Origin: Pseudotabrizicola algicola
GTDB taxonomy: Bacteria; Pseudomonadota; Alphaproteobacteria; Rhodobacterales; Rhodobacteraceae
DNA length: 64,000 bases
Assembly: GCF_010915705.1 (NCBI RefSeq)
Contig: NZ_JAAIKE010000001.1
Location: 1,116,001 to 1,180,000, forward strand
Direction: 5' to 3'
In this document: positions 1 through 64,000 of the stretch, one piece after another
Layout: each line of letters opens with the position of its first letter
Position numbering within the stretch: the first letter of the stretch is position 1
The notes under the pieces: generated by a model
Told to the model about the DNA's origin: nothing
Database searches by the model: none
The model's input: only the letters and a program-made list of their open reading frames with translations
Made by a program: the position numbers and the translations under genes

Positions 1-503
1 GTCCCGAGCAGCGCGAATTTTTCGACGCCGAGTTCCTCGAGGAAGTAATCGGTGGCCGGAATGGCCTGCTGGTTCGGCGCGGCTCCGGTGTAGAACACGT
101 TCTTCGAGGATTCTTCACCTTCGTATTGCACCGGATAGAACAGCAACCCGTTCAACTCTTCGATCACCGGCAGCACGGATTTGCGCGAAACAGAGGTCCA
201 GCAGCCGAACATCACATCGACATTCGACACGGTCATCAGCTCGCGCGCCTTTTCCGCAAACAGCGGCCAGTCAGAGGCCGGGTCCACGACCACAGCTTCA
301 AGCTTTTTGCCCAGAACACCGCCCTTGGCGTTTTGCTCTTCGATGAGCATCAGCATCACGTCCTTGAGCGTTGTCTCCGAAATTGCCATCGAACCCGACA
401 GCGAATGCAGGACACCGACCTTGATGGTGTCTTCCTGTGCGATGACCTGTCCTGCCGTCATGGCAATGGCAGAAGCCAGCAGCGCTCCCTTGAAAATCGA
501 CAT
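1..503 (-). CDS. urtA: UrtA, urea ABC transporter substrate-binding protein (partial)
   Basis: Periplasmic urea-binding protein of the UrtABCDE importer. The gene runs off the left edge, so only about 167 N-terminal residues are visible. Residues 1-22 ([18 protein letters not shown] then QVIA) form a Sec signal peptide. The mature part carries [24 protein letters not shown] and [10 protein letters not shown], which are typical of the UrtA branch of the Leu/Ile/Val-type binding proteins and separate it from amino-acid binders. The start is the ATG at 503-501. It reads in the same direction as the urease operon just upstream, so urea uptake and hydrolysis are linked here. The rest of the urt operon presumably lies beyond the edge (inference). 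Confidence 0.93.
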
Positions 504-917
504 GGTTTACCCTCTTTGGGCCGCGCGGACAGACGGGCTTTCCTTGCGGTGAAGGAAAGACTATCTGTGTGCGGCAACTCTGTTGCACCCCGTGCGGTGG
601 TGGCGGAGGTCCAATTCGCGGCCGCCACCGCACATCCTTTGTTCTTGCGCAGTCCGGAACCGGCTTGCCTTGTCACGAAAGCGTCATTGCCGCAGCGCGG
701 CAAGGCGAGGGTGAGGCAGGCCCGCGCGTGCCGTGCGCCATCAGAAAATTTGCTACAAAAATGAGCGGGATAACGCAGCCACGCCCAAGAATTGCGCGGA
801 CTGCGGCAGGACCGGACGATTCGACCCAGGGAACTGATCGCAAATTGATCAAAACGCACAAACCCCGGACAGGCCGGGGTTTGTGGGGGCGAAGTGAAGA
901 AAAAGGGTGCCGTTACG
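504..917. other. Intergenic region between ureG and urtA
   Basis: This 414-base stretch lies between the end of the urease operon and urtA. It holds the ureG terminator (857-885) and should hold the urtA promoter. GC-rich inverted sequences occur near 590-640. No convincing sigma-54 or NtrC site and no small gene was recognised. Confidence 0.6.
857..885 (-). terminator. Rho-independent terminator of the urease operon
   Basis: A perfect 12-bp stem (857-868 with 874-885, arms CACAAACCCCGG and its complement) has a 5-base loop. On the minus strand it is followed by CGTTTTGATC. It lies 33 bases after the ureG stop codon, so it ends the minus-strand ure transcript before urtA. Confidence 0.85.
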
Positions 918-1549
<632 letters not shown>

Positions 1550-1553
<4 letters not shown>

Positions 1554-2185
1554 GTTCTGAAAATCCTTACATCCATCGTTTCATGTGCGAGCGCCGAGAG
1601 GTCGGCCCCGAGGGCCGCGCTGCCCAGATCATCGAGGGTCAATGTCACCGCTTCCTGGGCCAAAGCCTCGATCTTGGGATGCAACGCGGCCAGAACGCCC
1701 TGCCCTTCGGCCTGCCCCAAGGGCATGAAGCGCATGGCGACAGAGGTCAGGTTCGCCGCAAAGGCGTGCAGGTAAAGCGCCACGATCTGCGGACGGGGCA
1801 AATCCAGCGGTGCCGCCGCCTCTCCGACCGCAACCGGCAGACAGCGGGCGGGCAGGTTCCGCTCGCTCAACCCCGAAACGGTGCGGGCAAAGGCGCTGCC
1901 TTGATCGAGAGTTTCCTGCAACCGTTCTGCCGAAGGCTGCAGCGCACGGGTCAGCGTATCGAGCGCATCGTGATCGGCTCCGTCCTGCAGGGCATGGACA
2001 AGCAAAATGGCATCCTGACGTCCGGCCCCGAAGTCGAGCACTTCGGAAAGCCAGAGGCAAAGGTATTTCGACCCGCGAACCTGTCCTGCGGAAATCGCGG
2101 CTTCCAGCCCGTGCGAATAGGCAAAGCCCCCCGTCGGAAAGGCAGGCGAGAGCCATTGCACAAGAGTCAGCAGATCACGGCTCAT
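1550..2185 (-). CDS. ureF: UreF, urease accessory protein
   Basis: All-helical accessory protein that bridges the UreD-urease complex and UreG and acts as a fidelity checkpoint during nickel insertion. The N-terminus ([19 protein letters not shown]) is the characteristic UreF signature, and the body is Ala/Leu-rich helix with [10 protein letters not shown] near the C-terminus. The length of 211 residues is normal. It overlaps ureG by four bases and follows ureE closely, in the standard E-F-G order. Confidence 0.96.
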
Positions 2186-2194
2186 GGCTGCCGG

Positions 2195-2731
2195 TCACGC
2201 CTTGGCATGGTGATGATGGTCATGATCATGGTGATGATGGTCATGGTGGTGGGCGTGGCCATGCCCGTCTGCGTCTGCCGGTCCGTGGTCATGCCCCATC
2301 GGACGGCCCAGTCCATAGGCCCCGACCTCGGGCGTGAAGGCGGCCTTGTCCGCGCGCACCGTGGCCCCAAGCTGCCGCAGCATCGCCTCCAGCACATGAT
2401 CGGCGCGGATCACGAGACGTGCGGGCTCGACCTGACAGGGGGTATGGCGGTTGCCGATGTGCCACGCATATCGGGCCAGATCGGGCCCGGTGATTTCAAG
2501 CACAGGCTCTTCGGCGGCAACCACGCCGATTGCGCGGCCATCCTCCAGCTCAAAGCCCCAGAAGGCGTCAAGGTTGGTCACCTCGGGCAGATCGACAAGA
2601 AAGCCCGCGCCAGCCGATGTGACCAGCCGTTTGCGGCGGATCAGGCGTTCGTCATAGCTGAGGACCACAACATCATGGCACTGGGCGGGGGCCGTCGTCA
2701 GAAGGCGGCGGGCGGGGGAAAGGTCGGTCAT
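2195..2731 (-). CDS. ureE: UreE, urease nickel metallochaperone
   Basis: Cytoplasmic nickel chaperone that supplies Ni to the UreDFG complex. The 178 residues show the N-terminal peptide-binding region and the central metal-binding domain with the conserved motif GNRHTPCQVE. The tail GHDHGPADADGHGHAHHHDH continues as an almost pure His/Asp run to the stop, a classical Ni-buffering extension. The start ATG at 2731 has AAGGA placed correctly upstream. It is separated from ureC by 285 bases that contain an opposite-strand ORF. Confidence 0.95.
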   Translation of the reverse strand: MTDLSPARRLLTTAPAQCHDVVVLSYDERLIRRKRLVTSAGAGFLVDLPEVTNLDAFWGFELEDGRAIGVVAAEEPVLEITGPDLARYAWHIGNRHTPCQVEPARLVIRADHVLEAMLRQLGATVRADKAAFTPEVGAYGLGRPMGHDHGPADADGHGHAHHHDHHHHDHDHHHHAKA

Positions 2732-2838
2732 GACATATCCTTGCGGCTGTGGTCTGTCGGAGAAACTTCGAAAACATCAGGGATTCGTTAATCAATCAGG
2801 CGCAGGCTGCAAACACTTGGCCCTTGGCGGAGAAGATC

Positions 2839-3009
2839 ATGCAAACATCTGATATCGAACATGAACTGGCCCTTGTGCGCGCGCAACTGATGCGACTGCG
2901 GCTGCGCGAACTCCACTTGCAAGAGGCGCTGAACACGGTCAAGGACACACCGCCCCCCTTGCGTCCCGGCTGGCCAATCCAGCGCATGGCGGCGCAGCCC
3001 GTGCACTGA
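2839..3009 (+). CDS. Small charged helical protein, opposite strand inside the urease operon
   Basis: A 56-codon ORF starting at ATG 2839 with a good Shine-Dalgarno (GGCGGAGAAGATC before ATG). The product begins MQTSDIEHELALVRAQLM and continues as a predicted amphipathic or coiled-coil helix, ending in a proline/arginine tail. An in-frame ATG exists upstream at 2749, but the ribosome site favours 2839. It is convergent with ureC (7 bases between stops) and divergent from ureE. Family not recognised. A real small gene is the best explanation because it fills an otherwise empty gap, but an accidental ORF cannot be excluded. Confidence 0.5.
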   Translation: MQTSDIEHELALVRAQLMRLRLRELHLQEALNTVKDTPPPLRPGWPIQRMAAQPVH

Positions 3010-3016
3010 CCCTGCC

Positions 3017-4753
3017 TCAATAGAGGAAATAACGCTGCGCCAAAGGCAGATCCTCTGCCGGCTCGCAGGTCAAAAGCACACCGTCGGCCCGCACCTCGTA
3101 TGTCTCGGGGTCAACCTCGATCTGGGGGGTGGCGGAATTGAGCTTCATGTCGGCTTTCTTGACCCCCCGGGTGCCTTTGACCGCCAGAGTGTCTTTTGCC
3201 AGCCCAAGGCGCGCGCCGATGCCATCTTCCTGCGCAGCCTGACTGACAAAGATCACCGCATTGCGCTCCACACTGCGGCCATAGGTGCCGAACATCCTGC
3301 GGCTGTGCACGGGCTGCGGCGTCGGGATACTGGCATTGGGATCGCCCATCTGCGCAACCACGATCACACCCCCCATCAGCACCATTTCGGGCTTCGCCCC
3401 GAAGAAAGCCGGGCTCCATAACACCAGATCGGCACGCTTTCCGACCTCGATACTGCCGATATGCTCGGACACCCCATGCACGATGGCCGGGTTGATCGTG
3501 TACTTCGCGATATAGCGGCGGACCCGCAGATTGTCATTCGCGCCCTGCTCGCCGTCCAGCCGCCCCCGTTGCAGCTTCATTTTATGCGCGGTCTGCCATG
3601 TGCGGGTAATGACCTCTCCCACCCGCCCCATCGCCTGACTGTCCGACGACAGCACCGAGAATGCGCCCAGATCATGCAGGATATCTTCGGCGGCAATCGT
3701 CTCGCGGCGTATCCGGCTTTCGGCAAAGGCCACGTCTTCGGGCACCTTGCGGTCAAGGTGGTGGCAGACCATCAGCATGTCGAGATGCTCTTCGATGGTG
3801 TTCACCGTGTAGGGCATCGTCGGGTTGGTTGACGAGGGCAGGATGTTCTGGCTGGCCACCACCTTGATGATATCGGGCGCATGGCCGCCACCGGCGCCTT
3901 CGGTGTGGAAAGCGTGGATGGTGCGGCCCGCGATGGCCTTGAGCGTGTTCTCGACAAAGCCGCTTTCGTTCAACGTATCTGTGTGGATCATCACCTGCAC
4001 GTCCATCGCGTCAGCCACGGTCAGGCAACAATCGATCGCGGCGGGGGTCGTGCCCCAGTCTTCGTGCAGTTTCAGACAGGACGCGCCCGCCCGCACCTGC
4101 TCTTCCAGCGCGGCAGGCAAGGATGCATTGCCCTTGCCGGCAAACCCGAGGTTCATCGGCAGCGCATCCGCCGCCTGCATCATGCGGCCCAGATGCCACG
4201 GCCCCGGTGTGCAGGTGGTGGCCAAAGTGCCGTGCGCTGGCCCCGTGCCGCCGCCAAGCATGGTGGTCAGGCCCGAATGGAGCGCATCATCGATCTGTTG
4301 CGGGCAGATGAAATGGATATGGGCATCCATGCCGCCCGCTGTGAGAATACGCCCCTCGCCCGCGATAATCTCGGTGCCCGGCCCGATGATGACATTCACC
4401 TCCGGCTGAGTATCGGGATTGCCCGCCTTGCCGATGACCGCGATCTTGCCATCGCGCAGGCCGACATCTGCTTTGTAGATGCCGGTATAGTCCACAATCA
4501 GCGCATTGGTGATGACGGTATCCATCGCCCCTTGCGCCCGCGTGATCTGGCTTTGCCCCATGCCGTCGCGGATGACCTTGCCGCCGCCGAACTTCACCTC
4601 TTCGCCATAGCGGCTGGTGTTGGAACCGCTGCGCTCGGCGATCAGGTCACGCTCCACCTCGATAATCAGATCGGTGTCGCCGAGCCGCACCCTGTCTCCA
4701 ACCGTCGGGCCATACATATCGGCATAGGCCGCACGGGAAAGCACGAAGGGCAT
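3017..4753 (-). CDS. ureC: UreC, urease alpha subunit (catalytic)
   Basis: Catalytic subunit of nickel urease, which splits urea to ammonia and carbamate. All active-site residues are present with a constant +11 offset from Klebsiella numbering: nickel ligands H145, H147, H257, H283 and D371, the carbamylated nickel-bridging K228 (in CLKLHEDWG), and the mobile-flap C330 and catalytic H331 (in MVCHHLDR). The 578 residues are slightly longer than the usual 567-570, the extra residues being near the N-terminus and in surface loops. The C-terminus ends in the conserved QRYFLY-type motif. It sits between the small gene 4770-5084 and ureE. Confidence 0.98.
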
Positions 4754-4769
4754 GGGGGGAACCTTTCTG

Positions 4770-5084
4770 TCAGAACAGGGATTTCGGCCCGCTTCGCGTC
4801 AGGCGGCGGGCGTTGGCGGCAGTCGCGCGATGCACCGGGGCAAGCGCGGCCTCGGCGATCTGGGTGGCAGACCCGCCCGATAGGGCGGATTTCTGGGCAG
4901 CAGCCCCGGCCATGACCACCGCGCGCAGCTTTTCGCTGACCATGCGGCTGTTCTCGCTGGGCAGAACCGTCCAGACCCCCGCCATGCCCATCATGCGCAT
5001 GGCAATCACACTTTGTGCCTGCACCAGCATGATCGAGGTGTTTATCGACAGGCGCATCAGATCGACGGGGGTGAAGGGCGTCAT
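4770..5084 (-). CDS. Small helical protein inserted between ureB and ureC
   Basis: A 104-residue protein of unknown function in the urease operon, 16 bases before ureC and 12 after ureB. It is rich in Met, Ala and Ser. The central part ([16 protein letters not shown] then [18 protein letters not shown]) and the tail [11 protein letters not shown] look like a short phasin-type helical repeat. That resemblance is a weak visual match, not an assignment. There is no signal peptide or membrane segment. Its position in the structural part of the operon suggests co-translation with the urease subunits. It could be an assembly factor or simply a passenger. Confidence 0.8.
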
Positions 5085-5096
5085 GGCTTGTGGCTC

Positions 5097-5402
5097 CTAC
5101 AAGGCGCCCATCACTTGGGCGTTGAAGCCATAGACATGGCGTGCGCCCGCCAGCGGCACAAGGCGAACCTCTCGGGTTTGGCCGGGTTCGAAGCGCACGG
5201 CGGTGCCTGCGGGAATATCGAGCCGCTGTCCACGGGCGGCGGCGCGGTCAAAAGACAGGCCCGCATTGGTCTCGGCAAAGTGGTAATGGCTGCCAACCTG
5301 AATGGGGCGATCGCCGGTATTGGCCACCTGAAGCACGGTCACCTCGGCACCCGCATTCAGGGTGATGTCGCCATCGGCTGGAAAAATCTCTCCGGGTATC
5401 AT
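5097..5402 (-). CDS. ureB: UreB, urease beta subunit
   Basis: Structural beta subunit of the three-subunit bacterial urease. The start is the ATG at 5402 ([16 protein letters not shown]) with AAGGA six bases upstream. A longer reading frame beginning MCKDN has no family support. The product of 101 residues contains the signatures [11 protein letters not shown] and [11 protein letters not shown] followed by the final GFNAQVMG motif. The gene starts 4 bases after the ureJ stop. Confidence 0.97.
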
Positions 5403-5406
5403 CGGG

Positions 5407-5973
5407 TTATCCTTGCACAAAGGCCAAGGCGAGCCCCGCGACAGCAGTCCCGGCCCCCAGAGCGCGCACCGAAAGGCGGTTCAGGGCGACCCCCAGACCA
5501 ACGCCGCCAAGGTGAAGCCCCATCGTCGCAAGACCAAAACCCGCGGCATAGGCCAGCACGCCGGATGTCGGTCCCTCGGTGCCATGTGCATGGCCGTGGA
5601 ACAGGCCAAAACCCGCCACAATGGCCACACCAACCGCCAGTGGCGCACGCCACGCAAGCGCCGCGAGCACACCGAGCAGCACGCTAGAGGCAAGAATCAT
5701 CGGCTCGACCCCCGGCAAACCGAGGCCAAGCGCCCCCAGCCCGCCGCCGACCAGCATCGCCGCGACAAAGCCGAGGGGCAGCGCCCAGAGCGCGCGTCCC
5801 CCGCTGACCGCAGCCCACAAACCCACCGCGACCATTGCCAGGACATGATCGGCCCCGCTGACGGGATGCAGGACCCCCGAGATGAAGTCCGATACGCCAT
5901 GATCGCCCACATGCGCTGCCGCCGCCTGCGGCAACAAGACAGAGGTCCCGAGTGTCAGCATAAGTCTTTTCAT
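5407..5973 (-). CDS. ureJ: HupE/UreJ-family nickel transporter
   Basis: Integral membrane protein of the HupE/UreJ family, thought to import nickel (or cobalt) for metalloenzymes. It starts at ATG 5973 ([20 protein letters not shown]), a cleavable signal peptide. The family motif [19 protein letters not shown] follows, where the His/Asp residues form the likely metal site, then about five further hydrophobic helices and [10 protein letters not shown] near residue 135. Length 188 residues. Its place between ureA and ureB supports a role in supplying Ni to this urease. Confidence 0.93.
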
Positions 5974-5986
5974 CAAGGAGCCTTTC

Positions 5987-6289
5987 TCAACGGATCGGAT
6001 GGTGAACGGTGACAAGTTTGGTGCCATCAGGAAATGTGGCTTCGACCTGCACGGAATGGATCATCTCTGGCACCCCGGGCATGCATTGATCGGCACGGAT
6101 CACATTGGCCCCCGCTTCCATCAGGTCGGCAACACGACGACCGTCGCGCGCCCCTTCGACCACAAAGTCGGTGATCAAAGCGATGGCCTCGGGATGGTTC
6201 AGCTTGACACCGCGCGCCAGTCTGCCACGCGCCACCATTGCGGCGAGGCTGACCAGCAGCTTGTCTTTCTCACGGGGGGTCAGGTTCAT
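5987..6289 (-). CDS. ureA: UreA, urease gamma subunit
   Basis: Smallest structural subunit of urease, exactly 100 residues as usual. It begins [20 protein letters not shown] and carries [21 protein letters not shown] and the terminal [20 protein letters not shown]. The start at 6289 is fixed by a near-ideal ribosome site (AAGGAGATATC before ATG). The upstream in-frame extension to 6385 overlaps ureD and is not used. It lies 10 bases downstream of ureD. Confidence 0.97.
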
Positions 6290-6299
6290 GATATCTCCT

Positions 6300-7130
6300 T
6301 CATATCTGCCAGACGCGCGGCAGGGCCTGACCCCGGCGCAACACGGCAAGGCATCGGGCGATCTGTCGGCGCAGCGGCCATCCATCGCTCGCCAGCATCC
6401 GCAGCATCAGGCGTCCGTCGAGGGCCGAGGCGGCAGCGGTCACGCCCGGCTCGTCCAGAACGGCGCGGACCGGGTCCAACAGATCGGAAACCCCCTGCCC
6501 TATCATCGCGACCGAGGCAAAGGCACGCGCGCCCGCTAGCCCCGCCGCGCCTGTCACCAGCGCGCGGTCGGTCAGCGCCAGCGGCTCCACCATGACGGGG
6601 CGACCGCCCTGCCGGATCTCGCGCCAGTCGCGCAAGGCAAGGCGTCTTACCGTCTCTCCCATGGCCGCGCGGCCCAAGACCACGCTTTCCACCAACAGGC
6701 ACCCCGCGCCGGGTCCAAGGGTAATGACGGTGCGCCGATCAAGGCGGCTGCCGTCAAACAGGATGGTTTCTTGCGGCAGCCAGTCGAGCCAGCCGCCCTC
6801 GCCCACATCCATCGTGACCCGCACCCGCGCCGCGCCTTCGGCAGAGCGATAGGCGCGCTCTGCGGTCTGGGTTGTGGCAACGGCGCGCGCCCTCGGGCCA
6901 AGCTGGACGGCATAAGACAGGGTATCACCGCCGGTAAGGCCCCCCGATGTGTTTAGAAACACAATCTCGGGCGCGCCGTCCCGACCGTTTGGCCCATGCG
7001 GCAGGATGCATTTGGCAGACCCCTGTTGGCGCAACCCCGTCAGGCGCAGCCCCGCCAGCCCACAGCACAGGGCCGCCGAGGCTTCGCCCCGGCTGCGCTG
7101 CATCGGCTCTGTGATCGGTGCTGCAAACAT
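6300..7130 (-). CDS. ureD: UreD, urease accessory protein
   Basis: Scaffold accessory protein (UreD/UreH) that binds apo-urease and channels nickel from UreG. The probable start is ATG 7130 ([15 protein letters not shown]) preceded by GGGGACAC, giving 276 residues. A frame opening 27 codons earlier lacks family similarity. Motifs seen are [13 protein letters not shown] near residue 60 and [11 protein letters not shown] soon after, both diagnostic, then [15 protein letters not shown]. It is the first gene of the ure operon, so the operon promoter should lie in 7131-7292, where no specific regulator site was recognised. Confidence 0.94.
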
Positions 7131-7292
7131 GTGTCCCCGCTTTGGCCCAAGCTGCGGCGGGTCGCAGAAAGGCTCAATGCGAGAGAGACGACGGGGCAAG
7201 GCAAGATACAAAAGCGGTCATTGATCGCCCAAACTTTACGCACTTCGCCCAAAAGTCAGCCAAAGCATAAAGGCGCGCTGCGAACTGCCCGT

Positions 7293-7937
7293 TCAATAAG
7301 CGCCCTTGGCCAAGGCAACCGCCCCCAAGGTGCGGAAGATCAGCACAAGATCGCCGCGCAAACTGGCGGTCTGCAGATATTGCACATCCATCTCGACCAT
7401 TTCATCAAAGCCCACATTGGCCCGCCCCGACACCTGCCAAAGCCCTGTCAATCCGGGTAGACCCGCGAGGCGCTGCAAAGCCTGCGGCGGATACAGCGCC
7501 ACCTCTTCGGGCAAGGCAGGGCGCGGCCCTACCAAAGACATCTCTCCGCGCAGCACGTTCCAGAGCTGCGGCAACTCATCCAGCGACGCACGGCGCAGCA
7601 CGCGGCCCAGAGGTGTGATGCGCGGATCATCCTTTTGCTTGAAACACAGCCCCTGACGGTCAGACTGCGCCAAAAGCGCCGCGCGCGCCGCCTCGGCCCC
7701 GGTATACATGCTGCGAAACTTGACCATACGGAAACGCCGGCCATCGCGCCCGATCCTTGTCTGAAAAAACAGCGCCGGACCAGGCGAGGACAGCTTTACC
7801 GCGAGCGCAAGCACGACCAAAAGGGGCACCAGCACAGGCAGGGCCAACAAGATCAGACCAACATCCAACGCCCGTTTGTGACGGGTGGATGCGCCGCGGG
7901 TTCCGGCCTTTGAAGTTGGCAAAGCAAGCGCAGGCAT
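7293..7937 (-). CDS. Sugar transferase (undecaprenyl-phosphate glycosyl-1-phosphate transferase type)
   Basis: Initiating sugar-phosphate transferase for exopolysaccharide or lipopolysaccharide repeat units. The 214 residues contain one N-terminal transmembrane helix (about 27-48) and the catalytic bacterial-sugar-transferase domain. Its hallmarks are FFQTRIGRDGRRFRMVKFRSM, LRRASLDELPQLWNVLRGEM and SLVGPRPALPEE. Only this minimal domain is present, without the polytopic N-terminus of WbaP-type enzymes. It lies alone between the urease operon and the ribokinase pair, so the polysaccharide it serves cannot be told from this window. Confidence 0.88.
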   Translation of the reverse strand: MPALALPTSKAGTRGASTRHKRALDVGLILLALPVLVPLLVVLALAVKLSSPGPALFFQTRIGRDGRRFRMVKFRSMYTGAEAARAALLAQSDRQGLCFKQKDDPRITPLGRVLRRASLDELPQLWNVLRGEMSLVGPRPALPEEVALYPPQALQRLAGLPGLTGLWQVSGRANVGFDEMVEMDVQYLQTASLRGDLVLIFRTLGAVALAKGAY

Positions 7938-8086
7938 GGGCGATTCCTCGGGTCAGGGACGCGCGGCCCCGCCGCTTGCCTTAAGCCCAAAACCTGCTGC
8001 GGCTCAGGGGGAATTTTATGCGCGCAAAGACCTTTGCGGGATCTGACGCAACGTCATTCGCCCCCTGATTGAACGCTTCGCGCCGC

Positions 8087-9007
8087 CTACACGCGCAAGA
8101 AGTTCTCCACCTCTGCGCGGCTTGGCATGGATGCAGCCGCGCCGTGCCGTGTGACCGAAAGGCCCGCGACCGCCGCCCCGAAACGGAGAGCCTGCTCCAT
8201 GCTTGCGCCCTGCGACAGGGCGGTCGCGAGCCCCCCGTTGAACGCATCCCCCGCGCCCGTGGTATCGACCACAGGACCGGGCGCGCGGGCGGGCACATGC
8301 AGGCTTCGCCCCCCGCTGCGGTGAAGAACGCCCTTTTCGCCCAGCGTGACGATCGCCGCCCCCACCCCGCGCTCGATCAGGCGGTCGGCGGCGGCTTCGG
8401 CGTCGGCCAGCGTCTTGACGGTGACGCCTGTCAGCCCCTCTGCCTCGGACTCGTTGGGCGTGATGATGTCACACAGCGAAAGCATTTCGTCGGTCAGCGC
8501 AGCGGCGGGCGCAGGGTTCAGGATGGTGCGCACCCCGGCAGCACGGGCAATCCGGAGGCCATGCGTGGCAGAGTCCAACGGCTGTTCCAACTGTGTCATG
8601 AAAACGCCCGCGCCTTCGATCAGGCTGCGTCGCGCCTCGACATCTGCCACCGAAATGCGCGCCGCCGCGCCTGCCGCGACGATGATCGCGTTCTGTCCCG
8701 TCGCGGCCTCCAGAAAGATGAAGGCCGACCCCGTGTAGCTTTCCGGGTCTTCTGTCACCTGCGGTGTGATCCCGGCATCAGCCCACAGATCGCGCGCCAT
8801 CTGGGCAAAGGCATCTTGCCCCAGACGGGTGATGAAATGCACATCGCCCCCCGCCCGCGCCGCAGCGACCGACTGGTTAGAGCCCTTGCCCCCCGGACCA
8901 AGCCGGAAATCATGCCCGAGAATTGTTTCACCCAGACGCGGCAGGCGGTCAGCGCGATAAGCGGCATCAGCGACAAAGATACCAAGAATAACAATGCGTT
9001 GTGACAT
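8087..9007 (-). CDS. rbsK: Ribokinase-family (PfkB) carbohydrate kinase
   Basis: PfkB-family sugar kinase, probably ribokinase, phosphorylating ribose with ATP. The N-terminal signature is RLGPGGKGSNQSVAAARAGG and the C-terminal PfkB signature with the catalytic Asp is PVVDTTGAGDAFNGGLATAL. The 306-residue length is normal. Two adjacent ATGs exist (9010 and 9007). The second has GGAGG at the better 7-base spacing, and the first overlaps the upstream stop. It is coupled to the RbsD/FucU gene. No ribose ABC importer is adjacent, so the exact pentose or deoxysugar is uncertain. Confidence 0.9.
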   Translation of the reverse strand: MSQRIVILGIFVADAAYRADRLPRLGETILGHDFRLGPGGKGSNQSVAAARAGGDVHFITRLGQDAFAQMARDLWADAGITPQVTEDPESYTGSAFIFLEAATGQNAIIVAAGAAARISVADVEARRSLIEGAGVFMTQLEQPLDSATHGLRIARAAGVRTILNPAPAAALTDEMLSLCDIITPNESEAEGLTGVTVKTLADAEAAADRLIERGVGAAIVTLGEKGVLHRSGGRSLHVPARAPGPVVDTTGAGDAFNGGLATALSQGASMEQALRFGAAVAGLSVTRHGAAASMPSRAEVENFLRV

Positions 9008-9009
9008 CA

Positions 9010-9462
9010 TCAGGCCTCCGGTCCAATCACGCCCTTGCGCAACATGAAACAGCCGTAGAAGCGGCGCTCTCCGGTCTGGATTACGGCATAGGCCCCGCGC
9101 GCCAGATCGTAAAAGGCAAAACGCTCCACCCCGGGGATCGGGCGGGGCGTGCCTTCGGCGCGGTCCACCTCGGCCTGCACTTCGGCCTGCACTTCGGGAA
9201 CGGTCTGCGGCTCTCCCACCACTTCCATACGGCCCGCGAAATCGGGGACAAAGGTATCAAGCGGCAGCACAGACAGGATTGCCTGCACCGCCTGTGCCGA
9301 TGTCAGGTTTTCCATCCGCAGGAGTCGCCCGACCGTGGTGGCCCGCGCAATGCTGTCAGCCGGAAAGTTCGTATCCACCACCACCAGATAGTCGCCATGC
9401 CCCATTGCGCGCAGCGCGCCCAGAACATCGGCGTTCAGCCTGTGATCAATTCCCTTGAGCAT
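9010..9462 (-). CDS. RbsD/FucU-family sugar mutarotase
   Basis: Sugar mutarotase interconverting anomers or ring forms before phosphorylation. The 150 residues begin MLKGIDHRLNADVLGALRAM with MGHGDYLVVVDTNFPA next, which is closer to FucU (L-fucose mutarotase) than to the shorter RbsD. The conserved C-terminal ERRFYGCFMLRKGV is present. A small in-phase duplication encodes VQAEVQAEV near residue 92. The gene stop overlaps the kinase start region, so the two form a mutarotase-kinase unit. Substrate could be ribose, fucose or a related sugar. Confidence 0.87.
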   Translation of the reverse strand: MLKGIDHRLNADVLGALRAMGHGDYLVVVDTNFPADSIARATTVGRLLRMENLTSAQAVQAILSVLPLDTFVPDFAGRMEVVGEPQTVPEVQAEVQAEVDRAEGTPRPIPGVERFAFYDLARGAYAVIQTGERRFYGCFMLRKGVIGPEA

Positions 9463-9486
9463 CCCGTTCCTCCCTCGACCGTACGT

Positions 9487-9516
9487 CCGGCCGCAGTCAG
9501 ATTGCCCTGCGGCCGG
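9487..9516. other. GC-rich hairpin without U-tract
   Basis: A perfect 9-bp inverted repeat (CCGGCCGCA, 9487-9495, with 9508-9516) lies between the mutarotase gene and the Crp/Fnr regulator. Neither strand shows a T-run after it, so an intrinsic terminator is possible but weakly supported. Confidence 0.4.
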
Positions 9517-9537
9517 ATTGGCCGCAAGGGGGGCCGC

Positions 9538-10266
9538 CTAAAGGATCGGTCGCCGCGGTGACGGTTTGTCCTCGAGATTTGCCAGTTGCGCCAGAGCGTT
9601 GCGATCAGGAATGTGCAAAATGCCGCGCGACCAGTCCATCAGGCCGGCGGCGCGGAACCGCTGAAGGCGCTTGTTGGTATGCACCAGCGACAGGCCAAGC
9701 GCATCCGCGATATCCTGTTGGCGATAGGGCAAGGACATTTTTCCATCGACCACCAGACCAAGGCTTTCCCCGCGCCGGAAAATGCGCAGGAACGCCCAAG
9801 CCAGTGCGGCCGAGGCGTCGCGCTGCCCGATGGTCGCGACGGTTTCGCCCAGAAAATGCTCCTCGACAGCGGCAATCCATGTCAGATCATAGGCGCGCGA
9901 CGGGTTGTGCTGGAACACCGACCAAAGCCCGCTGCGATCAAAGACACAGAGCACCATCGGCGTCACCGCTTCGACGGAATGGCCCATCTCGCCCATCAGT
10001 CCAGCTTGCAAACCTATGAAATCACCGGGGAAAATGAGGTTCAGCACCTGCCGCTGTCCGTTTTCCAATGTCTTGTGACGCAGACCCAGACCACTCAGAA
10101 CCGTGTAGAGCTGGCCACTTGGCTCGCCCTCGGACAGTATTGTCGTGCCTCGGGCCACCGACAGTTCACCCTTCTTGAAGCGCTCCATGAACCGGATTTC
10201 GTCTTCGGTCATTGGCAGGAACGCATCGCATTGGCGCAAAGGGCAGGCGCGGCAGTTTGTCTTCAA
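9538..10266 (-). CDS. Crp/Fnr-family transcriptional regulator with FNR-like cysteines
   Basis: Cyclic-nucleotide-binding-fold regulator with a C-terminal Crp-type helix-turn-helix (RQQDIADALGLSLVHTNKRL). I place the start at TTG 10266 because GGAGG lies 5 bases upstream. A GTG at 10278 and an ATG at 10410 are alternatives. Cysteines C5, C8 and C13 (C-X2-C-X4-C) plus C107 mirror the four Fe-S ligands of E. coli FNR (C20, C23, C29, C122) in order and spacing. An oxygen-sensing cluster is therefore possible (inference). The recognition helix lacks the ExxSR of FNR, so the DNA site probably is not TTGAT-N4-ATCAA. It is divergent from the receiver-like gene. Confidence 0.88.
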   Translation of the reverse strand: MKTNCRACPLRQCDAFLPMTEDEIRFMERFKKGELSVARGTTILSEGEPSGQLYTVLSGLGLRHKTLENGQRQVLNLIFPGDFIGLQAGLMGEMGHSVEAVTPMVLCVFDRSGLWSVFQHNPSRAYDLTWIAAVEEHFLGETVATIGQRDASAALAWAFLRIFRRGESLGLVVDGKMSLPYRQQDIADALGLSLVHTNKRLQRFRAAGLMDWSRGILHIPDRNALAQLANLEDKPSPRRPIL

Positions 10267-10352
10267 GTTTTCCTCCACGACTATGTCATAGTTAAGTGCG
10301 CGAGGTCGATTTTGGTTCCATGACACATCTTTTGATTGTGAAAGTGGGTGAC

Positions 10353-10754
10353 ATGCCAAAGACGATCCTTGTTCAGGACCCCGATGTGCTGATCCGCCTG
10401 GACCTTGCACAAACCGTGATGGACGTCTGGCCTACCGCCAATGTCATCCTCTGCTGCGCCGCCCGAGAGGTCATTTCGCTGCTGAGCGGCGGGCAGAAGG
10501 CAGATGTGGTCATCCTGCGACAATCGCTGCGCAGCCTGCGCAAGACCGGTTTGGCAGGGGCGATCGGGCGTCCGGACATTCGCGTTTTGCTGACGGGGGC
10601 CGATGACGACGAAGCGCCGATGATCGCCGCGGCCGGGTGGCGGACCCTTGACATGCCGTTTACAGCGCCGCAAGTCCGGGCTGCCCTACGAGAGGCCTGT
10701 ACTGATCAGGGCCTTCGCGCGGAAAGCCATTGCAATGCCATTGGCCTGGGATAA
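10353..10754 (+). CDS. Degenerate response-regulator receiver protein
   Basis: A 133-residue single-domain protein with the receiver fold. Strand 1 (KTILVQDPDVLIRLDL) keeps acidic residues D9 and D11, and strand 4 keeps T81 (VLLTGADDD). The phosphoacceptor position on strand 3 is R56 (ADVVILRQS) and the conserved lysine on strand 5 is M101 (DMPF in place of KPF). It is therefore unlikely to be phosphorylated in the normal way. The start at 10353 fits the domain boundary. An in-frame ATG at 10320 would add 11 residues. It is followed 47 bases later by a HisKA_2 kinase, its likely partner. Confidence 0.75.
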   Translation: MPKTILVQDPDVLIRLDLAQTVMDVWPTANVILCCAAREVISLLSGGQKADVVILRQSLRSLRKTGLAGAIGRPDIRVLLTGADDDEAPMIAAAGWRTLDMPFTAPQVRAALREACTDQGLRAESHCNAIGLG

Positions 10755-10801
10755 CCTTCGCCTGACGCCGGGCGGGGACCGGACATAGGGTAGCGGACCG
10801 A

Positions 10802-11815
10802 ATGGAACAATTGCGACTTTGGGCTGTCGCACAGCGTAGCCCGACCTATCAGATTTGTTTCGCCCTTCTGGCGATTGTGATTTCAATTGCCCTGCGACAC
10901 TACCTTGATCCGGTCTTGCCGCCGGGCTTTCCCTATCTGACCTTTTTTCCGGCGGTCATCCTGACCGGCTATTTCGCCGGCACCCGCGCAGGGGTGATCG
11001 TAGCGGTGATCTGCGGCGTTGCCGCGTGGTACTGGTTCCTTGCGCCGCAGGGCAGCTTCGCGATGTCTTTCCAGAGCGCCGTCGCCCTGCTCTTCTACAT
11101 CTTCATCGCGGCAACCGAGATCATCCTGATCCATGCCATGCGCTACGCCCTGACCACGCTGGAGATCGAGCGGGATCGCTCCGACACACTGGCGCAAGCC
11201 AACAAGACCATGTTCCACGAATTGCAGCACCGCGTGTCCAACAATTTGCAGGTCGTGGCGTCTTTGCTGAAAATGCAGCGTCGCAACGTCACGGACGAGG
11301 CTGCGCGCGCCGCGCTCGAGGTGGCGACGGCACGGTTGCAGGTGGTGGCCAGCATTCAGCGGCAACTGCACAATCCCAAGCGTCAAAGCACCGACATGGG
11401 TCAGTTGATGCGCGATGTGCTGCCCGAGGTCGTCAGCAACTCGGCCCTGTCAGACCGCATGGTGCTGGATTTCGACGTGGAGCCTTTGATTGTCACCGGA
11501 GATCAGGCCACCCCCCTTGCCCTTATCATCGTGGAACTTGTCTCGAATGCGGTTGAACACGCAGCCCATGCCCATTCGGATGCTGTCACGCATCTGCACC
11601 TGACAATGCGCAGCCGCGGGCCTCAGGCCGAGATCATCGTTCAAGATGACGGCAAGGGCCTGCCCGCCGATTTCACACCGGAAAAATCGCGCAGCCTCGG
11701 CCTTCGCGTCGCGCTGCAGTTTACCGAGCAACTGGGAGGCAAGCTGGTGTTTGAAAGGGTCAACGGCACAAGGGTCACGCTGACGATCCCGCTGCATCCC
11801 GCCGACGGAAAGTAA
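10802..11815 (+). CDS. Membrane sensor histidine kinase (DUF4118, HisKA_2)
   Basis: Sensor kinase of 337 residues. Residues about 15-112 form four closely spaced membrane helices of the DUF4118/KdpD-like type, with almost no periplasmic loop. A coiled linker follows. The HisKA_2 dimerisation and phosphoacceptor motif is FHELQHRVSNNLQVVASLL with H143 as the probable phospho-His. The ATP-binding domain has VELVSNAVEHA (N box), VQDDGKGLPADF (G1) and SRSLGLRVALQF (G2). HisKA_2/HWE kinases often act in the alphaproteobacterial general stress response, and the PhyR-EcfG locus is 8 kb away. That link is inference. Confidence 0.9.
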   Translation: MEQLRLWAVAQRSPTYQICFALLAIVISIALRHYLDPVLPPGFPYLTFFPAVILTGYFAGTRAGVIVAVICGVAAWYWFLAPQGSFAMSFQSAVALLFYIFIAATEIILIHAMRYALTTLEIERDRSDTLAQANKTMFHELQHRVSNNLQVVASLLKMQRRNVTDEAARAALEVATARLQVVASIQRQLHNPKRQSTDMGQLMRDVLPEVVSNSALSDRMVLDFDVEPLIVTGDQATPLALIIVELVSNAVEHAAHAHSDAVTHLHLTMRSRGPQAEIIVQDDGKGLPADFTPEKSRSLGLRVALQFTEQLGGKLVFERVNGTRVTLTIPLHPADGK

Positions 11816-11824
11816 CCTTCCGCT

Positions 11825-12499
11825 TCACACCAGCCAGACCACACCCGTTGCCGCGATGCCTGCGACCATCACGGCCACCAGCGCGATGGTCAGACGGCCC
11901 GTGAGCATCGTCAAGGCAAGGGCAGCAATCAGGCTTGCCACGATCGATGAAGAAAACGGGATCAATTCCAGCATCGGCATTCCGAGACCCAGAAGCAGGC
12001 ACACTGCGGCAAGCGCAGGCGTCCACCACAAATCCTCGCCGCCGCCCGGCTTTGCCGGGGCGAGCCCGTCAAACCGGCGGGCAGGCTTGCGCAGCCAGAC
12101 CAAGGCCTTGCGCAGCAGCGGGCCGGGCAAGGTGCGATTGCGGATAAACTCCGGCAGCCAGACCTTGTGACGACGCAATACGATCTGTCCCGCGATCAGC
12201 GCGATCACGACGCCCCCCACAATGGATGCACCCGGCACACCGCTCACCGGCGAGATCAACAGCAGCGCCGGAACCAGCAGCACCGCCGCCATGGACGATC
12301 GCCCCATAGCATCCACCAGATCGCCGAGGGCCACCCGCTCGGACCCGCGCGCCGCCTGATAAAGCTGGGCAATCACGCCGTTCAGATCGGCGGCCTCCTC
12401 CTGCGGGTCGCTTCCGGATCGGGCCGATTGTGAGGTCCCGATGCTCGGGTCAACGGCGGCCTGCTGATCCAATCCTGCGCCGTCCTGATTGGCTGACAT
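11825..12499 (-). CDS. ExoD-family exopolysaccharide synthesis protein
   Basis: Inner-membrane protein of the ExoD family, named from Sinorhizobium, where mutants affect exopolysaccharide and alkali tolerance. The 224 residues have a hydrophilic N-terminus (1-48), the signature RVALGDLVDAMGRSSMAAVLLVP-like block around 55-78, and four hydrophobic segments (about 75-107, 160-178, 183-200, 205-222). It is convergent with the kinase (9 bases between stops). An EcfG-type promoter (12568-12592, minus) lies 69 bases upstream, so it is probably induced in the general stress response. Confidence 0.88.
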   Translation of the reverse strand: MSANQDGAGLDQQAAVDPSIGTSQSARSGSDPQEEAADLNGVIAQLYQAARGSERVALGDLVDAMGRSSMAAVLLVPALLLISPVSGVPGASIVGGVVIALIAGQIVLRRHKVWLPEFIRNRTLPGPLLRKALVWLRKPARRFDGLAPAKPGGGEDLWWTPALAAVCLLLGLGMPMLELIPFSSSIVASLIAALALTMLTGRLTIALVAVMVAGIAATGVVWLV

Positions 12500-12567
12500 C
12501 GTCGGCCCCTACCTTTCAACTCTGACCCAAGCACCCGTCCTGCGGGCGATTGCGTCCCATATGGGAT

Positions 12568-12592
12568 AACGCCAACTGGCTTGCAGGGTTCC
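12568..12592 (-). promoter_or_regulatory. EcfG-type promoter of the exoD gene
   Basis: On the minus strand GGAAC (12592-12588) and CGTT (12571-12568) are separated by 16 bases, an exact match to the alphaproteobacterial EcfG consensus GGAAC-N16/17-CGTT. It points at the exoD start at 12499. Confidence 0.85.
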
Positions 12593-12657
12593 CCCCGCAA
12601 ATTCTCTGGGGCCTTGCGCGGCGATAAGCAAATTTCCGCCATGTCGACGATGTGGGG

Positions 12658-12684
12658 GGAACCAACTGCCCCCATGATCGCGTT
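12658..12684 (+). promoter_or_regulatory. Possible EcfG-type promoter with long spacer
   Basis: GGAAC at 12658-12662 and CGTT at 12681-12684 point at the gene starting at 12731. The spacer is 18 bases, one more than the usual maximum, so activity may be weak or start-site selection shifted. It is divergent from the exoD promoter 66 bases away. Confidence 0.5.
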
Positions 12685-12730
12685 AGAAAGGGTGCTGCGC
12701 CGAGGGGCGCACCGTTCAAGGAGCGACACG

Positions 12731-13246
12731 ATGACCGGACCGGACACCTCGCCGCAGATGCCCACCTCCCCGCCCCCATCATCGTCACACCCCAAATCCC
12801 CCAGTCTCAATTTGCCGTGGATGCAGGCACTTATCCGCGCCGGGGCGCAACTGACGCGGCCCGATGTGGCGATGGCAGAGGCAGCCGGATCGGCAAAGGA
12901 TGCGGTGCATTATGTGCTCTGCGGTTCTGGTCCGGGCACGGTGGAAGCGGGGGCAGATTTCCTGACAGCCGTCGCCAAGGCGCGCCGACTGGTCGCGACC
13001 GGCGCACGGCGCGTGGTTTTCCTCACCTTTGGCGACACGAAGGATGGCCGCCTGCACCTGTCCCTCATCAGCTTTGCCCATCACGCCCGTCGGGCGCTTG
13101 TCACGAACCCGGCTGAGTTCGCCGTGGTGCCGATCCGTCGCCCCCGCGTGCTCGATGCGAGCACCGACCCGCAGGCCGAGGCGATGAGCGCATTGCGCAA
13201 TCCTTGCCAGATTGCCAACGTCTGGGATAGCCGCCAGCAGGCCTGA
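12731..13246 (+). CDS. Conserved hypothetical protein, stress-island gene
   Basis: A 171-residue soluble protein of unrecognised family. ATG 12731 is preceded by AAGGAG; upstream in-frame codons run through the putative promoter and are unlikely to be coding. After a Pro/Ser-rich N-terminus (residues 1-26) come MAEAAGSAKDAVHYVLCGSG, a helical AKARRLVATGARRVVFLTFG stretch, and a C-terminus ending NPCQIANVWDS. The part VVFLTFGDTKDGRLHLSLIS resembles beta strands of a small alpha/beta domain. No catalytic motif was recognised. The EcfG-like promoter and neighbours suggest stress induction. Confidence 0.8.
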   Translation: MTGPDTSPQMPTSPPPSSSHPKSPSLNLPWMQALIRAGAQLTRPDVAMAEAAGSAKDAVHYVLCGSGPGTVEAGADFLTAVAKARRLVATGARRVVFLTFGDTKDGRLHLSLISFAHHARRALVTNPAEFAVVPIRRPRVLDASTDPQAEAMSALRNPCQIANVWDSRQQA

Positions 13247-13304
13247 GGTCCAGGATATACGCCGCTGCCCTGTGGCGGCGCAGTTTCCGATCTGCCCATA
13301 AAGA

Positions 13305-13328
13305 AAAGGCCGCCCGAAGGCGGCCTTT
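13305..13328 (-). terminator. Rho-independent terminator after the DUF1328 gene
   Basis: A 10-bp perfect stem AAAGGCCGCC/GGCGGCCTTT (13305-13314 with 13319-13328) has a CGAA loop. Reading on the minus strand it continues into TTCTTTATG. It lies about 57 bases beyond the stop of the small gene at 13385. It may also stop the plus-strand gene ending at 13246. Confidence 0.78.
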
Positions 13329-13384
13329 CCATCGGGTCACAGGCCGTGACCCTTCTGGCTGACTGGGGATCAGCCAAAGACAAG

Positions 13385-13558
13385 TCAAACGGGCGGCTTG
13401 CCACGCACGGCGCGCGCGATCATTGCCACGACAAACAAAACGATAAACACAAAGAACAGGATTTGCGCGATCGAAGCCGAAGCGCCCGCGATACCGCCAA
13501 AGCCAAGGGCCGCTGCAATCAATGCCACGACCAGAAACGTCAATGCCCATCCAAGCAT
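13385..13558 (-). CDS. Small membrane protein, DUF1328 family
   Basis: A 57-residue very hydrophobic protein with two transmembrane helices. It begins [20 protein letters not shown], carries the Gly/Ala turn [12 protein letters not shown], and ends with a basic tail AVRGKPPV. This matches the DUF1328/YtjA family of small inner-membrane proteins. The start ATG at 13558 has AAGGAG nine bases upstream. It has its own EcfG-type promoter (13626-13650) and terminator, so it is a monocistronic member of the stress regulon. Its molecular role is unknown. Confidence 0.9.
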
Positions 13559-13625
13559 GGTGATCTCCTTCGTTGATCTGGTTCAACTGGTTCAGTTTAC
13601 CGCGCCGAAGCGCTCATGCAGGGTC

Positions 13626-13650
13626 AACGTGCGCTGCCCGCTCAGGTTCC
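13626..13650 (-). promoter_or_regulatory. EcfG-type promoter of the DUF1328 gene
   Basis: Minus-strand GGAAC (13650-13646) and CGTT (13629-13626) with a 16-base spacer match the EcfG consensus exactly. It lies 68 bases upstream of the start codon at 13558. Confidence 0.85.
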
Positions 13651-13770
13651 CGCCGCCTCGCATTTACTTTCCGGCGATGCCTGAACCCTGCTTTCCGGCG
13701 TGGATCCTGCCCGCGCGGGGGCGCGAGGCCAGAAGTCCGCGCAACAGGCCGCGGATTTCGATTTTCCGGT

Positions 13771-13795
13771 GGAACCAGAGGGGCTTTGCCGCGTT
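13771..13795 (+). promoter_or_regulatory. EcfG-type promoter of the PLDc_N/holin-like operon
   Basis: GGAAC (13771-13775) and CGTT (13792-13795) with a 16-base spacer match the EcfG consensus exactly. It lies 65 bases before the ATG at 13860 and should drive the three genes up to the terminator at 15589. Confidence 0.87.
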
Positions 13796-13859
13796 GCCTC
13801 GTCACAAGATCGTGGCTGCGCGCCACGGCAGTCTGGCGAAGCCGCAAAGGATACTCGTG

Positions 13860-14066
13860 ATGAACCAGCTCAGCATGTTTGAACTGTCCGGCTTTGGCGG
13901 GCTTCTCATTCTGGCCCTCGACTTGTGGGCCATCATCTCTGTCTTCGGATCGACCGTCAGCACCGGCAAGAAAGTGCTTTGGACGCTTCTGATCATCTTC
14001 TTGCCGATCATCGGCTTCATCGCGTGGTTCTTCCTTGGCCCGCGCGCCGCACAGCGCCGCGTCTGA
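13860..14066 (+). CDS. PLDc_N-domain small membrane protein
   Basis: A 68-residue protein with two transmembrane helices and the phospholipase-D N-terminal (PLDc_N) pattern: a first helix around GGLLILALDLWAIISVFGS, a short basic loop TGKKVLW, and the second helix LLIIFLPIIGFIAWFFLGPR. No PLD catalytic domain follows, so this is the stand-alone membrane form often found as a small envelope protein. ATG 13860 has AAGG upstream. It is the first gene of an operon driven by an EcfG promoter. Confidence 0.88.
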   Translation: MNQLSMFELSGFGGLLILALDLWAIISVFGSTVSTGKKVLWTLLIIFLPIIGFIAWFFLGPRAAQRRV

Positions 14067-14085
14067 ACACCGGAAGGGGTGACAG

Positions 14086-14466
14086 ATGTCGCGTTCGGGA
14101 CTTGAAGGGTTGATCGTGCCGGTGATCGACTTGCTGATGCTGGTAAAGCGCACGGTGACGCTGCGCATTGCTTTGGCAAAGATCGAACTGCGCTCCCGCG
14201 TGGGGGCAATCATCACGGCAGCGGCCCTGTGCCTGATCGCATTGGTTCTGGTCGTCGTGCTGCTCGGGCTTCTGGTTCAGGCCGGTCTTTTGGGGCTGGC
14301 GCTTCTGGGGCTGGGTCCGATCGAGGCGCTCATTACTGCTTCGGCCATTTGTGCCCTTCTGGCCCTGATCCTTGTTCTAGTGGCGCGCCGGCTGGTGCGC
14401 CGCGCAACGCTTCCCCTTTCCTCTCTTTCCGGGCCGGGCGTGACACCGCCCGCCTCCCACCCGTGA
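14086..14466 (+). CDS. Holin-superfamily-like (Holin-X type) membrane protein
   Basis: A 126-residue membrane protein. An amphipathic N-terminal helix (LMLVKRTVTLRIALAKIELR) precedes two long hydrophobic helices, about residues 42-68 and 74-99, joined by a short turn, and a Ser/Pro-rich tail. This is the layout of the phage-holin-family/Actinobacterial Holin-X proteins that accompany DUF883/DUF3618 proteins in many proteobacteria. The name does not imply lysis. It lies 19 bases after the PLDc_N gene and 22 before the next gene, in the EcfG-controlled operon. Confidence 0.82.
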   Translation: MSRSGLEGLIVPVIDLLMLVKRTVTLRIALAKIELRSRVGAIITAAALCLIALVLVVVLLGLLVQAGLLGLALLGLGPIEALITASAICALLALILVLVARRLVRRATLPLSSLSGPGVTPPASHP

Positions 14467-14488
14467 ATGCAATTTTCAGGAGTTTGTC

Positions 14489-15550
14489 ATGGCTCGCACC
14501 CGTTCCTCTGACGCCCTTTTCACCGAAGCTCGCGCAACCGAAGAGGCGCTTCGCGACGCCCTCGCGCGCCTGTCCAGCCGGCTCACCGGAAGCCCTGGTG
14601 CGGCGGACGACCTGCTTGGCCTTGCGGCCGGTCCCTTGGGTCAAACTGTTCTGGCCACTGCCGCCACCCGCGCCCTGCGCAGCTATCCCCTTGCCACCGT
14701 TCTGGTGGGGGCAGGCCTTGCCTGGCTGACCTTCGGGCAGCGGGACAATCAAAGCGTGACAGAGCGCGTCTCGGACACCATCGAAGAATGGCAGGCCCGC
14801 GCCGATGAAGCCCGTGAGGCCGCACAAGAGCGTTTGTCAGAACTCTACGACACCATGGCAGAGCGCGGACATGACGCGGCGGCTTTCGCGCGGGAAAAAG
14901 CGGCTGTCACCGCAGACCTCGCCGCCGATCTGGCCTCTGCCTTTGCGCACGGCCTCTCGGATATGAGCGCGGACGCCGCTGACCGCATCATCGCCGCCCG
15001 TGAACGTGCTTATGCGGCCTTCGCCGCCGGCGCGGAAGCGGCAGAAGACAAGTTGGAAGAGCTTGCGGATGACGCCGACGATCGCAACATCCTGCGTCGC
15101 CATCCCGTTGCCTCGGCCGCTGTCGCGGTTGCATTGGGGGCGGCTCTTGCCACCGCTTTGCAGGCCAACCGCCGTGATGGCGGCTCTTTGTCGGGCTCGG
15201 CCGAACACCTGATGGCAAAGGCCCGCAAGACCTTCGACGCGGAACGCCATGCCGCCGGCCGCGCACTGGGCGAGGCGGCAAGCGCCCTGCGAGCCCGCGG
15301 GACCGAAGCCGCACTGGCGATGGTGTCGGACCTGACCGACATTCTGGAAAGCGCCCGCGACAAGGGTCGCAGCGCTCTGGATGCCGCGGAAGATGCCGCC
15401 GCCGATGTCGAAAAATCTGCGCGCAAATCCTCGCGCCGTGCTGCCGCCAAGGTCAACGGCGCCGCAAAACGCGTCAGTGCCCAGACGCGCGAACGGCGCA
15501 AGGCCACGCAGCGTCTTGCCGACAAGCTGACCGGCGGCCGCCCGAACTGA
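14489..15550 (+). CDS. Long helical envelope-associated protein with DUF883-like segments and histone-like tail
   Basis: A 353-residue protein rich in Ala, Glu, Arg and Asp. Two short hydrophobic segments, near 63-82 (LRSYPLATVLVGAGLAWLTF) and 205-224 (RHPVASAAVAVALGAALATA), each preceded by a Tyr/His-Pro motif, resemble the membrane-binding end of ElaB/DUF883 proteins. Long predicted coiled coils lie between and after them. The last 60 residues are Lys/Arg/Ala-rich (KSARKSSRRAAAKVNGAAKR), like a histone H1 tail. It is the last gene of the EcfG-driven operon. A membrane-associated stress protein is the best guess. The duplicated anchor and basic tail are unusual. Confidence 0.8.
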   Translation: MARTRSSDALFTEARATEEALRDALARLSSRLTGSPGAADDLLGLAAGPLGQTVLATAATRALRSYPLATVLVGAGLAWLTFGQRDNQSVTERVSDTIEEWQARADEAREAAQERLSELYDTMAERGHDAAAFAREKAAVTADLAADLASAFAHGLSDMSADAADRIIAARERAYAAFAAGAEAAEDKLEELADDADDRNILRRHPVASAAVAVALGAALATALQANRRDGGSLSGSAEHLMAKARKTFDAERHAAGRALGEAASALRARGTEAALAMVSDLTDILESARDKGRSALDAAEDAAADVEKSARKSSRRAAAKVNGAAKRVSAQTRERRKATQRLADKLTGGRPN

Positions 15551-15588
15551 TCACGCTTTCCCCCCGCCTCCTCAAGGCAACCCCACCT

Positions 15589-15615
15589 CCCCGTGGCCTC
15601 GGCCACGGGGCTTTT
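15589..15615 (+). terminator. Rho-independent terminator of the PLDc_N/holin-like operon
   Basis: A 10-bp perfect stem CCCCGTGGCC/GGCCACGGGG (15589-15598 with 15601-15610) is followed by CTTTTTC. It lies 39 bases after the stop at 15550 and abuts the end of the converging phospholipase gene. Confidence 0.87.
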
Positions 15616-17178
15616 TCATACCAGTTCGGGCGGCAAGAACGGCACCGCTGTGCCGAACTTTTCCGCAGCGCGCAGATCGTAAGGCAGAATGAAGCCCTGA
15701 CGCGCTTCGGGGGGGCGCGCGATGTTTGACAGCGCCAGACCCCGCCATGCAGCCACAGCCGTCTGGTCGGCGAAATACGCCGCGCCCGCATGATCCGGCA
15801 GCCAATGGGCCATGCACCGCTGACGCACCTGTGCGACAGCGTCGGGTTCTGTCAGCCGCACGCCCGCCTCGGTATCCCATCGCATCGAACGACCGTTCAG
15901 ATTGGCCGAGCCTATGATGGCCACATGATCGAACACCGACACCTTGGCGTGGATATAGATCAGCGGCGCATCGGCCAGCACATCGCGCCCTGCCGTTTGC
16001 AGCGCCCTGCCCCGCTTTCTCTGCGCCGCGCTGCCGATGAACAGGCGCTTGCCGAAACTGCGCTGCAACCGGCGCAGGCATTGGGCTTGGTGCCATTCGC
16101 CCAACTGGGAGTCGAGCCCCTCGCGCCCGTCAAACGCCAGTTCCTCGGGCGCGCCGGGTAACATCAGGATCAGCCCCAGATCTGGCGATTTTCGGGCGGC
16201 CGCGCAAAGGGCGCGTGTCAGCCCGCCATCCCGAAAATACTGCGTTTCCAGATAGATCAGCCCCTTGGCACGGGAAATCGCGGCGCAATGCGCCTCATAA
16301 ATGGTTTGCACGACCGGCTTTGGACCAAAGCGCACCAAGGGCCTGCGCCGCTGCTTTGACAGAGTCACAAGCAGCGCGCCCGTATCAATGGGGGGCACCA
16401 GACCGGCGGTGACAGCCTCAAACGTCTCCAGATGCCGCGCGGCGTCTGCCGCGACGGGCCCGTCGATCATCACCTGCACGTCGTGCCATGTCTGCGCTGC
16501 GGGACGGGCGTGGTCGTGATCGTCATAGCGCCGCTCGTTCAGATCAAGCCCGCCCACATAAAGCCGCTTGCGGTCAAAAACGGCAATCTTCTGGTGATGC
16601 GTGCCGGGGAACAGGCGCGGCACGGGCCAAAGCCTTGGTCGGACCTGCCCGTCGGCGCGCAGGACTGTCAGATCGACAGCCCCCGGCATGTCGCGCAAGG
16701 CATTCGCGCGAAACTCTGGCGACTGGCGGTTGAGCCAGCGGCACATGCGCCAGACCCGCGCCATGATGACAGGAGAGATCAGAAAGCGCGGGACCGATCC
16801 GGTTTCGGCCGGATGCCGTGCAACCGAGGCACGCAAAACCCCGCCCCCCGGCCCCGCCACCTCGGCGGCGGCCTGCAGCAGACGTATGCTGCGCCACGTG
16901 CTGCGGTGCAGGGCCGCCCGCGCCACAGGGTCGAAATCGGACAACGTGATCGTGATGTTCACCCCGCGCCGAAGGCAGGCGATGACAAGATCATACCAGC
17001 GCGGACCGATTGCCCTTGCCTCGGGCGAGCGCAGGCGGGTTTCGGGATCAAAGACCAGAAAGCTGGCGATGATCTCGGACCGAGCCTCCAGAAAGGCACG
17101 CTCCAGCGCCGGATAGGCTTCGGCGGCGGTGATGAACACTGCCGGGGAACTGGCGTCAGAAAGACCGTCGCTGCGCAT
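15616..17178 (-). CDS. Phospholipase D-superfamily protein with two HKD motifs
   Basis: A 520-residue PLD-superfamily enzyme acting on phosphodiesters, probably a phospholipase or phosphatidyltransferase. Both catalytic motifs are intact: H195-K197-D202 in THHQKIAVFD and H410-K412-D417 in IHAKVSVFDHVAIIGSANLN. No signal peptide or transmembrane helix is evident. I use ATG 17178; a GTG five codons upstream (17193) is possible. It follows the stress kinase on the same strand by about 54 bases with no terminator, so it is probably the distal gene of the nepR-ecfG-kinase operon. That suggests membrane-lipid remodelling under stress (inference). Confidence 0.88.
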   Translation of the reverse strand: MRSDGLSDASSPAVFITAAEAYPALERAFLEARSEIIASFLVFDPETRLRSPEARAIGPRWYDLVIACLRRGVNITITLSDFDPVARAALHRSTWRSIRLLQAAAEVAGPGGGVLRASVARHPAETGSVPRFLISPVIMARVWRMCRWLNRQSPEFRANALRDMPGAVDLTVLRADGQVRPRLWPVPRLFPGTHHQKIAVFDRKRLYVGGLDLNERRYDDHDHARPAAQTWHDVQVMIDGPVAADAARHLETFEAVTAGLVPPIDTGALLVTLSKQRRRPLVRFGPKPVVQTIYEAHCAAISRAKGLIYLETQYFRDGGLTRALCAAARKSPDLGLILMLPGAPEELAFDGREGLDSQLGEWHQAQCLRRLQRSFGKRLFIGSAAQRKRGRALQTAGRDVLADAPLIYIHAKVSVFDHVAIIGSANLNGRSMRWDTEAGVRLTEPDAVAQVRQRCMAHWLPDHAGAAYFADQTAVAAWRGLALSNIARPPEARQGFILPYDLRAAEKFGTAVPFLPPELV

Positions 17179-17232
17179 GTCACTGCCTGTCACAAGAAAA
17201 GACCGTCGCCCGTCCGAAGTGCTGTCCTTGGG

Positions 17233-19035
17233 TCAGGACCCTTCTTCCAGTCTGCCCCCTGCGGTCGCATCGGCCGATTGCGGTGCCGCCCGCTCCTCCG
17301 CCTCGGTCAGAGGGCGCAGAGGGAAATCCATTTCCAGAATGTATTCATCGCCGCGGCGGCCCCGCGTGACCTTGCCGTTGAGCTGTTGCGAGAAAGCGGT
17401 CAGCAATTGTGATCCAAACCCGTCACTGCCTTGCATCGGCGGATCGTCTGCGGTGGCGGCGATTGGCATCAGACTGTTGCCGAGCGAAAATCGCGCCATC
17501 CCGCCCCCGATGCGGTGCAGGCTCAGCCCCACGCGGGAACTGGCCGCCCCACTGTTCCAAGAATGCTTGATGACATTCGCCATGCCTTCGGTCAGGAACA
17601 ACGCCAGAGGCACCGCCTGATCAGGCGTCAGCCGGATATCATCCACCGATGCATCGAGGTCAAAGCGCCGCCCGGGGGCCGATCCAATGCGCAGCAGATC
17701 CCCCGCGACACGTGGAAGCAGCTCATCGGCACGAACATCGGTCAGACCGCTGGTCTGGTAAAGCTCGCGGTGCACGGTGGCGAGACTGATCACCCGGTCC
17801 TGCACCGTGCGCATCGCGTCCTTCGCTTCGCTGGTGCGCGCACTGCGAAGCTGCATATTCAGAATGGATGCAATAAGTTGCAGGTTGTTCTTCACGCGGT
17901 GATGCACTTCGCGCAGCAGCACTTCCTTCTGGTGGATCGTGTTCTCCAGATCGGCCTCGTTGCGCACGACGGCTTCGGTCATCCGCTCATAGGCGAGCCC
18001 CACCAGACGCAACTCCAGCGCCGCCCCCTTCATGTCGAGATCGGGCAACTGCCTTTCCCCCGCAGCAAAGGCCGTGATCCGGTCGCGCAGCAGGCGCACA
18101 TGGCGCAGCACTTGGCTTTCCGATGCCAACCATGCCACCAGAAGACTGGCCGCCCACATCAGCATGGGAAACACAAAGGCCGGAAAGGCCCCTTCCAGAA
18201 TGGTGTTGTCCAAGCGGTTGGCAGGCCAGGAGCCGACCAGATACAGCGTCCCCACCTGAAGCGGCACCACGGCAAAGGCCCGCCGCTCGCCGCTCGGGGT
18301 TTCCGCGACAAAACTCTTGCCGCCTGTTTTGAAATAGCTTGTCAGATCACGCCCGACCGGCAGGCTCTGCCCCGCATCATCCATCCCGATCGACGACGTC
18401 AGCAAAGACCCCTGCGCGTCAAAGGTCATCAGCGCCAGAGGTTGCGCATCCTCGCCCTTGGTTGCACGCGTCGCCTGATCGAGCGCGGTATGCGGCAAGG
18501 AGACGAAGGCAAAACCGCTGAGTGCGCCCGCAGCGCCCACGACCGGATGCGAGACGATCAGGACAGAGGTCTTTGACACCGGACCATAGGGATTGACCGC
18601 GATCTTAGGCCCCGGATCGGTCATCAACTGCGCCATCGCCTCGGTGCCAGACAGGTCGCGCGTCTCGTTTCGGGCACCGCAAAGCATCTGGCCGTCGGTG
18701 TTGACGTAACCGGCAAAGGTCACCAGCCCTATGTTGGCCTGCACAACGTTGTCCATCAGACGGCGGCAGGAGGCAATGCCCGCCTCATCCCCGTCTTCCA
18801 GAACCGTGGGAAGGACAGCCGCAAGCGTTGCGGATTTAGCCTGCGCTTTCACGATCTCGGCGATCAGGGGATTGGCCGCGATCAGGGTTTCGCCCTTGAT
18901 CACGTTGGTCACCCGCGCTTCCGCCAGTTTCGCGGTCTGCAAACCCTGAACATAGCTGAGGATGGCGAGCGGCAAGAGCGCCACCCCCATCACAGCCATC
19001 AGTCTGAACCCAAGCCCTGCAAACCGCCGCGGCAT
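17233..19035 (-). CDS. Sensor histidine kinase (HisKA_2) of the general stress response locus
   Basis: Membrane sensor kinase of 600 residues. Transmembrane helices near residues 10-32 and 282-304 flank a periplasmic sensor domain of about 250 residues (Cache-like by position). A HAMP-like linker follows, then HisKA_2 with REVHHRVKNNLQLIASILNM (phospho-His about 379) and a degenerate HATPase domain (LTEGMANVIKHSWN as N box). The start at 19035 is chosen because AAGGAGG lies five bases upstream; an ATG at 19053 overlaps the ecfG stop. Its position after ecfG makes it the likely kinase for PhyR, as in PhyK-type systems. Confidence 0.9.
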   Translation of the reverse strand: MPRRFAGLGFRLMAVMGVALLPLAILSYVQGLQTAKLAEARVTNVIKGETLIAANPLIAEIVKAQAKSATLAAVLPTVLEDGDEAGIASCRRLMDNVVQANIGLVTFAGYVNTDGQMLCGARNETRDLSGTEAMAQLMTDPGPKIAVNPYGPVSKTSVLIVSHPVVGAAGALSGFAFVSLPHTALDQATRATKGEDAQPLALMTFDAQGSLLTSSIGMDDAGQSLPVGRDLTSYFKTGGKSFVAETPSGERRAFAVVPLQVGTLYLVGSWPANRLDNTILEGAFPAFVFPMLMWAASLLVAWLASESQVLRHVRLLRDRITAFAAGERQLPDLDMKGAALELRLVGLAYERMTEAVVRNEADLENTIHQKEVLLREVHHRVKNNLQLIASILNMQLRSARTSEAKDAMRTVQDRVISLATVHRELYQTSGLTDVRADELLPRVAGDLLRIGSAPGRRFDLDASVDDIRLTPDQAVPLALFLTEGMANVIKHSWNSGAASSRVGLSLHRIGGGMARFSLGNSLMPIAATADDPPMQGSDGFGSQLLTAFSQQLNGKVTRGRRGDEYILEMDFPLRPLTEAEERAAPQSADATAGGRLEEGS

Positions 19036-19049
19036 TGCGGCCTCCTTCG

Positions 19050-19625
19050 TCATGCGGCTTGAATGCCCGACCGACCCATCACGGCAAGGGTGGCTCCGGA
19101 TTGCTCCGCCAGAATGTCCTCACCCTCGGCAAGGCCCAGCATTTCGCACAACTTGGCCCGCGCGCGGTTGGCGCGGCTTTTTGCGGTTCCCACCGCCACG
19201 CCCATCATCTGCGCGGCCTCCTCATAGGAATAGCCATTCGCGCCCACCAGAATAAGCACTTCGCGATGCTCCGGAGAAAGCCTGTCGAACGCATTGCTGA
19301 AATCGGTGAAGGCAAGGCGACCGTCATGATGCGGCTTTTCGAACATCGACGCGGCATGCACCCCGTCGGTGTCCGACACCTCGCGGCGGGTCTTGCGCTT
19401 GGACGAAAAGAACGTGTTGCGCAAAATGGTGAACAGCCATGCGCGCATGTCCGTCCCCACAGTGAACTTGTCTATGTTGGACCAGGCTTTCAGGATGGTT
19501 TCCTGAACCAGATCGTCGGCTTCACTGACGTTGCGGGTCAGAGAGATCGCGAAGGCGCGCAAGGAGGGAATGTGGTTTGCCATCTCGTCGCGCGGGTCCA
19601 TGTGGGCCACGGGCACGGATGTCAT
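19050..19625 (-). CDS. ecfG: EcfG-family ECF sigma factor (general stress response)
   Basis: Alternative sigma factor that directs RNA polymerase to general-stress promoters. The 191 residues contain region 2 (ADDLVQETILKAWSNIDKF and GTDMRAWLFTILRNTFFS) and region 4 (LSPEHREVLILVGANGYSYE with the helix-turn-helix MGVAVGTAKSRANRARAKL). The spacing and motifs are those of EcfG/SigT rather than other ECF groups. The start ATG overlaps the nepR stop as ATGA, with AAGGAG inside the end of nepR. Seven exact or near-exact cognate promoters occur within 10 kb of this gene. Confidence 0.95.
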   Translation of the reverse strand: MTSVPVAHMDPRDEMANHIPSLRAFAISLTRNVSEADDLVQETILKAWSNIDKFTVGTDMRAWLFTILRNTFFSSKRKTRREVSDTDGVHAASMFEKPHHDGRLAFTDFSNAFDRLSPEHREVLILVGANGYSYEEAAQMMGVAVGTAKSRANRARAKLCEMLGLAEGEDILAEQSGATLAVMGRSGIQAA

Positions 19626-19783
19626 TTCCCGGACTCCTTCGCCTTGAGTTGCTCAAGCAGCAGCTTGAACCGATCCGGAACATCCTCCTTGAGGGCGTTT
19701 TCATAGACGCGTTTCAGGTTTTCATCGATGTCCTTTCGCAAACTGGACTTCTGGTTGTCACCCGACATATGTTCCATCATCAT
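19622..19783 (-). CDS. nepR: NepR, anti-sigma factor of EcfG
   Basis: Small anti-sigma factor that holds EcfG until phosphorylated PhyR titrates it away. The 53-residue product carries the diagnostic NepR core IDENLKRVYENALKEDVPDR followed by FKLLLEQLKAKESG. Three consecutive ATG codons (19783, 19780, 19777) and another at 19768 could serve as start; the first is used here. It is short enough to be missed by routine ORF calling. It overlaps ecfG by four bases, so the two are translated in balance, and it is divergent from phyR across two overlapping EcfG promoters. Confidence 0.95.
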   Translation of the reverse strand: MMMEHMSGDNQKSSLRKDIDENLKRVYENALKEDVPDRFKLLLEQLKAKESGK

Positions 19784-19812
19784 GATACTCTACTGGTCCC
19801 GCATTTATTCAT

Positions 19813-19838
19813 GGAACCGAACGCGGCGCCAGTGCGTT
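19813..19838 (+). promoter_or_regulatory. EcfG-type promoter of phyR
   Basis: GGAAC (19813-19817) and CGTT (19835-19838) are separated by 17 bases and lie 35 bases before the phyR ATG. It overlaps the opposite promoter 19820-19845 by 19 bases. Confidence 0.92.
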
Positions 19839-19845
19839 TGGTTCC
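19820..19845 (-). promoter_or_regulatory. EcfG-type promoter of nepR-ecfG
   Basis: On the minus strand GGAAC (19845-19841) and CGTT (19823-19820) are separated by 17 bases and lie 37 bases before the first nepR ATG. It shares its core with the phyR promoter, so the pair forms an imperfect palindrome. Confidence 0.92.
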
Positions 19846-19872
19846 GTAGAAATTGAAACTGGGGAGAAAATA

Positions 19873-20682
19873 ATGAGTGCCTCTGCGACCTTCGATCTGA
19901 CGTCGGCAATTGCCGCCGACTTGCCCTTCCTGCGTCGCTATGCACGCGCCCTGACGGGAAGCCAGGATTCCGGTGACCGTTATGCCGCCGCGACGCTGGA
20001 AAGCATCCTGATCGAAGATACGCCCGTGCGCGAAGCCTCGACACCGCGCATCGGGCTGTTCCATTGCTTCCACCGCGTCTGGGCCAGCGCGGGCGCACCT
20101 CTGGAAACCGATGATGACATTCTTGCCAAGCGGGCGCAGGTGCATATGGCGGGCTTGACCCCCAATTCGCGCGAAGCGCTGCTTCTGCATGCCATCGAAG
20201 GGTTTGACCGCCCCGCGATCGCCGAAATCATGGATCATGACGAGGCCGAGGTGCAAAGCCTGCTGGATGCCGCGATCCGCGAGATGGAAGCCTCCGTCAC
20301 CGGCAAGGTGATGGTGATCGAGGACGAGGCGATCATCGCGATGGATATCGTCGATATCGTTGGCCAGATCGGTCACAAGGTCACGGGCGTGGCCCGCACC
20401 CACCGCGAGGCCGTGGAACTGGCCGCGCGCGAGCGTCCCGATCTTATCCTGTCCGATATCCAGCTTGCCGATGACTCGTCCGGCATCGAGGCGGTGAATG
20501 ATATTCTGGCCCAGTTCGAAGATATTCCGGTTATCTTCATCACCGCCTTCCCCGAGCGGCTGCTGACAGGCGACAAGCCCGAGCCCGCCTTCCTGATCAC
20601 CAAGCCGTTTTCGGAAGAACAGGTGCGCTCGGCGGTCAGTCAGGCCATGTTCTTTGCCTCGACCGAAACCCTTCACGCCTAA
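19873..20682 (+). CDS. phyR: PhyR, anti-anti-sigma response regulator
   Basis: Central regulator of the general stress response. The N-terminal half (1-140) is a sigma-like domain that mimics EcfG and binds NepR, with region-4-like LTPNSREALLLHAIEGFDRP. The C-terminal half is a receiver domain with acidic E150/D151, phosphoacceptor D195 (LILSDIQLAD), T224 and K244 (LITKPF). The length of 269 residues is typical. It has its own EcfG promoter, giving positive feedback, and a terminator 24 bases after the stop. Confidence 0.96.
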   Translation: MSASATFDLTSAIAADLPFLRRYARALTGSQDSGDRYAAATLESILIEDTPVREASTPRIGLFHCFHRVWASAGAPLETDDDILAKRAQVHMAGLTPNSREALLLHAIEGFDRPAIAEIMDHDEAEVQSLLDAAIREMEASVTGKVMVIEDEAIIAMDIVDIVGQIGHKVTGVARTHREAVELAARERPDLILSDIQLADDSSGIEAVNDILAQFEDIPVIFITAFPERLLTGDKPEPAFLITKPFSEEQVRSAVSQAMFFASTETLHA

Positions 20683-20706
20683 GTTAAAAGTTCACACACA
20701 GACTTG

Positions 20707-20736
20707 CGCCTGCCCTCTGTGGCAGGCGTTTTTTAT
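20707..20736 (+). terminator. Rho-independent terminator of phyR
   Basis: An 8-bp stem CGCCTGCC/GGCAGGCG (20707-20714 with 20721-20728) has a six-base loop and is followed directly by TTTTTTATT. Confidence 0.9.
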
Positions 20737-20755
20737 TGCGCCACATGCGCTGTTG

Positions 20756-20781
20756 GGAACCCGCCGGAAGAGGTCTGCGTT
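20756..20781 (+). promoter_or_regulatory. EcfG-type promoter of the secreted-protein gene
   Basis: GGAAC (20756-20760) and CGTT (20778-20781) are separated by 17 bases, 55 bases before the ATG at 20837 and immediately after the phyR terminator. The gene is therefore an independent member of the EcfG regulon. Confidence 0.88.
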
Positions 20782-20836
20782 GTAAAGGCAAGCGAAGGCA
20801 CCGCCTTGCGCATCCCACTTGTGAAAGGATCTTACC

Positions 20837-21319
20837 ATGTTCCGCAACGTCCTTATGGCCACCACGGCCCTCTTCCTCGCCAATGCCGCATATGCGCAGG
20901 ACACGACGGTGAGAGAAGTCGCAGTCACCGCTGACATCACCGCAATTTCGAATGCCGAAGCCGCAAGCTTCTGGTCCAACACCGCAAGCGATCTGCAAAA
21001 TGCCATCGTCGCCCGTCTGGTGGACCGCACCGCCGAAGACGGGGTGCGCATCAGCGTCGATATTGACGAGCTGTCGCTGGCCAATTCGTTCCAGAACCAG
21101 CTTGGTCTTGAAGATGCCGTGATGGTCGGCATGGTGAACGTTTCGAGCGAAACAGACAACACCAAGTTCGACACCTATGAACTCACCGTCACCGCGCTGA
21201 CCGCTCAGGCTTTTGCCGTCGACGGCACTGTGCTTGAAGGCGCTTTCACCGACACCCCGGAATACTATGCTGCCCTGATCGCCGCTTTTGCCGATGGCGT
21301 CGTGACCCGCTTGAAGTAA
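20837..21319 (+). CDS. Secreted or periplasmic protein of unknown function
   Basis: A 160-residue exported protein. Residues 1-20 (MFRNVLMATTALFLANAAYA) are a Sec signal peptide with cleavage before QDTT. The mature region alternates short strands and helices (ISVDIDELSLANSF; AVMVGMVNVSSETDN; KFDTYELTVTALTAQ) and ends FADGVVTRLK. There are no cysteines and no catalytic signature. No family recognised. It has an exact EcfG promoter and its own terminator, so it is probably strongly stress-induced in the periplasm. Confidence 0.85.
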   Translation: MFRNVLMATTALFLANAAYAQDTTVREVAVTADITAISNAEAASFWSNTASDLQNAIVARLVDRTAEDGVRISVDIDELSLANSFQNQLGLEDAVMVGMVNVSSETDNTKFDTYELTVTALTAQAFAVDGTVLEGAFTDTPEYYAALIAAFADGVVTRLK

Positions 21320-21341
21320 GTCGTTGACGATCCCAGACAAA

Positions 21342-21368
21342 AGCCCCGGAGCGATCCGGGGCTTTTTT
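21342..21368 (+). terminator. Bidirectional Rho-independent terminator
   Basis: A 9-bp stem AGCCCCGGA/TCCGGGGCT (21342-21350 with 21355-21363) has a GCGA tetraloop. It is followed by TTTTT on the plus strand and by TTTTGTC on the minus strand, so it can end both the secreted-protein gene and dps. Confidence 0.9.
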
Positions 21369-21408
21369 CGTATTGTGGGTCGGGGCGATGCACGCCCCGA
21401 CGCTGGGG

Positions 21409-21903
21409 TCACTTTGCCGTTGCGCGCAGCATCCACGCAGCCTTTTCGTGAAAGGCGCAGCGGGCGGTCAACAGATCGGCAGTCGCCACATCCTCGCCCT
21501 TTTCGGCGCGGGCGATCACGTCACGCATCCGGCGCACCACTTCTTCATGGGCCGCGGCAAGGTCTTCCACCATTTCTTGGGCCGAACCAAGCTTTGCCGG
21601 ATCTTTCACGCAAGACAGCTTGCTGATCTCCGACAGTTGATACGGTGCGATCCGGCCCAAGGCGCGGATACGCTCTGCCAGATCATCGGCGGCCTGAAAC
21701 AGATTGGTGTATTGCTCTTCCGTCAGCACATGGATCGAATGGAACAAGGGGCCTTCGACGTTCCAATGAACGGCATGGGTCTTGAACAGCAAACGATAGG
21801 TGTCGGACAGGGCTTCGCTAAGACCCTGCGCAATGGCGATAACGCCCGTGATACCGGTGTTGATCTTGTCTGCCGCCGGAACGGCCTTGAGTGCTTCAGA
21901 CAC
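21409..21903 (-). CDS. dps: Dps, DNA-protection ferritin-like protein
   Basis: Dodecameric mini-ferritin that oxidises and stores iron with peroxide and protects DNA in starved or stressed cells. The 164 residues contain the inter-subunit ferroxidase centre: THAVHWNVEGPLFHSIHVL (His and Glu ligands) and the Asp/Glu pair in ADDLAERIRALG. The N-terminus is short and only weakly basic. An EcfG promoter lies 53 bases upstream (21956-21981), inside the end of the neighbouring GGDEF gene. It shares a bidirectional terminator with the gene at 20837. Confidence 0.95.
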   Translation of the reverse strand: MSEALKAVPAADKINTGITGVIAIAQGLSEALSDTYRLLFKTHAVHWNVEGPLFHSIHVLTEEQYTNLFQAADDLAERIRALGRIAPYQLSEISKLSCVKDPAKLGSAQEMVEDLAAAHEEVVRRMRDVIARAEKGEDVATADLLTARCAFHEKAAWMLRATAK

Positions 21904-21951
21904 TGGGATTCCTTTCCTTCACGCGCCGCCGGAAGTGGCCGCGCTCTGCCT

Positions 21952-23016
21952 TCAGAACGCCCGCGCAGCAGGCACAGTTCCTTGGCCAGAAGCCAGTTCA
22001 TCTGAAAACGCCATCATCCGGCCGCGTCCGGCACGCTTGGCAGCGTAAAGCGCAAGGTCCGCATCTTGCAGCATCGCTTCTGCAGTCGGCGCGGCGTAGC
22101 GGGTGGAAATGGTCAGCCCCACACTGGCCCCGATCTGGCAAAGATGCCCTTCATAGGGAATGGGCCGCGAAAGCGCCGCGATGATCCGGCCGGCCACCGC
22201 GCCAAGGCGGGCAGCATCGGTCATCCCCGGCAGCAGGATCACGAATTCATCGCCGCCCACCCGCGCCACCAGATCACCCGTCCGCGTTTCCGCGGCCAAG
22301 ACCTGCGCCACAACGCGCAGCACCTGATCCCCTGCCCCGTGACCCAAGGTGTCATTCACCGCCTTGAAGCGATCAAGGTCCAGATGCATCAGCGCAAAAG
22401 GAAGCGCATCCGCTATCGCCTGCGCCAGCCGCAGGTCAAGCGCGCGGCGGTTGCGCAGGCCGGTCAGCGTATCGGTCATGGCCTGCGCCTCTGCCTCGGA
22501 CTTGGCCCCTTGCAGCCGCAGGTTCAGGCGCTGCAACTCTCCCAGAACGGCGCGCTTGACCTCGACCAGATACAGCAGTTCCACCGTCAGGTCGGTGGCC
22601 GCGAAGTCGGCATCGGTGAGTGCATGGGTGCGGACGGCATCCACAACGCCAATGCCGAATGACAGGTTCATGACCAGCCCGCCCGCGTCATCGCAAAGCG
22701 CCAGCCCCCGAAACTCTGCCCCGCCCCCCCTCAGCCCGAGATGCAACCGCTCTCCCTGACGGGCATGAAGGGCGGCTGCGGTTGTGACCCCCGACGGGCG
22801 GCAAACCTCGAACAGATCAAAAAAGTCCAGCCCGAGGATGGCCGCATCCTCCACCGCAGCCCTGCGGACAATTTTTGCCAAGGTCGGGCCAAGCGCGGTG
22901 ATCTGGCCGCTGGCAGACAGGGCCAGATGCATCGGCATCAGCCGGTCCAGCGATCCTTTGGGCAGAACGAGCCGTGCCGCGCCCTGCCCCCGGCCTTGAG
23001 CGGCTTGCCTAGCCAT
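21952..23016 (-). CDS. Diguanylate cyclase with HNOBA-type N-terminal domain
   Basis: Predicted diguanylate cyclase making cyclic di-GMP, 354 residues. Residues about 20-160 match the haem-NO-binding-associated (HNOBA) domain: MPMHLALSASGQITALGPTL, LGLDFFDLFEVCRPSG and FRGLALCDDAGGLVMNLSFG. A short signalling helix (150-178) leads to the GGDEF domain, with DLDRFKAVNDTLGHGAGD, intact GGDEF at 254-258 and an inhibitory-site RTGD at 245-248. It lies 15 bases after the H-NOX-like gene on the same strand, so the two proteins probably form a sensor-output pair. Confidence 0.9.
   Translation of the reverse strand: MARQAAQGRGQGAARLVLPKGSLDRLMPMHLALSASGQITALGPTLAKIVRRAAVEDAAILGLDFFDLFEVCRPSGVTTAAALHARQGERLHLGLRGGGAEFRGLALCDDAGGLVMNLSFGIGVVDAVRTHALTDADFAATDLTVELLYLVEVKRAVLGELQRLNLRLQGAKSEAEAQAMTDTLTGLRNRRALDLRLAQAIADALPFALMHLDLDRFKAVNDTLGHGAGDQVLRVVAQVLAAETRTGDLVARVGGDEFVILLPGMTDAARLGAVAGRIIAALSRPIPYEGHLCQIGASVGLTISTRYAAPTAEAMLQDADLALYAAKRAGRGRMMAFSDELASGQGTVPAARAF
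21956..21981 (-). promoter_or_regulatory. EcfG-type promoter of dps
   Basis: Minus-strand GGAAC (21981-21977) and CGTT (21959-21956) with a 17-base spacer. The whole element lies within the last ten codons of the GGDEF gene (ends 21952), so dps can be transcribed independently of it. Confidence 0.87.
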
Positions 23017-23031
23017 CAGCGTCCCCTTGCA

Positions 23032-23637
23032 TCATGGCGCCCCCACCGCCAGATCAAAACGGCGGCCCTGGGAATGGGCCTCGTCCAGCAGAAGAACCGA
23101 AATCACATCGCGCCCCTGCCGCGACGCCGCCATGTCGAGCAGCACCAGCGCGCCGTAATCATCGGCCATCGCCCGCAGCAGACCGATCAGGATAAACCCC
23201 GCCCCGGCAAACGGCGGCACCGCAAGAATGGCGAATTGACCGCCCCCCCTGTCCTCCAGATACAGGGCGGGCAAATGCAGATCCGGCAGGGCAAGGCGGG
23301 CGCGGTCCGGCAGTTCCTCGAGCGAGTGCAGGAAATCGCGAAAACTCACCCCGCCAAAACGCAGCAGGCGGCGCAAACCGTCCCGCTCCCGCTGCGAAAC
23401 AAGGGCGGTGCCAAGATCCTCCAGTATCGATTCCCGCGCGCGCCCCAGTTCGGCACAGGCCGCGTTCAGCACTGCGTCGGTCAACCCCGGATCATAGCTC
23501 AGCAACGGCTCGAAACTGTCAAATGGCAGGCGCGCGCGCTGAACCACCCGCTGCCAAAGCGCCGCGCCGTGCCGCCGCTTCAGAAAATCTTCCAGCGCGC
23601 GATTGATCAGCCCCAGCACGGAAAGCCCCTGTTTCAT
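23032..23637 (-). CDS. H-NOX (HNOB)-like protein lacking the haem ligand
   Basis: A 201-residue protein whose helical first half and beta-rich second half follow the H-NOX/HNOB layout (INRALEDFLKRRHGAALWQR; FGGVSFRDFLHSLEELP; FILIGLLRAMADDYG). Where H-NOX proteins have the haem-ligating His (NLDEVH in Thermoanaerobacter) this one has Pro110 (SLEELP). The haem-propionate motif YxSxR is replaced by V140, P142 and A144. Haem binding in the normal way is therefore not expected. It is translated just before the HNOBA-GGDEF gene, its probable partner. The assignment is by motif alignment by eye. Confidence 0.75.
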   Translation of the reverse strand: MKQGLSVLGLINRALEDFLKRRHGAALWQRVVQRARLPFDSFEPLLSYDPGLTDAVLNAACAELGRARESILEDLGTALVSQRERDGLRRLLRFGGVSFRDFLHSLEELPDRARLALPDLHLPALYLEDRGGGQFAILAVPPFAGAGFILIGLLRAMADDYGALVLLDMAASRQGRDVISVLLLDEAHSQGRRFDLAVGAP

Positions 23638-23717
23638 CCCAATTCGGGCAAGACTAGGGGATGATCCTTAAGAAATCTTTGCCGACTGCCGGAGATTGCT
23701 ACGGCGACGGCATGACC

Positions 23718-25451
23718 TTACGGGGCCAAGATCAGCCCGCCCCCTTCCGGCAGGTTGAGCTGGTTGAGCGACAGCGGCATCATCGGAGGCGGTGCAGCCT
23801 GCCATGCGCGGATCAGCGCCTCGCCCGCTTCATATTGCGGCAAGGCACCGTTTGCGGGCAGCACCTCGCGCAGGCTGGGTCCTCGCATCGGGTCATTGTA
23901 GAACCCGGTGAACTGCACATAGCCGCCGGTGTTGTAATCCAGCAGCATCGCCTCTTCTCCCGGCAGGCCGGGTTGCAGGTCGGCGACCACCATCACACAT
24001 CCCGCGCCGCCACCGGGCATCTGGCGGGAACAGCTTTCGTGCAAGGCGTTCAGCCGATAGGCGTCAAGCGCCGCCAGATACATATCGCGCGTGGCACTTG
24101 CCCCTTCGGGCTGCAAAGGCATCACCGCGGCGACAGCGGCCAGCATCTCCTCGCGGCTGCTCGCCTCGTTCTGGCGGGCCGATTGCGCCAGCCGGCGGGC
24201 CAAGGCGTCTTGACCCGGCTCTGCCGCCTTCTCTTGCAGCGCGGCGCGGGCTTGCGCACCCGGCTTGCCCCAGCGGTCCAGCAAGGCCGGTTCGAACTCG
24301 GCCACCGGCAATCGGCCATCTTCCAGCCGCGTCATGACGCTACCGACCGAAAGCCGCTCGGCACTCAGGATCGGGGTCAGCGCCAGAGCCGCAACCGCCA
24401 TCAGTGCCAGCGCCATCACCACATTGGCCTGCCGGACCCGCGCCATCCAGCCGGCACCACGCAGAACCGCAAGCGCATAAAGCACGCCGTATCCAAGCCC
24501 GAGCACCGCCACCTGCGCGGCAAAGACCCGCTCGGGCGTCCAGCCGTATTGCGCCACGCGCACCCAGACCGCCCAAGCGCCCAAACCCGCCAGCAGCGGC
24601 AGCATCAGCGCCGTTGCCTGCGCCGCCCGTGCCAGAAGCGGGCTGCTCGTCGCCTCGTCGTCGCTCTGGTCGACCACGACCGTCACCAGGGTGGCCACCG
24701 CGCCCGCCATGGTAAGCAAGGTCAGAGCAAAGGACCATGTTCCGAACAGACCGGAAACCCCGCGCACGGGCAAGGCCAGCAGAAAAACCGCTGACACGAC
24801 AAAAACTACCGGCAGCAACAGCCGCAAAAGCCGCAAGATGAGATAGGGGCTGACATAATCGGAAAGCTCTTGCACAACGGCCAGCCCCAACCCCAGAACG
24901 CCGCCCGTGATGACCCAAGTCGTCGGCCCCAGATCGAGCATCCGGTCGATCAGGTCGATCCCCACCGCCTTGAGCAGCGCGTCAGACAGCAAGATCACCG
25001 CCCAGACCAATCCGACAAAGGCCCATGCCGCAACGGCCCGCACCACGATGGCCCATGCCTGGGCAAACAGGCTGGCATAATCGGTCCATCCCGCACCGTG
25101 GCGGGCGATCCAGAATGGCAGCGGCACCAGCGTCAGAATAGCAGCGCCAAGCACGGCATGCGGGCTGTCCAGAACCGCCTCGGGGCGCACAAAACCTGTG
25201 GCCGCCAGCGTCAGCAGCACCGCAACGCCGCCCGCAATCGCCCCCGCCCCCATCGCCGCGCGCCGCAGCGAGAGCGGCCCGGTCATCGCAAGAACGGCCG
25301 TGAAGAAGCAGGCCACAAACGTGGCCACGGCAAGCAGAGGCAAACCGCCCAGCACGCCGAGCTCCGCCAGTTCGGACAAAGCGTAAAGGCCGAGCCCCGC
25401 AGCAACACCTGTGGCCGTCAACACCGCCCGCGCGATCATCTGCTTGTTCAT
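23718..25451 (-). CDS. DUF4153-domain polytopic membrane protein
   Basis: A 577-residue inner-membrane protein. The first two-thirds (residues 1-380) hold about eleven hydrophobic helices, with the DUF4153-type segments WAFVGLVWAVILLSDALLKA and YVSPYLILRLLRLLLPVVFV. The last third is soluble (DRWGKPGAQARAALQEKAAE onwards), with a Pro-rich end. The start is ATG 25451 (MNKQMIARAV) with AAGG upstream; an in-frame extension to 25592 runs through a Pho-box-like array and is rejected. Function is unknown. No operon partner is evident. Confidence 0.85.
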   Translation of the reverse strand: MNKQMIARAVLTATGVAAGLGLYALSELAELGVLGGLPLLAVATFVACFFTAVLAMTGPLSLRRAAMGAGAIAGGVAVLLTLAATGFVRPEAVLDSPHAVLGAAILTLVPLPFWIARHGAGWTDYASLFAQAWAIVVRAVAAWAFVGLVWAVILLSDALLKAVGIDLIDRMLDLGPTTWVITGGVLGLGLAVVQELSDYVSPYLILRLLRLLLPVVFVVSAVFLLALPVRGVSGLFGTWSFALTLLTMAGAVATLVTVVVDQSDDEATSSPLLARAAQATALMLPLLAGLGAWAVWVRVAQYGWTPERVFAAQVAVLGLGYGVLYALAVLRGAGWMARVRQANVVMALALMAVAALALTPILSAERLSVGSVMTRLEDGRLPVAEFEPALLDRWGKPGAQARAALQEKAAEPGQDALARRLAQSARQNEASSREEMLAAVAAVMPLQPEGASATRDMYLAALDAYRLNALHESCSRQMPGGGAGCVMVVADLQPGLPGEEAMLLDYNTGGYVQFTGFYNDPMRGPSLREVLPANGALPQYEAGEALIRAWQAAPPPMMPLSLNQLNLPEGGGLILAP

Positions 25452-25847
25452 GCCCGGACCTTCTGGCTGTTGCATCGGGCGAGAGGCTACCCTCGGCGCG
25501 CCCAAAGAACCAGAGCCTGCACGCCGCATGCAACACCCGAAGATTGCGCACACCGTCATCTCCTTGTTACAAAATTGTCGCATCAAGGTCATGCCCCTGC
25601 GCTAAGGGTCGCAAAACCGCCGCAGCCTGTCCAAGCAGGGCATCGCATCCAAGGAAAGTTGCCGGGCCATGACCGCCAAGATTTCTCAGCACAGCAGCCC
25701 GCGGCAGAGCCGCCGTGTCGAGCCAAAGCGCGGGTTGCGGGCCATGCCCTTGCGGATCACTGCCGGAGCGCGCAGTTTTTTGCTATGAGAGATGACCTGC
25801 CCCCCGCCCCTTTTCACTGCGGCCAGATTGGCAAAGGACCAAAGATC
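25452..25847. other. Divergent intergenic region between the DUF4153 gene and phoU
   Basis: This 396-base region contains the Pho-box-like array (25553-25592). The rest shows no convincing gene; a 38-codon frame starting at 25669 has no ribosome site or family match. In many proteobacteria pstSCAB would precede phoU, but no pst sequence is present here. Confidence 0.6.
25553..25592 (+). promoter_or_regulatory. Putative Pho box (four 7-mers at 11-bp period)
   Basis: Four direct 7-base elements start at 25553, 25564, 25575 and 25586: CCGTCAT, TTGTTAC, TTGTCGC and AGGTCAT, each separated by four bases. This is the architecture of PhoB sites (CTGTCAT-N4-CTGTCAT). It lies 255 bases before phoU and about 100 bases before the divergent DUF4153 gene. 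Either could be the target. Confidence 0.6.
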
Positions 25848-26570
25848 ATGATTTCCGAGCCACATATCAGCTCTGCCTTTGACCGCGAACTTGAAGGCGT
25901 GCAGGCGCTTGTCATGAAGATGGGCGGCATGGTGGAACATGCCCTGCTGCAAGCGGCGGCGGCGCTGGAGACGAGAGACGAGGCGCTCGCCGCGCAGGTG
26001 CGCGCCCAAGATCAGGCGATCGATGCGCTTGAGGATCAGATCCACACCGAATGCGCACGCATCATCGCGCTGCGCGCCCCCACCGCCACCGACTTGCGCA
26101 CGGTCTTGACCGTCATGCGTATTGTCGGATCGCTGGAGCGGTCGGGCGATTACGCCAAGAACCTTGCCAAACGCGCGCAGGTGCTCAACCAGATGCGGCC
26201 GGTGAACGGCTCTGCCGGGTCCATCTCGCGCATGGCACGCTCGGTCGTGGGTTTGCTCAAGGACTCGCTCGATGCCTTTGTGACCCGAGACGCACGGCTT
26301 GCCGAAGACGTGCGCCGCCGCGACGCCGAGGTGGACCAGATGTATAACTCGGTGTTCCGCGAATTCCTCACCCATATGCTGGAAGACCCGCGCAACATCA
26401 CTGCCTGCATGCATCTGCATTTCATCGCCAAGAACATCGAGCGGGTGGGCGACCATGCCACCGGCATTGCCGAGCAGGTGATCTATCTGGTCACAGGGGT
26501 GATACCGGATGACGAGCGGCCGAAGGTCGACGTCACCTCGCTGACCGATATTCCCACAACAACACTCTGA
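25848..26570 (+). CDS. phoU: PhoU, phosphate signalling regulator
   Basis: Cytoplasmic negative regulator linking the Pst phosphate importer with PhoR/PhoB. The 240 residues form two PhoU repeats of three helices each, with the metal-binding motifs RSGDYAKNLAKRA in the first and ERVGDHATGIAEQV in the second (E/D-xxxD pattern). The start is ATG 25848, with AAAGGACC about 10 bases upstream; the longer upstream frame is the antisense of the DUF4153 gene. phoB follows after 8 bases. pst genes and phoR are not nearby. Confidence 0.95.
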   Translation: MISEPHISSAFDRELEGVQALVMKMGGMVEHALLQAAAALETRDEALAAQVRAQDQAIDALEDQIHTECARIIALRAPTATDLRTVLTVMRIVGSLERSGDYAKNLAKRAQVLNQMRPVNGSAGSISRMARSVVGLLKDSLDAFVTRDARLAEDVRRRDAEVDQMYNSVFREFLTHMLEDPRNITACMHLHFIAKNIERVGDHATGIAEQVIYLVTGVIPDDERPKVDVTSLTDIPTTTL

Positions 26571-26578
26571 GGCCCCCG

Positions 26579-27271
26579 ATGGCGCATACATCCCAGCCTG
26601 TTGTCCTGCTGGTCGAGGACGAGCCGGCGCAACGCGAAGTGCTGGCCTATAACCTTGAAGCCGAAGGATTTCGCGTCGTGCAGGCCGCCAATGGCGAAGA
26701 TGCGCTGCTGTTCGTCGACGAGGACACGCCCGACATCATCATCCTCGACTGGATGATGCCCCAGCTGTCCGGCATCGAAGTCTGCCGCAGGCTCAAGATG
26801 CGCCCCGAAACCCGCGCCATCCCGATCATCATGCTATCGGCCCGCGCCGAAGAGGTGGACCGCATCCGCGGTCTTGAAACCGGGGCCGATGACTATGTGA
26901 TCAAACCCTATTCTGTGCTGGAACTCATGGCGCGCGCGCGGGTGCAGTTGCGCCGGGTGCGGCCCTCTTCCATCGGCGTCGTCCTTGAATGGGATGACAT
27001 CCGGCTCGACCCCGAAACCCACCGTGTCTACCGTGGCGACCATGTGCTCAAGCTCGGCCCGACAGAATTTCGCCTGCTGTCGACCTTCATGGAAAAACCG
27101 GGGCGCGTTTGGTCGCGTGAGCAGTTGCTCGATCGGGTCTGGGGCCGCGACATCTATGTCGACAGCCGCACGGTGGATGTGCACATCGGCCGCCTGCGCA
27201 AATCGCTGATGCAGAACGGCGGTGAAGATCCGCTTCGCACGGTGCGGGGTGCAGGCTACGCGCTAGGCTAG
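26579..27271 (+). CDS. phoB: PhoB, phosphate-regulon response regulator
   Basis: OmpR/PhoB-class transcription factor activating phosphate-starvation genes. The receiver domain (1-125) has acidic VEDE near 12-15, phosphoacceptor Asp in IIILDWMMPQLSG (about residue 57), and the KPYSVLEL lysine. The DNA-binding winged helix (135-230) has GPTEFRLLSTFMEKPGRVWS and SRTVDVHIGRLRKSL, as in PhoB. The 230 residues are the normal length. It lies 8 bases downstream of phoU and is expected to bind the array at 25553-25592 (inference). Confidence 0.95.
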   Translation: MAHTSQPVVLLVEDEPAQREVLAYNLEAEGFRVVQAANGEDALLFVDEDTPDIIILDWMMPQLSGIEVCRRLKMRPETRAIPIIMLSARAEEVDRIRGLETGADDYVIKPYSVLELMARARVQLRRVRPSSIGVVLEWDDIRLDPETHRVYRGDHVLKLGPTEFRLLSTFMEKPGRVWSREQLLDRVWGRDIYVDSRTVDVHIGRLRKSLMQNGGEDPLRTVRGAGYALG

Positions 27272-27317
27272 GCGAACGCGCCTCCTGCGCACCGGGTGTC
27301 CACGCACAGCCTGACGG

Positions 27318-27683
27318 TCAGCCGCCGCGCTGCCGCCACGCTTCCAGAAAGGCGCGCACGCATGTCACCACATGGGCAAACCTGTCACCCCCCAGATGTA
27401 CCCCGCCATACCAGCGCGTGACCACCACCACACAGTCATGCAGCCCCTCGCGCTCCAGCATCTTCAGAATGACCGCGCCCGCCCCCGCCTCGCCGTCGTC
27501 ATTCTTGATCGGGCCCCCGTCAGACAGGATCACGGCCCAGGTGTTGTGGGTGGCCTTCGCAAAGCGCTTTTCCCGCTTCAGATCGCGCAGAAACGTATCC
27601 ACCTCCGCCCGTCCTGCAACCGCGCCGCCCGTCACCGCGTAGCGCGAGCCGCGGTCTGTCACCACCTTGTCCAGTCGGATCAT
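27318..27683 (-). CDS. YigZ/IMPACT-family protein (N-terminal domain only)
   Basis: A 121-residue protein of the IMPACT/UPF0029 family. The conserved core is ATHNTWAVILSDGG, then DDGEAGAGAVILKMLEREGL and VVVVTRWYGGVHLGGDRFAH. Typical bacterial YigZ has about 200 residues with a second DUF1949 domain; here only the first domain exists, ending in AWRQRGG. The frame is clean and the start is unambiguous, so this is a natural short version rather than a broken gene. The molecular function of the family is not settled (translation-linked regulation in eukaryotes). Confidence 0.87.
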   Translation of the reverse strand: MIRLDKVVTDRGSRYAVTGGAVAGRAEVDTFLRDLKREKRFAKATHNTWAVILSDGGPIKNDDGEAGAGAVILKMLEREGLHDCVVVVTRWYGGVHLGGDRFAHVVTCVRAFLEAWRQRGG

Positions 27684-27731
27684 GCGCCTCTCCCGATCAC
27701 CGCCTTTCCCTGACGGTGACGGCGCAAAAGG

Positions 27732-27989
27732 TCAATGGCGCAGCGACAGCACTTCCAGCGCCGTCTTGTTCGGACAAAACACCGGCGGGCAGGACGTCCC
27801 TGTTGCGGTCGCCAGCCAAGCGGTGCAGGCGGTTTTCTGTGAACAGGCCTCGCAGCGCGAGACAAGCTGGCCCAGCTCCTTGCGCGTCAGCCAGCCATCG
27901 ACCACCGCCGAGGGAAGATTGACGCCCAACACCCTTGCCATGCCGCGTGTCAGTCCCCAGGCAAGAGGGGCATCCGAAAATCCGATCAT
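27732..27989 (-). CDS. DUF6455-family small cysteine-rich protein
   Basis: An 85-residue protein from ATG 27989 (MIGFSDAPLAWGLTRGMARV). A TTG six codons upstream is possible. The region WLTRKELGQLVSRCEACSQ followed by C-x4-W and C-x5-C gives five closely spaced Cys, the arrangement of the DUF6455 family common in Rhodobacterales. The cysteines could bind a metal or iron-sulfur cluster; that is inference. It is 48 bases upstream of yigZ on the same strand, with no clear regulatory site. Confidence 0.75.
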   Translation of the reverse strand: MIGFSDAPLAWGLTRGMARVLGVNLPSAVVDGWLTRKELGQLVSRCEACSQKTACTAWLATATGTSCPPVFCPNKTALEVLSLRH

Positions 27990-28087
27990 CACCGCACCCG
28001 TTGTCAAAGCGAGATGTCCAGACCAGGGTCAGGACAGCTCTGCCAGACTGCGGCGCGATTGGCGGGGCCGCCTTGATGCAGATCAAG

Positions 28088-28828
28088 TCAGCGCAAAGTG
28101 GCTACGACGCGCCGCACGACTTCCTTTCGCTGGGCGTTTGGCGGATGGGTGCCGAGGAACTGGTCGCCCGGATCGGGCAAACGGTCAAAAAAGGCGGTGC
28201 CGCGCAGGGGATCGAACCCCGCCCGGAAGGCAATCTCGGCCCCCAAAGCGTCGGCCTCCAGCTCGAAGTCACGCGCATAGGTGCGCGCGCCCATGTTCGC
28301 GCCCATCTGCTGCGCCGCGCGCACCGCATCTGGCGGCGCGCCCGAGGCCTGCGCGAGAACGCCAGCCAGAACCGCCCCGGTCACAGCAGTGCGCTGCACC
28401 TGCGGGATATGGCCCGCAATGTGGTGCGCAGCTTCATGGCCCACGACAAAGGCGATCTCGTCGGCGTTACGCGCATCGGCGATCAGGGAAAGCGTGAAGC
28501 CGACAATGGGCCGCCCGCTGCGATCCAGGGTCTGGAAGGCATTTGGCGGCTGGCCCGGACGGTCATCGACCACAATCTGGAAATCGCAATTGAGGCTCGG
28601 GTTTCGCGCGCGGCACATCGCTTCGGCCACAGGTTCCACGCGTTCGACCACCGCAACGAAATTGCGCGCCGCCTGCTCGGGGGTCAGCAGACCTTCGGTA
28701 AAGGGCGGGCTGGCCACAGGCAGCGGCGTCGGGGAAACCACAGGGCCCCCCGCCGGAAAGCCGGTTGGCTGGCACCCAGCCAGAACCAGCGCCACAAAAG
28801 CCGCCCACGCCGATCTTTGAACGCCCAT
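28088..28828 (-). CDS. M48-family metalloprotease, lipoprotein
   Basis: Membrane-anchored zinc protease of the M48 family, probably in periplasmic quality control (similar to LoiP/BepA in general type). The start at 28828 gives MGVQRSAWAAFVALVLAGCQ, a lipoprotein signal with lipobox LAGC and lipidated C19. The zinc site is HEAAH at 131-135 within VVGHEAAHHIAGH, with the third ligand in the later FELEADALGAEIAFRAG helix. Length 246 residues. The in-frame extension to 28936 is not used because it would destroy the signal peptide. Confidence 0.9.
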   Translation of the reverse strand: MGVQRSAWAAFVALVLAGCQPTGFPAGGPVVSPTPLPVASPPFTEGLLTPEQAARNFVAVVERVEPVAEAMCRARNPSLNCDFQIVVDDRPGQPPNAFQTLDRSGRPIVGFTLSLIADARNADEIAFVVGHEAAHHIAGHIPQVQRTAVTGAVLAGVLAQASGAPPDAVRAAQQMGANMGARTYARDFELEADALGAEIAFRAGFDPLRGTAFFDRLPDPGDQFLGTHPPNAQRKEVVRRVVATLR

Positions 28829-28971
28829 ACGCCGCCTCTTGTTATGGATTTTCGGGCGAAGATAGCAGGTGTCGGCGCAGACAAAAGGGCTGCCAAGCGG
28901 CCTCACGTCAAGTTGCACGGCGGGCGCAATTCCCATTGCGCTTGCGGCGTCGACATGGCTAGTCTTGGGGC

Positions 28972-29214
28972 ATGTTTACCATCGAGCACGACTTTGACGC
29001 CACCGTGATCACCCTGATCGACGAAGGCGCGGACCCGCTGGAAGAGGATGTCACCATCCTTGCTTTCGAAGAATGTGTCGTCCTTGAACAGGAGGACCCG
29101 CTATCGGGTGATGTGGTGCGCATCAGCCTGTCCATGGGCCAGCTTGCCGATCTTGCCGCCGCGCTCGATCTGCCCGAGGGCAGTTACAGGCTGGAACGCC
29201 CTTCCAAAACCTGA
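28972..29214 (+). CDS. Small acidic hypothetical protein
   Basis: An 80-residue acidic protein (MFTIEHDFDATVITLIDEGA) with strands alternating with Asp/Glu-rich turns and a C-terminal helix LSMGQLADLAAALDLPEGSY. No signal peptide or cysteine motif; one Cys at about residue 35. Family not recognised. It stands alone between the divergent M48 gene and the nitroreductase, starting 9 bases after TCTTGGGG. Confidence 0.75.
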   Translation: MFTIEHDFDATVITLIDEGADPLEEDVTILAFEECVVLEQEDPLSGDVVRISLSMGQLADLAAALDLPEGSYRLERPSKT

Positions 29215-29428
29215 CCGTACACAGGACCGCCCGCCGGCCTCAAGGAGCACGTAGTGCCCGCCTTGGAGGGAACGTCGGCGCGTGTCTTCGCGCACCCTGC
29301 CCTGTTGCTTCTGTCTGTGCATTCCGGCAAAGCCACTGCGCAGCGCGGACAGGCCAGACCCTGTCAAACGGGCTGGCATTGGGATGCGCCAAAGCATAGC
29401 CTGCCCTGACCCTTGACCGGAGCAAACG

Positions 29429-30001
29429 ATGCCTGATCCGAACCCCGCCGTGCTCGACTATCTGGCGAACCGCCGCTCGCCCGGAGCCAAGTTGTTCACC
29501 GCTCCCGTGCCAGACCGCGACCAACTGATGCAGATCCTGACCCTTGCCACGCGTGTGCCGGACCACGGCAAGCTGGAGCCGTGGCGGATGATTGTGCTCG
29601 ACCGCGCGGCGATGACTCGGCTGGCCGATCTGGCCGAGGAAAGGGCAAGGGAACTGGGCGCGGATGCCGAGAAGATCGAGAAAGGCCGCGGCCAGTTTGA
29701 TCGCGGCCATCTGGCGGTCGTGGTCATCTCGTCGCCCAAGGATGCCGAAAAGGTGCCGCTTGCCGAGCAGGTGCTCTCGGCCGGAGCGTTGTGCATGAAC
29801 CTGGTGCATGCCGCCACCGCAGCGGGCTGGGGGGCATGCTGGCTGTCGGGCTGGCCGTCGCATGACGCGACCTTCCGCGCCCGGGCCTTCGGCTGCGCTC
29901 CCGAGGAGACGGTGGCGGGCATCATCCACATCGCGACACCCGGGCCGATGGCCCCGGACCGCCCGCGCCCGGACCTTGCGCGGCTTGTCAGCTGGTCCTG
30001 A
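29429..30001 (+). CDS. Nitroreductase-family (YdjA-like) flavoprotein
   Basis: FMN-dependent oxidoreductase of the small YdjA type, 190 residues. The N-terminus has the FMN-phosphate-binding motif NRRSPGAKLF and the conserved THARVPDHGKLEPWR-like block (here LATRVPDHGKLEPWRMIVLD). The centre has AEQVLSAGALCMNLVHAATA and GWGACWLSGW, then a GIIHIATPG strand. The physiological substrate is unknown for this group. It lies 1 base before the CysZ/EI24 gene, with which it is probably co-transcribed. Confidence 0.9.
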   Translation: MPDPNPAVLDYLANRRSPGAKLFTAPVPDRDQLMQILTLATRVPDHGKLEPWRMIVLDRAAMTRLADLAEERARELGADAEKIEKGRGQFDRGHLAVVVISSPKDAEKVPLAEQVLSAGALCMNLVHAATAAGWGACWLSGWPSHDATFRARAFGCAPEETVAGIIHIATPGPMAPDRPRPDLARLVSWS

Positions 30002-30002
30002 C

Positions 30003-30695
30003 ATGATCCTCGGGGATTTCCTCAAGGCGGTGCGGCAACTGGGCGACCGGCGTTTCCGGCGGGTCATGGGAATTGGGGTCCTGCTGACGCTGGCGCTGCT
30101 GGTGGCGGTCTATGCGGCCTTTCTGGCGCTGATCCAGACCTTTACCCCCGAGAGCATCGACATCCCTTTCATCGGGCCGGTCGAAGGGCTGGATACGCTG
30201 CTGTCCTGGGGCTCGGCGCTGTTCATGATCGGGCTGTCGGTGTTTCTGATGATGCCGGTCGCCTCGGCCTTCACGGGGCTGTTTCTGGAGGATGTCGCGC
30301 AGGCGGTGGAGGACCGGCACTATCCGGCCCTGCCGCCGGTGCCGCGTGTGGGCTGGGGGGATGCGCTGGTGGATGCCGCGAATTTCTTCGCCCTGCTCAT
30401 CGCGGTCAATGCGCTGGCGCTGGTCCTTTATGCCTTTGCGGGACCCTTCGTTCCGGTGGTGTTCTGGGCGGTGAACGGGTTCGTGCTGGGGCGGGAATAC
30501 TTCACCCTGGTGGCCATGCGGCGGCTGGGGCGGGTCGGGGCCAAGGCGTTGGGAAAGCGGCATCGGGGCAAGATCTGGCTGGCCGGCACATTGATGGCCG
30601 CCCCCCTGTCGGTGCCGCTGGTCAACCTGCTGATCCCCGTACTGGGGGCGGCGACCTTTACCCACCTGTTCCACCGGTTGAACACCAAAGGGTGA
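30003..30695 (+). CDS. EI24/CysZ-type membrane protein
   Basis: A 230-residue polytopic protein of the EI24 domain family, which includes the sulfate transporter CysZ. The start ATG 30003 immediately follows the nitroreductase stop. Four hydrophobic segments (about 22-45, 72-95, 130-155 and 195-220) alternate with conserved GYLFLEDVAQAVE-like (here TGLFLEDVAQAVEDRHYP) and VNGFVLGREYFTLVAMRRLG blocks. Whether it moves sulfate is not certain, since no cys genes are near. Confidence 0.85.
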   Translation: MILGDFLKAVRQLGDRRFRRVMGIGVLLTLALLVAVYAAFLALIQTFTPESIDIPFIGPVEGLDTLLSWGSALFMIGLSVFLMMPVASAFTGLFLEDVAQAVEDRHYPALPPVPRVGWGDALVDAANFFALLIAVNALALVLYAFAGPFVPVVFWAVNGFVLGREYFTLVAMRRLGRVGAKALGKRHRGKIWLAGTLMAAPLSVPLVNLLIPVLGAATFTHLFHRLNTKG

Positions 30696-31052
30696 GGGCG
30701 CCCCCTGTGTTACAGGAAGGGCTTTCCCGTGTTATCAATGGCTTGACCCTGCGGGATTAACGCTTTTTTAACTCATGCGGGGTGGCAGCGGAGCGGCTGC
30801 GCCGCGCTATCTTTATCTCGGCTCTGGCCTGCGGCCAACCGCCTCGGGCAGAGGGGCTTTGCCCCTCGCCGCCCGAAGGGGGCGGCTCACCCCAGAGTAT
30901 TTGGGAAAGCAGCAAATCAAGGCACGGGATTGCTGCTTCTCAAAATACTCCCGCCGGAGGCATCCCACGGCTGTGCCCTGCGATCCCCCGTCAGGACCGC
31001 CGCCCACGCCAGACCAGCGGGTCTTGCGCGGACCGCCTGGCATTGCACCTTT
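30696..31052. other. Intergenic region with repeat element
   Basis: This 357-base region follows the EI24 gene. It carries a short GAGGGGCTTTGCCCCTC hairpin near 30853 and a full copy of the dispersed inverted repeat (30895-30967). No gene was recognised. The left part may include the transcript end of the EI24 gene, and the right part may be remnant sequence of the adjacent pseudogene. Confidence 0.6.
30895..30967. repeat. Dispersed intergenic inverted repeat, family A, copy 1
   Basis: Two arms face each other: AGTATTTGGGAAAGCAGCAA (about 30897-30916) and TTGCTGCTTCTCAAAATACT (30931-30950). The outer end continues CCCGCCGGAGGCATCC. The core CCTCCGGCGGGAGTATTTGG (read on the minus strand) recurs near 34801, 57960 and 60500. 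Confidence 0.8.
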
Positions 31053-31628
31053 TCAAATGCTCCCGAGCGGTGCCGACGGGCGGCGCAAGGTGGAGGGGGC
31101 GCGGCCGTAGAGTTTGAGGAAGGCCGCGTTGAAGCGGCGGATGCTGCCGAACCCGGCCTGCAGGGCCACCTCGGCCAAGGGGAGTGCCGTATCGGTGAGC
31201 AGCCGCTTGGCGCGGGCGATGCGCAGGGTCTGTGCCGTCTGCATCGGAGAGGCCCCGACATGACGGTCAAACAGCCGGGCCAGATGGCGGCTGCAGACCC
31301 CGAGGCGCGCGGCGAGGGCATCGACGCTGCCCCGGTCCAGCGCCCCGTCATGGATGAGGCGCAGCGCACGGTCCACCGTGGCCTTCGTGCCCTGCTAGGC
31401 CGGACAGAAGGGTGCGGTTTCCGGGCGGCAGCGCAGACAGGGGCGGTAGCCGGCCCGTTCTGCTGCCGCTGCGGTGGGATAAAAGCTGACATTGCGGGTC
31501 AGCGGCTGCCGGACCGGGCAGACCGGGCGGCAGTAGATCCCTGTCGTGCGCACCGCCGTGAAGAACAGCCCGTCGAAAGACGGATCGCGGCGGAGGCGGG
31601 CAGTGTTGCAGGTGTCGAAATCGAGCAT
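31053..31628 (-). pseudogene. Broken Ada/AlkA-type regulator gene with in-frame stop
   Basis: The N-terminal part (31628-31395) encodes an Ada zinc-binding domain ([20 protein letters not shown], then [15 protein letters not shown] and [13 protein letters not shown] with the four zinc cysteines). A TAG at 31397-31395 stands exactly where intact relatives have Trp before GT. The same frame continues with GTKATVDRALRLIHDGALD and an AraC-type helix-turn-helix (LGVCSRHLARLFDRHVGASP) to a stop at 31053. The AlkA glycosylase or methyltransferase domain expected next is missing. One nonsense change (TGG to TAG) and a 3' loss explain the pattern. Readthrough is not excluded. Confidence 0.85.
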
Positions 31629-31756
31629 GGGCCGAGTGTCGCCCTGCGCCGCGCGCCTGACAAGACCGGAGCGGGGAACGAGGTCCGGAAACGGCCAGAC
31701 AGCGGCGGCGGGAGGCGATAGGCAGGACCCGGCGGAAAACGGGAGGAAGAGCACCG

Positions 31757-32656
31757 ATGCGGATGAGCCTGCAGGATGTCGCGTTGCTTCTGATGCTGTC
31801 CTTCCTGTGGGGGGGCGCGTTTTTCCTTGCCGCCGTGGCCGTGACCGGGTTGCCGCCGCTGACCGTCGTTCTGGCCCGCTGCGCGCTTGCCGCAGGCGCG
31901 TTGGCGCTGGGCCTCCGTCTGGCCGGAATGCGCTGGCCCTTGCAGCGCGCGGCGCGCGGGCCGTTCCTGATCATGGGGTTTTTGAACAATCTGCTGCCCT
32001 TCAGCCTGTTGTTCTGGGCGCAGACCGTGATTCCCAGCGGGCTGGCCGCGATCCTGAATGCGACGACGCCGGTGTTTGCGGCGGTAGCGGCCCATGTCTT
32101 GCTGCCGGATGAGCCGATGGCGCGGCACCGGATGGCCGGGATGGCCTTCGGCTTTCTGGGGGTGGTGGTCTTGCTGGGCGGCGGCGGTGTTGCGGGGGGC
32201 GGATTGGCCGGACCGGGGATGCTGGCCTGTCTGGCGGCGGCGCTGTCTTACGGTTTGGCCGGCACCTATGGCCGGAGGTTCCGCGGCATGGGGCTGGCCC
32301 CGGCGCAAGTGGCGCTCGGGCAACTGGCGGCGACGACGCTGATGATGGCCCCGGTTGTCGCGGTGGTCGAGCGGCCCTGGACTTTGGCCGCACCGCCGCT
32401 TTCGGTGGGGCTGGCGGTTCTGGTGCTGGCCCTTGCCTCGACGGCGCTGGCCTATGTGATCTTCTTCCGGCTGCTGGCCTCGGCGGGCGCGGTCAACACG
32501 GCGCTGGTGACCCTGCTGATTCCGGCGAGCGCCATCCTGCTGGGCGCGCTGTTTCTGGGCGAGACGCTGGATGCACGGCATTATGCCGGGCTGGCGCTAA
32601 TTTCAGCCGGGCTGGTGGCGATGGATGGGCGCGTGCTGGCATGGCGGCGGCGCTAG
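31757..32656 (+). CDS. EamA/DMT-superfamily transporter
   Basis: Inner-membrane exporter of the drug/metabolite transporter superfamily, 299 residues with ten predicted helices arranged as two EamA repeats (about 8-133 and 148-292). The first repeat opens [20 protein letters not shown]. The second repeat ends [20 protein letters not shown], the usual EamA signature. It is divergent from the broken ada-type gene, with 128 bases between. The substrate cannot be predicted; amino acids or metabolites are typical. Confidence 0.9.
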
Positions 32657-32745
32657 CCGCGTCCGAGCCTCGGCGGCGGGCGGAAGCGGCACGAAAACGG
32701 CGCGCCCCCCGGGGGGAGCGCACCCTGGCCAAGACGTCCGGGCGA

Positions 32746-34635
32746 TCAGGCCGCCCAGTCCCACGGGTTGGTGAAGCCGCCGAGCACTTCGGTGACCTTG
32801 GCATCTTCGACCTCGCCCGATTTGGCGAGTTTGGCGACGAGGCCGCGTTTCTTGTCTTCGGCGACCATCGCGACGGTGGCGGGGATGCCGGCCTTGGCCA
32901 GCGCCTCGTTATAGACGCGGGTGATCGCCATACGGCGCAGATCGGGTTTGAACACCTTGCCCACGGCGGTTTTCGGCACTTCGGACAGGATCTCGATATG
33001 CTTGGGCAGGGCGGCGCGTTCGTGGATGTGCTTGCCTGCGTAATCCATCAGGTCGGCCACGGTGGCGGTGGCACCCTTGACCAGTTCGACATAGGCCGCG
33101 GGCAATTCGCCCGAATGGGCGTCGGGCTGGCCGATGGCCCCGACCACGGCCACCGCGTCATGGCCCATCAGCGCCTCTTCGATGATGGCGGGGTCGATGT
33201 TGTGGCCGCCCCGGATGATGAGGTCCTTGGCGCGGCCGGTGATGAAGAGATAGCCATCGGCGTCGATGCGCCCCAGATCACCGGTGCGCAGGAAACGGCC
33301 CTCGGCAAAGAGGTCCTTGTTCTTGTCGACCTCGGTATAGGTGGAGCCTTCGAAGACGCCGGGGTTGGCGACGCAGATCTCGCCCACCTCGTCGACAGCG
33401 CATTCGCGGAAGCCCTCGGCGGTCTTTTGCAGGATGCGCACATGGGTATAGGGGAAGGGCATGCCGACCGAGCCGATCTTCTTGACGCCTTCGGGCGGGT
33501 TGATCGAGACGAGGCAGGTGCATTCGGTCAGACCGTAGCCTTCGACGATCTCGATGCCGGTTTCCTTCTTGAAGCGGTTGTAAAGCTCGATCGGCAGCGG
33601 CGAGGAGCCGGAGAAGGCGCTGCGCAGGGAGGAGATGTCGGCATCGACCGGGCGCTGCATGAGGGCGGAGAGCGCGGTCGGCACCGTGATCATGTAGGTG
33701 GCCTTGTAGCGGGCGATCAGTTTCCAGAAATTGTCGAAGACGCCCTCGCCGCGATAGCCCGCGGGGGTGGGGAATACCACATGCGCGCCCGAGGCGATCA
33801 TGCTCATCAGGATGGGATAGGCGGCGAAGACGTGGAACAGCGGCAGCGGGCACATCACCACATCGTCGGGCTTGAACAGCAGTTGCTGGCCGAGCCAGCC
33901 GTTGTAGACCATGCCCGAGACCTTGTGCTGCGCGACCTTCGGCATGCCGGTGGTGCCGCCGGTGTGGAAATAGGCGGCGACGCGGTCGGTCGGCTCGTCG
34001 GCGAAGGTCAGACGGTCGGCGGGCTGGCGCGCGAGTTCGGCCATGAAGTTCTTGACGGTAGCCGTGTGCTTGACCGGGTTCTTGGGGCGGATCAGCGGCA
34101 CGATGAATTTCTTGGCACCCGAGAGGTAGCGCACGAGATCCACCTCGAGCACGGTCTTGACATTGGGCGCGTGGCGCACGGCCTCGGCCACCTTTTGCGG
34201 CACGTCGGTCTTGGGGAAGGCCTTGAGGGTGACGACGACCTTGGCCTTGGTCTCGCGCAGGATGGCGGAGATCTGCTCGGGTTCGAGCAGCGGGTTGATC
34301 GGGTTGACGATGCCCGCGACCGCGCCGCCGATCAGGGTGATCACCGTCTCGAGGCTGTTGGGCAGGACATAGGCCACCACATCGTTCTGCCCGACGCCGA
34401 GGCTGCGGAAGAGGTTGGCGGCCTGCGTGGTCTGGGCATGCAATTCGGCCCACGTCAGGGTGTCGCGCCGGGTATCCGCGCCGGACAGGAGCTGGTAGCT
34501 GACCGCCGGGCGCGCGCCATGCGCGGCCTTGGTGGCGGACATGAACTCATGCATGGTGCGCGCCACCGGGCGCTCGGCCCATGACATTTCCGCCTCTGTC
34601 GCGGCGATATCCTCGCGCGTCACGAATTTCCCCAT
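32746..34635 (-). CDS. Acyl-CoA synthetase (AMP-dependent ligase)
   Basis: AMP-forming fatty acid or acyl-CoA ligase of 629 residues. The adenylate-forming motifs are all present: YFHTGGTTGMPKVAQHK (A3/P-loop), YGLTECTCLVSINP (A5), RTGDLGRIDADGYLFITGR (A7), and the catalytic lysine motif PKTAVGKVFKPDLRR near the C-terminus (A10). The start ATG 34635 (MGKFVTREDIAATEAEM) has GGGGAGGA five bases upstream. The chain-length preference is unknown. No beta-oxidation genes are adjacent. Confidence 0.92.
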   Translation of the reverse strand: MGKFVTREDIAATEAEMSWAERPVARTMHEFMSATKAAHGARPAVSYQLLSGADTRRDTLTWAELHAQTTQAANLFRSLGVGQNDVVAYVLPNSLETVITLIGGAVAGIVNPINPLLEPEQISAILRETKAKVVVTLKAFPKTDVPQKVAEAVRHAPNVKTVLEVDLVRYLSGAKKFIVPLIRPKNPVKHTATVKNFMAELARQPADRLTFADEPTDRVAAYFHTGGTTGMPKVAQHKVSGMVYNGWLGQQLLFKPDDVVMCPLPLFHVFAAYPILMSMIASGAHVVFPTPAGYRGEGVFDNFWKLIARYKATYMITVPTALSALMQRPVDADISSLRSAFSGSSPLPIELYNRFKKETGIEIVEGYGLTECTCLVSINPPEGVKKIGSVGMPFPYTHVRILQKTAEGFRECAVDEVGEICVANPGVFEGSTYTEVDKNKDLFAEGRFLRTGDLGRIDADGYLFITGRAKDLIIRGGHNIDPAIIEEALMGHDAVAVVGAIGQPDAHSGELPAAYVELVKGATATVADLMDYAGKHIHERAALPKHIEILSEVPKTAVGKVFKPDLRRMAITRVYNEALAKAGIPATVAMVAEDKKRGLVAKLAKSGEVEDAKVTEVLGGFTNPWDWAA

Positions 34636-34800
34636 AGCGTCCTCCCCTATGACCCCGTTGATGGGGGGTCTATTATCCCTGTGCGCTACAATGTGGGCAA
34701 AAGCGGCGTTTGCCAAGCCGAAGGGGCCGATCAAAACGCAACGTCATGGACGGGGCGGGGTGGCTGCGCCTGATCCTGCGGCGTTATTCCCTGCCCATGG

Positions 34801-34878
34801 CCGGATGCCTCCGGCGGGAGTATTTGGCAAGCAGCAATCCGGCGCGCGCGGCTTGGCTTTGCTGCTTTCCAAATACTC
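34801..34878. repeat. Dispersed intergenic inverted repeat, family A, copy 2
   Basis: The left arm GATGCCTCCGGCGGGAGTAT with TTGGCAAGCAGCAA (34804-34837) faces the right arm TTTGCTGCTTTCCAAATACT (34858-34877). It lies in the 263-base gap between the acyl-CoA synthetase and ABC exporter genes, just after the end of the exporter gene, and could act as a transcript end. Confidence 0.82.
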
Positions 34879-34898
34879 AGAAAGCCACGCTTGTGCCG

Positions 34899-36683
34899 CT
34901 ATCTGGCGGAACCATCCGTGAATTGCAGGCGGGCGAGGCGGGCGTAGAGGCCGCCCTCGCGCACCAGTTCCTCGTGCTTGCCTTGCGCCACGATGCGGCC
35001 CTGATCGAAAACCACGATGCGGTCGGCGCGCTTGACGGTGGCGAGGCGGTGGGCGACCACCAGCGTGGTGCGGCCCTGCGCGAGGGTTTCCACCGCCGCC
35101 TGCACGAGGCGCTCGGATTCGGCGTCGAGTGCCGAGGTGGCCTCATCCAGCAGCAGCACCGGCGCGTCGCGCAGGATGGCGCGGGCGATGGCGATGCGCT
35201 GTTTCTGGCCGCCCGAGAGCATCACGCCGCGCTCGCCCAGCCATGTGTCATAGCCCTGCGGCAGCGCGCTGATGAAATCATGCGCGGCAGCGGCGCGGGC
35301 GGCGGATTCGACTTCGGCATCTGTGGCCTCGGGGCGGCCGAAGCGGATGTTCTCGCGCGCGGAGGCGGCGAAGATCACCGGGTCTTGCGGCACCAGAGAG
35401 AGCGCGCGGCGGAAGTCGCTGCGGGTCAGATCGCGCAGGTCGACGCCATCAAGCCGCACCGCGCCCTGTTGCGGATCATAGAAGCGCAGCAGGAGTTGCA
35501 GGATGGTGGTCTTGCCTGCCCCCGAGGGGCCGACCAGCGCCACCGTTTCACCCGGCTTCACATGCAGGCTGATGCCATCGAGCGCCGAAGTCTCGGGCCG
35601 TGCGGGATAGCGGAAGCTGACCGCGTCAAAACGGATGTCGCCGCGCACCGGCTGGGGCAGCGCCTTGGGCGCGGCGGGGTCCTTCACCGGATCGGTGGCG
35701 TGCAGCAGTTCGACGAGACGCTCGGTCGCGCCGGCGGCGCGTTGCAATTCGCCCCAGATTTCCGACAGCGCCCCCACCGATCCTGCAACCATGATGGCAT
35801 AGATCACGAACTGGATCAGCTCGCCCGCCGTCATCACGCCGGCGCGCACGTCGCGCGCGCCCATCCACAGCACCCCGACGATGCCGGTGAACACCAGAAA
35901 GATGACAAAGATGGTCAGCACCGCGCGGGTGCGGATGCGGGTCTTGGCAGAGGAAAAGCTTTTCTCGGTCACTTCGGCAAAGGCCGCGCGGGTCTGCGCC
36001 TCGTGCGTGAAGGCCTGCACGGTTTGCACCGAGGTCAGCGCCTCGGAGGCGGAGCCGGAGGAATTGGCGATCCAATCTTGATTCTCGCGCCCCAAAGTGC
36101 GCAGGCGGCGGCCCAGAACGATGATCGGCACCACCACCACCGGCACGATCAGCAGCACCAGACCCGCGAGCTTGGCCGAGGTGAGCAGCATCAGCGCCAG
36201 ACCGCCCAGCAGGATCAGGCTGTTGCGCAGGGCGATCGAGACCGACGAGCCGATCAGCGACAGGATCAGCGTGGTGTCGGTGGTGATGCGGCTGAGCACC
36301 TCGCCCGTCATGATCCGTTCGAAGAACGCGGGCGAGAGGCCCAGAACACGGTCAAACAGCGCGCGGCGGATGTCGGCCACCACCCTCTCGCCCAGACGGG
36401 TGACGAGGTAATAGCGCATGCCCGAGCCGAAGGCGAAAAGCCCCGCGATCACGATGGCCGCACCGAAATACTGGTCGAGAATGACGACATCGGCGTTGAA
36501 GTTGTCGACCACGCGGCGCACCGCGAGCGGCAGCACGAGGCTGACGGCGGCGGTCAGCACGAGCGCGAGCAGCGCCAGCACCAGAAGGCGGCGGTAGGGC
36601 GCGAGGAAGGGCATCAGCCCGGCAAGGGCGCTGACCCGTTTCGATGTCGCGCGGTCTTCTGTCACTGTTGGGGTGCGTGCCAT
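34899..36683 (-). CDS. ABC exporter, fused permease and ATPase (MsbA-like)
   Basis: Half-transporter of 594 residues that works as a homodimer. Residues about 30-320 hold six transmembrane helices with the exporter coupling-helix region (ERIMTGEVLSRITTDTTLI). The nucleotide-binding domain (345-590) has Walker A GPSGAGKTT, Q-loop SLVPQDPVIFAASARENIRF, signature LSGGQKQR, and Walker B VLLLDEATSALD. It belongs to the MsbA/lipid-multidrug group (type IV). The substrate could be lipid A precursors, lipids or drugs; a second msbA elsewhere in the genome would argue against the lipid role. Confidence 0.92.
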   Translation of the reverse strand: MARTPTVTEDRATSKRVSALAGLMPFLAPYRRLLVLALLALVLTAAVSLVLPLAVRRVVDNFNADVVILDQYFGAAIVIAGLFAFGSGMRYYLVTRLGERVVADIRRALFDRVLGLSPAFFERIMTGEVLSRITTDTTLILSLIGSSVSIALRNSLILLGGLALMLLTSAKLAGLVLLIVPVVVVPIIVLGRRLRTLGRENQDWIANSSGSASEALTSVQTVQAFTHEAQTRAAFAEVTEKSFSSAKTRIRTRAVLTIFVIFLVFTGIVGVLWMGARDVRAGVMTAGELIQFVIYAIMVAGSVGALSEIWGELQRAAGATERLVELLHATDPVKDPAAPKALPQPVRGDIRFDAVSFRYPARPETSALDGISLHVKPGETVALVGPSGAGKTTILQLLLRFYDPQQGAVRLDGVDLRDLTRSDFRRALSLVPQDPVIFAASARENIRFGRPEATDAEVESAARAAAAHDFISALPQGYDTWLGERGVMLSGGQKQRIAIARAILRDAPVLLLDEATSALDAESERLVQAAVETLAQGRTTLVVAHRLATVKRADRIVVFDQGRIVAQGKHEELVREGGLYARLARLQFTDGSAR

Positions 36684-37021
36684 ATCGTCCTGCCTTGTCC
36701 TGCGCCGGGTTTAGGCAACCCGGGCCGGGGGGGCAAGCGCCGCAATTGCCGCGCCCCGCCTTTGCTGCGCGGCGGGCGGCGGTTTTGCGGGCGCGAAGGC
36801 CGCAGCATGCGGATCGGATATTGCGGGCGGGGGCGGCTTGGGCTTTACCTGCGGGGGGGGGCCGGTTTGCCCGGAGCGGTGCCGGGCGGCCAGTCTGTGC
36901 GCTGTTCCGGCGCCTGCCCTGCCTGCGGTGTCTGCCTGCCCTGCTCCGTTTGCCCTGTCTGCCTGTTCCGTCTTTGACTCGCCCCGTTCGCCTGCCCCGC
37001 CCCAGCCAAGGAGCCTTGCCC
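36684..37021. other. Intergenic region with CTGCC-rich tract
   Basis: This 338-base region separates the ABC exporter gene from the divergent hydrolase operon. It should contain promoters for both. The part from about 36906 to 36975 is a low-complexity pyrimidine-rich tract with CTGCC, CCTGC and TGCCTG reiterated. No gene or recognised operator was seen. Confidence 0.6.
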
Positions 37022-37846
37022 ATGAGCCGTTTTTTCACCGCGCAGGACGGGACGCGTCTGGCCTATGACGATCAGGGCGCGGGGCTGCCGGTGCTGTGCC
37101 TGTCGGGGCTGACGCGGACGATGGGCGATTTTGACTATATGCTGCCGCATCTGCCGGCTGCCCGCGTGATCCGTATGGATTACCGCGGGCGCGGGCAAAG
37201 CGCATGGACGGGGGCGGCAACCTATACCGTGCCGATCGAGGCGCGCGATGCGCTGGACCTGCTGGACCATCTGGGGGTGGAGGCGGCGGCGGTGATCGGC
37301 ACCTCGCGCGGGGGGCTGATCGGGATGATGCTGGCGGCGGTGGCGCGCGGGCGGCTGCGGGGGCTGTTGCTGAACGATGTGGGGCCCGAGATCCACCGCC
37401 CCGGGCTGGAGCGGATTTTCGATTATGTCGGGCGCAATCCGGCGGCAAGGACCCATGCGGCGCTGGCGGCGGCCCTGCCGGGGGTGATGCCGGGGTTTGC
37501 GGGGGTACCTGCCAGCCGCTGGCTGGAGGAGGCGCGGCTGCATTACCGCGAGACGCCGCAGGGCCTGCGCATCACCTATGACCCCGCGCTGCGCGAGGCA
37601 TTTCTGGCGGCGTTCGAGGGGCCTGCGGTGGACCTGTGGCCGCTGTTCGATGCCTGTGCGGGGCTGCCTCTGGCCCTGCTGCGCGGGGCCAATTCCGACC
37701 TGTTGTCGAGCAAGACGGCCGCCGAGATGCGGCGGCGGCGGCCTGACATGATCTTTGCCGAAGTGGCGGACCGCGCGCATATTCCGTTTCTGGATGAGCC
37801 CGAGTCGGTCGCGGTGATCCGGACGTTTCTGGGGGCTTGCGCATGA
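37022..37846 (+). CDS. Alpha/beta-fold hydrolase
   Basis: Soluble alpha/beta hydrolase of 274 residues. The nucleophile elbow is GTSRGG with S95, and the His of the triad is in ADRAHIPFLD near the C-terminus; the Asp is probably in RGANSDLLSS. The oxyanion-forming region is CLSGLTRTMGD and the strand-4 motif MDYRGRGQS is typical. ATG 37022 has AAGGAG upstream. It is the first of five head-to-tail genes with overlapping stops and starts. The substrate is unknown; an ester or lactone of a catabolic pathway is likely from its neighbours. Confidence 0.87.
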   Translation: MSRFFTAQDGTRLAYDDQGAGLPVLCLSGLTRTMGDFDYMLPHLPAARVIRMDYRGRGQSAWTGAATYTVPIEARDALDLLDHLGVEAAAVIGTSRGGLIGMMLAAVARGRLRGLLLNDVGPEIHRPGLERIFDYVGRNPAARTHAALAAALPGVMPGFAGVPASRWLEEARLHYRETPQGLRITYDPALREAFLAAFEGPAVDLWPLFDACAGLPLALLRGANSDLLSSKTAAEMRRRRPDMIFAEVADRAHIPFLDEPESVAVIRTFLGACA

Positions 37847-38799
37847 ATCTGGCGATGATCGAGGCGGCGGCGGCGCGGCTGGCGGGACATGCCCGCGTGA
37901 CGCCCCTGCTGCATGCGCCGCTGCTGGACGCGCGTTTCGGCAAGCGGGTGCTGGTCAAGGCCGAGTGTCTGCAGGTGACCGGATCGTTCAAGTTCCGCGG
38001 GGCGTGGGCGGCGGTGTCGGCGCTGCCCGAAGGCACGCGCGGGGTGCTGGCCTATTCCTCGGGCAATCACGGGCAAGGCGTGGCCTTGGCGGCGGCGCGG
38101 CACGGGTTGCCTTCGGTGGTGGTGATGCCGGCGGATGCGCCGGAGGTGAAGATTGCCAACACCCGCGCCTACGGGGCCGAGGTGGTGCTGTATGACCGCG
38201 CCGCGCAAGACCGCGACGCCCTGGGCGCGGCGCTCTGTGCCGAGCGGGGGCTGGTGCTGGTCAAGCCCTTCGATGACCCCGAGGTGATTGCGGGACAAGG
38301 CACGGTGGGGCTGGAGATTGCCGAGCAGGCCCGCGCGGCGGGGGTCGAGGCGGGCGATGTGCTGGTGTGCTGCGGCGGAGGTGGCCTTTCGGCGGGCATC
38401 GCGCTGGCGCTGGAGGCGCGTGCGCCGGGGCTGCGGCTGCGCACGGTGGAGCCGGCGGGGTTCGACGACATGGCGCGGTCGCTTGCGGCGGGGGAGCGGC
38501 TGCGCAATGCGCGGGCCAGCGGCTCGGTCTGCGATGCGATCCTGACGCCTGCCCCGGGGGAGTTGACCTTTCCGGTGTTGCAGCGGCTGGCGGGAGCGGG
38601 GATTGCGGTGAGCGACGATCAGGCGCTGGAGGCGATGGCGCTGGCCTTCACCCATCTGCGCATCGTGCTGGAGCCGGGGGGCGCGGTGGCGCTGGCGGCG
38701 GCGCTGTTTACGCCGACGAGCGATCCGGTGATCTGCGTCGCCAGTGGCGGCAATGCCGACGCGGTGGTGTTCCGCGACGCCCTTGCGCGGTTCGGCTGA
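37843..38799 (+). CDS. Serine/threonine dehydratase-like PLP enzyme
   Basis: PLP-dependent enzyme of the threonine dehydratase / threo-3-hydroxyaspartate dehydratase / serine racemase group, 318 residues. The PLP-lysine is K51 in TGSFKFRGAW, the asparagine loop is SSGNHGQGVA, and the phosphate-binding loop is CCGGGGLSAG. There is no C-terminal ACT domain, so it is the catabolic rather than the feedback-regulated form. ATG overlaps the preceding stop (ATGA). It lies between two alpha/beta hydrolases, an unusual setting. Confidence 0.9.
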   Translation: MNLAMIEAAAARLAGHARVTPLLHAPLLDARFGKRVLVKAECLQVTGSFKFRGAWAAVSALPEGTRGVLAYSSGNHGQGVALAAARHGLPSVVVMPADAPEVKIANTRAYGAEVVLYDRAAQDRDALGAALCAERGLVLVKPFDDPEVIAGQGTVGLEIAEQARAAGVEAGDVLVCCGGGGLSAGIALALEARAPGLRLRTVEPAGFDDMARSLAAGERLRNARASGSVCDAILTPAPGELTFPVLQRLAGAGIAVSDDQALEAMALAFTHLRIVLEPGGAVALAAALFTPTSDPVICVASGGNADAVVFRDALARFG

Positions 38800-38802
38800 C
38801 CG

Positions 38803-39588
38803 ATGGCGCTGATCTATTTTCCCGACCTGCGGCTGAACGCCGAGCTTTCCGGACCGGACCGCGCGCCCCCCGTGGTGCTGCTGCATTCGCTGGGCACCAA
38901 CCTGCGGCTGTGGGATGGTGTGGTGGCGCGGCTGCCGGGGCATCGCATCCTGCGGCTGGACATGCGCGGGCACGGCGCGTCGGATGCCCCGCCCGCCCCC
39001 TATGCGATGGGCGCGCTGATCCACGACGTGGAGCGGGTCATGGCGCAGGCGGGGATGCGCGAGGCGGTGGTGGTCGGCCTGTCGATCGGCGGGATGATCG
39101 CGCAGGGGCTGGCGGTCAAGCGGCTCGATCTGGTGCGCGGCATGGTGCTGTCGAACACCGCTGCCCGCATCGGGATCGCCTCGCAATGGCAGGCGCGGAT
39201 CGAGGCCGTGCGGGCGGGCGGGCTGGAGGCGATTGCCGATGCCACGCTGGAGCGCTGGTTCGGTCGCGGCTGGCGGGACCTGCCCGAATTGCCGCAGATG
39301 CGCGCCATGCTGCTGGCCACCCCGCCCGAGGGCTGGATGGGGGCAGCGGCGGCGATTGCGGGCACCGATTTCTACACACCCACCGCCGGGCTGACCCTGC
39401 CCACGCTGGCCATTGCCGGAACGCGCGACGGCGCAACGCCGCCCGATCTGGTGAGAGAGACCGCGGGCCTGATCCTCGGCAGCCGTTTCCGGCTGATCCG
39501 CGGCGCGGGCCACCTGCCGATGGTCGAACAGCCCGACGCCTATACCGACGCCTTGCGCGACTTTCTGGAGAGCATCGGCCATGTCTGA
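38803..39588 (+). CDS. PcaD-like alpha/beta hydrolase (3-oxoadipate enol-lactonase type)
   Basis: Alpha/beta hydrolase of 261 residues resembling 3-oxoadipate enol-lactonase. The nucleophile is S94 in VGLSIGGMIAQGLA, a PcaD-like elbow, with D in AGTRDGATPP and H in RGAGHLPMVEQP. The early LLHSLGTNLRLWDGV is also PcaD-like. No other protocatechuate genes (pcaB, C, G, H) are here, so the pathway link is unproven and the gene symbol is withheld. It starts 3 bases after the dehydratase gene and overlaps the next gene by 8 bases. Confidence 0.87.
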   Translation: MALIYFPDLRLNAELSGPDRAPPVVLLHSLGTNLRLWDGVVARLPGHRILRLDMRGHGASDAPPAPYAMGALIHDVERVMAQAGMREAVVVGLSIGGMIAQGLAVKRLDLVRGMVLSNTAARIGIASQWQARIEAVRAGGLEAIADATLERWFGRGWRDLPELPQMRAMLLATPPEGWMGAAAAIAGTDFYTPTAGLTLPTLAIAGTRDGATPPDLVRETAGLILGSRFRLIRGAGHLPMVEQPDAYTDALRDFLESIGHV

Positions 39589-40306
39589 TTTCCTGCTGAT
39601 CCACGGCTCCTGCCACGGGGCATGGTGCTGGCACCGGGTGATCCCGGCCCTCGAGGCGCTGGGCCACCGCGCCCGCGCCATCGACCTGCCCGGTCACGGG
39701 CGCGACCGCACTCCGGCGGATCAGGTGACTCTGGACAGCTATGCGCAGGCGATCTGCGCGGCGCTGGACGGCCCCACCCTCGTGGTCGGCCATTCGATGG
39801 CGGGCTATGCGATCACCGCCGCCGCCGAAGCCGACCCGACCCATATCGCGGCGCTGGTCTATCTCTGCGCCTATGCGCCCGTGGCGGGGCAGAGCCTTGG
39901 CGACATGCGCCGCGCCGGCCCGCGCCAGCCGCTGGCTCCGGCGATCCGGATCGACAAGGCCACCGGCACCTTCACCTTCGATCCTGCGCAGACAGGCGCG
40001 CTGTTCTATCACGATTGCGACCCGCAGGCGCAGACACTGGCCGCCCTGTGCCTTACGCCGCAACCCATCGCGCCGCAGGAAACCCCGCTGGCGCTGACGC
40101 CGCGCAGCCAGTCGCTGCCGCGCCATTACATCCGCTGCACGGATGACCGCGCGATCCCGCCCGAATATCAGGAGGTGATGGCGCAAGCCGTGCCGCCTGC
40201 CCATCGCAGCACCCTGCCCACCTCGCATTCGCCCTTCTTCGCCTGCCCCGAGGTGCTGGCCCGGCGGCTGGACGCCATCGCAAGGCAGCCAGAGGCCGCA
40301 TCGTGA
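39581..40306 (+). CDS. Alpha/beta hydrolase of the methylesterase/hydroxynitrile-lyase-like group
   Basis: Alpha/beta hydrolase of 241 residues. The N-terminus FLLIHGSCHGAWCWHRVIPA and the elbow VVGHSMAGYAI (S72) match the plant-type methylesterase/hydroxynitrile-lyase/EstC branch. The acid is in RCTDDRAIPP and the His in LPTSHSPFFACPE. Overlaps the preceding gene by 8 bases and the MFS gene by 4. The third hydrolase of one operon, clearly different from the other two, so the operon is probably for a compound with several ester or lactone bonds (inference). Confidence 0.87.
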   Translation: MSDFLLIHGSCHGAWCWHRVIPALEALGHRARAIDLPGHGRDRTPADQVTLDSYAQAICAALDGPTLVVGHSMAGYAITAAAEADPTHIAALVYLCAYAPVAGQSLGDMRRAGPRQPLAPAIRIDKATGTFTFDPAQTGALFYHDCDPQAQTLAALCLTPQPIAPQETPLALTPRSQSLPRHYIRCTDDRAIPPEYQEVMAQAVPPAHRSTLPTSHSPFFACPEVLARRLDAIARQPEAAS

Positions 40307-41526
40307 CGCAAACGCCAAAGCTCGCCCTGACCTTCATCCTTGCCACCGTCACGCTCGACGCCATCGGCATCGGTCTGATCTTTCCGGTGATGCCCGACCT
40401 GATCCGCAGCGTGACGGGGCAGGATCTGGCCCATGCCGCGCTCTGGGGCGGGGTGCTGGCCACCTCTTACGCGGTGATGCAATTCCTGTTCGGACCCATT
40501 CTCGGCTCGCTCTCCGACCGCTTCGGCCGCCGTCCGGTGCTGCTCGTCTCGCTGCTGGTGATGGGGCTCGATTATCTGGTGATGGCGGTCGCGCCCACGA
40601 TCTGGCTGCTGCTCATCGCGCGGCTGGTGGCGGGCATCACCGCCGCGACCTATGCCACCGCCACCGCCTATATCGCCGACATCACGCCGCCCGAACAGCG
40701 CGGCGCGCGCTTCGGCCTGATCGGCGCGGGCTTTGGCGTGGGCTTCGTGCTGGGGCCGCTGATCGGCGGGCTGCTCGCGGGGGTCGATACCCGCGCGCCC
40801 TTCTATGCCGCAGCCGCGCTGGCCTTTGCCAATCTGGCCTTCGGCTGGTGGGTGCTGCCCGAAACCGTCACCGAGGCGACGCGCCGCCCCTTCTCGCTGC
40901 GCCGCGCCAATCCGCTGGGGGCCTTGCGCGCGGTCAGCCGCCTGCCGGGGCTGCGGCTGACGCTGGCCTGTTTCCTGATCCTCGGCATCGCGATGAACGT
41001 CTATCCGTCGATCTGGGCCTATTACGGACAGGCGCGCTTCGGCTGGTCCAGCCAGATGGTGGGCCTGTCGCTGGCGATCTACGGCATCAGCTTTGCCTTG
41101 GGTCAGGCGCTGCTGGTCGGTCCGATGATCCGCCGCTTCGGCGAGCACAGGGCGGCCCATTACGGCATGTGGGTCGATGTGGTCACGCTCACCGCGCTGG
41201 GGCTTGTCACCTCGCCCGCGCTGGCGCTGATGATCACGCCGGTCACCGCGCTGGGCGGGGCGGTCACCCCTGCCCTGCAGGCCATCGCGAGCCGCGCGGC
41301 CCCCGCCGATGCCCAGGGCGAGGTGCAGGGCGTGCTGGCCAGCCTCAACGCCATCGCCATGATCACCTCGCCCCTCCTCATGACCGCCACTTTCAGCGCC
41401 TTCACCGCCCCCGGCGCCCCGGTCTTTGCTCCGGGCGCTCCCTTCCTCCTCGCCGCCGCGCTGATGCTGGCCTGCCTTGCGCTGCATGTCCTCGGCCCGC
41501 GCCTGCGCCGCACGGCCGCGGCCTGA
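40303..41526 (+). CDS. MFS transporter, TetA/multidrug type
   Basis: Major-facilitator proton antiporter of 407 residues with twelve predicted helices. The first half has the MFS motif A variant GSLSDRFGRRPVLLVSLLVM after helix 2 and the motif C-like GLIGAGFGVGFVLGPLIGG in helix 5, typical of drug:H+ antiporters such as TetA. The start is GTG 40303, which overlaps the preceding TGA. As the last gene of the hydrolase operon it may export a substrate, product or inhibitor instead of an antibiotic. Confidence 0.9.
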   Translation: MTQTPKLALTFILATVTLDAIGIGLIFPVMPDLIRSVTGQDLAHAALWGGVLATSYAVMQFLFGPILGSLSDRFGRRPVLLVSLLVMGLDYLVMAVAPTIWLLLIARLVAGITAATYATATAYIADITPPEQRGARFGLIGAGFGVGFVLGPLIGGLLAGVDTRAPFYAAAALAFANLAFGWWVLPETVTEATRRPFSLRRANPLGALRAVSRLPGLRLTLACFLILGIAMNVYPSIWAYYGQARFGWSSQMVGLSLAIYGISFALGQALLVGPMIRRFGEHRAAHYGMWVDVVTLTALGLVTSPALALMITPVTALGGAVTPALQAIASRAAPADAQGEVQGVLASLNAIAMITSPLLMTATFSAFTAPGAPVFAPGAPFLLAAALMLACLALHVLGPRLRRTAAA

Positions 41527-41590
41527 TCTTCCGTTTGCGGCATTTCATGTCGCAAACGCCTTTGCTCTCGCGCCCATCCCCGCCTAGGCT

Positions 41591-41645
41591 CATTTTCTGT
41601 CTGAAAATATCCCGCAGGGGGTCCGGGGGACGCGACGTCCCCCGG
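41591..41645. repeat. Dispersed intergenic repeat, family B, copy 1
   Basis: CATTTTCTGTCTGAAAATAT then CCCGCAGGGGGT leads into a 9-bp hairpin CCGGGGGAC/GTCCCCCGG (41623-41631 with 41637-41645). The same order occurs, inverted, at 51096-51146. It lies between the MFS gene and the enolase-superfamily gene and could serve as a terminator. Confidence 0.75.
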
Positions 41646-41672
41646 CGGTTGCCGCAAAAGGAACGCCGGACC

Positions 41673-42920
41673 ATGAAGCTGAAAGACCTCGAAATCTTCG
41701 TCGTGGCCCCGCCCTTTCCCGGCTGGGGCGGGCGCTACTGGATCTTCCCCAAGCTGACCACCGCCTGCGGCATCGTGGGCTATGGCGAATGCTATGCCTC
41801 GACCGTCGGGCCAAAGGCGATGGTCGCGGTGATCGAGGATGTGTTTGCCCGCCATATGGAGGGGGAAAACCCCGAGAACATCGAGCTGATGTTCCGCCGC
41901 GCCTATTCGGCGGGCTTCACGCAGCGGCCCGACCCCACGGTGATGGGCGCGTTTTCGGGGCTGGAGATCGCCTGCTGGGACATTCTGGGCAAGGCCCGCA
42001 ACCGGCCGGTCTGGGCGCTTCTGGGCGGCAGGATCAACCAGCGCATCCGCAGCTATACCTATCTCTACCCCGAACCGGGCAACGAGGACCCTGAGTTCTG
42101 GGTCGATCCTGACGCTGCCGCCGCGGCGGCGGTGCGCTTCATGGAGATGGGGTTCACCGCCGTCAAGTTCGACCCCGCCGGCCCCTATACCATTCGCGGC
42201 GGGCATCAGCCCGCGTTGTCCGACATCACCCGCTCCGTCGCCTTTTGCCGCGCGATCCGCGAGGCGGTGGGCGACCGCGTGGACCTTCTGTTTGGCACCC
42301 ACGGCCAGTTCACCACGGCGGGCGCGGCGCGGCTGGGGCGGGAGCTCGAGCCCTATAATCCGCTGTGGTACGAAGAGCCGATCCCGCCGGACAATCTGGC
42401 GGAATTTGCCGAAGTGGCGCGACAGGTGCGGGTGCCGCTGGCGACGGGCGAGCGGCTGACGACCAAGGCCGAGTTCGGCGCGCTGTTGCGTCTGGGCGGG
42501 GTCAAGATCCTGCAACCGGCGCTGGGGCGCGTGGGCGGCATCTGGGAGGCCAAGAAGATCAGCGCGATGGCCGAGGTGTTCAACGCCGAGATGGCCCCGC
42601 ATCTTTATGCGGGTCCGGTGGAATGGGCGGCCAATGTGCATCTGGCCGCCTCGATCCCGAACCTGCTGATCGCCGAGACGATCGAGACGGGCGGCGCGTT
42701 CCACCAGAAGCTGATCCGCAATTCCATCGCATGGGAGAACGGCTATATCCTGCCGCCCGACGCCCCCGGTCTGGGCATCGAGTTCGACGAGGATGTCGCC
42801 CGCGCCCATCCCTATACCGGCAGCGGGCTGCATCTGCAGATGCAGGAGGCGCCCTGCGATTACACCAATGGCAACAGGTTCGAGGGCGGCGCGCCGTCGA
42901 CCCTGCCGCACAAGACCTGA
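41673..42920 (+). CDS. Mandelate racemase/muconate lactonizing enzyme family protein
   Basis: Enolase-superfamily enzyme of 415 residues, probably a sugar-acid dehydratase. The capping domain is in residues 1-115 and the barrel follows. Motifs seen are TAVKFDPAG (the K-x-K/D strand), [25 protein letters not shown] (metal-binding Glu), [13 protein letters not shown] (metal Glu) and [13 protein letters not shown] (catalytic His). The pattern is nearest to galactonate/gluconate-type dehydratases, but the substrate is not resolved. It starts at ATG 41673 and precedes a TetR regulator. Confidence 0.9.
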
Positions 42921-42948
42921 TTTGCACCTTCGGGCGGGCGGGGGTAGT

Positions 42949-42965
42949 CTTGAACAGAGTTCAAG
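42949..42965. promoter_or_regulatory. Palindromic operator upstream of the TetR gene
   Basis: CTTGAACAGAGTTCAAG is a perfect 7+3+7 inverted repeat that ends 19 bases before the ATG of the TetR-family gene. It is the size and position of an autoregulatory TetR operator. Confidence 0.75.
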
Positions 42966-42984
42966 AGCAGCAAACGGAGCCGGA

Positions 42985-43590
42985 ATGGCCAAGCCCCCCA
43001 GCAAGACAGACCTGCGCCGCGAGGCGCTGCGCGACCGGCTGATCGACCATGCCGAGGCGCTGATCGCCAGCAAGGGCCTTGCCGCGCTCAAGGCGCGCGA
43101 TCTGGCGGGGCTGGCGGGGTGTTCGGTGGGGGCGATCTATACCGTCTTTGCCGATCTGAACGAGTTGGTGATGGCGGTCAACGGGCGCACCTTCCGGCGG
43201 CTGGGGGCGGCGGTGTCGGCCTCGCTTGGCGCGCGCGAGATGTCGGCGCAAGACAGTCTGATCACCATGTCGCATGCCTATCTGCACTTTGCCGCCGCCA
43301 ACACGAAGGCGTGGCGGGCGCTGTTCGATCTGGAGATGTCGCAGGATTCGGCGGTGCCCCAGTGGTATCTGGCGGAACTCGCGGCGCTGTTCGGGCTGAT
43401 CTCGGCCCCGCTGCAGCGCATCTTTCCCGACTGGCCCGCGCCGCAGATCGACCTGATGACGCGGGCGCTGTTCTCGTCGGTGCATGGCATCGTGCTGCTC
43501 GGTCTGGAAAAGCGCATCTCGGGCGTGCCGGTGGACCGGATCGAGCAGATGATCGCGGTGGTGCTGGCGAATGTGACCCGCGCGCCCTGA
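42985..43590 (+). CDS. TetR-family transcriptional regulator
   Basis: Repressor of 201 residues. The N-terminal helix-turn-helix is at about 25-52 ([20 protein letters not shown] then [12 protein letters not shown]), the C-terminal ligand domain carries a WHG/TetR_C-like helix set ([20 protein letters not shown]). ATG 42985 has GGAG upstream. A perfect palindrome directly before it is the probable operator. The target may be the enolase-superfamily gene upstream or itself. The ligand is unknown. Confidence 0.88.
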
Positions 43591-43629
43591 CGGGGGCAGG
43601 CTTGCGCCCGCCCCTGCCCTGCCCCCCGC

Positions 43630-46239
43630 TCAGCGACGGGCGCGCAGGCCGAGACGGATCTGCTTTTCGATCTCGACAATCGCGAAGAAGGCAACGCCCA
43701 CCCCGACGATCAGCAGCCCGTCGGTGAAAGGCACCGCCTGCGTGCCGAGCACCCCTTGCAGGACCGGCACATAGGTGACGGCGCACTGCGCGGCGGTGAC
43801 GGCGATCACCACCCCCCAGACCACCCGCGTGCCGCGCAGGGCCTGCCAGGTCAGCGAGGTGCCGTGCATGTTGCGCACGAAGAACAGGTTGAAGATTTCC
43901 AGCACCACCAGCGTGTTCATCGCCATGGTCTGCGCCAGCGCCAGCGGATAGCCGCGCGAGAGCGCGTAGCTGAACATCCCGAAGATCGCGACCACGAACA
44001 GAAAGCCCACGAACAGCACATACCAGACCAAGGCCCCCGACAGCACCGGCGCGTCGCGCCTGCGCGGGGGGCGGGTCATGGTGCCTGCCTCGGTCGGCTC
44101 GAAGGCCAGCGCGAGCCCCAGCGTGATGGCGGTGATGAGGTTGACCCAGAGGATCTGCACGGCGGTGACCGGCAGGGCCATGCCCGCCATCAGCGCGACC
44201 ACGATCACCAGCGCCTCGCCCGCGTTGGTGGGCAGGGTCCAGCTGATGACCTTGCGGAGGTTGTCGTAAACGGTGCGCCCTTCGCGCACCGCCGCCGCGA
44301 TGCTGGCGAAGTTGTCATCTGCCAGCACCAGATCGGCGGCTTCCTTGGCGGCCTCTGATCCCTTGAGCCCCATTGCGATGCCCGCATCGGCGCGTTTGAG
44401 GGCGGGGGCGTCATTCACCCCGTCGCCCGTCATCGCCACCGACAGGCCATTGGCCTGTAGCGCGGTGACAAGGCGCAGCTTGTCTTCGGGGCTGGTGCGG
44501 GCAAAGACATCGACATTGGCCACCTCGCGGGCAAGTTGCGCATCGTCGAGCTTGTCGAGATCGGCCCCTGTCAGCACGCGGTCCGGCCGTGCCAGCCCGA
44601 TCTGCGCCGCGATGGCGGCGGCGGTGCCGGCGTGATCGCCGGTGATCATCTTTACCGCGATGCCTGCGGCGCGACATTCGGCCACCGCCGCAATCGCTTC
44701 GGGGCGCGGCGGGTCTATCAGGCCGACAAGGCCGAGGAAGGTCAGGCTGCCATCCAGTGTCCGGGCGTCGATCTGCGCGCCCGCCTCGGCCCGTTCGGCC
44801 AGCGCCAGCACGCGCAATCCGCGCCGCGCCATCCTATCGGCCCGCTGCTGCCAGTCTGTCTGGTCAAGACCCGCGCACATGCCCAAGACCCGTTCGGGCG
44901 CGCCTTTCACATGGGTGACGGGGCCACCCGCGCCTTGAGTCAGCGTCGCCATGAAGCGGTGGCGGCTGTCGAAGGGAATGGCATCGAGCCGGGGGGCGCC
45001 GAGATTCTGGCTGACCTTGCCGGCAAAGGCCAGCAGCGCGCCTTCCATCGGATCGCCTTCCACAGTCCAGCCGCCCGCCTTTTCCAGCAGCGCGGCATCG
45101 TTGCACAGGGCCGCTGCGGCGGCGATGCGCGTCAGATCGCCCGTCGGGGTGATGCTGCCCTGCGGGCTGTAGCCTTCGCCGGTGACGGAAAAGCTGCCGT
45201 GCGGGGTTTCCACCGCCGCGACCAGCATTTCGTTGCGGGTCAGGGTGCCGGTCTTGTCGGTGCAGATCACCGAGACGGAGCCGATCGCCTCGATCGCGGG
45301 CAGGCGGCGCACGATGGCATTGCGCCGCGCCATGGCCTGCACGCCGATGGCGAGCGTGATGGTCATCACGGCGGGCAGACCTTCGGGGATGGCGGCCACG
45401 GCGATGGCGACGACCGACATGAAGAGTTCGGCAAAGGGCTGGCCGCCCACCACAGAGCCCCAGAGCAGCAAGAGCCCTGCCGCCAGCACGATCAGGAGCG
45501 AGAGCCAGCGCGCGAAATGATCCATCTGCGCGACAAGCGGGGTCGTCAGTTGCTCCACCCCCGCCAGCAGGCCGCCGATGCGCCCGATTTCTGTATCGGG
45601 GCCGGTGGCGACCACCAGCCCGCGCGCGGTGCCTTGGGTGACCAGCGTGCCGGACCAGAGCATCGAGCGGCGGTCGCCGAGCGGGGCATCCTGCGCCACG
45701 GGCGTGCTGCCCTTTTCCACCGGCACGGATTCGCCGGTCAGGATCGCCTCTTGCGCGGCAAGCCCGCGCGCGTGGAGCACCCGCAGGTCGGCGGGCACCT
45801 TGTCACCCGCTTCCAGCAGGACGATATCGCCCGGCACCAGCGCCGCCCCTTCGACGGTTTTCCGCTGGCCGTCGCGCAGGACGGCCGCGCGCGGGGCAAG
45901 CATGGTGCGGATGGCGGCCATCGCCGCCTCGGCCTTGCCTTCCTGGATGAAGCCGATGATGGCATTGGCCAGCACCACGGCAAGGATCACCCCTGTATCG
46001 ACCCAGTGTTGCAGGGCCGCCGTGACGGCGGTGGCGGCCAGGAGCACATAGATGAGCACATTGTGGAACTGCGCGGCAAAGCGCAGGAGCGGGCCGCGCG
46101 CCCGCGTCTGCGGAAGGCGGTTCGGGCCGTGGCGTTCCAGCCGTGCCGCCGCCTCGGCATCGGTCAGGCCGGTGTCATGGCTGTCCAGATCGGTCAGGCA
46201 GCTGTGGGCGGGGCGGGCATGCGCGTTGGTAATCTGCAT
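43630..46239 (-). CDS. P-type cation-transporting ATPase (class II)
   Basis: P2-type ion pump of 869 residues. The phosphorylated Asp is D328 in CTDKTGTLT, the actuator has TGES (168-171), and helix 4 has PEGLP (285-289). The hinge TGDGVNDAPALK is present, with the nucleotide motif KGAPERV. Ten transmembrane helices are arranged as in SERCA/PMA2 pumps. Helix 5 reads NAGEAL and helix 6 WVNLITAITLGLALAFEP, without the usual SERCA Asp, so the ion is uncertain (a monovalent cation or Ca2+ are possible). It overlaps the SDR stop by one base. Confidence 0.9.
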   Translation of the reverse strand: MQITNAHARPAHSCLTDLDSHDTGLTDAEAAARLERHGPNRLPQTRARGPLLRFAAQFHNVLIYVLLAATAVTAALQHWVDTGVILAVVLANAIIGFIQEGKAEAAMAAIRTMLAPRAAVLRDGQRKTVEGAALVPGDIVLLEAGDKVPADLRVLHARGLAAQEAILTGESVPVEKGSTPVAQDAPLGDRRSMLWSGTLVTQGTARGLVVATGPDTEIGRIGGLLAGVEQLTTPLVAQMDHFARWLSLLIVLAAGLLLLWGSVVGGQPFAELFMSVVAIAVAAIPEGLPAVMTITLAIGVQAMARRNAIVRRLPAIEAIGSVSVICTDKTGTLTRNEMLVAAVETPHGSFSVTGEGYSPQGSITPTGDLTRIAAAAALCNDAALLEKAGGWTVEGDPMEGALLAFAGKVSQNLGAPRLDAIPFDSRHRFMATLTQGAGGPVTHVKGAPERVLGMCAGLDQTDWQQRADRMARRGLRVLALAERAEAGAQIDARTLDGSLTFLGLVGLIDPPRPEAIAAVAECRAAGIAVKMITGDHAGTAAAIAAQIGLARPDRVLTGADLDKLDDAQLAREVANVDVFARTSPEDKLRLVTALQANGLSVAMTGDGVNDAPALKRADAGIAMGLKGSEAAKEAADLVLADDNFASIAAAVREGRTVYDNLRKVISWTLPTNAGEALVIVVALMAGMALPVTAVQILWVNLITAITLGLALAFEPTEAGTMTRPPRRRDAPVLSGALVWYVLFVGFLFVVAIFGMFSYALSRGYPLALAQTMAMNTLVVLEIFNLFFVRNMHGTSLTWQALRGTRVVWGVVIAVTAAQCAVTYVPVLQGVLGTQAVPFTDGLLIVGVGVAFFAIVEIEKQIRLGLRARR

Positions 46240-47009
46240 CAGCGTGCCGTGTAGCCCCCGTCGATGACGATCTCGGCGCCGGTGACGAATTTTGACTCCT
46301 CCGATGCCAGCCAGACCACGGCCCAGGCGATGTCATCGGGTTCGCCCATATGGCCGACGGGGTGGACCGACCCTGCCGCCGCCTTTGCCGCCTCGAGATC
46401 GGGGGCCGTGGCGCGCAGGTGGTTTTCCACCATCGGCGTCCAGATATAGGCGGGGTGGATCGAATTCACGCGGATCTTATCGGGCGCATAGGTGATGGCA
46501 TCGTTCTTCGACATCAGCCGCACCGCGCCCTTGGAGGCGTGATAGGCCGCCAGATTGCCGACGCCGATCAGCCCCGCGATGGACGACAGGTTGATGATGG
46601 AGCCGCCACCCGCCGCGCGCAGGTGCGGGATGGCGTGTTTGGTGCCGAAGAACACGCCCTTGACGTTGACGGCCTGCACCTTGTCCCAGTCGGCCTCGGT
46701 CACCTCATCCGTGGGCTTGGGGCTGCCCGAGATGCCTGCGTTGTTCACCACGACATGCAGGCCGCCAAAATGCGCGGCTGCGGCATCGGTCGCGGCCTTC
46801 ACGGCGGCTTCGTCGGTGACATCGACCTGCCAGAAGGCGGCGGCGTGGCCCTGTCCGGTGAGTTCGGCGGCGAGGGCTGCGCCTTCGTCGGCGAGCATGT
46901 CGAAGATGGCGACCCTGGCGCCCTCTTGCGCCAGACGGATGGCGCAGGCGCGACCGATGCCGACGGCCCCGCCGGTGATGATGGCGGTCTTGTTTGCGGT
47001 GCGGTTCAT
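46239..47009 (-). CDS. Short-chain dehydrogenase/reductase
   Basis: NAD(P)-dependent oxidoreductase of the classical SDR family, 256 residues. It has the Rossmann motif TGGAVGIG (residues 13-20), NNAG in VVNNAGISGS, catalytic Ser in LSSIAGLIG and the YxxxK pair in YHASKGA. The product is close to the 3-oxoacyl-ACP-reductase/cyclohexanol dehydrogenase group, but a specific substrate cannot be named. It is transcribed with the P-type ATPase, whose ATG it overlaps, and follows the antiporter gene by 27 bases. Confidence 0.92.
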   Translation of the reverse strand: MNRTANKTAIITGGAVGIGRACAIRLAQEGARVAIFDMLADEGAALAAELTGQGHAAAFWQVDVTDEAAVKAATDAAAAHFGGLHVVVNNAGISGSPKPTDEVTEADWDKVQAVNVKGVFFGTKHAIPHLRAAGGGSIINLSSIAGLIGVGNLAAYHASKGAVRLMSKNDAITYAPDKIRVNSIHPAYIWTPMVENHLRATAPDLEAAKAAAGSVHPVGHMGEPDDIAWAVVWLASEESKFVTGAEIVIDGGYTAR

Positions 47010-47036
47010 GGAAAACTCCTTGCGTGAAATAGGGGA

Positions 47037-48752
47037 TCAGCCGGCGATGCGGTCTTCGCCGGGGAGGTCGGGAATGTCGGTGCGGTCTTGCGCGATGGCA
47101 CCGCAGAGCAGGTCCACCGCGCGGTCGGCGGCATCCTGGAACGGCTCGAGCACGGTATCGGCCCCGGCGTGGCGCAACTGGTCGGTCTCTGCCGCGCCAT
47201 GCGAGGCGGCGGCGATGCGGCCAGCAAAGCCCGCGCCGCGCACCGATTGCAGGAGCGTCAGCCGCGCGTCTTCATGGCTGAGGCCCGTGGGGTGGATCGG
47301 CACGGTCGAGACGACCCAGCGCGCGGCGGCAAGCGGCAGTTCGGCCACGAATTCGGCGTCCGAGGCATCGCCGAATTCGGCCTCCAGCCCCAGCGCCCGC
47401 CAGCGCGCCACCGCCTGCGGGTTGAAATCGACCCCCAGCACCGAAAGGCCGCGCCTTTTCAGCCGCAGGCCGATGGCGGTGCCAAAGCGGCCGAGTCCGA
47501 AGATAATGACGGCGAAACCGTGCGCCTTGTGGCTTCCGGCCTCGGAGGGCTCGCGCGGGGTGCCCTTGCGCTCGAACACGCCAAGGAGCGGCTCGAACAG
47601 GGCATAAAGGTGGTGCGACCATGTGATCATGTAGGTCGACGCCGCGATGGTCACGAGGCCGACCATCGTGACCAGACCCAGCGCATCTTCGCCGACATGG
47701 CCAAGGCTGACGCCCATTGCGACGAAGATCAGGGAAAACTCGCTGATCTGCGCGACCGTCAGCCCTGCCAGAAATCCGGTGCGCTTGCGATAGCCCAAGG
47801 CCCCCATGATGACGAGCACGATCAGCGGATTGCCGACCAGCACGAAGAGCGAGAACACCGCCGCGCCAAAGGCATGGGTGCCCAGAAGCGACAGGTCGAG
47901 TGTTGCGCCCAGCGCGATGAAGAAGAACAGCAAGAGGAAATCGCGCAAGGGTGCGAGCCGCGCGGCGATGGTCTCGCGGTAGGGGGTGGAGGCGAGCGCG
48001 ACCCCTGCCATGAGGCCGCCCACCTCTTTGCCAAGGCCCACCGCATCGCCCAGCGCCGCGAACATCGCCGCCAGAGCGAGCGCGAAGATCACCAGAAGTT
48101 CGGGCGCGCGGGCCAGACGCGTGGTGAGCGGGGTGGCGACGTAGCGCACGAAGAGCACCACGGCGGCCACCATGCCCACCCCTGCGGCCAGAACGCCCGT
48201 GACGGAGGCGCCGCCATGCCCCGCATCTGCCGCGCCAATGCCGATGGCGGAGAGCAGGATCATCGCCAGCACCACCACAAGGTCTTGCACGATCAGAAAG
48301 CCGAGCGCGATCTGGCCGTGCAGGCTGTCGATCTCGCGCTTGTCCGAGAGCAGTTTCACGATGATGATGGTCGAGGAAAACGTGAGCGCGACGGCGACAT
48401 AGAGGCTGGTCAGTGCGCCAAGTCCCAGCGCCAGCCCGATCAGATAGCCAAAGGCGGCGGTGAAGGCGACCTGCCCCAGCCCCGTGAGCACCGAAACCGC
48501 GCCCAGCGTGCGGACAAGCTTCACATCAAGCTTGATGCCGACCAGAAACAGCAGCACCGCAATGCCGAGTTCCGACAGAAGGTCGATCTGTGCGTCGGAA
48601 TGCACCAGATCGAGCGCCGAAGGCCCTGCAATCAGCCCTACCGCGATGAAGCTGACGATCAGCGGCTGGCGCAGGACCATGCCAAACAGGCCCACGCCCG
48701 CCGCCATCACAAGCAGCAGGGCGATTTCGGCAAAGGGGGTCAGGTGGGGCAT
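47037..48752 (-). CDS. KefB-type cation/proton antiporter (CPA2) with RCK domain
   Basis: Monovalent cation/proton antiporter of the CPA2 family, 571 residues. The N-terminal part (5-390) has twelve or so helices with the CPA2 motif LIVQDLVVVLAMILLSAIG and FFIALGATLDLSLLG. The C-terminal TrkA-N/RCK domain starts with the NAD-binding motif FAVIIFGLGRFGTAIGLRLK. The start is ATG 48752 (MPHLTPFAEIALLLVMAAG); an in-frame ORF extends to 48854 without support. It is the first gene of the antiporter-SDR-ATPase group. Confidence 0.9.
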   Translation of the reverse strand: MPHLTPFAEIALLLVMAAGVGLFGMVLRQPLIVSFIAVGLIAGPSALDLVHSDAQIDLLSELGIAVLLFLVGIKLDVKLVRTLGAVSVLTGLGQVAFTAAFGYLIGLALGLGALTSLYVAVALTFSSTIIIVKLLSDKREIDSLHGQIALGFLIVQDLVVVLAMILLSAIGIGAADAGHGGASVTGVLAAGVGMVAAVVLFVRYVATPLTTRLARAPELLVIFALALAAMFAALGDAVGLGKEVGGLMAGVALASTPYRETIAARLAPLRDFLLLFFFIALGATLDLSLLGTHAFGAAVFSLFVLVGNPLIVLVIMGALGYRKRTGFLAGLTVAQISEFSLIFVAMGVSLGHVGEDALGLVTMVGLVTIAASTYMITWSHHLYALFEPLLGVFERKGTPREPSEAGSHKAHGFAVIIFGLGRFGTAIGLRLKRRGLSVLGVDFNPQAVARWRALGLEAEFGDASDAEFVAELPLAAARWVVSTVPIHPTGLSHEDARLTLLQSVRGAGFAGRIAAASHGAAETDQLRHAGADTVLEPFQDAADRAVDLLCGAIAQDRTDIPDLPGEDRIAG

Positions 48753-49050
48753 GTCTGTCCTTTGTGCTGCGAACCCGCGCGTGCCGGGCTGGCTGATGGA
48801 TGGGGCCGCATCCCCCGCACACAAGGCGGCGCTGCGGCATCGGCCGGGCGGCAAGGGCGGAGGCTGCGCCGCCCCTGCCCCGTTCTGCCCATGCGGACCG
48901 CCGCAGACAAAGCGCGGCTGGGCCCTGACTCGGCTGTCTGGGTTCAGGGTATGGGTTTTGCGGCGCGGCGGGGTTGACCTGTGTCAAACGCGCCGCAGAA
49001 AATGCGCACGGCCCCTGCGGGGGCGAGCCCCGCAGCGGGAGCGTGCCACT
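48753..49050. other. Intergenic region upstream of the antiporter gene
   Basis: This 298-base region between the end of rutR and the antiporter start contains GC-rich hairpins and the TTGAC-N4-GTCAA palindrome (48974-48987). No small gene was recognised. Confidence 0.6.
48974..48987. promoter_or_regulatory. FNR/FixK-like palindrome
   Basis: TTGACCTGTGTCAA is a perfect TTGAC-N4-GTCAA palindrome, close to the FNR/FixK consensus TTGAT-N4-ATCAA. It lies 222 bases upstream of the antiporter start. Related half-site GTTGAC...GTCAAAC extends one base each side imperfectly. Function is inferred from sequence only. Confidence 0.45.
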
Positions 49051-49698
49051 TCAGATCACGCCGATGCCGCGCAGGATCACCGATTTGACGGTTTCGGTCG
49101 CCTCGGCCCATTGGGCATCGCTGAGCGGCTGGCCGTTGTTGAGCGTTTCGATCTGGTGGCCGAAATCGGCGTAATGCTGGGTCATCGCCCAGAGCATGTA
49201 GAGCAGGTGGCGCGGATCGACGGGCGCCATCTTGCCTTCGTCGATCCAGCGCTGGATGAGCGCCATGCGCCCCGCCGTCCAGTCACGCAAGGTGGTTTCG
49301 AGATAATCCTGGATCACCGGCGCGCCGTGCATCACCTCTGACGCCCAGACCTTGGAGCCATAGGGATGGCGGCGGGAGATGGCCATCTTGGCCTCGATAT
49401 AGGCGCCGATCCCTTCGACCGGGCCGGGGGCATCGTCGAAACTTTCGGCGGCCTGCAACCAGATCTCGAAGATGTTGCGCACGACCTGCCGGTAAAGCGC
49501 CTCTTTGGTGGGGAAATAATAGTGCAGGTTGGCCTTGGGCAGCCCCGCCATATCGGCGATGAGCTGCATGGTGGCCCCGCCATAGCCTGCCTCGGCAAAG
49601 ACCCGTTCGGCGGCATCGAGGATCACACGTTCATTTTCGCGCCGGATTTCGGTGCGTTTGCCTTTGGGAATGCGCGAAACTTGGGCGATCTGGGTCAT
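49051..49698 (-). CDS. rutR: RutR-type TetR-family regulator of pyrimidine use
   Basis: TetR-family repressor of 215 residues with helix-turn-helix at about 42-65 (MQLIADMAGLPKANLHYYFP, with an HYYF motif typical of RutR) and a C-terminal domain with HPYGSKVWASEVMHGAPVIQ and MLWAMTQHYADFGHQ. In E. coli RutR uses uracil and controls pyrimidine degradation. Two RutR-box-like palindromes lie in the divergent space to the hydantoinase operon, which supports the assignment. It is transcribed toward the antiporter gene. Confidence 0.9.
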   Translation of the reverse strand: MTQIAQVSRIPKGKRTEIRRENERVILDAAERVFAEAGYGGATMQLIADMAGLPKANLHYYFPTKEALYRQVVRNIFEIWLQAAESFDDAPGPVEGIGAYIEAKMAISRRHPYGSKVWASEVMHGAPVIQDYLETTLRDWTAGRMALIQRWIDEGKMAPVDPRHLLYMLWAMTQHYADFGHQIETLNNGQPLSDAQWAEATETVKSVILRGIGVI

Positions 49699-49728
49699 AC
49701 GCGGGTTTTGGCCTTCGCCTGATTTATG

Positions 49729-49744
49729 TTGACCGGATGGTCAG
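49729..49744. promoter_or_regulatory. RutR-box-like operator 1
   Basis: TTGACCGGATGGTCAG matches the known RutR consensus TTGACCA-N2-TGGTCAA at all positions except two flanking bases. It lies 31 bases from the rutR start. Confidence 0.75.
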
Positions 49745-49762
49745 GTTGTGGTGCGCTTCGTC

Positions 49763-49778
49763 TTGACCATACGGTCAG
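49763..49778. promoter_or_regulatory. RutR-box-like operator 2
   Basis: TTGACCATACGGTCAG matches TTGACCA-N2-TGGTCAA with two mismatches. It lies 58 bases upstream of the carbamoyl amidohydrolase start at 49837. Two sites in 50 bases suggest cooperative control of both transcription directions. Confidence 0.75.
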
Positions 49779-49836
49779 GAAATGAGTCGCCGCAAGGGGT
49801 GCAAAGACAGCCCGCGGACACAGGGAGAGCCAGCTG

Positions 49837-51087
49837 ATGCCAGCACCCGGAGAGAACCTCCGCATCGATTCGACGCGGCTGTGGGACAGCCTTGACCAGA
49901 TGGCGCAGATCGGTCCCGGCGTGGCGGGCGGCTGCAACCGCCAGACGCTGACCGATGCCGACAGCGAGGGGCGGCACCTGTTTGCAAGCTGGTGCAAGGC
50001 GGCAGGCATGACGATGGGCGTGGATACGATGGGCAACATGTTTGCCACCCGCGCAGGCACCGACCCCGAGGCGCTGCCCGTCTATATGGGCAGCCATCTG
50101 GACACGCAGCCGACGGGCGGGCGCTATGACGGGGTGCTGGGGGTCCTTGGCGCGCTGGAAGTGGTGCGCACGATGAACGATCTGGGGATCAGGACGCGTC
50201 GGCCCATCGTGGTGACCAACTGGACCAACGAGGAAGGCGCGCGCTTTGCCCCCGCCATGCTGGCATCGGGCGTGTTCGCGGGCATCCACAGCCAGGACTA
50301 TGCCTATGACCGCCGCGATCCCGAGGGCAAGCGCTTTGGCGACGAGCTGGCGCGGATCGGCTGGGTCGGTGACGAGGTGGTGGGCGCGCGCAAGATGCAT
50401 GCGATGCTGGAACTGCACATCGAGCAGGGGCCGATCCTTGAAGCCGAGGGGCGGCAGATCGGCGTGGTCACCCACGGGCAGGGCCTGTGGTGGCTGGAGA
50501 TCACGCTGACCGGCAAGGATGCCCATACCGGCAGCACGCCGATGAACATGCGGGTGAACGCAGGGCTTGGCATGGCGCGGATCACCGAACGCGTCCACCA
50601 GATCGCGATGAGCCACCAGCCGAACGCCGTGGGTGCTGTGGGGCAGGTTTTCGTGCATCCGAACTCGCGCAACGTGATTCCGGGCAAGGTGGTGTTCACC
50701 GTGGACATCCGCAGCCCCGAACAGGCCAAGCTGGATGCGATGAAGGCCGAGGTGACGCGCGCGGCCCATGCGGTGGCGGCGGAACTGGGGCTTGGCTGCG
50801 CGATCGAGGATGTGGGGCATTTCGACCCCGTGACCTTTGACCCGGATCTGGTGAAGGTGGTGCGGGGGGCGGCGGAGCGGCTGGGCTATGCGCATATGGA
50901 TATCGTGTCCGGCGCGGGGCATGACGCCTGCTGGATCAACCGCGTGGCCCCCACGGTGATGATCATGTGCCCCTGTGCGGGCGGGCTCAGCCACAACGAG
51001 GCCGAGGAGATTTCCCCCGAATGGGCGGCGGCGGGGACGGATGTGCTGCTGCATGCGGCGCTGGAAGTGGCAGAGGTGGTATCCTGA
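49837..51087 (+). CDS. N-carbamoyl amidohydrolase (beta-ureidopropionase / hydantoin family, M20)
   Basis: Zinc-dependent M20-family hydrolase of 416 residues, splitting N-carbamoyl-beta-amino acids to beta-amino acid, CO2 and NH3 in reductive pyrimidine degradation. The metal ligands are visible: H87 in YMGSHLDTQPTG, D98 in GRYDGVLG, E132/E133 in NWTNEEGARFAPA, H194 in LELHIEQGP, and the final His in GGLSHNEAE. The genes for N-carbamoylsarcosine and hydantoin amidases share this fold, so the exact substrate is inferred from its partner dihydropyrimidinase and the RutR boxes. Confidence 0.93.
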   Translation: MPAPGENLRIDSTRLWDSLDQMAQIGPGVAGGCNRQTLTDADSEGRHLFASWCKAAGMTMGVDTMGNMFATRAGTDPEALPVYMGSHLDTQPTGGRYDGVLGVLGALEVVRTMNDLGIRTRRPIVVTNWTNEEGARFAPAMLASGVFAGIHSQDYAYDRRDPEGKRFGDELARIGWVGDEVVGARKMHAMLELHIEQGPILEAEGRQIGVVTHGQGLWWLEITLTGKDAHTGSTPMNMRVNAGLGMARITERVHQIAMSHQPNAVGAVGQVFVHPNSRNVIPGKVVFTVDIRSPEQAKLDAMKAEVTRAAHAVAAELGLGCAIEDVGHFDPVTFDPDLVKVVRGAAERLGYAHMDIVSGAGHDACWINRVAPTVMIMCPCAGGLSHNEAEEISPEWAAAGTDVLLHAALEVAEVVS

Positions 51088-51095
51088 GGCCGGCG

Positions 51096-51146
51096 CCGGG
51101 GGCTTCGCGCCCCCGGACCCCCGCGGGATATTTGCGGACAGAAAAT
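51096..51146. repeat. Dispersed intergenic repeat, family B, copy 2
   Basis: An 8-bp hairpin CCGGGGGC/GCCCCCGG (51096-51103 with 51109-51116) is followed by ACCCCCGCGGGATATTTGCG and GACAGAAAAT. It mirrors copy 1 at 41591 in inverted orientation. It lies in the 73 bases between the two hydrolase genes. Confidence 0.75.
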
Positions 51147-51160
51147 AAGGGAGTGGCGCG

Positions 51161-52615
51161 ATGGCCTCGACGGTGATCAAGGGCGGGACGGTGGTGACGG
51201 CGGATCTGTCCTATGCGGCGGATGTGAAGATCGAAGACGGGGTGATCGTCGAGATCGGCAAGGGGCTGTCGGGCGATACCGTGCTGGATGCGGGCGGCTG
51301 CTATGTGATGCCGGGCGGGATCGATCCGCATACGCATCTGGAGATGCCCTTCATGGGCACCTATTCGGCGGATGATTTCGAGAGCGGCACGCGGGCGGCG
51401 CTGGCGGGCGGCACCACGATGGTGGTCGATTTCGTGCTGCCGGGGCAAGGTCAGGGGCTGATGGATGCCGCCCAGATGTGGCACAACAAATCGGGCCGCG
51501 CGCATTGCGACTATTCCTACCACATGGCGGTGACATGGTGGGGGGAGAAGGTCTGGCAGGGGATGGAAGAGAGCGTGAAGGCGGGGATCACCAGCTTCAA
51601 GCACTTCCTCGCCTACAAGGGCGCGCTGATGGTCAATGACGACGAGCTGTTTGCCAGCTTCCGCCGGGTGGGCGAGCTGGGCGGGCTGGCGATGGTGCAT
51701 GCCGAGAATGGCGATGTGGTGGCCGAGCTGACCGCCAAGCTGATCGCCGAGGGCAACACCGGACCCGAGGGTCATGCCTATTCCCGCCCGCCGCAGGTGG
51801 AGGGCGAGGCGACCAACCGCGCCATCATGATCGCCGACATGACTGGGGTGCCGCTCTATGTGGTGCATGTGTCCTGCGAGGAGGCGCATGAGGCGATCCG
51901 CCGGGCGCGTCAGGCCGGCAAGCGGGTGTGGGGCGAGCCGCTGATCCAGCACCTGACGCTGGACGAGAGCGAGTATTTCAACCCCGATTGGGATCATGCG
52001 GCGCGGCGCGTGATGAGCCCGCCCTTCCGCAACAAGGCGCATCAGGACAGTCTGTGGGCGGGGCTGATGTCGGGCAGCCTGTCGGTGGTGGCGACCGACC
52101 ATTGCGCCTTTACCACCGAGCAGAAGCGGTTCGGTCGCGGCGATTTCTCGAAGATCCCCAATGGCACCGGCGGGCTCGAGGACCGCTTGCCGATGCTGTG
52201 GACGCACGGGGTTGGCACCGGACGCCTGACGCCGAACGAATTCGTGGCGGTGACCAGCACCAACATCGCCAAGATCCTGAACTGCTATCCGAAGAAGGGC
52301 GCGGTTCTGGTGGGGGCCGATGCCGATCTGGTCGTCTGGGACCCTGAGCGCGAGAAGACCATTGCCGCAAGCACCCAGCAATCGGCCATCGATTACAACG
52401 TCTTCGAGGGCCAGAAGGTGAAGGGCCTGCCCCGTTTCACCCTGACGCGCGGCCACGTGGCCGTGACCGAGGACAAGGTGGAGGGCCGCGAGGGCCACGG
52501 GAAGTTCGTGCCGCGCGAGGCGCGGCCTGCGGTGAACCGTGCGCTGAGCCAGTGGAAGGACCTGACCGCCCCCCGCCCCGTGCAGCGCAGCGGCATTCCG
52601 GCGACGGGGGTGTGA
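51161..52615 (+). CDS. hydA: Dihydropyrimidinase (hydantoinase)
   Basis: Amidohydrolase of 484 residues that opens dihydrouracil and dihydrothymine to N-carbamoyl-beta-amino acids. Metal ligands H57 and H59 lie in DPHTHLEMPF; the bridging carbamylated lysine is K153 in FKHFLAYKGALMV. Further ligands occur in VHAENGD, YVVHVSC and VVATDHCAFTTEQK. Length and motifs are standard for dihydropyrimidinase rather than allantoinase. It follows the N-carbamoyl amidohydrolase gene by 73 bases, so both steps of the pathway are in one transcript. The first enzyme (dihydropyrimidine dehydrogenase) is not in this window. Confidence 0.95.
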   Translation: MASTVIKGGTVVTADLSYAADVKIEDGVIVEIGKGLSGDTVLDAGGCYVMPGGIDPHTHLEMPFMGTYSADDFESGTRAALAGGTTMVVDFVLPGQGQGLMDAAQMWHNKSGRAHCDYSYHMAVTWWGEKVWQGMEESVKAGITSFKHFLAYKGALMVNDDELFASFRRVGELGGLAMVHAENGDVVAELTAKLIAEGNTGPEGHAYSRPPQVEGEATNRAIMIADMTGVPLYVVHVSCEEAHEAIRRARQAGKRVWGEPLIQHLTLDESEYFNPDWDHAARRVMSPPFRNKAHQDSLWAGLMSGSLSVVATDHCAFTTEQKRFGRGDFSKIPNGTGGLEDRLPMLWTHGVGTGRLTPNEFVAVTSTNIAKILNCYPKKGAVLVGADADLVVWDPEREKTIAASTQQSAIDYNVFEGQKVKGLPRFTLTRGHVAVTEDKVEGREGHGKFVPREARPAVNRALSQWKDLTAPRPVQRSGIPATGV

Positions 52616-52617
52616 TG

Positions 52618-53028
52618 TCAGGCGGGAACCAGAGCCTCGAGATGCGGGAGCAGGACGACGCTTTCCTGCTCGTCGGGATCGGTGCGGGCGATCACGGCGC
52701 GTGCGGTGCCGGGACCGGGATTGAAGGGCAGATGCGGCATGTCGGCGGGGATGTAGAGCATCTCGCCCGCCGCGACCTCCATCCGGTGTTCAAGCGCCGC
52801 GCCCCAATACATGACCGTCACGCCCTCGAGCATGTAGATCGCGGTTTCATGGGTGGCGTGTTTGTGGGCGCGGGCGCGGCCCCCCGGCGGAATGGCAAGC
52901 ATATGCATGCAGATACCGCTGCTGCCGACGCTTTGCGCGCTGATGCCTGCGGTGTAGGTGAAGCCTTGCTTGCCGTCATAGCTTTCGGCAGAGGCACCTT
53001 CGGGGTGCAGTTTATGGCAGATCGGCAT
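52618..53028 (-). CDS. Cupin-domain protein
   Basis: A 136-residue single-domain cupin from ATG 53028 (MPICHKLHPEGASAESYDGK) with GAGGG five bases upstream; an ATG at 53070 would add 14 residues. The cupin motif 1 is RAHKHATHETAIYMLEG and motif 2 MEVAAGEMLYIPADMPHLPF, with three His and a Glu able to bind a metal. Function is unknown; possibly an isomerase or dioxygenase linked to pyrimidine catabolism. It lies on the opposite strand inside the pyrimidine locus, convergent with dihydropyrimidinase (2 bases between). Confidence 0.85.
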   Translation of the reverse strand: MPICHKLHPEGASAESYDGKQGFTYTAGISAQSVGSSGICMHMLAIPPGGRARAHKHATHETAIYMLEGVTVMYWGAALEHRMEVAAGEMLYIPADMPHLPFNPGPGTARAVIARTDPDEQESVVLLPHLEALVPA

Positions 53029-53102
53029 GGGACCCTCGGTTGCCAGATGGAGCGGCACGGAGCCTATCATCGAAGGGCGGCGGCGCCAAAGGGTGTGATG
53101 CG

Positions 53103-53900
53103 ATGAAAGATACCTTGACCCCGGCCGCGCCGGTGATTGTGGCGCGCGATCTGAACCTGACCTTCCAGACAGGTGACGGGCCGGTGCATGCGCTGAAGGA
53201 TGTGAACCTGACGATCAACAAGGGGGATTTTGTCAGCTTCATCGGGCCTTCGGGTTGCGGCAAGACCACATTCCTGCGCTGCATCGCGGCGCTGGAGCAT
53301 CCGACCGGGGGCGCGCTGAGCGTCAACGGCATGACCCCGGACGAGGCGCGCCGCCGCCGCGCCTATGGCTATGTGTTTCAGGCGGCGGGGCTTTACCCGT
53401 GGCGCACGATTGCCGGCAATATCAAGTTGCCGCTGGAGATCATGGGGTTTTCCAAGGCCGAGCAGCAAGAGCGGGTGGACCGCGTGCTGGAGCTGGTGGA
53501 GCTTGCCGGATTTGGCGGGAAGTATCCGTGGCAGCTTTCGGGCGGGATGCAGCAGCGCGCCAGCATCGCGCGGGCGCTGGCCTTTGACGCCGATATTCTC
53601 CTGATGGACGAGCCCTTTGGCGCGCTGGACGAGATCGTGCGCGACCGTTTGAACGAGGAAGTGCTCAAGCTCTGGGCGCGGACGGGCAAGACCATCGGCT
53701 TTGTCACCCATTCGATCCCCGAGGCGGTGTATCTTTCGACCAAGATCGTGGTGATGTCGCCCCGCCCCGGACGGATCACCGATGTGATCGACAGTCCGCT
53801 GCCGCGCGAGCGCCCGCTGGACATCCGTGACAGCCGCGAGTTCATCGAGATTGCGCACCGCGTGCGCGAAGGCCTGCGGGCGGGGCATCAGGATGACTGA
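53103..53900 (+). CDS. ABC transporter ATP-binding protein (NitT/TauT type)
   Basis: ATPase subunit of 265 residues for the importer encoded downstream. Walker A is GPSGCGKTT, the Q-loop FQAAGLYPWRTIAGNI, the signature LSGGMQQRASIARALA and the Walker B LLMDEPFGALDEI. The D-loop and H-loop (GFVTHSIPEAV) are normal. It is of the nitrate/taurine/NMT1 family of ATPases. The start at 53103 fits the family N-terminus. It overlaps the next gene by 8 bases. Confidence 0.93.
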   Translation: MKDTLTPAAPVIVARDLNLTFQTGDGPVHALKDVNLTINKGDFVSFIGPSGCGKTTFLRCIAALEHPTGGALSVNGMTPDEARRRRAYGYVFQAAGLYPWRTIAGNIKLPLEIMGFSKAEQQERVDRVLELVELAGFGGKYPWQLSGGMQQRASIARALAFDADILLMDEPFGALDEIVRDRLNEEVLKLWARTGKTIGFVTHSIPEAVYLSTKIVVMSPRPGRITDVIDSPLPRERPLDIRDSREFIEIAHRVREGLRAGHQDD

Positions 53901-54780
53901 GCGCGCGCCTCGGCTGCCTTCGGCCCTGCCGGTGCTGAGCGTTCTGGCGGCGATCGTCGTGCTTTGGTATGCCGCCTCGGTCTGGATGAATGCCACCTGG
54001 GTCTACGATCAGGCCGCGCGGGCGGGCAATACGGTGACGCTGGCCGAGGTGATTCCGCAGACGATGGCGCAGAGCCGCCCGTTGCTGCCGCCGCCGCATC
54101 AGGTTGCGGCGGAATTGTGGAAAGGCGTGACGGCGCAGGCCGTCACCTCGAAGCGGTCCTTGGTTTACCACGGTTATGTCACGCTGCGCGGCACGCTGAT
54201 GGGCTTTGCGCTTGGCATCGTGCTGGGCGTGGGTCTGGCGATGGCCATCGTGCGGTTCCGCGTGATGGAGATGAGCGTGATGCCCTGGGCGATCATCAGC
54301 CAGACCATTCCCATCGTGGCGCTGGCACCGATGATCCTGACGGTGTCGAACCAGATCGGCATCGACAACCGCGAGGTGCCCAAGGCGATCATCGCGGCCT
54401 ACCTGTCGTTCTTTCCGGTGCTGGTGAGCATGGTCAAGGGCTTGCGCAGCCCCGACCAGATGCAGCTTGACCTGTTGTCGACCTATGGCGCGTCAGAGAC
54501 GGACACGTTCCTCAAGCTGCGCCTGCCGGCCTCGATGCCCTATTTCTTTGCCTCGCTGAAGGTTGCGATTGCGGCGGCGCTGGTGGGCACCATCATCGGC
54601 GAATTGCCGACGGGGGCCATCGAGGGGCTTGGCGCGCGGATGCTGATCGGATCGCAATTCGGCGAGCCGCTGATCATGTGGGCGGCGCTGTTTGCGGCGG
54701 CCATTCTGGCGGGAGGGCTGATCCTGATCGTGGGGTTGGTCGAGCGGTTGGCACGGGCGAGCATGGGGGTTCCGGCATGA
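53893..54780 (+). CDS. ABC transporter permease (NitT/TauT type), first copy
   Basis: Inner-membrane permease of 295 residues with six predicted helices in the BPD_transp_1 arrangement. The EAA-type coupling loop is near residues 195-215 (LLSTYGASETDTFLKLRLPA), a form usual for ThiY/SsuC-like permeases. The amino-terminal about 95 residues include a large loop before helix 2 that is longer than in many relatives. ATG 53893 overlaps the ATPase gene and the stop overlaps the next permease start by 4 bases. Confidence 0.9.
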   Translation: MTERAPRLPSALPVLSVLAAIVVLWYAASVWMNATWVYDQAARAGNTVTLAEVIPQTMAQSRPLLPPPHQVAAELWKGVTAQAVTSKRSLVYHGYVTLRGTLMGFALGIVLGVGLAMAIVRFRVMEMSVMPWAIISQTIPIVALAPMILTVSNQIGIDNREVPKAIIAAYLSFFPVLVSMVKGLRSPDQMQLDLLSTYGASETDTFLKLRLPASMPYFFASLKVAIAAALVGTIIGELPTGAIEGLGARMLIGSQFGEPLIMWAALFAAAILAGGLILIVGLVERLARASMGVPA

Positions 54781-55622
54781 TCTGGCTGTGGGGGACGGTG
54801 CTGTTCTGGCTGGCGGCATGGGCGTTGAACGTGCGGCTGGCGGCCAGCCGCTTTGGCCGCACGCGTGCGGGGCGGCTGGTGGTGGCGAGCCTGTTCGGGA
54901 TCACCCTTCTGGTGCTGTGGGAAGGGCTGGTGCGCGGCTTTGCGGTGCCGACGGTCATCCTGCCGGGGCCTTCGGTGATCGGGCCGAAGATCGCGTCCTC
55001 GCTGCCGATCCTCTGGGCCGATTTCGTGCAGACGGTGATCAAGGGCGCGCTGTCGGGCTTTGCCATCGGTGCCACGGCGGCCTTTGTGGCGGCGATTGCG
55101 ATTGACCGGTCGCCCTTCCTGCAAAAGGGGCTGCTGCCGGTGGGCAATTTCGTATCTGCCCTGCCCATCGTGGGGCTGGCGCCGGTGCTGGTGATGTGGT
55201 TCGGCTTTGACTGGCAGTCGAAGGCGGCGGTGGTGGTGGTGATGGTGTTCTTCCCGCTGCTGATCAACATGGTTGCCGGATTGCAGGCCACCGACCGGCT
55301 GCACCGCGACCTGATGGCGACCTATTCGGCCACCTATGTGCAGCGCCTGATAAAGCTGCGCCTGCCCGCGGCGATGCCATTTTTCTTCAACGGGCTGAAG
55401 ATCGCGGCCACTCTGGCGCTGATCGGGGCGATTGTTGCCGAATTTTTCGGCAGCCCGATTGTCGGCATGGGCTTTCGCATCTCGACCGAGGTGGGAAAAC
55501 TGGCGCTCGACATGGTCTGGGCCACAATTGCAGTGGCGGCTTTGGCGGGTTCCGCGCTCTATGGTCTGATTGCGCTGATCGAATCCCGGGTGACCTTCTG
55601 GCACCCGAGCCAGCGAAAATAG
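54777..55622 (+). CDS. ABC transporter permease (NitT/TauT type), second copy
   Basis: Second permease of 281 residues, similar in layout to the first, so the importer likely has a heterodimeric membrane core. Six helices are predicted; the EAA-type loop is LMATYSATYVQRLIKLRLPA near residue 190. ATG 54777 overlaps the preceding stop as ATGA. The first helix starts directly after the N-terminus (MIWLWGTVLFWLAAWAL). Confidence 0.9.
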   Translation: MIWLWGTVLFWLAAWALNVRLAASRFGRTRAGRLVVASLFGITLLVLWEGLVRGFAVPTVILPGPSVIGPKIASSLPILWADFVQTVIKGALSGFAIGATAAFVAAIAIDRSPFLQKGLLPVGNFVSALPIVGLAPVLVMWFGFDWQSKAAVVVVMVFFPLLINMVAGLQATDRLHRDLMATYSATYVQRLIKLRLPAAMPFFFNGLKIAATLALIGAIVAEFFGSPIVGMGFRISTEVGKLALDMVWATIAVAALAGSALYGLIALIESRVTFWHPSQRK

Positions 55623-55714
55623 GAAACAACAAAAACAAGAACCGCCAAGACAGGAATGGCGACACCATCAACGGCAACGCCCCCGCAAGAGGGGCACAAC
55701 ACGGAGGTCTGACG

Positions 55715-56704
55715 ATGAAGAAGACGATGTTCGCGGCCAGCATGCTGGCGCTTTCGGCCGGGATGGCCAGCGCCGAGGATGTGACGCTGCAGCTCAAATG
55801 GGTGACGCAGGCGCAGTTTGCGGGCTACTATGTGGCCAAGGACAAGGGCTTTTACGAAGAGGAAGGTCTGAACGTCACCATCAAGCCGGGCGGCCCCGAC
55901 ATTGCGCCCGAGCAGGTGATCGCAGGGGGCGGCGCCGATGTCATCACCACATGGATGCCTGCGGCTCTTGCCGCACGCGAACGCGGCCTGCCGCTGGTGA
56001 ACATCGCGCAACCCTTCAAGGAGGGCGGGCTGAAGTTCACCTGCCTGAAGGATTCGGGCGTCTCGACCACCGCCGATTTTCCGGGGCGCACGCTGGGCGT
56101 CTGGTTCTTCGGCAACGAATACCCGTTCTACGCCTGGATGGCCAAGCTGGGTCTGGCCACCGATGGGTCGGCTGGCGGCGTCACCGTGCTGAAACAGGCG
56201 TTCAACGTGGATGCGCTGCTGCAAAAGCAGGCCGATTGCATCTCGGTGATGTCCTACAACGAATACGGTCAGGTGATCGACGCCGGCATCAGCGAGGACC
56301 AGCTGGTGACCTTCTCTTACAAGGATGAAGGCGTGGCGGTGCTGGAAGACGGGCTCTACGTGCTCGAAGACCGTCTGGCCGATCCGGCCTTTGTCGAGAC
56401 GATGGCGAAATTCGTGCGCGCCTCGATGAAGGGCTGGAAATACGCCGAGGCAAACCCCGACGAGGCTGCCGAGATCGTCGTCGAGAATGACGAATCCGGC
56501 GCGCAGCGGCTGGAGCACCAGAAGTACATGATGTCCGAGGTCGCCAAGCTGACCGCGGGCGGCGACGGCAAGCTGGACCCCGCCGATTACGAACAGACCG
56601 TTGCCACCCTGCTCGCCGCCGTCTCGCCCGACAACCCGGCGATCACCAAGGCACCCGAAGGCATGGCCTGGACGCATATGGTGACCGACAAGGCACTGGA
56701 GTAA
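55715..56704 (+). CDS. ABC transporter substrate-binding protein (NMT1/THI5-like)
   Basis: Periplasmic binding protein of 329 residues. Residues 1-20 (MKKTMFAASMLALSAGMASA) are a Sec signal peptide. The mature part begins EDVTLQLKWVTQAQFAGYYV, the characteristic NMT1/THI5 start, with FYEEEGLNVTIKPGGPD next. Family members bind pyrimidine-related or thiamine-precursor molecules. Here the setting with RutR boxes and the reductive pyrimidine pathway suggests uptake of a pyrimidine or pyrimidine degradation intermediate, which is inference. It lies 92 bases after the second permease gene. Confidence 0.92.
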   Translation: MKKTMFAASMLALSAGMASAEDVTLQLKWVTQAQFAGYYVAKDKGFYEEEGLNVTIKPGGPDIAPEQVIAGGGADVITTWMPAALAARERGLPLVNIAQPFKEGGLKFTCLKDSGVSTTADFPGRTLGVWFFGNEYPFYAWMAKLGLATDGSAGGVTVLKQAFNVDALLQKQADCISVMSYNEYGQVIDAGISEDQLVTFSYKDEGVAVLEDGLYVLEDRLADPAFVETMAKFVRASMKGWKYAEANPDEAAEIVVENDESGAQRLEHQKYMMSEVAKLTAGGDGKLDPADYEQTVATLLAAVSPDNPAITKAPEGMAWTHMVTDKALE

Positions 56705-56708
56705 CGCC

Positions 56709-56747
56709 ACGCAGGCGGCAGACCGGGCCACCGGCCTGCCGCTGCGT
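56709..56747 (+). terminator. Possible terminator hairpin after the importer operon
   Basis: Arms ACGCAGGCGGCA (56709-56720) and TGCCGCTGCGT (56737-56747) pair with one bulged base, 5 bases after the stop at 56704. No T-run follows, so this is a weak candidate. Confidence 0.4.
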
Positions 56748-56860
56748 CATCCCTTGCCGCCGCCCCTGGCTTTCCCTCGGGCGGCGGTTTCACATTTCGG
56801 GGCCGGCCCGTGCCATCTGCCCACTGGAAACCGCGCTGCCTTTGCGGTAACCGAGGCGAC

Positions 56861-57904
56861 ATGACCCAGGAAATCACCCTTATCCGCCCCGATGACTGGC
56901 ACCTGCACCTGCGCGATGGCGCGATGCTGCACGGCGTGCTGCCCGAAACAGCGCGCCATTTTGCCCGTGCCATCATCATGCCCAATCTGGTGCCGCCTGT
57001 CGTCACCGGAGCGCAAGCTGCCGCCTACCGCGACCGCATTCTGGCCGCCCTGCCCGAGGGCGCGACCTTCGAGCCCTTGATGACGCTCTATCTGACCGAA
57101 GACACCGATGCGGCGGATGTGGCCGCCGCCCATGCCTCGGGTCTGGTCAAGGCGGTGAAACTCTATCCGGCCGGGGCGACCACCAATTCGCATGGCGGCG
57201 TGCGCAACATCGAAGCGGTGCTGCCGGTGCTGGAGAAAATGGCCGAGATCGGCCTGCCGCTCTGCGTGCATGGCGAGGTGACCACCGCAGAGGTGGATAT
57301 CTTCGACCGCGAGGCGGTGTTCATCGACACCGTGCTCGACCCGCTGCGCCGCCGCCTGCCGGGCCTGCGGGTGGTGATGGAACATATCACCACGCAGGAA
57401 GGGGTCGATTACGCCCGCGCGGGGGGCGAGACGCTGGGCGCGACGATCACCACGCATCACCTGATCATCAACCGCAACCACATTCTGGTGGGCGGGATCA
57501 AGCCGCATTACTACTGCCTGCCGGTGGCCAAGCGGGAAAAGCACCGCCTTGCCCTGCGCGCCGCCGCCACCTCGGGCGCGGGCCGCTTTTTCCTCGGCAC
57601 CGATTCCGCGCCGCATGTCGATGCGCTCAAGGAACATGCCTGCGGCTGCGCGGGCTGTTTCACCGCGACCAACACGATGCCGCTTCTGGCCCATGTCTTC
57701 GAGGAAGAGGGCGCGCTGGACCGGCTGGAAGCCTTTGCCAGCCTGAACGGCCCCGCTTTCTACCGCCTTCCGGTCAACGCGGGCCGCATGCGGCTGGTCA
57801 AGCATGAAAAACCGCAGACCTGGCCCGAGAAGATCTTTACCGAAGCCGGCCCCGTCACTGTTTTCAACCCCGGCTATCCCGTCCACTGGGCCGTGGAAGC
57901 CTGA
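56861..57904 (+). CDS. pyrC: PyrC, dihydroorotase (class II)
   Basis: De novo pyrimidine enzyme closing carbamoyl-aspartate to dihydroorotate. The 347 residues begin [20 protein letters not shown] with zinc ligands H14 and H16. The carbamylated bridging lysine is K100 in [11 protein letters not shown]; further ligands are in CVHGEVT and MEHITTQEG, and the catalytic Asp in LGTDSAPHV. This is the short class II (E. coli-type) form. It is immediately upstream of pyrE, separated by a repeat. Confidence 0.96.
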
Positions 57905-57913
57905 TTTGCGCCC

Positions 57914-57987
57914 TTTTTCGAATACGCCGCCGGAGGCTCCCGCAGCCACCGTGGGAGCCTCCGGCGGGAGTATTTGGATAAGCAGCA
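57914..57987. repeat. Dispersed intergenic inverted repeat, family A, copy 3
   Basis: A 14-bp perfect inverted repeat (CGCCGGAGGCTCCC, 57928-57941, with 57953-57966) is flanked by GTATTTGGATAAGCAGCAA on the right and by TTTTTCGAATAC on the left. It fills most of the 110 bases between pyrC and pyrE. It could end the pyrC transcript. Confidence 0.82.
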
Positions 57988-58014
57988 AGCCCGACGCATC
58001 AAGAGGATGATCCG

Positions 58015-58692
58015 ATGATCCCCACCAGTTTCCCCCCGCGCGAAGAAATCGCCCGCCTGACCGCCCGCGCGCTGCTGGAGATCAAGGCGGTGCATTTCAA
58101 TGCCGAGACGCCGTTCACACTGGCCTCGGGCCTGCCCTCGCCCACCTATATCGACTGCCGCAAGCTGATCTCCTATCCGCGCATCCGCTCGATGCTGATG
58201 GATTTCATGGCCGTGACGGTGATGCGCGACGCAGGTTTCGAGGCCTTTGACAACATCGCGGGCGGCGAGACGGCGGGCATCCCCTTTGCCGCGCTGGTGG
58301 CCGAGCGGCTGGCGCTGCCGATGACCTATGTGCGCAAGAAGCCCAAGGGCTATGGCCGCAACGCCCGCATCGAGGGCGCGATGAGCGAGGGCCAGCGGGT
58401 GCTGCTGGTCGAGGATCTGACCACCGATGGCGGCAGCAAGCTGTCTTTCGTCGATGCGATCCGCGAGACCGGCGCAACCTGCGCCCATACGGCGGTGATC
58501 TTCTATTACGGCATCTTCGAAGGCACCACCGAACGTCTGGCCGAACACGGCGTCACGCTGCATCATCTGTGCACTTGGTGGGATGTGCTGGCCGAGGCGC
58601 GGGCGCAAAACGCCTTTGATGCCGCCACGCTGGCCGAAGTCGAAGCCTTCCTCGGCGCCCCGCGCGCCTGGCAAGAGGCACGCATGGGCTGA
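58015..58692 (+). CDS. pyrE: PyrE, orotate phosphoribosyltransferase
   Basis: Converts orotate and PRPP to OMP. The 225 residues have the PRPP-binding loop [20 protein letters not shown] near residue 135 and the flexible-loop lysines [17 protein letters not shown] at about 105-120, both hallmarks. The N-terminus has [20 protein letters not shown]. The start at 58015 is preceded by AAGAGG. No pyrF follows; the hairpin at 58729 lies just after. Confidence 0.95.
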
Positions 58693-58728
58693 CGCAACGT
58701 CAGCTGCGCAAGTCTTTGCCGATCGCCC

Positions 58729-58748
58729 GGCCTGCCTGTGGGCAGGCC
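58729..58748 (+). terminator. Hairpin after pyrE, possible terminator
   Basis: An 8-bp perfect stem GGCCTGCC/GGCAGGCC (58729-58736 with 58741-58748) has a TGTG loop. It is not followed by a T-run, so termination is uncertain. Confidence 0.4.
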
Positions 58749-58759
58749 TGTGCAAACTC

Positions 58760-58768
58760 TGTGGACAA
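58760..58768 (-). promoter_or_regulatory. DnaA-box-like sequence 1 upstream of dnaB
   Basis: TGTGGACAA reads TTGTCCACA on the minus strand, one mismatch from the DnaA box TTATCCACA. It is 205 bases before dnaB. Confidence 0.4.
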
Positions 58769-58880
58769 CCCGTCGCGAGAATCAGATCACCGTGCTAGGG
58801 TGATGCAAGTGGCGCAAGATATTGCGGGTTGCGCGGCGCAGACCGCGATGGCTTGCAGGCTGAGCCAGGGTTGCACAGGC

Positions 58881-58889
58881 TTATCCACA
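58881..58889 (+). promoter_or_regulatory. DnaA-box consensus upstream of dnaB
   Basis: TTATCCACA is an exact DnaA box, 76 bases before the dnaB start. Together with the site at 58760 it suggests DnaA-linked control of the helicase gene. Confidence 0.5.
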
Positions 58890-58964
58890 GCTTTGTGCAT
58901 GGCTTGCCTCGGCACGCCGGCATGGGCTAAGCCGCAACTTCACCGCAGGAGTCAGGGGCAGCAG

Positions 58965-60461
58965 ATGAACGAAGTCGCGAAAATCAGGCCCGATCTTCCC
59001 GCCGCCGCCGAGGCTGACAGCCTGCCCCACAATATCGAAGCCGAACAGCAGCTTCTGGGCGCGATCCTGACCAATAACGACGTCTATGACCGCATCGCCA
59101 GCACCGTGAAGGCGGAACATTTCTACGATCCGGTGCACCAGCGCATCTTCGAGAAATCCGCCGCGCGCATCCAGAAGAACGCGCTCGCCAGCCCGGTCAC
59201 GCTCAAGCCTTTCTTCGAGGATGACGAGGGTCTGAAAGAACTGGGCGGTCCCGCCTATCTGGTCCGCCTCGCGGGGGCCGCGATCTCGGCCTATGCCGCG
59301 CGCGATTATGCGCAGATGATCTATGATCTCGCCGTGCGCCGCGAACTCATCGCCCTTGGCCGCGATATCAGCGCCAAGGCCGCCAAGGTGGACATGGCCT
59401 CGGAGCCGCGCGAGCAGATCGTCGAGGCCGAACAGCGCCTCTACAAGCTGGGCGAGCAGGGCGTGGCCGAGCGGGGCTTCCAGTCCTTCCTCAAGGCGGT
59501 CACCGATGCGGTCAACGTGGCGAACGCCGCCTATCAGCGTGGAGGCGGTCTGGCGGGCATCTCGACCGGCCTGACCGATCTCGACAAGAAGCTGGGCGGG
59601 CTGCACGAATCCGACCTGCTGATCCTCGCGGGACGCCCTTCGATGGGCAAGACCTCGCTGGCCACCAACATCGCCTTCAACGTGGCCAAGGCCTACAAGC
59701 GCGGGCGCAAGCCCGACGGGCATGAAGGCGCGGTCGAGGGCGGCGTGGTCGGCTTCTTCAGCCTCGAGATGAGCGCGGAACAACTCGCGGCCCGTATCCT
59801 CTCCGAAGCCTCCGAGGTGCCCTCCGAACAGATCCGCCGCGGCGACATGACCGAGGCGGAGTTCCGCCGCTTTGTCGAAGCCGCCAAACAGCTGGAATCC
59901 TGCCCGCTCTACATCGACGACACCCCTGCCCTGCCGATCAGCCAGGTCGCTGCCCGCGCCCGCCGCCTCAAGCGCACCCACGGGCTTGATGTGCTGATGA
60001 TCGACTATCTGCAACTGCTCAAGGGCTCGTCCAAGGGTTCCGAAGCCAACCGCGTGCAGGAAGTCTCGGAAATCACCCAAGGCCTCAAGGCCATCGCCAA
60101 GGAGCTCAACATCCCCGTCATCGCCCTGTCGCAGCTCTCGCGTCAGGTGGAAAGCCGCGAGGACAAGCGCCCGCAACTGTCAGACCTGCGCGAATCCGGC
60201 TCCATCGAGCAGGACGCCGATGTGGTGATGTTCGTCTACCGCGACGAATACTACAAGGAACGCGAAAAGCCGGGCGATCACGAGCTGGAAAAGATGGCCG
60301 CCTGGCAGCAGGTGATGGAACAGGTGCATGGCAAGGCCGAAGTCATCATCGGCAAGCAGCGCCACGGCCCCATCGGCTCGGTGGAACTGAGCTTCGAGGG
60401 CCGCTTCACCCGCTTCGGCAACCTTGCCAGACCCTGGCAGGGCGACGGCTCCGACTACTGA
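58965..60461 (+). CDS. dnaB: DnaB, replicative DNA helicase
   Basis: Hexameric 5'-3' replicative helicase, 498 residues. The N-terminal domain (about 20-125) has PHNIEAEQQLLGAILTNNDV. The RecA-like domain has Walker A GRPSMGKTSLA (223-233), Walker B DVLMIDYLQLLKG and the arginine-finger region near LRESGSIEQDADVVMFVYRD. Length is normal. The start at 58965 has AGGGGC upstream; the long upstream frame is not coding. DnaA-box-like sequences occur in its leader. Confidence 0.96.
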   Translation: MNEVAKIRPDLPAAAEADSLPHNIEAEQQLLGAILTNNDVYDRIASTVKAEHFYDPVHQRIFEKSAARIQKNALASPVTLKPFFEDDEGLKELGGPAYLVRLAGAAISAYAARDYAQMIYDLAVRRELIALGRDISAKAAKVDMASEPREQIVEAEQRLYKLGEQGVAERGFQSFLKAVTDAVNVANAAYQRGGGLAGISTGLTDLDKKLGGLHESDLLILAGRPSMGKTSLATNIAFNVAKAYKRGRKPDGHEGAVEGGVVGFFSLEMSAEQLAARILSEASEVPSEQIRRGDMTEAEFRRFVEAAKQLESCPLYIDDTPALPISQVAARARRLKRTHGLDVLMIDYLQLLKGSSKGSEANRVQEVSEITQGLKAIAKELNIPVIALSQLSRQVESREDKRPQLSDLRESGSIEQDADVVMFVYRDEYYKEREKPGDHELEKMAAWQQVMEQVHGKAEVIIGKQRHGPIGSVELSFEGRFTRFGNLARPWQGDGSDY

Positions 60462-60493
60462 CCGCCCGTCGGCACGGGGGCGCCCTGCCCCTT

Positions 60494-60528
60494 GCAGCTT
60501 TCCCAAATACTCCCGCCGGAGGCATCCG
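60494..60528. repeat. Dispersed intergenic repeat, family A, copy 4 (half element)
   Basis: CAGCTTTCCCAAATACTCCC followed by GCCGGAGGCATCC is the minus-oriented half of family A. The facing arm is absent, so this copy is truncated. It lies in the 222-base gap between dnaB and alr. Confidence 0.75.
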
Positions 60529-60683
60529 CCAGCTGTCCCCGTCGCCGCGCCGGACGGCTGTCGCGCGGCAGCAGCGGGCGCGGGGGGCTCGATGCCCCCC
60601 AAGCCCGCCCCCCGGCCCGCCCCCTTTCTGCCAAAGCCCCGTTTTTCCCTTGACCCTCACCCCTGATCTGACAACAAACCCCC

Positions 60684-61733
60684 ATGACAACAGCGACCCT
60701 CTCCATTGATCTTGATGCCATCGCCGCCAACTGGCGCGCCTTGGACCGTGCTTCAGCCTCCGGCGTGCAGACGGCGGCGGTGGTCAAGGCCGATGCCTAT
60801 GGCCTTGGCATCACCCGCGTGGCGCGCGCGCTGGCGCAGGCGGGGGCGCGGCGGTTCTTCGTGGCCGTCGCCGAGGAAGGCGCGGCCTTGCGGCAGGCGC
60901 TGGGGCCGGGGCCGCAGATCTGCGTGATGTCGGGCCATATGGCGGGCGACACCGAGATGGTGCACGACCTTGACCTGACCCCGATGCTGGGCAGCATCGA
61001 TCAGGTCACCCGCCACCTCGAATCCCTGCCCGGCCTGCCCTTCGGCATCCAGCTTGACACCGGGATGAACCGTCTTGGCATGGAAGAGGCGGAATGGGAG
61101 GCGGTGGCGCCCTTCGTGCTCGACGCCGGACCGGAACTGATCATGTCGCATCTGGCCTGCGCCGATGACCCAGATCACGCGCTCAATGATCTGCAACTTG
61201 CCACCTTTCACGCCATGACCGATGGCACCGGCGTGCCGCGCTCGCTGGCGGCGACGGGGGGCATCCTGCTGGGGCCGAAGTACCACTTCGACCTGACACG
61301 CCCCGGCATCGGCCTTTACGGCGGGCGTCCCTATGAAGGGGCGAGCCGCGTGGTCGGCCTGTCCTTGCCGGTGATCCAGACCCGCATCGTGCAGCCGGGC
61401 GAGGCTGTGGGCTATTCCTGCACCTGGACGGCAGAGGTGCCCAGCATGATTGCCACCGTCTCGGGCGGCTACGCCGACGGGCTGCTGCGCGGCCTGTCGA
61501 ACACCGCCGTGCTCTGGGATGGGGACACCCCCTGCCCGCTGGTGGGCCGCGTGTCGATGGACCTCATCACCGTCGACATCAGCCATCTGACCTATGTGCC
61601 GCGCAGTCTGGACATTCTGGGCCCGCATCAGACGGTGGATGATCTGGCCGATGCTGCCGGCACCATCGGCTATGAAATCCTCACCTCGCTGGGCCATCGC
61701 TATACCCGCCGCTATCAGGAGGGGGCCGCGTGA
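60684..61733 (+). CDS. alr: Alr, alanine racemase
   Basis: PLP enzyme that interconverts L- and D-alanine for peptidoglycan. The 349 residues have the PLP lysine K35 in [12 protein letters not shown], the partner-subunit tyrosine motif [11 protein letters not shown] and the phosphate-binding [12 protein letters not shown] near the C-terminus. ATG 60684 follows a spacer with no strong ribosome site. The stop overlaps the mlaE start (GTGA). Confidence 0.94.
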
Positions 61734-62512
61734 GCGCTGCCGCCGGTCTGCGCGCGATTGGCCGTCCGGCGCTGGCGGCGCTGGCGGCCATCGGGCGCGT
61801 GGCGCTGTTTGCAGTTGCGACGCTGGGCCATCTTTTGCGCCCGCCCTTCTATTGGCGCGAGTTCGGGGCGCAGCTGATGCAGATCGGCTGGTTCAGCCTG
61901 CCGGTGGTGGGTCTGACCGCGCTTTTCACCGGCGGCGCGCTGGCGCTGCAGATCTATTCCGGCGGCGCGCGCTTCAATGCCGAGGCGGTGGTGCCGTCGA
62001 TCGTCGCCATCGGCATGGTGCGCGAGCTTGGCCCGGTTCTGGGCGGATTGATGGTGGCGGCGCGTGTCGCCAGTTCCATCGCCGCCGAGCTTGGCACCAT
62101 GAAAGTGACCGAGCAGATCGACGCGCTGACCACGCTGTCGACCAATCCGATGAAATACCTTGTGGTGCCGCGCGTGCTGGCCGCCACGCTCGCCGTGCCG
62201 GTGCTGGTGGGTGTCGGCGACGCCATCGGCATCATGGGCGGCTGGCTGGTGGGCGTCACGCGGCTGGAGTTCAACTCGGTCACCTACCTGAAGAACACCA
62301 TCGACTTTCTGGAAGTCTGGGATGTGGGATCGGGGCTTGTGAAAGGGGCTGCTTTCGGCTTCATCGTGGCGCTCTTGGGCTGCTATCACGGCATGAATTC
62401 GGGGCGCGGGGCGCAAGGCGTGGGCCGCGCGACCAAGGCGGCGGTGGTGGGGGCAAGCGTGCTGATCCTCGCGGCCAATTACATGCTGACAGAGGTGTTC
62501 TTTACCTCATGA
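61730..62512 (+). CDS. mlaE: MlaE-type ABC permease
   Basis: Permease of the Mla/MCE phospholipid-transport family, 260 residues, with five or six helices. The family pattern includes [20 protein letters not shown], the core [20 protein letters not shown] and the [20 protein letters not shown] loop that contacts the ATPase. GTG 61730 overlaps the alr stop, so expression is coupled to alr. The partner ATPase gene follows with a 4-base overlap. The MCE-domain MlaD and MlaC genes are not here. Confidence 0.92.
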
Positions 62513-63255
62513 TCAGTCTGAGCAAGGTCACCAAATTCTTTGGCGCCAATGCGGTGTTGCGCGGGGTGGATCTGACGATCCCGACCGGCAAGAGCATGGT
62601 CATCATCGGCGGGTCCGGCACCGGCAAATCGGTGCTGCTGAAATGTATCCTCGGTCTGGTCGAGCCCGATGGCGGCACGATCATGCTGGACGGGCAGGAT
62701 GTGCGCCGCGCCGAGCGGGATGCCTTCCTTGCCCGTTTCGGCATGCTGTTTCAGGGCGGCGCGCTGTTCGATTCGCTGCGCGTCTGGGAGAATGTGGCCT
62801 TCCGGCTGATGCGCGGCGCCAACCGCCGCCCCAAGGACGAGGCGCGGGCGATCGCGCTGGAAAAGCTGCGCCGCGTGGGGCTTGGCCCGCAGGTGGCCGA
62901 TCTTTATCCGGCAGAGCTTTCAGGCGGCATGCAGAAGCGCGTGGGCCTTGCCCGCGCCATTGCCGCCGAGCCCGAGATCATCTTTTTCGACGAACCCACC
63001 ACCGGGCTTGACCCGATCATGTCGGGGGTCATCAATGACCTGATCCGCGAGATCGTGGTGGAAATGGGGGCGACGGCGATGACGATCACCCATGACATGA
63101 GTTCGGTGCGCGCGATTGCCGATGAGGTGGCCATGTTGCATCAGGGCATGATCCAGTGGACGGGTCCGGTGACCGATCTTGACGGCTGCGCAGACCCATA
63201 TGTGCAGCAATTCATCCACGGCCGCGCGGCAGGCCCGATCAACCCGATCCGCTAG
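62509..63255 (+). CDS. mlaF: MlaF-type ABC ATPase
   Basis: ATPase subunit of 248 residues paired with MlaE. Walker A is GGSGTGKS (35-42), followed by LFQGGALFDSLRVWENVAF (Q-loop), LSGGMQKRVGLARAIA (signature) and IFFDEPTTGLDPI (Walker B). The H-loop is in TITHDMSSVRAIAD. The start ATG 62509 overlaps the mlaE stop as ATGA. Confidence 0.93.
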   Translation: MISLSKVTKFFGANAVLRGVDLTIPTGKSMVIIGGSGTGKSVLLKCILGLVEPDGGTIMLDGQDVRRAERDAFLARFGMLFQGGALFDSLRVWENVAFRLMRGANRRPKDEARAIALEKLRRVGLGPQVADLYPAELSGGMQKRVGLARAIAAEPEIIFFDEPTTGLDPIMSGVINDLIREIVVEMGATAMTITHDMSSVRAIADEVAMLHQGMIQWTGPVTDLDGCADPYVQQFIHGRAAGPINPIR

Positions 63256-63260
63256 CCGCG

Positions 63261-63671
63261 ATGGACCCGATGTTTCAGGTAGATCTGTCGTTTCTCTTCG
63301 AACAGCCCTCGATCTGGCGCACTCTGGTTCAGACCCTGATCATCCTTACCCCGCTGGCCATTGCGCTGTCGGCCTATGGCACATGGCGGATCGGCGACCG
63401 GCGCGGGCCGCTGCTGATGGCGGGGGTGGCGCTTTACCTGTTGTGGATGTTCTGGCCCGCCCCGCTTGCCGCCGAACTGGTGCTGCCCGGTCGGGCGGTG
63501 TCGGTGATCGGCTGGTTCTGGCTGGTCTCGGCATGGGGGCGGCAGGCGAAATGGCACGAGCCGCTGCTTTTGCTGTCCAACAGCATCGTGCTGGCAATCC
63601 TGATCGCGCTGATCCTGACAACGGGAGTGGCGGGGATACGCGACGCGATGGGCTGGGACGTGCCGCTGTAG
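63261..63671 (+). CDS. Small multi-pass membrane protein
   Basis: A 136-residue protein with four hydrophobic segments (about 20-40, 50-66, 78-92 and 103-123) and short loops. There is no signature motif. Family not recognised. It begins 5 bases after mlaF and may be co-transcribed with it; a role with the lipid transporter is only a guess. Confidence 0.75.
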   Translation: MDPMFQVDLSFLFEQPSIWRTLVQTLIILTPLAIALSAYGTWRIGDRRGPLLMAGVALYLLWMFWPAPLAAELVLPGRAVSVIGWFWLVSAWGRQAKWHEPLLLLSNSIVLAILIALILTTGVAGIRDAMGWDVPL

Positions 63672-63761
63672 CGCCCGCCTGCCCCTGCCCAACCCTGCCG
63701 CGCTGCGGGTGATGGACCGCGAGGCTTGAAGAGCGCACCGGTTCCGCGCTAGGCAAGCGGG

Positions 63762-64000
63762 ATGAGCAAATCCCCTTCCGGTTTCACCTGCACCGCCTGC
63801 GGCGCGCGCCACAAGAAATGGCAAGGCCGCTGCGACAGTTGCGGCGCCTGGAACACCATCATCGAAGAAGCCCCGCTGTCGGCCGGACCAAAGGCGCTGG
63901 GGCACAAGGGCCGCACCATCGCGCTGACCGATCTTGCCACCGAAGAGGCACCGCCGCCGCGCGCCTCTTCGGGGATCGACGAGCTGGACAGGGTGCTGGG
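63762..64000 (+). CDS. radA: RadA, DNA repair protein (partial)
   Basis: RecA-like branch-migration protein involved in recombinational repair, cut by the right edge after 79 residues. The N-terminal zinc finger is FTCTACGARHKKWQGRCDSC, the four-cysteine motif of RadA/Sms, followed by GAWNTIIEE. The stretch RASSGIDELDRVLG starts the ATPase domain. Start ATG 63762. Confidence 0.93.
   Translation, partial: MSKSPSGFTCTACGARHKKWQGRCDSCGAWNTIIEEAPLSAGPKALGHKGRTIALTDLATEEAPPPRASSGIDELDRVL

Follow-up and report, generated by a model that had tools for sequence, protein, structure and literature searches.

A conserved, interlocked pair of EcfG-type promoters, probably bidirectional, at the core of a regional general-stress island in Pseudotabrizicola algicola

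The window (the whole 64,000-nucleotide stretch of DNA that was analysed) contains a group of general-stress regulator genes with copies of the EcfG promoter motif, GGAAC-N16/17-CGTT, crowded around them. This locus raises the question of whether the crowding is real and unusual, and of how the promoters at its centre are arranged. All seven motif sites of the original prediction were found at the coordinates and on the strands claimed, and the 64 kb has no other exact match; 0.71 matches would be expected. One hundred dinucleotide shuffles of the window gave a mean of 0.71 matches and a largest count of 3, and none of the 100 reached 7. The whole genome (4.49 Mb) holds 77 exact matches, a rate from which 0.16 would be expected in the 9,414-bp stretch that carries the seven sites (Poisson P ~5e-10, for a stretch picked for its sites). 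This island is the densest site cluster of the genome, and every other 9.4-kb stretch has at most 3 sites, so that the proposed comparison of local with genomic density came out far higher locally. Chance clustering of the motif was ruled out by the shuffles, the genome rate and the comparison with other 9.4-kb stretches. The reversed motif has more matches in the genome (148 vs 77), so that enrichment is seen in the local cluster and not for the motif over the whole genome; many of the 77 genomic sites are therefore probably chance occurrences. Among the 70 sites outside the island, 34 fall within coding sequence as called by a home-made gene finder.

At the centre of the island, phyR (19873–20682, plus strand) encodes the anti-anti-sigma response regulator, with PhyR_sigma2, PhyR_sigma-like and receiver domains and a match to the NCBIfam PhyR family of 354 bits (cut-off 240). 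On the minus strand lie nepR (19622–19783; Pfam NepR, 55 bits), encoding the anti-sigma factor, and ecfG (19050–19625; Sigma70_r2/r4_2 and PhyR_sigma2), encoding the ECF sigma factor and overlapping nepR by 4 bases. The gene for a PhyK-like HisKA_2/HWE sensor kinase (17233–19053, minus strand) overlaps ecfG by 4 bases; its product matched HisKA_2 and HWE_HK above the cut-off and scored 195 bits with NCBIfam PhyK, under the cut-off of 750. The genes for PhyR, NepR and an EcfG-type ECF sigma factor are therefore adjacent, the EcfG consensus stands before these regulator genes themselves, and an HWE/HisKA_2 kinase is linked to them. Judged from domains and gene order, this is a general-stress control locus consisting of PhyR-NepR-EcfG and a HisKA_2/HWE kinase.

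The remaining sites stand before other genes. The site at 13626–13650 (minus strand), exact in 11/11 loci of the genus and 26/41 of other genera, precedes a gene for a DUF1328 protein (13385–13558, minus strand; Pfam). On the plus strand, the site at 13771–13795 precedes a run of genes encoding a PLDc_N small membrane protein (13860–14066; Pfam), a Phage_holin_3_6, or holin-like, protein (14086–14466; Pfam) and a 353-amino-acid protein (14489–15550); before PLDc_N it is exact in 9/9 genus and 13/24 other-genus loci. The dps site (21956–21981, minus strand; exact in 10/10 genus and 11/20 other-genus loci) falls inside the upstream GGDEF gene, at its 3' end, and precedes the gene for a Dps-type ferritin (21409–21903, minus strand; Pfam Ferritin). 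The site before exoD (12568–12592, minus strand; gene at 11825–12499, minus strand, Pfam ExoD) was exact in 5/8 genus loci and 0/8 loci of other genera, so that this site is less general. A phospholipase D-like gene (15616–17193, minus strand; PLDc_2/PLDc), starting 39 bases past the kinase gene, has no exact site before it here or in any of 9 genus loci, and it may be transcribed by read-through from nepR.

The site at 20756–20781 (plus strand; exact in 11/11 genus and 4/6 other-genus loci) precedes a gene for a probable exported protein (20837–21319, plus strand) whose family has no name; relatives but no Pfam match were found for it. Its AlphaFold model (mean pLDDT 72.6, pTM 0.70) gave best Foldseek matches, including PelC, CsgG, DUF330 and FlgT, at E 4.6e-4 or weaker and TM below 0.5, values that no more than hint at a periplasmic fold resembling PelC/CsgG. 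A BrxE-family match of this protein was dismissed at 18 bits against a cut-off of 40. The target names originally given as ExoD, DUF1328, PLDc_N, holin, NepR, ECF sigma, PhyR and Dps agreed with Pfam; the label DUF883 for the 353-amino-acid protein was not supported, neither Pfam nor NCBIfam giving a match, and the description "secreted" corresponds to a signal-peptide-like N-terminus judged by eye.

From the −10 box to the start codon we measured 68 bases for exoD, 67 for DUF1328, 64 for PLDc_N, 34 for phyR, 36 for nepR, 55 for the exported protein and 52 for dps, in agreement with the predicted range of 34–75. Leaving exoD aside, the genus keeps the sites at DUF1328, PLDc_N, the exported-protein gene, dps, nepR and phyR, and several of these are found in other genera too; of random 160-bp windows, only 1.6% contain a site. 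Copies of the motif outside the island also precede several genes of general-stress type. Promoter-like distance, conservation at the same genes and these further occurrences indicate that the seven sites are very probably EcfG promoters, as predicted.

The clustering around the regulator genes had also been called unusual, and this was not borne out. At 64 phyR loci from other genera of the family, additional exact sites averaged 3.0 per 20 kb, compared with 0.41 for the reversed-motif control, and clustering is therefore common in the family; a further exact site was absent from 8 of the 64. The island is genuine, yet it represents a regional regulon found across the family. The surrounding genes, with EcfG promoters of their own, would together with the stress locus constitute an autoregulated regional regulon. 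Its conservation links the unnamed exported-protein family, DUF1328, PLDc_N and the holin-like protein to the stress response and offers a starting point for their study.

The two central sites were originally listed as separate, without the interlocked palindrome that they form, which is the most distinctive feature of the island. The phyR promoter (19813–19838, plus strand) has its −35 element GGAAC at 19813–19817 and its −10 element CGTT at 19835–19838; the promoter of nepR-ecfG-kinase (19820–19845, minus strand) has its −35 at 19841–19845 and its −10 at 19820–19823. Both are exact, with a spacer of 17, and together they make up a 33-bp imperfect palindrome (19813–19845) in which 11 of 12 arm bases match and each −10 is located 2 bp inside the opposite −35. 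Symmetric DNA with elements for both strands is thus contained in one footprint. The two −10 boxes are separate, each adjoining the opposite −35, and are not shared in the manner of E. coli sigma70 bidirectional promoters. Placing the predicted starts by the usual promoter-to-start spacing, we also considered an RNA hairpin or attenuator; this was rejected, since the palindrome would lie upstream of or at both starts and neither transcript would contain the whole of it.

This geometry is strongly conserved. The interlocked pair was present in 12/13 loci of the genus and in 60 of 66 other-genus genomes of the family (those with a strong PhyR match at E 1e-8), and absent from 6. A search of 77 phyR loci that allowed spans of 15–60 bp found the pair at 68, always spanning 31–33 bp; 8 loci had no pair, and at one (L072) the best pair spanned 27 bp. 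Such pairs occurred in 0/3850 Markov-resampled regions and in 1/5448 real tiles elsewhere. Both promoters are exact in 41 of the 68 pairs; the other 27 have a mismatch in at least one box, and both directions may therefore not always work. In the sequences compared, the geometry is nearly absent from other EcfG sites: AACG lies within 3 bases of GGAAC at 82/111 core sites vs 5/244 other exact sites of the same loci, and GTTCC within 3 bases of CGTT at 104/111 vs 2/244. A stricter pattern matched at least 117 stretches in named genomes; among the matches listed, 117/117 are beside nepR or ecfG and 115/117 also beside phyR, the other two running off the start of the stretch.

Beyond the family, ten divergent loci from other families lacked the interlocked palindrome, and one further group carries it, with one mismatch, in 5/5 loci. 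A Fisher test of the family against other families is not relied on here, as it counted L152 as an outgroup positive (1/10), although L152 is a member of the group sharing this layout. In 386 genomes of the class there was a single match to the palindrome pattern of this kind, in an other-family genome (G522, L342), equal to the control's 1; it was rejected, as it lies near a receiver-domain gene and not nepR-phyR.

The sequence shows where the sites lie, how the two central ones interlock, that this arrangement is conserved and that other EcfG sites nearly always lack it; on this basis we propose that the phyR and nepR-ecfG-kinase promoters are probably one 33-bp interlocked bidirectional EcfG promoter, used by one polymerase in either orientation. 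One EcfG polymerase would bind in either orientation, and two at once would be impossible. With the −10 placed 2 bp inside the opposite −35, each start would lie in or beside the opposite −35. Because only one polymerase would fit, each initiation would pick either phyR (anti-anti-sigma) or nepR-ecfG (anti-sigma and sigma), and the sigma/anti-sigma output would be coupled to the anti-anti-sigma output. From how sigma factors read promoters, both directions probably fire with EcfG and occupancy is probably exclusive. More tentatively, the purpose may be to tie the two outputs together, fixing their ratio or limiting noise as positive feedback turns on. We are less inclined to accept, though it is a real possibility, that this is a clade-wide ECF promoter layout in which one site serves both sides, the ratio is set by the DNA rather than by the amount of active sigma factor, and the switch is balanced and less noisy.

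Rhodobacter sphaeroides bears on the proposal in two ways: according to the available text, a mapped start upstream of nepR counts for it, and the responses of ecfG mRNA and phyR mRNA to different stresses are a poor fit to a simple fixed ratio (PMC5830050). Also counting against our explanation are the loci without the pair, the mismatched boxes, and a base separating a −35 from the −10 of the other promoter, which is A-rich (A/T) at core sites only, not at other EcfG sites, and is unexplained by EcfG recognition.

The pair could instead be two ordinary divergent EcfG promoters, both working, which overlap without regulatory role as a result of a short intergenic region. The nepR-phyR gap is often just 70–110 bp, and at four other-family loci the promoters stand back to back, 6–8 bases apart, so that close packing is common. 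The span, however, is 31–33 bp in 68/77 loci, even where the gap is 136–223 bp or more (L071, L073, L081, L083, L105), while the palindrome centre is free to vary (26% identical between genera, compared with 72–78% for the arms). We consider this explanation unlikely. Less probable again is that the palindrome is chiefly the operator of a dimeric regulator, resembling EcfG boxes by chance. The arms are near-symmetrical, and the conserved A/T base would suit such a reading, but the arm letters are EcfG boxes at the normal 16/17 spacing and the distance between the arms varies. With spacing left free, CGTT fell at 16 or 17 in 54/58 cases on the phyR side and 47/52 on the nepR side, and EcfG promoters for phyR and nepR are expected anyway. 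The weakest account, a single active EcfG direction with the other a relic or driven by another sigma factor, would agree with the 21 of 68 pairs mismatched on exactly one side and with R. sphaeroides phyR mRNA, for which the available text reports no rise under membrane stress that raised ecfG mRNA (PMC5830050), but it is very improbable, both sides being exact in 41 pairs and neither being a consistent loser (phyR side exact in 14, nepR side in 7; binomial P 0.19).

The bidirectional promoter would matter because the alphaproteobacterial general stress response depends on how sigma, anti-sigma and anti-anti-sigma factors are balanced. If one DNA site decides between the sides, the set-point of the switch would be held in 33 bp and open to point mutation.

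In the literature searched, no published description of the interlocked geometry at EcfG loci was found. The locus resembles known alphaproteobacterial PhyR-NepR-EcfG loci in its regulators, its GGAAC-N16/17-CGTT motif, the divergence of phyR from nepR-ecfG and the HWE/HisKA_2 kinase nearby; it differs by the interlocking of its two central promoters and by the crowding of target genes round it. None of the ten divergent other-family loci examined has its promoters interlocked in this register. R. sphaeroides RSP_1271–RSP_1274 has the same gene order, differing by a Crp-Fnr gene after phyR, and a start was mapped upstream of nepR; the words palindrome and bidirectional are absent from the available text of that paper (PMC5830050). 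Genome G061, taken to be R. sphaeroides from its 68-amino-acid NepR and Crp-type neighbour, carries an exact 32-bp interlocked palindrome. For the general stress loci of Rubellimicrobium thermophilum, EcfG promoters were predicted from the same consensus, and overlap, palindrome and bidirectional do not occur in the available text, figure aside (PMC12148442); we found the palindrome there (L204) beside nepR/ecfG and phyR. In E. coli bidirectional sigma70 promoters, as described in the available part of Warman et al. (PMC12825309), parts of the −10 element serve both directions. Here, in contrast, each −10 stands beside the −35 of the other promoter, the promoters belong to an ECF sigma factor, and a single site has been conserved across one family; if our proposal is true, an ECF sigma factor with a conserved role would join E. 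coli sigma70 among the sigma factors with bidirectional promoters.

The regulator locus of the window was identified with Pfam and NCBIfam, which bore out the original assignment of nepR, ecfG and phyR and also gave a HisKA_2/HWE kinase. The genes run in the order kinase-ecfG-nepR, followed by the divergent phyR, with 4-base overlaps inside the nepR-ecfG-kinase run. The phyR promoter (+) and the nepR-ecfG promoter (-) overlap on 19813-19845, a 33-bp imperfect palindrome in which 11 of the 12 arm bases match. At the island edge (10802-11815, +) stands another HisKA_2/HWE kinase, this one carrying a DUF4118 domain; it is found in 10 genus loci and has no exact EcfG site before it. The window's genome also holds a weak second match to the sigma-like part of PhyR, a 410-aa open frame in L032 (contig C28, 13096-16209).

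For 12 further genomes of the genus and 62 of other genera we took as much as 20 kb of sequence around phyR, and four family genomes with short contigs, initially omitted, were added later as shorter stretches. With the window included, 78 loci were mapped; one (L136) was dropped, and 77 contained phyR. Tolerating no more than a single mismatch in each promoter, and any span of 15–60 bp, we found a pair spanning 31–33 bp in 68 of the 77 loci (12/13 in the genus and 56/64 in other genera). Eight loci had no pair at any span from 15 to 60 bp, and the best pair of L072 spanned 27 bp. All four short-contig genomes were positive. Of the 66 other-genus genomes that have a PhyR match at E 1e-8, the pair is thus present in 60; it is missing from G035, G043, G072, G075, G136 and G154. 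A 31–33-bp pair occurred in none of 3850 Markov-resampled regions and in 1 of 5448 real tiles from elsewhere.

Between genera, identity is 72–78% in the arms and 26% in the palindrome centre. GGAAC is followed by AACG in 82 of 111 core sites versus 5 of 244 other exact EcfG sites in the same loci, and GTTCC follows CGTT in 104 of 111 versus 2 of 244. In aligned pairs each -10 lies 0–3 bp inside the opposite -35. Outside the palindrome, the flanks at a distance of 12–18 bp are A/T-rich on either side, and each might serve the opposite polymerase as an upstream element. The base that separates the -35 (plus C) from the opposite -10 (19819 and, symmetrically, 19839) is usually A in core sites (50/64 and 27/47, compared with 35/137 and 27/107 at other EcfG sites), a preference that EcfG recognition does not explain.

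The layout was sought more widely with two patterns, both of which require exact boxes and hence give counts that are too low. The stricter one matched at least 117 stretches in the named genome collection; 80 titles among the matches listed comprise Rhodobacterales-type names, one uncultured Neomegalonema and metagenome-assembled genomes named to family, class or phylum only. All 117 stretches listed adjoin nepR or ecfG, and 115 adjoin phyR as well; the fetched family loci matching the looser pattern likewise lie beside nepR or ecfG (20/20). The looser pattern matched 33 of 150 family genomes, at one place each (control matches, 0). In samples of 196 genomes from the order and 386 from the class it matched 45 and 2, respectively, with one control match in each sample; of the two class matches, one is in the genome of the window and the other lies away from the nepR-phyR locus. 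Among 25 phyR loci examined outside the family, 15 had a divergent ecfG upstream. An interlocked pair of 32 bp, with one mismatch, is present in five of the 15, all from a single genus of a different order-level group (f34), and the remaining ten have no pair of span 29–35 bp. In L140, L143, L145 and L158, from other families, the EcfG promoters stand back to back, 6–8 bases apart, which might also cause polymerase interference, and L147 and L153 have overlapping pairs of 27 bp with one mismatch on each side. Among the loci examined, the interlocked layout is thus a property of the window's family and of f34, through either common descent or two origins. No PhyR match at E 1e-8 was present in 82 of the 150 family genomes drawn; roughly half of them thus seem to have lost the stress switch or to carry a strongly diverged one.

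The seven GGAAC-N16/17-CGTT sites originally predicted in the island lie exactly where they had been placed, and the 64-kb window holds no others. A genome scan gave 77 sites in total, 7 within the island's 9.4 kb and at most 3 in any other 9.4-kb stretch. With starts called by a simple codon-usage gene finder, 35 of the 70 non-island sites have a gene start on the same strand within 200 bp downstream, 29 of them outside other coding sequence; of about 42 plausible sites, 7 thus fall within the 0.2% of the genome that the island occupies. Among the 35 products are CsbD, PRC-barrel, topoisomerase IB, DUF892, DUF2383, pyridoxamine-oxidase-like, baeRF, AI-2E and OmpA/glycine-zipper proteins. The EcfG table for Sphingomonas melonis (PMC6599016) likewise lists PRC-barrel, topoisomerase IB and general stress protein 26. 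Others of the 35, among them LpxC, an MFS transporter and an ABC transporter, have no obvious stress role, and nine of the 35 have no Pfam match at 1e-5. Among the next densest groups is L316 (contig C24, 49000-59500), whose three sites precede a CitMHS-type transporter, a DUF2383 protein and an FAD/NAD-binding protein.

Among loci with the gene found and enough upstream DNA, exact sites in the genus precede DUF1328 (11/11), PLDc_N (9/9), the exported protein (11/11), dps (10/10), exoD (5/8), nepR (12/13) and phyR (12/13). In other genera the values were 26/41, 13/24, 4/6, 11/20, 0/8, 37/59 and 45/64, respectively, against exact sites in 1.6% of random 160-bp windows from the same loci. Beyond the nepR-phyR gap, other genera have 3.0 exact sites per 20 kb and the genus has 4.6, compared with 0.41 and 1.2 for the reversed motif; 8 of the 64 other-genus loci have no such further site. 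Target clustering around the regulator is thus a family trait, and the original view of it as unusual was not borne out. The exported protein (20837-21319, +) belongs to an unnamed family whose members are about 160 aa long and are encoded near phyR. The fetched loci gave 36 matches to it, representing 31 distinct proteins, and 32 of the 36 have an exact EcfG site no more than 160 bp upstream. Pfam gave no match, fold searches gave weak PelC/CsgG-like hits that may hint at its structure, and the family probably consists of exported proteins. Upstream of dps, a Haem-NO-binding (HNOB) gene and then a GGDEF gene (21952-23637, -) form a pair kept in most genus loci.

Transcription in each direction would start in or beside the opposite -35. 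Given the size of its footprint, a single RNA polymerase would extend over both promoters, so binding must be exclusive if both promoters work. With a shared site, the two initiation rates would keep the same ratio whatever the sigma level, unlike those of two separate promoters. EcfG promoters are driven mainly after sigma release, and competition would therefore be expected during the response. At bidirectional promoters of E. coli, the directions do not compete at basal activity, and strong activation of one represses the other and lowers noise (Warman and colleagues, PMC12825309).

Both the PhyR-NepR-EcfG module and its consensus sequence are well established. We found no description of the interlocked layout at an EcfG locus in the searchable literature, which mostly excludes subscription journals, and older ones may exist; within that literature the interlocked, family-wide conserved and putatively bidirectional form is undescribed. 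The exact 32-bp palindrome is present in genome G061, as in all five genomes examined of its genus. G061 encodes a 68-aa NepR and, downstream of phyR, a Crp-type protein, as described for Rhodobacter sphaeroides in PMC5830050; from these features, and from replicon number and size, we infer that G061 is R. sphaeroides. A start upstream of nepR has been mapped there; levels of phyR mRNA go up under singlet oxygen, superoxide and diamide, and those of ecfG mRNA under membrane stress only, in a PhyR-dependent manner (PMC5830050). These differing responses count against a simple fixed ratio and fit either competition combined with a further input to one of the sides or the presence of more promoters.
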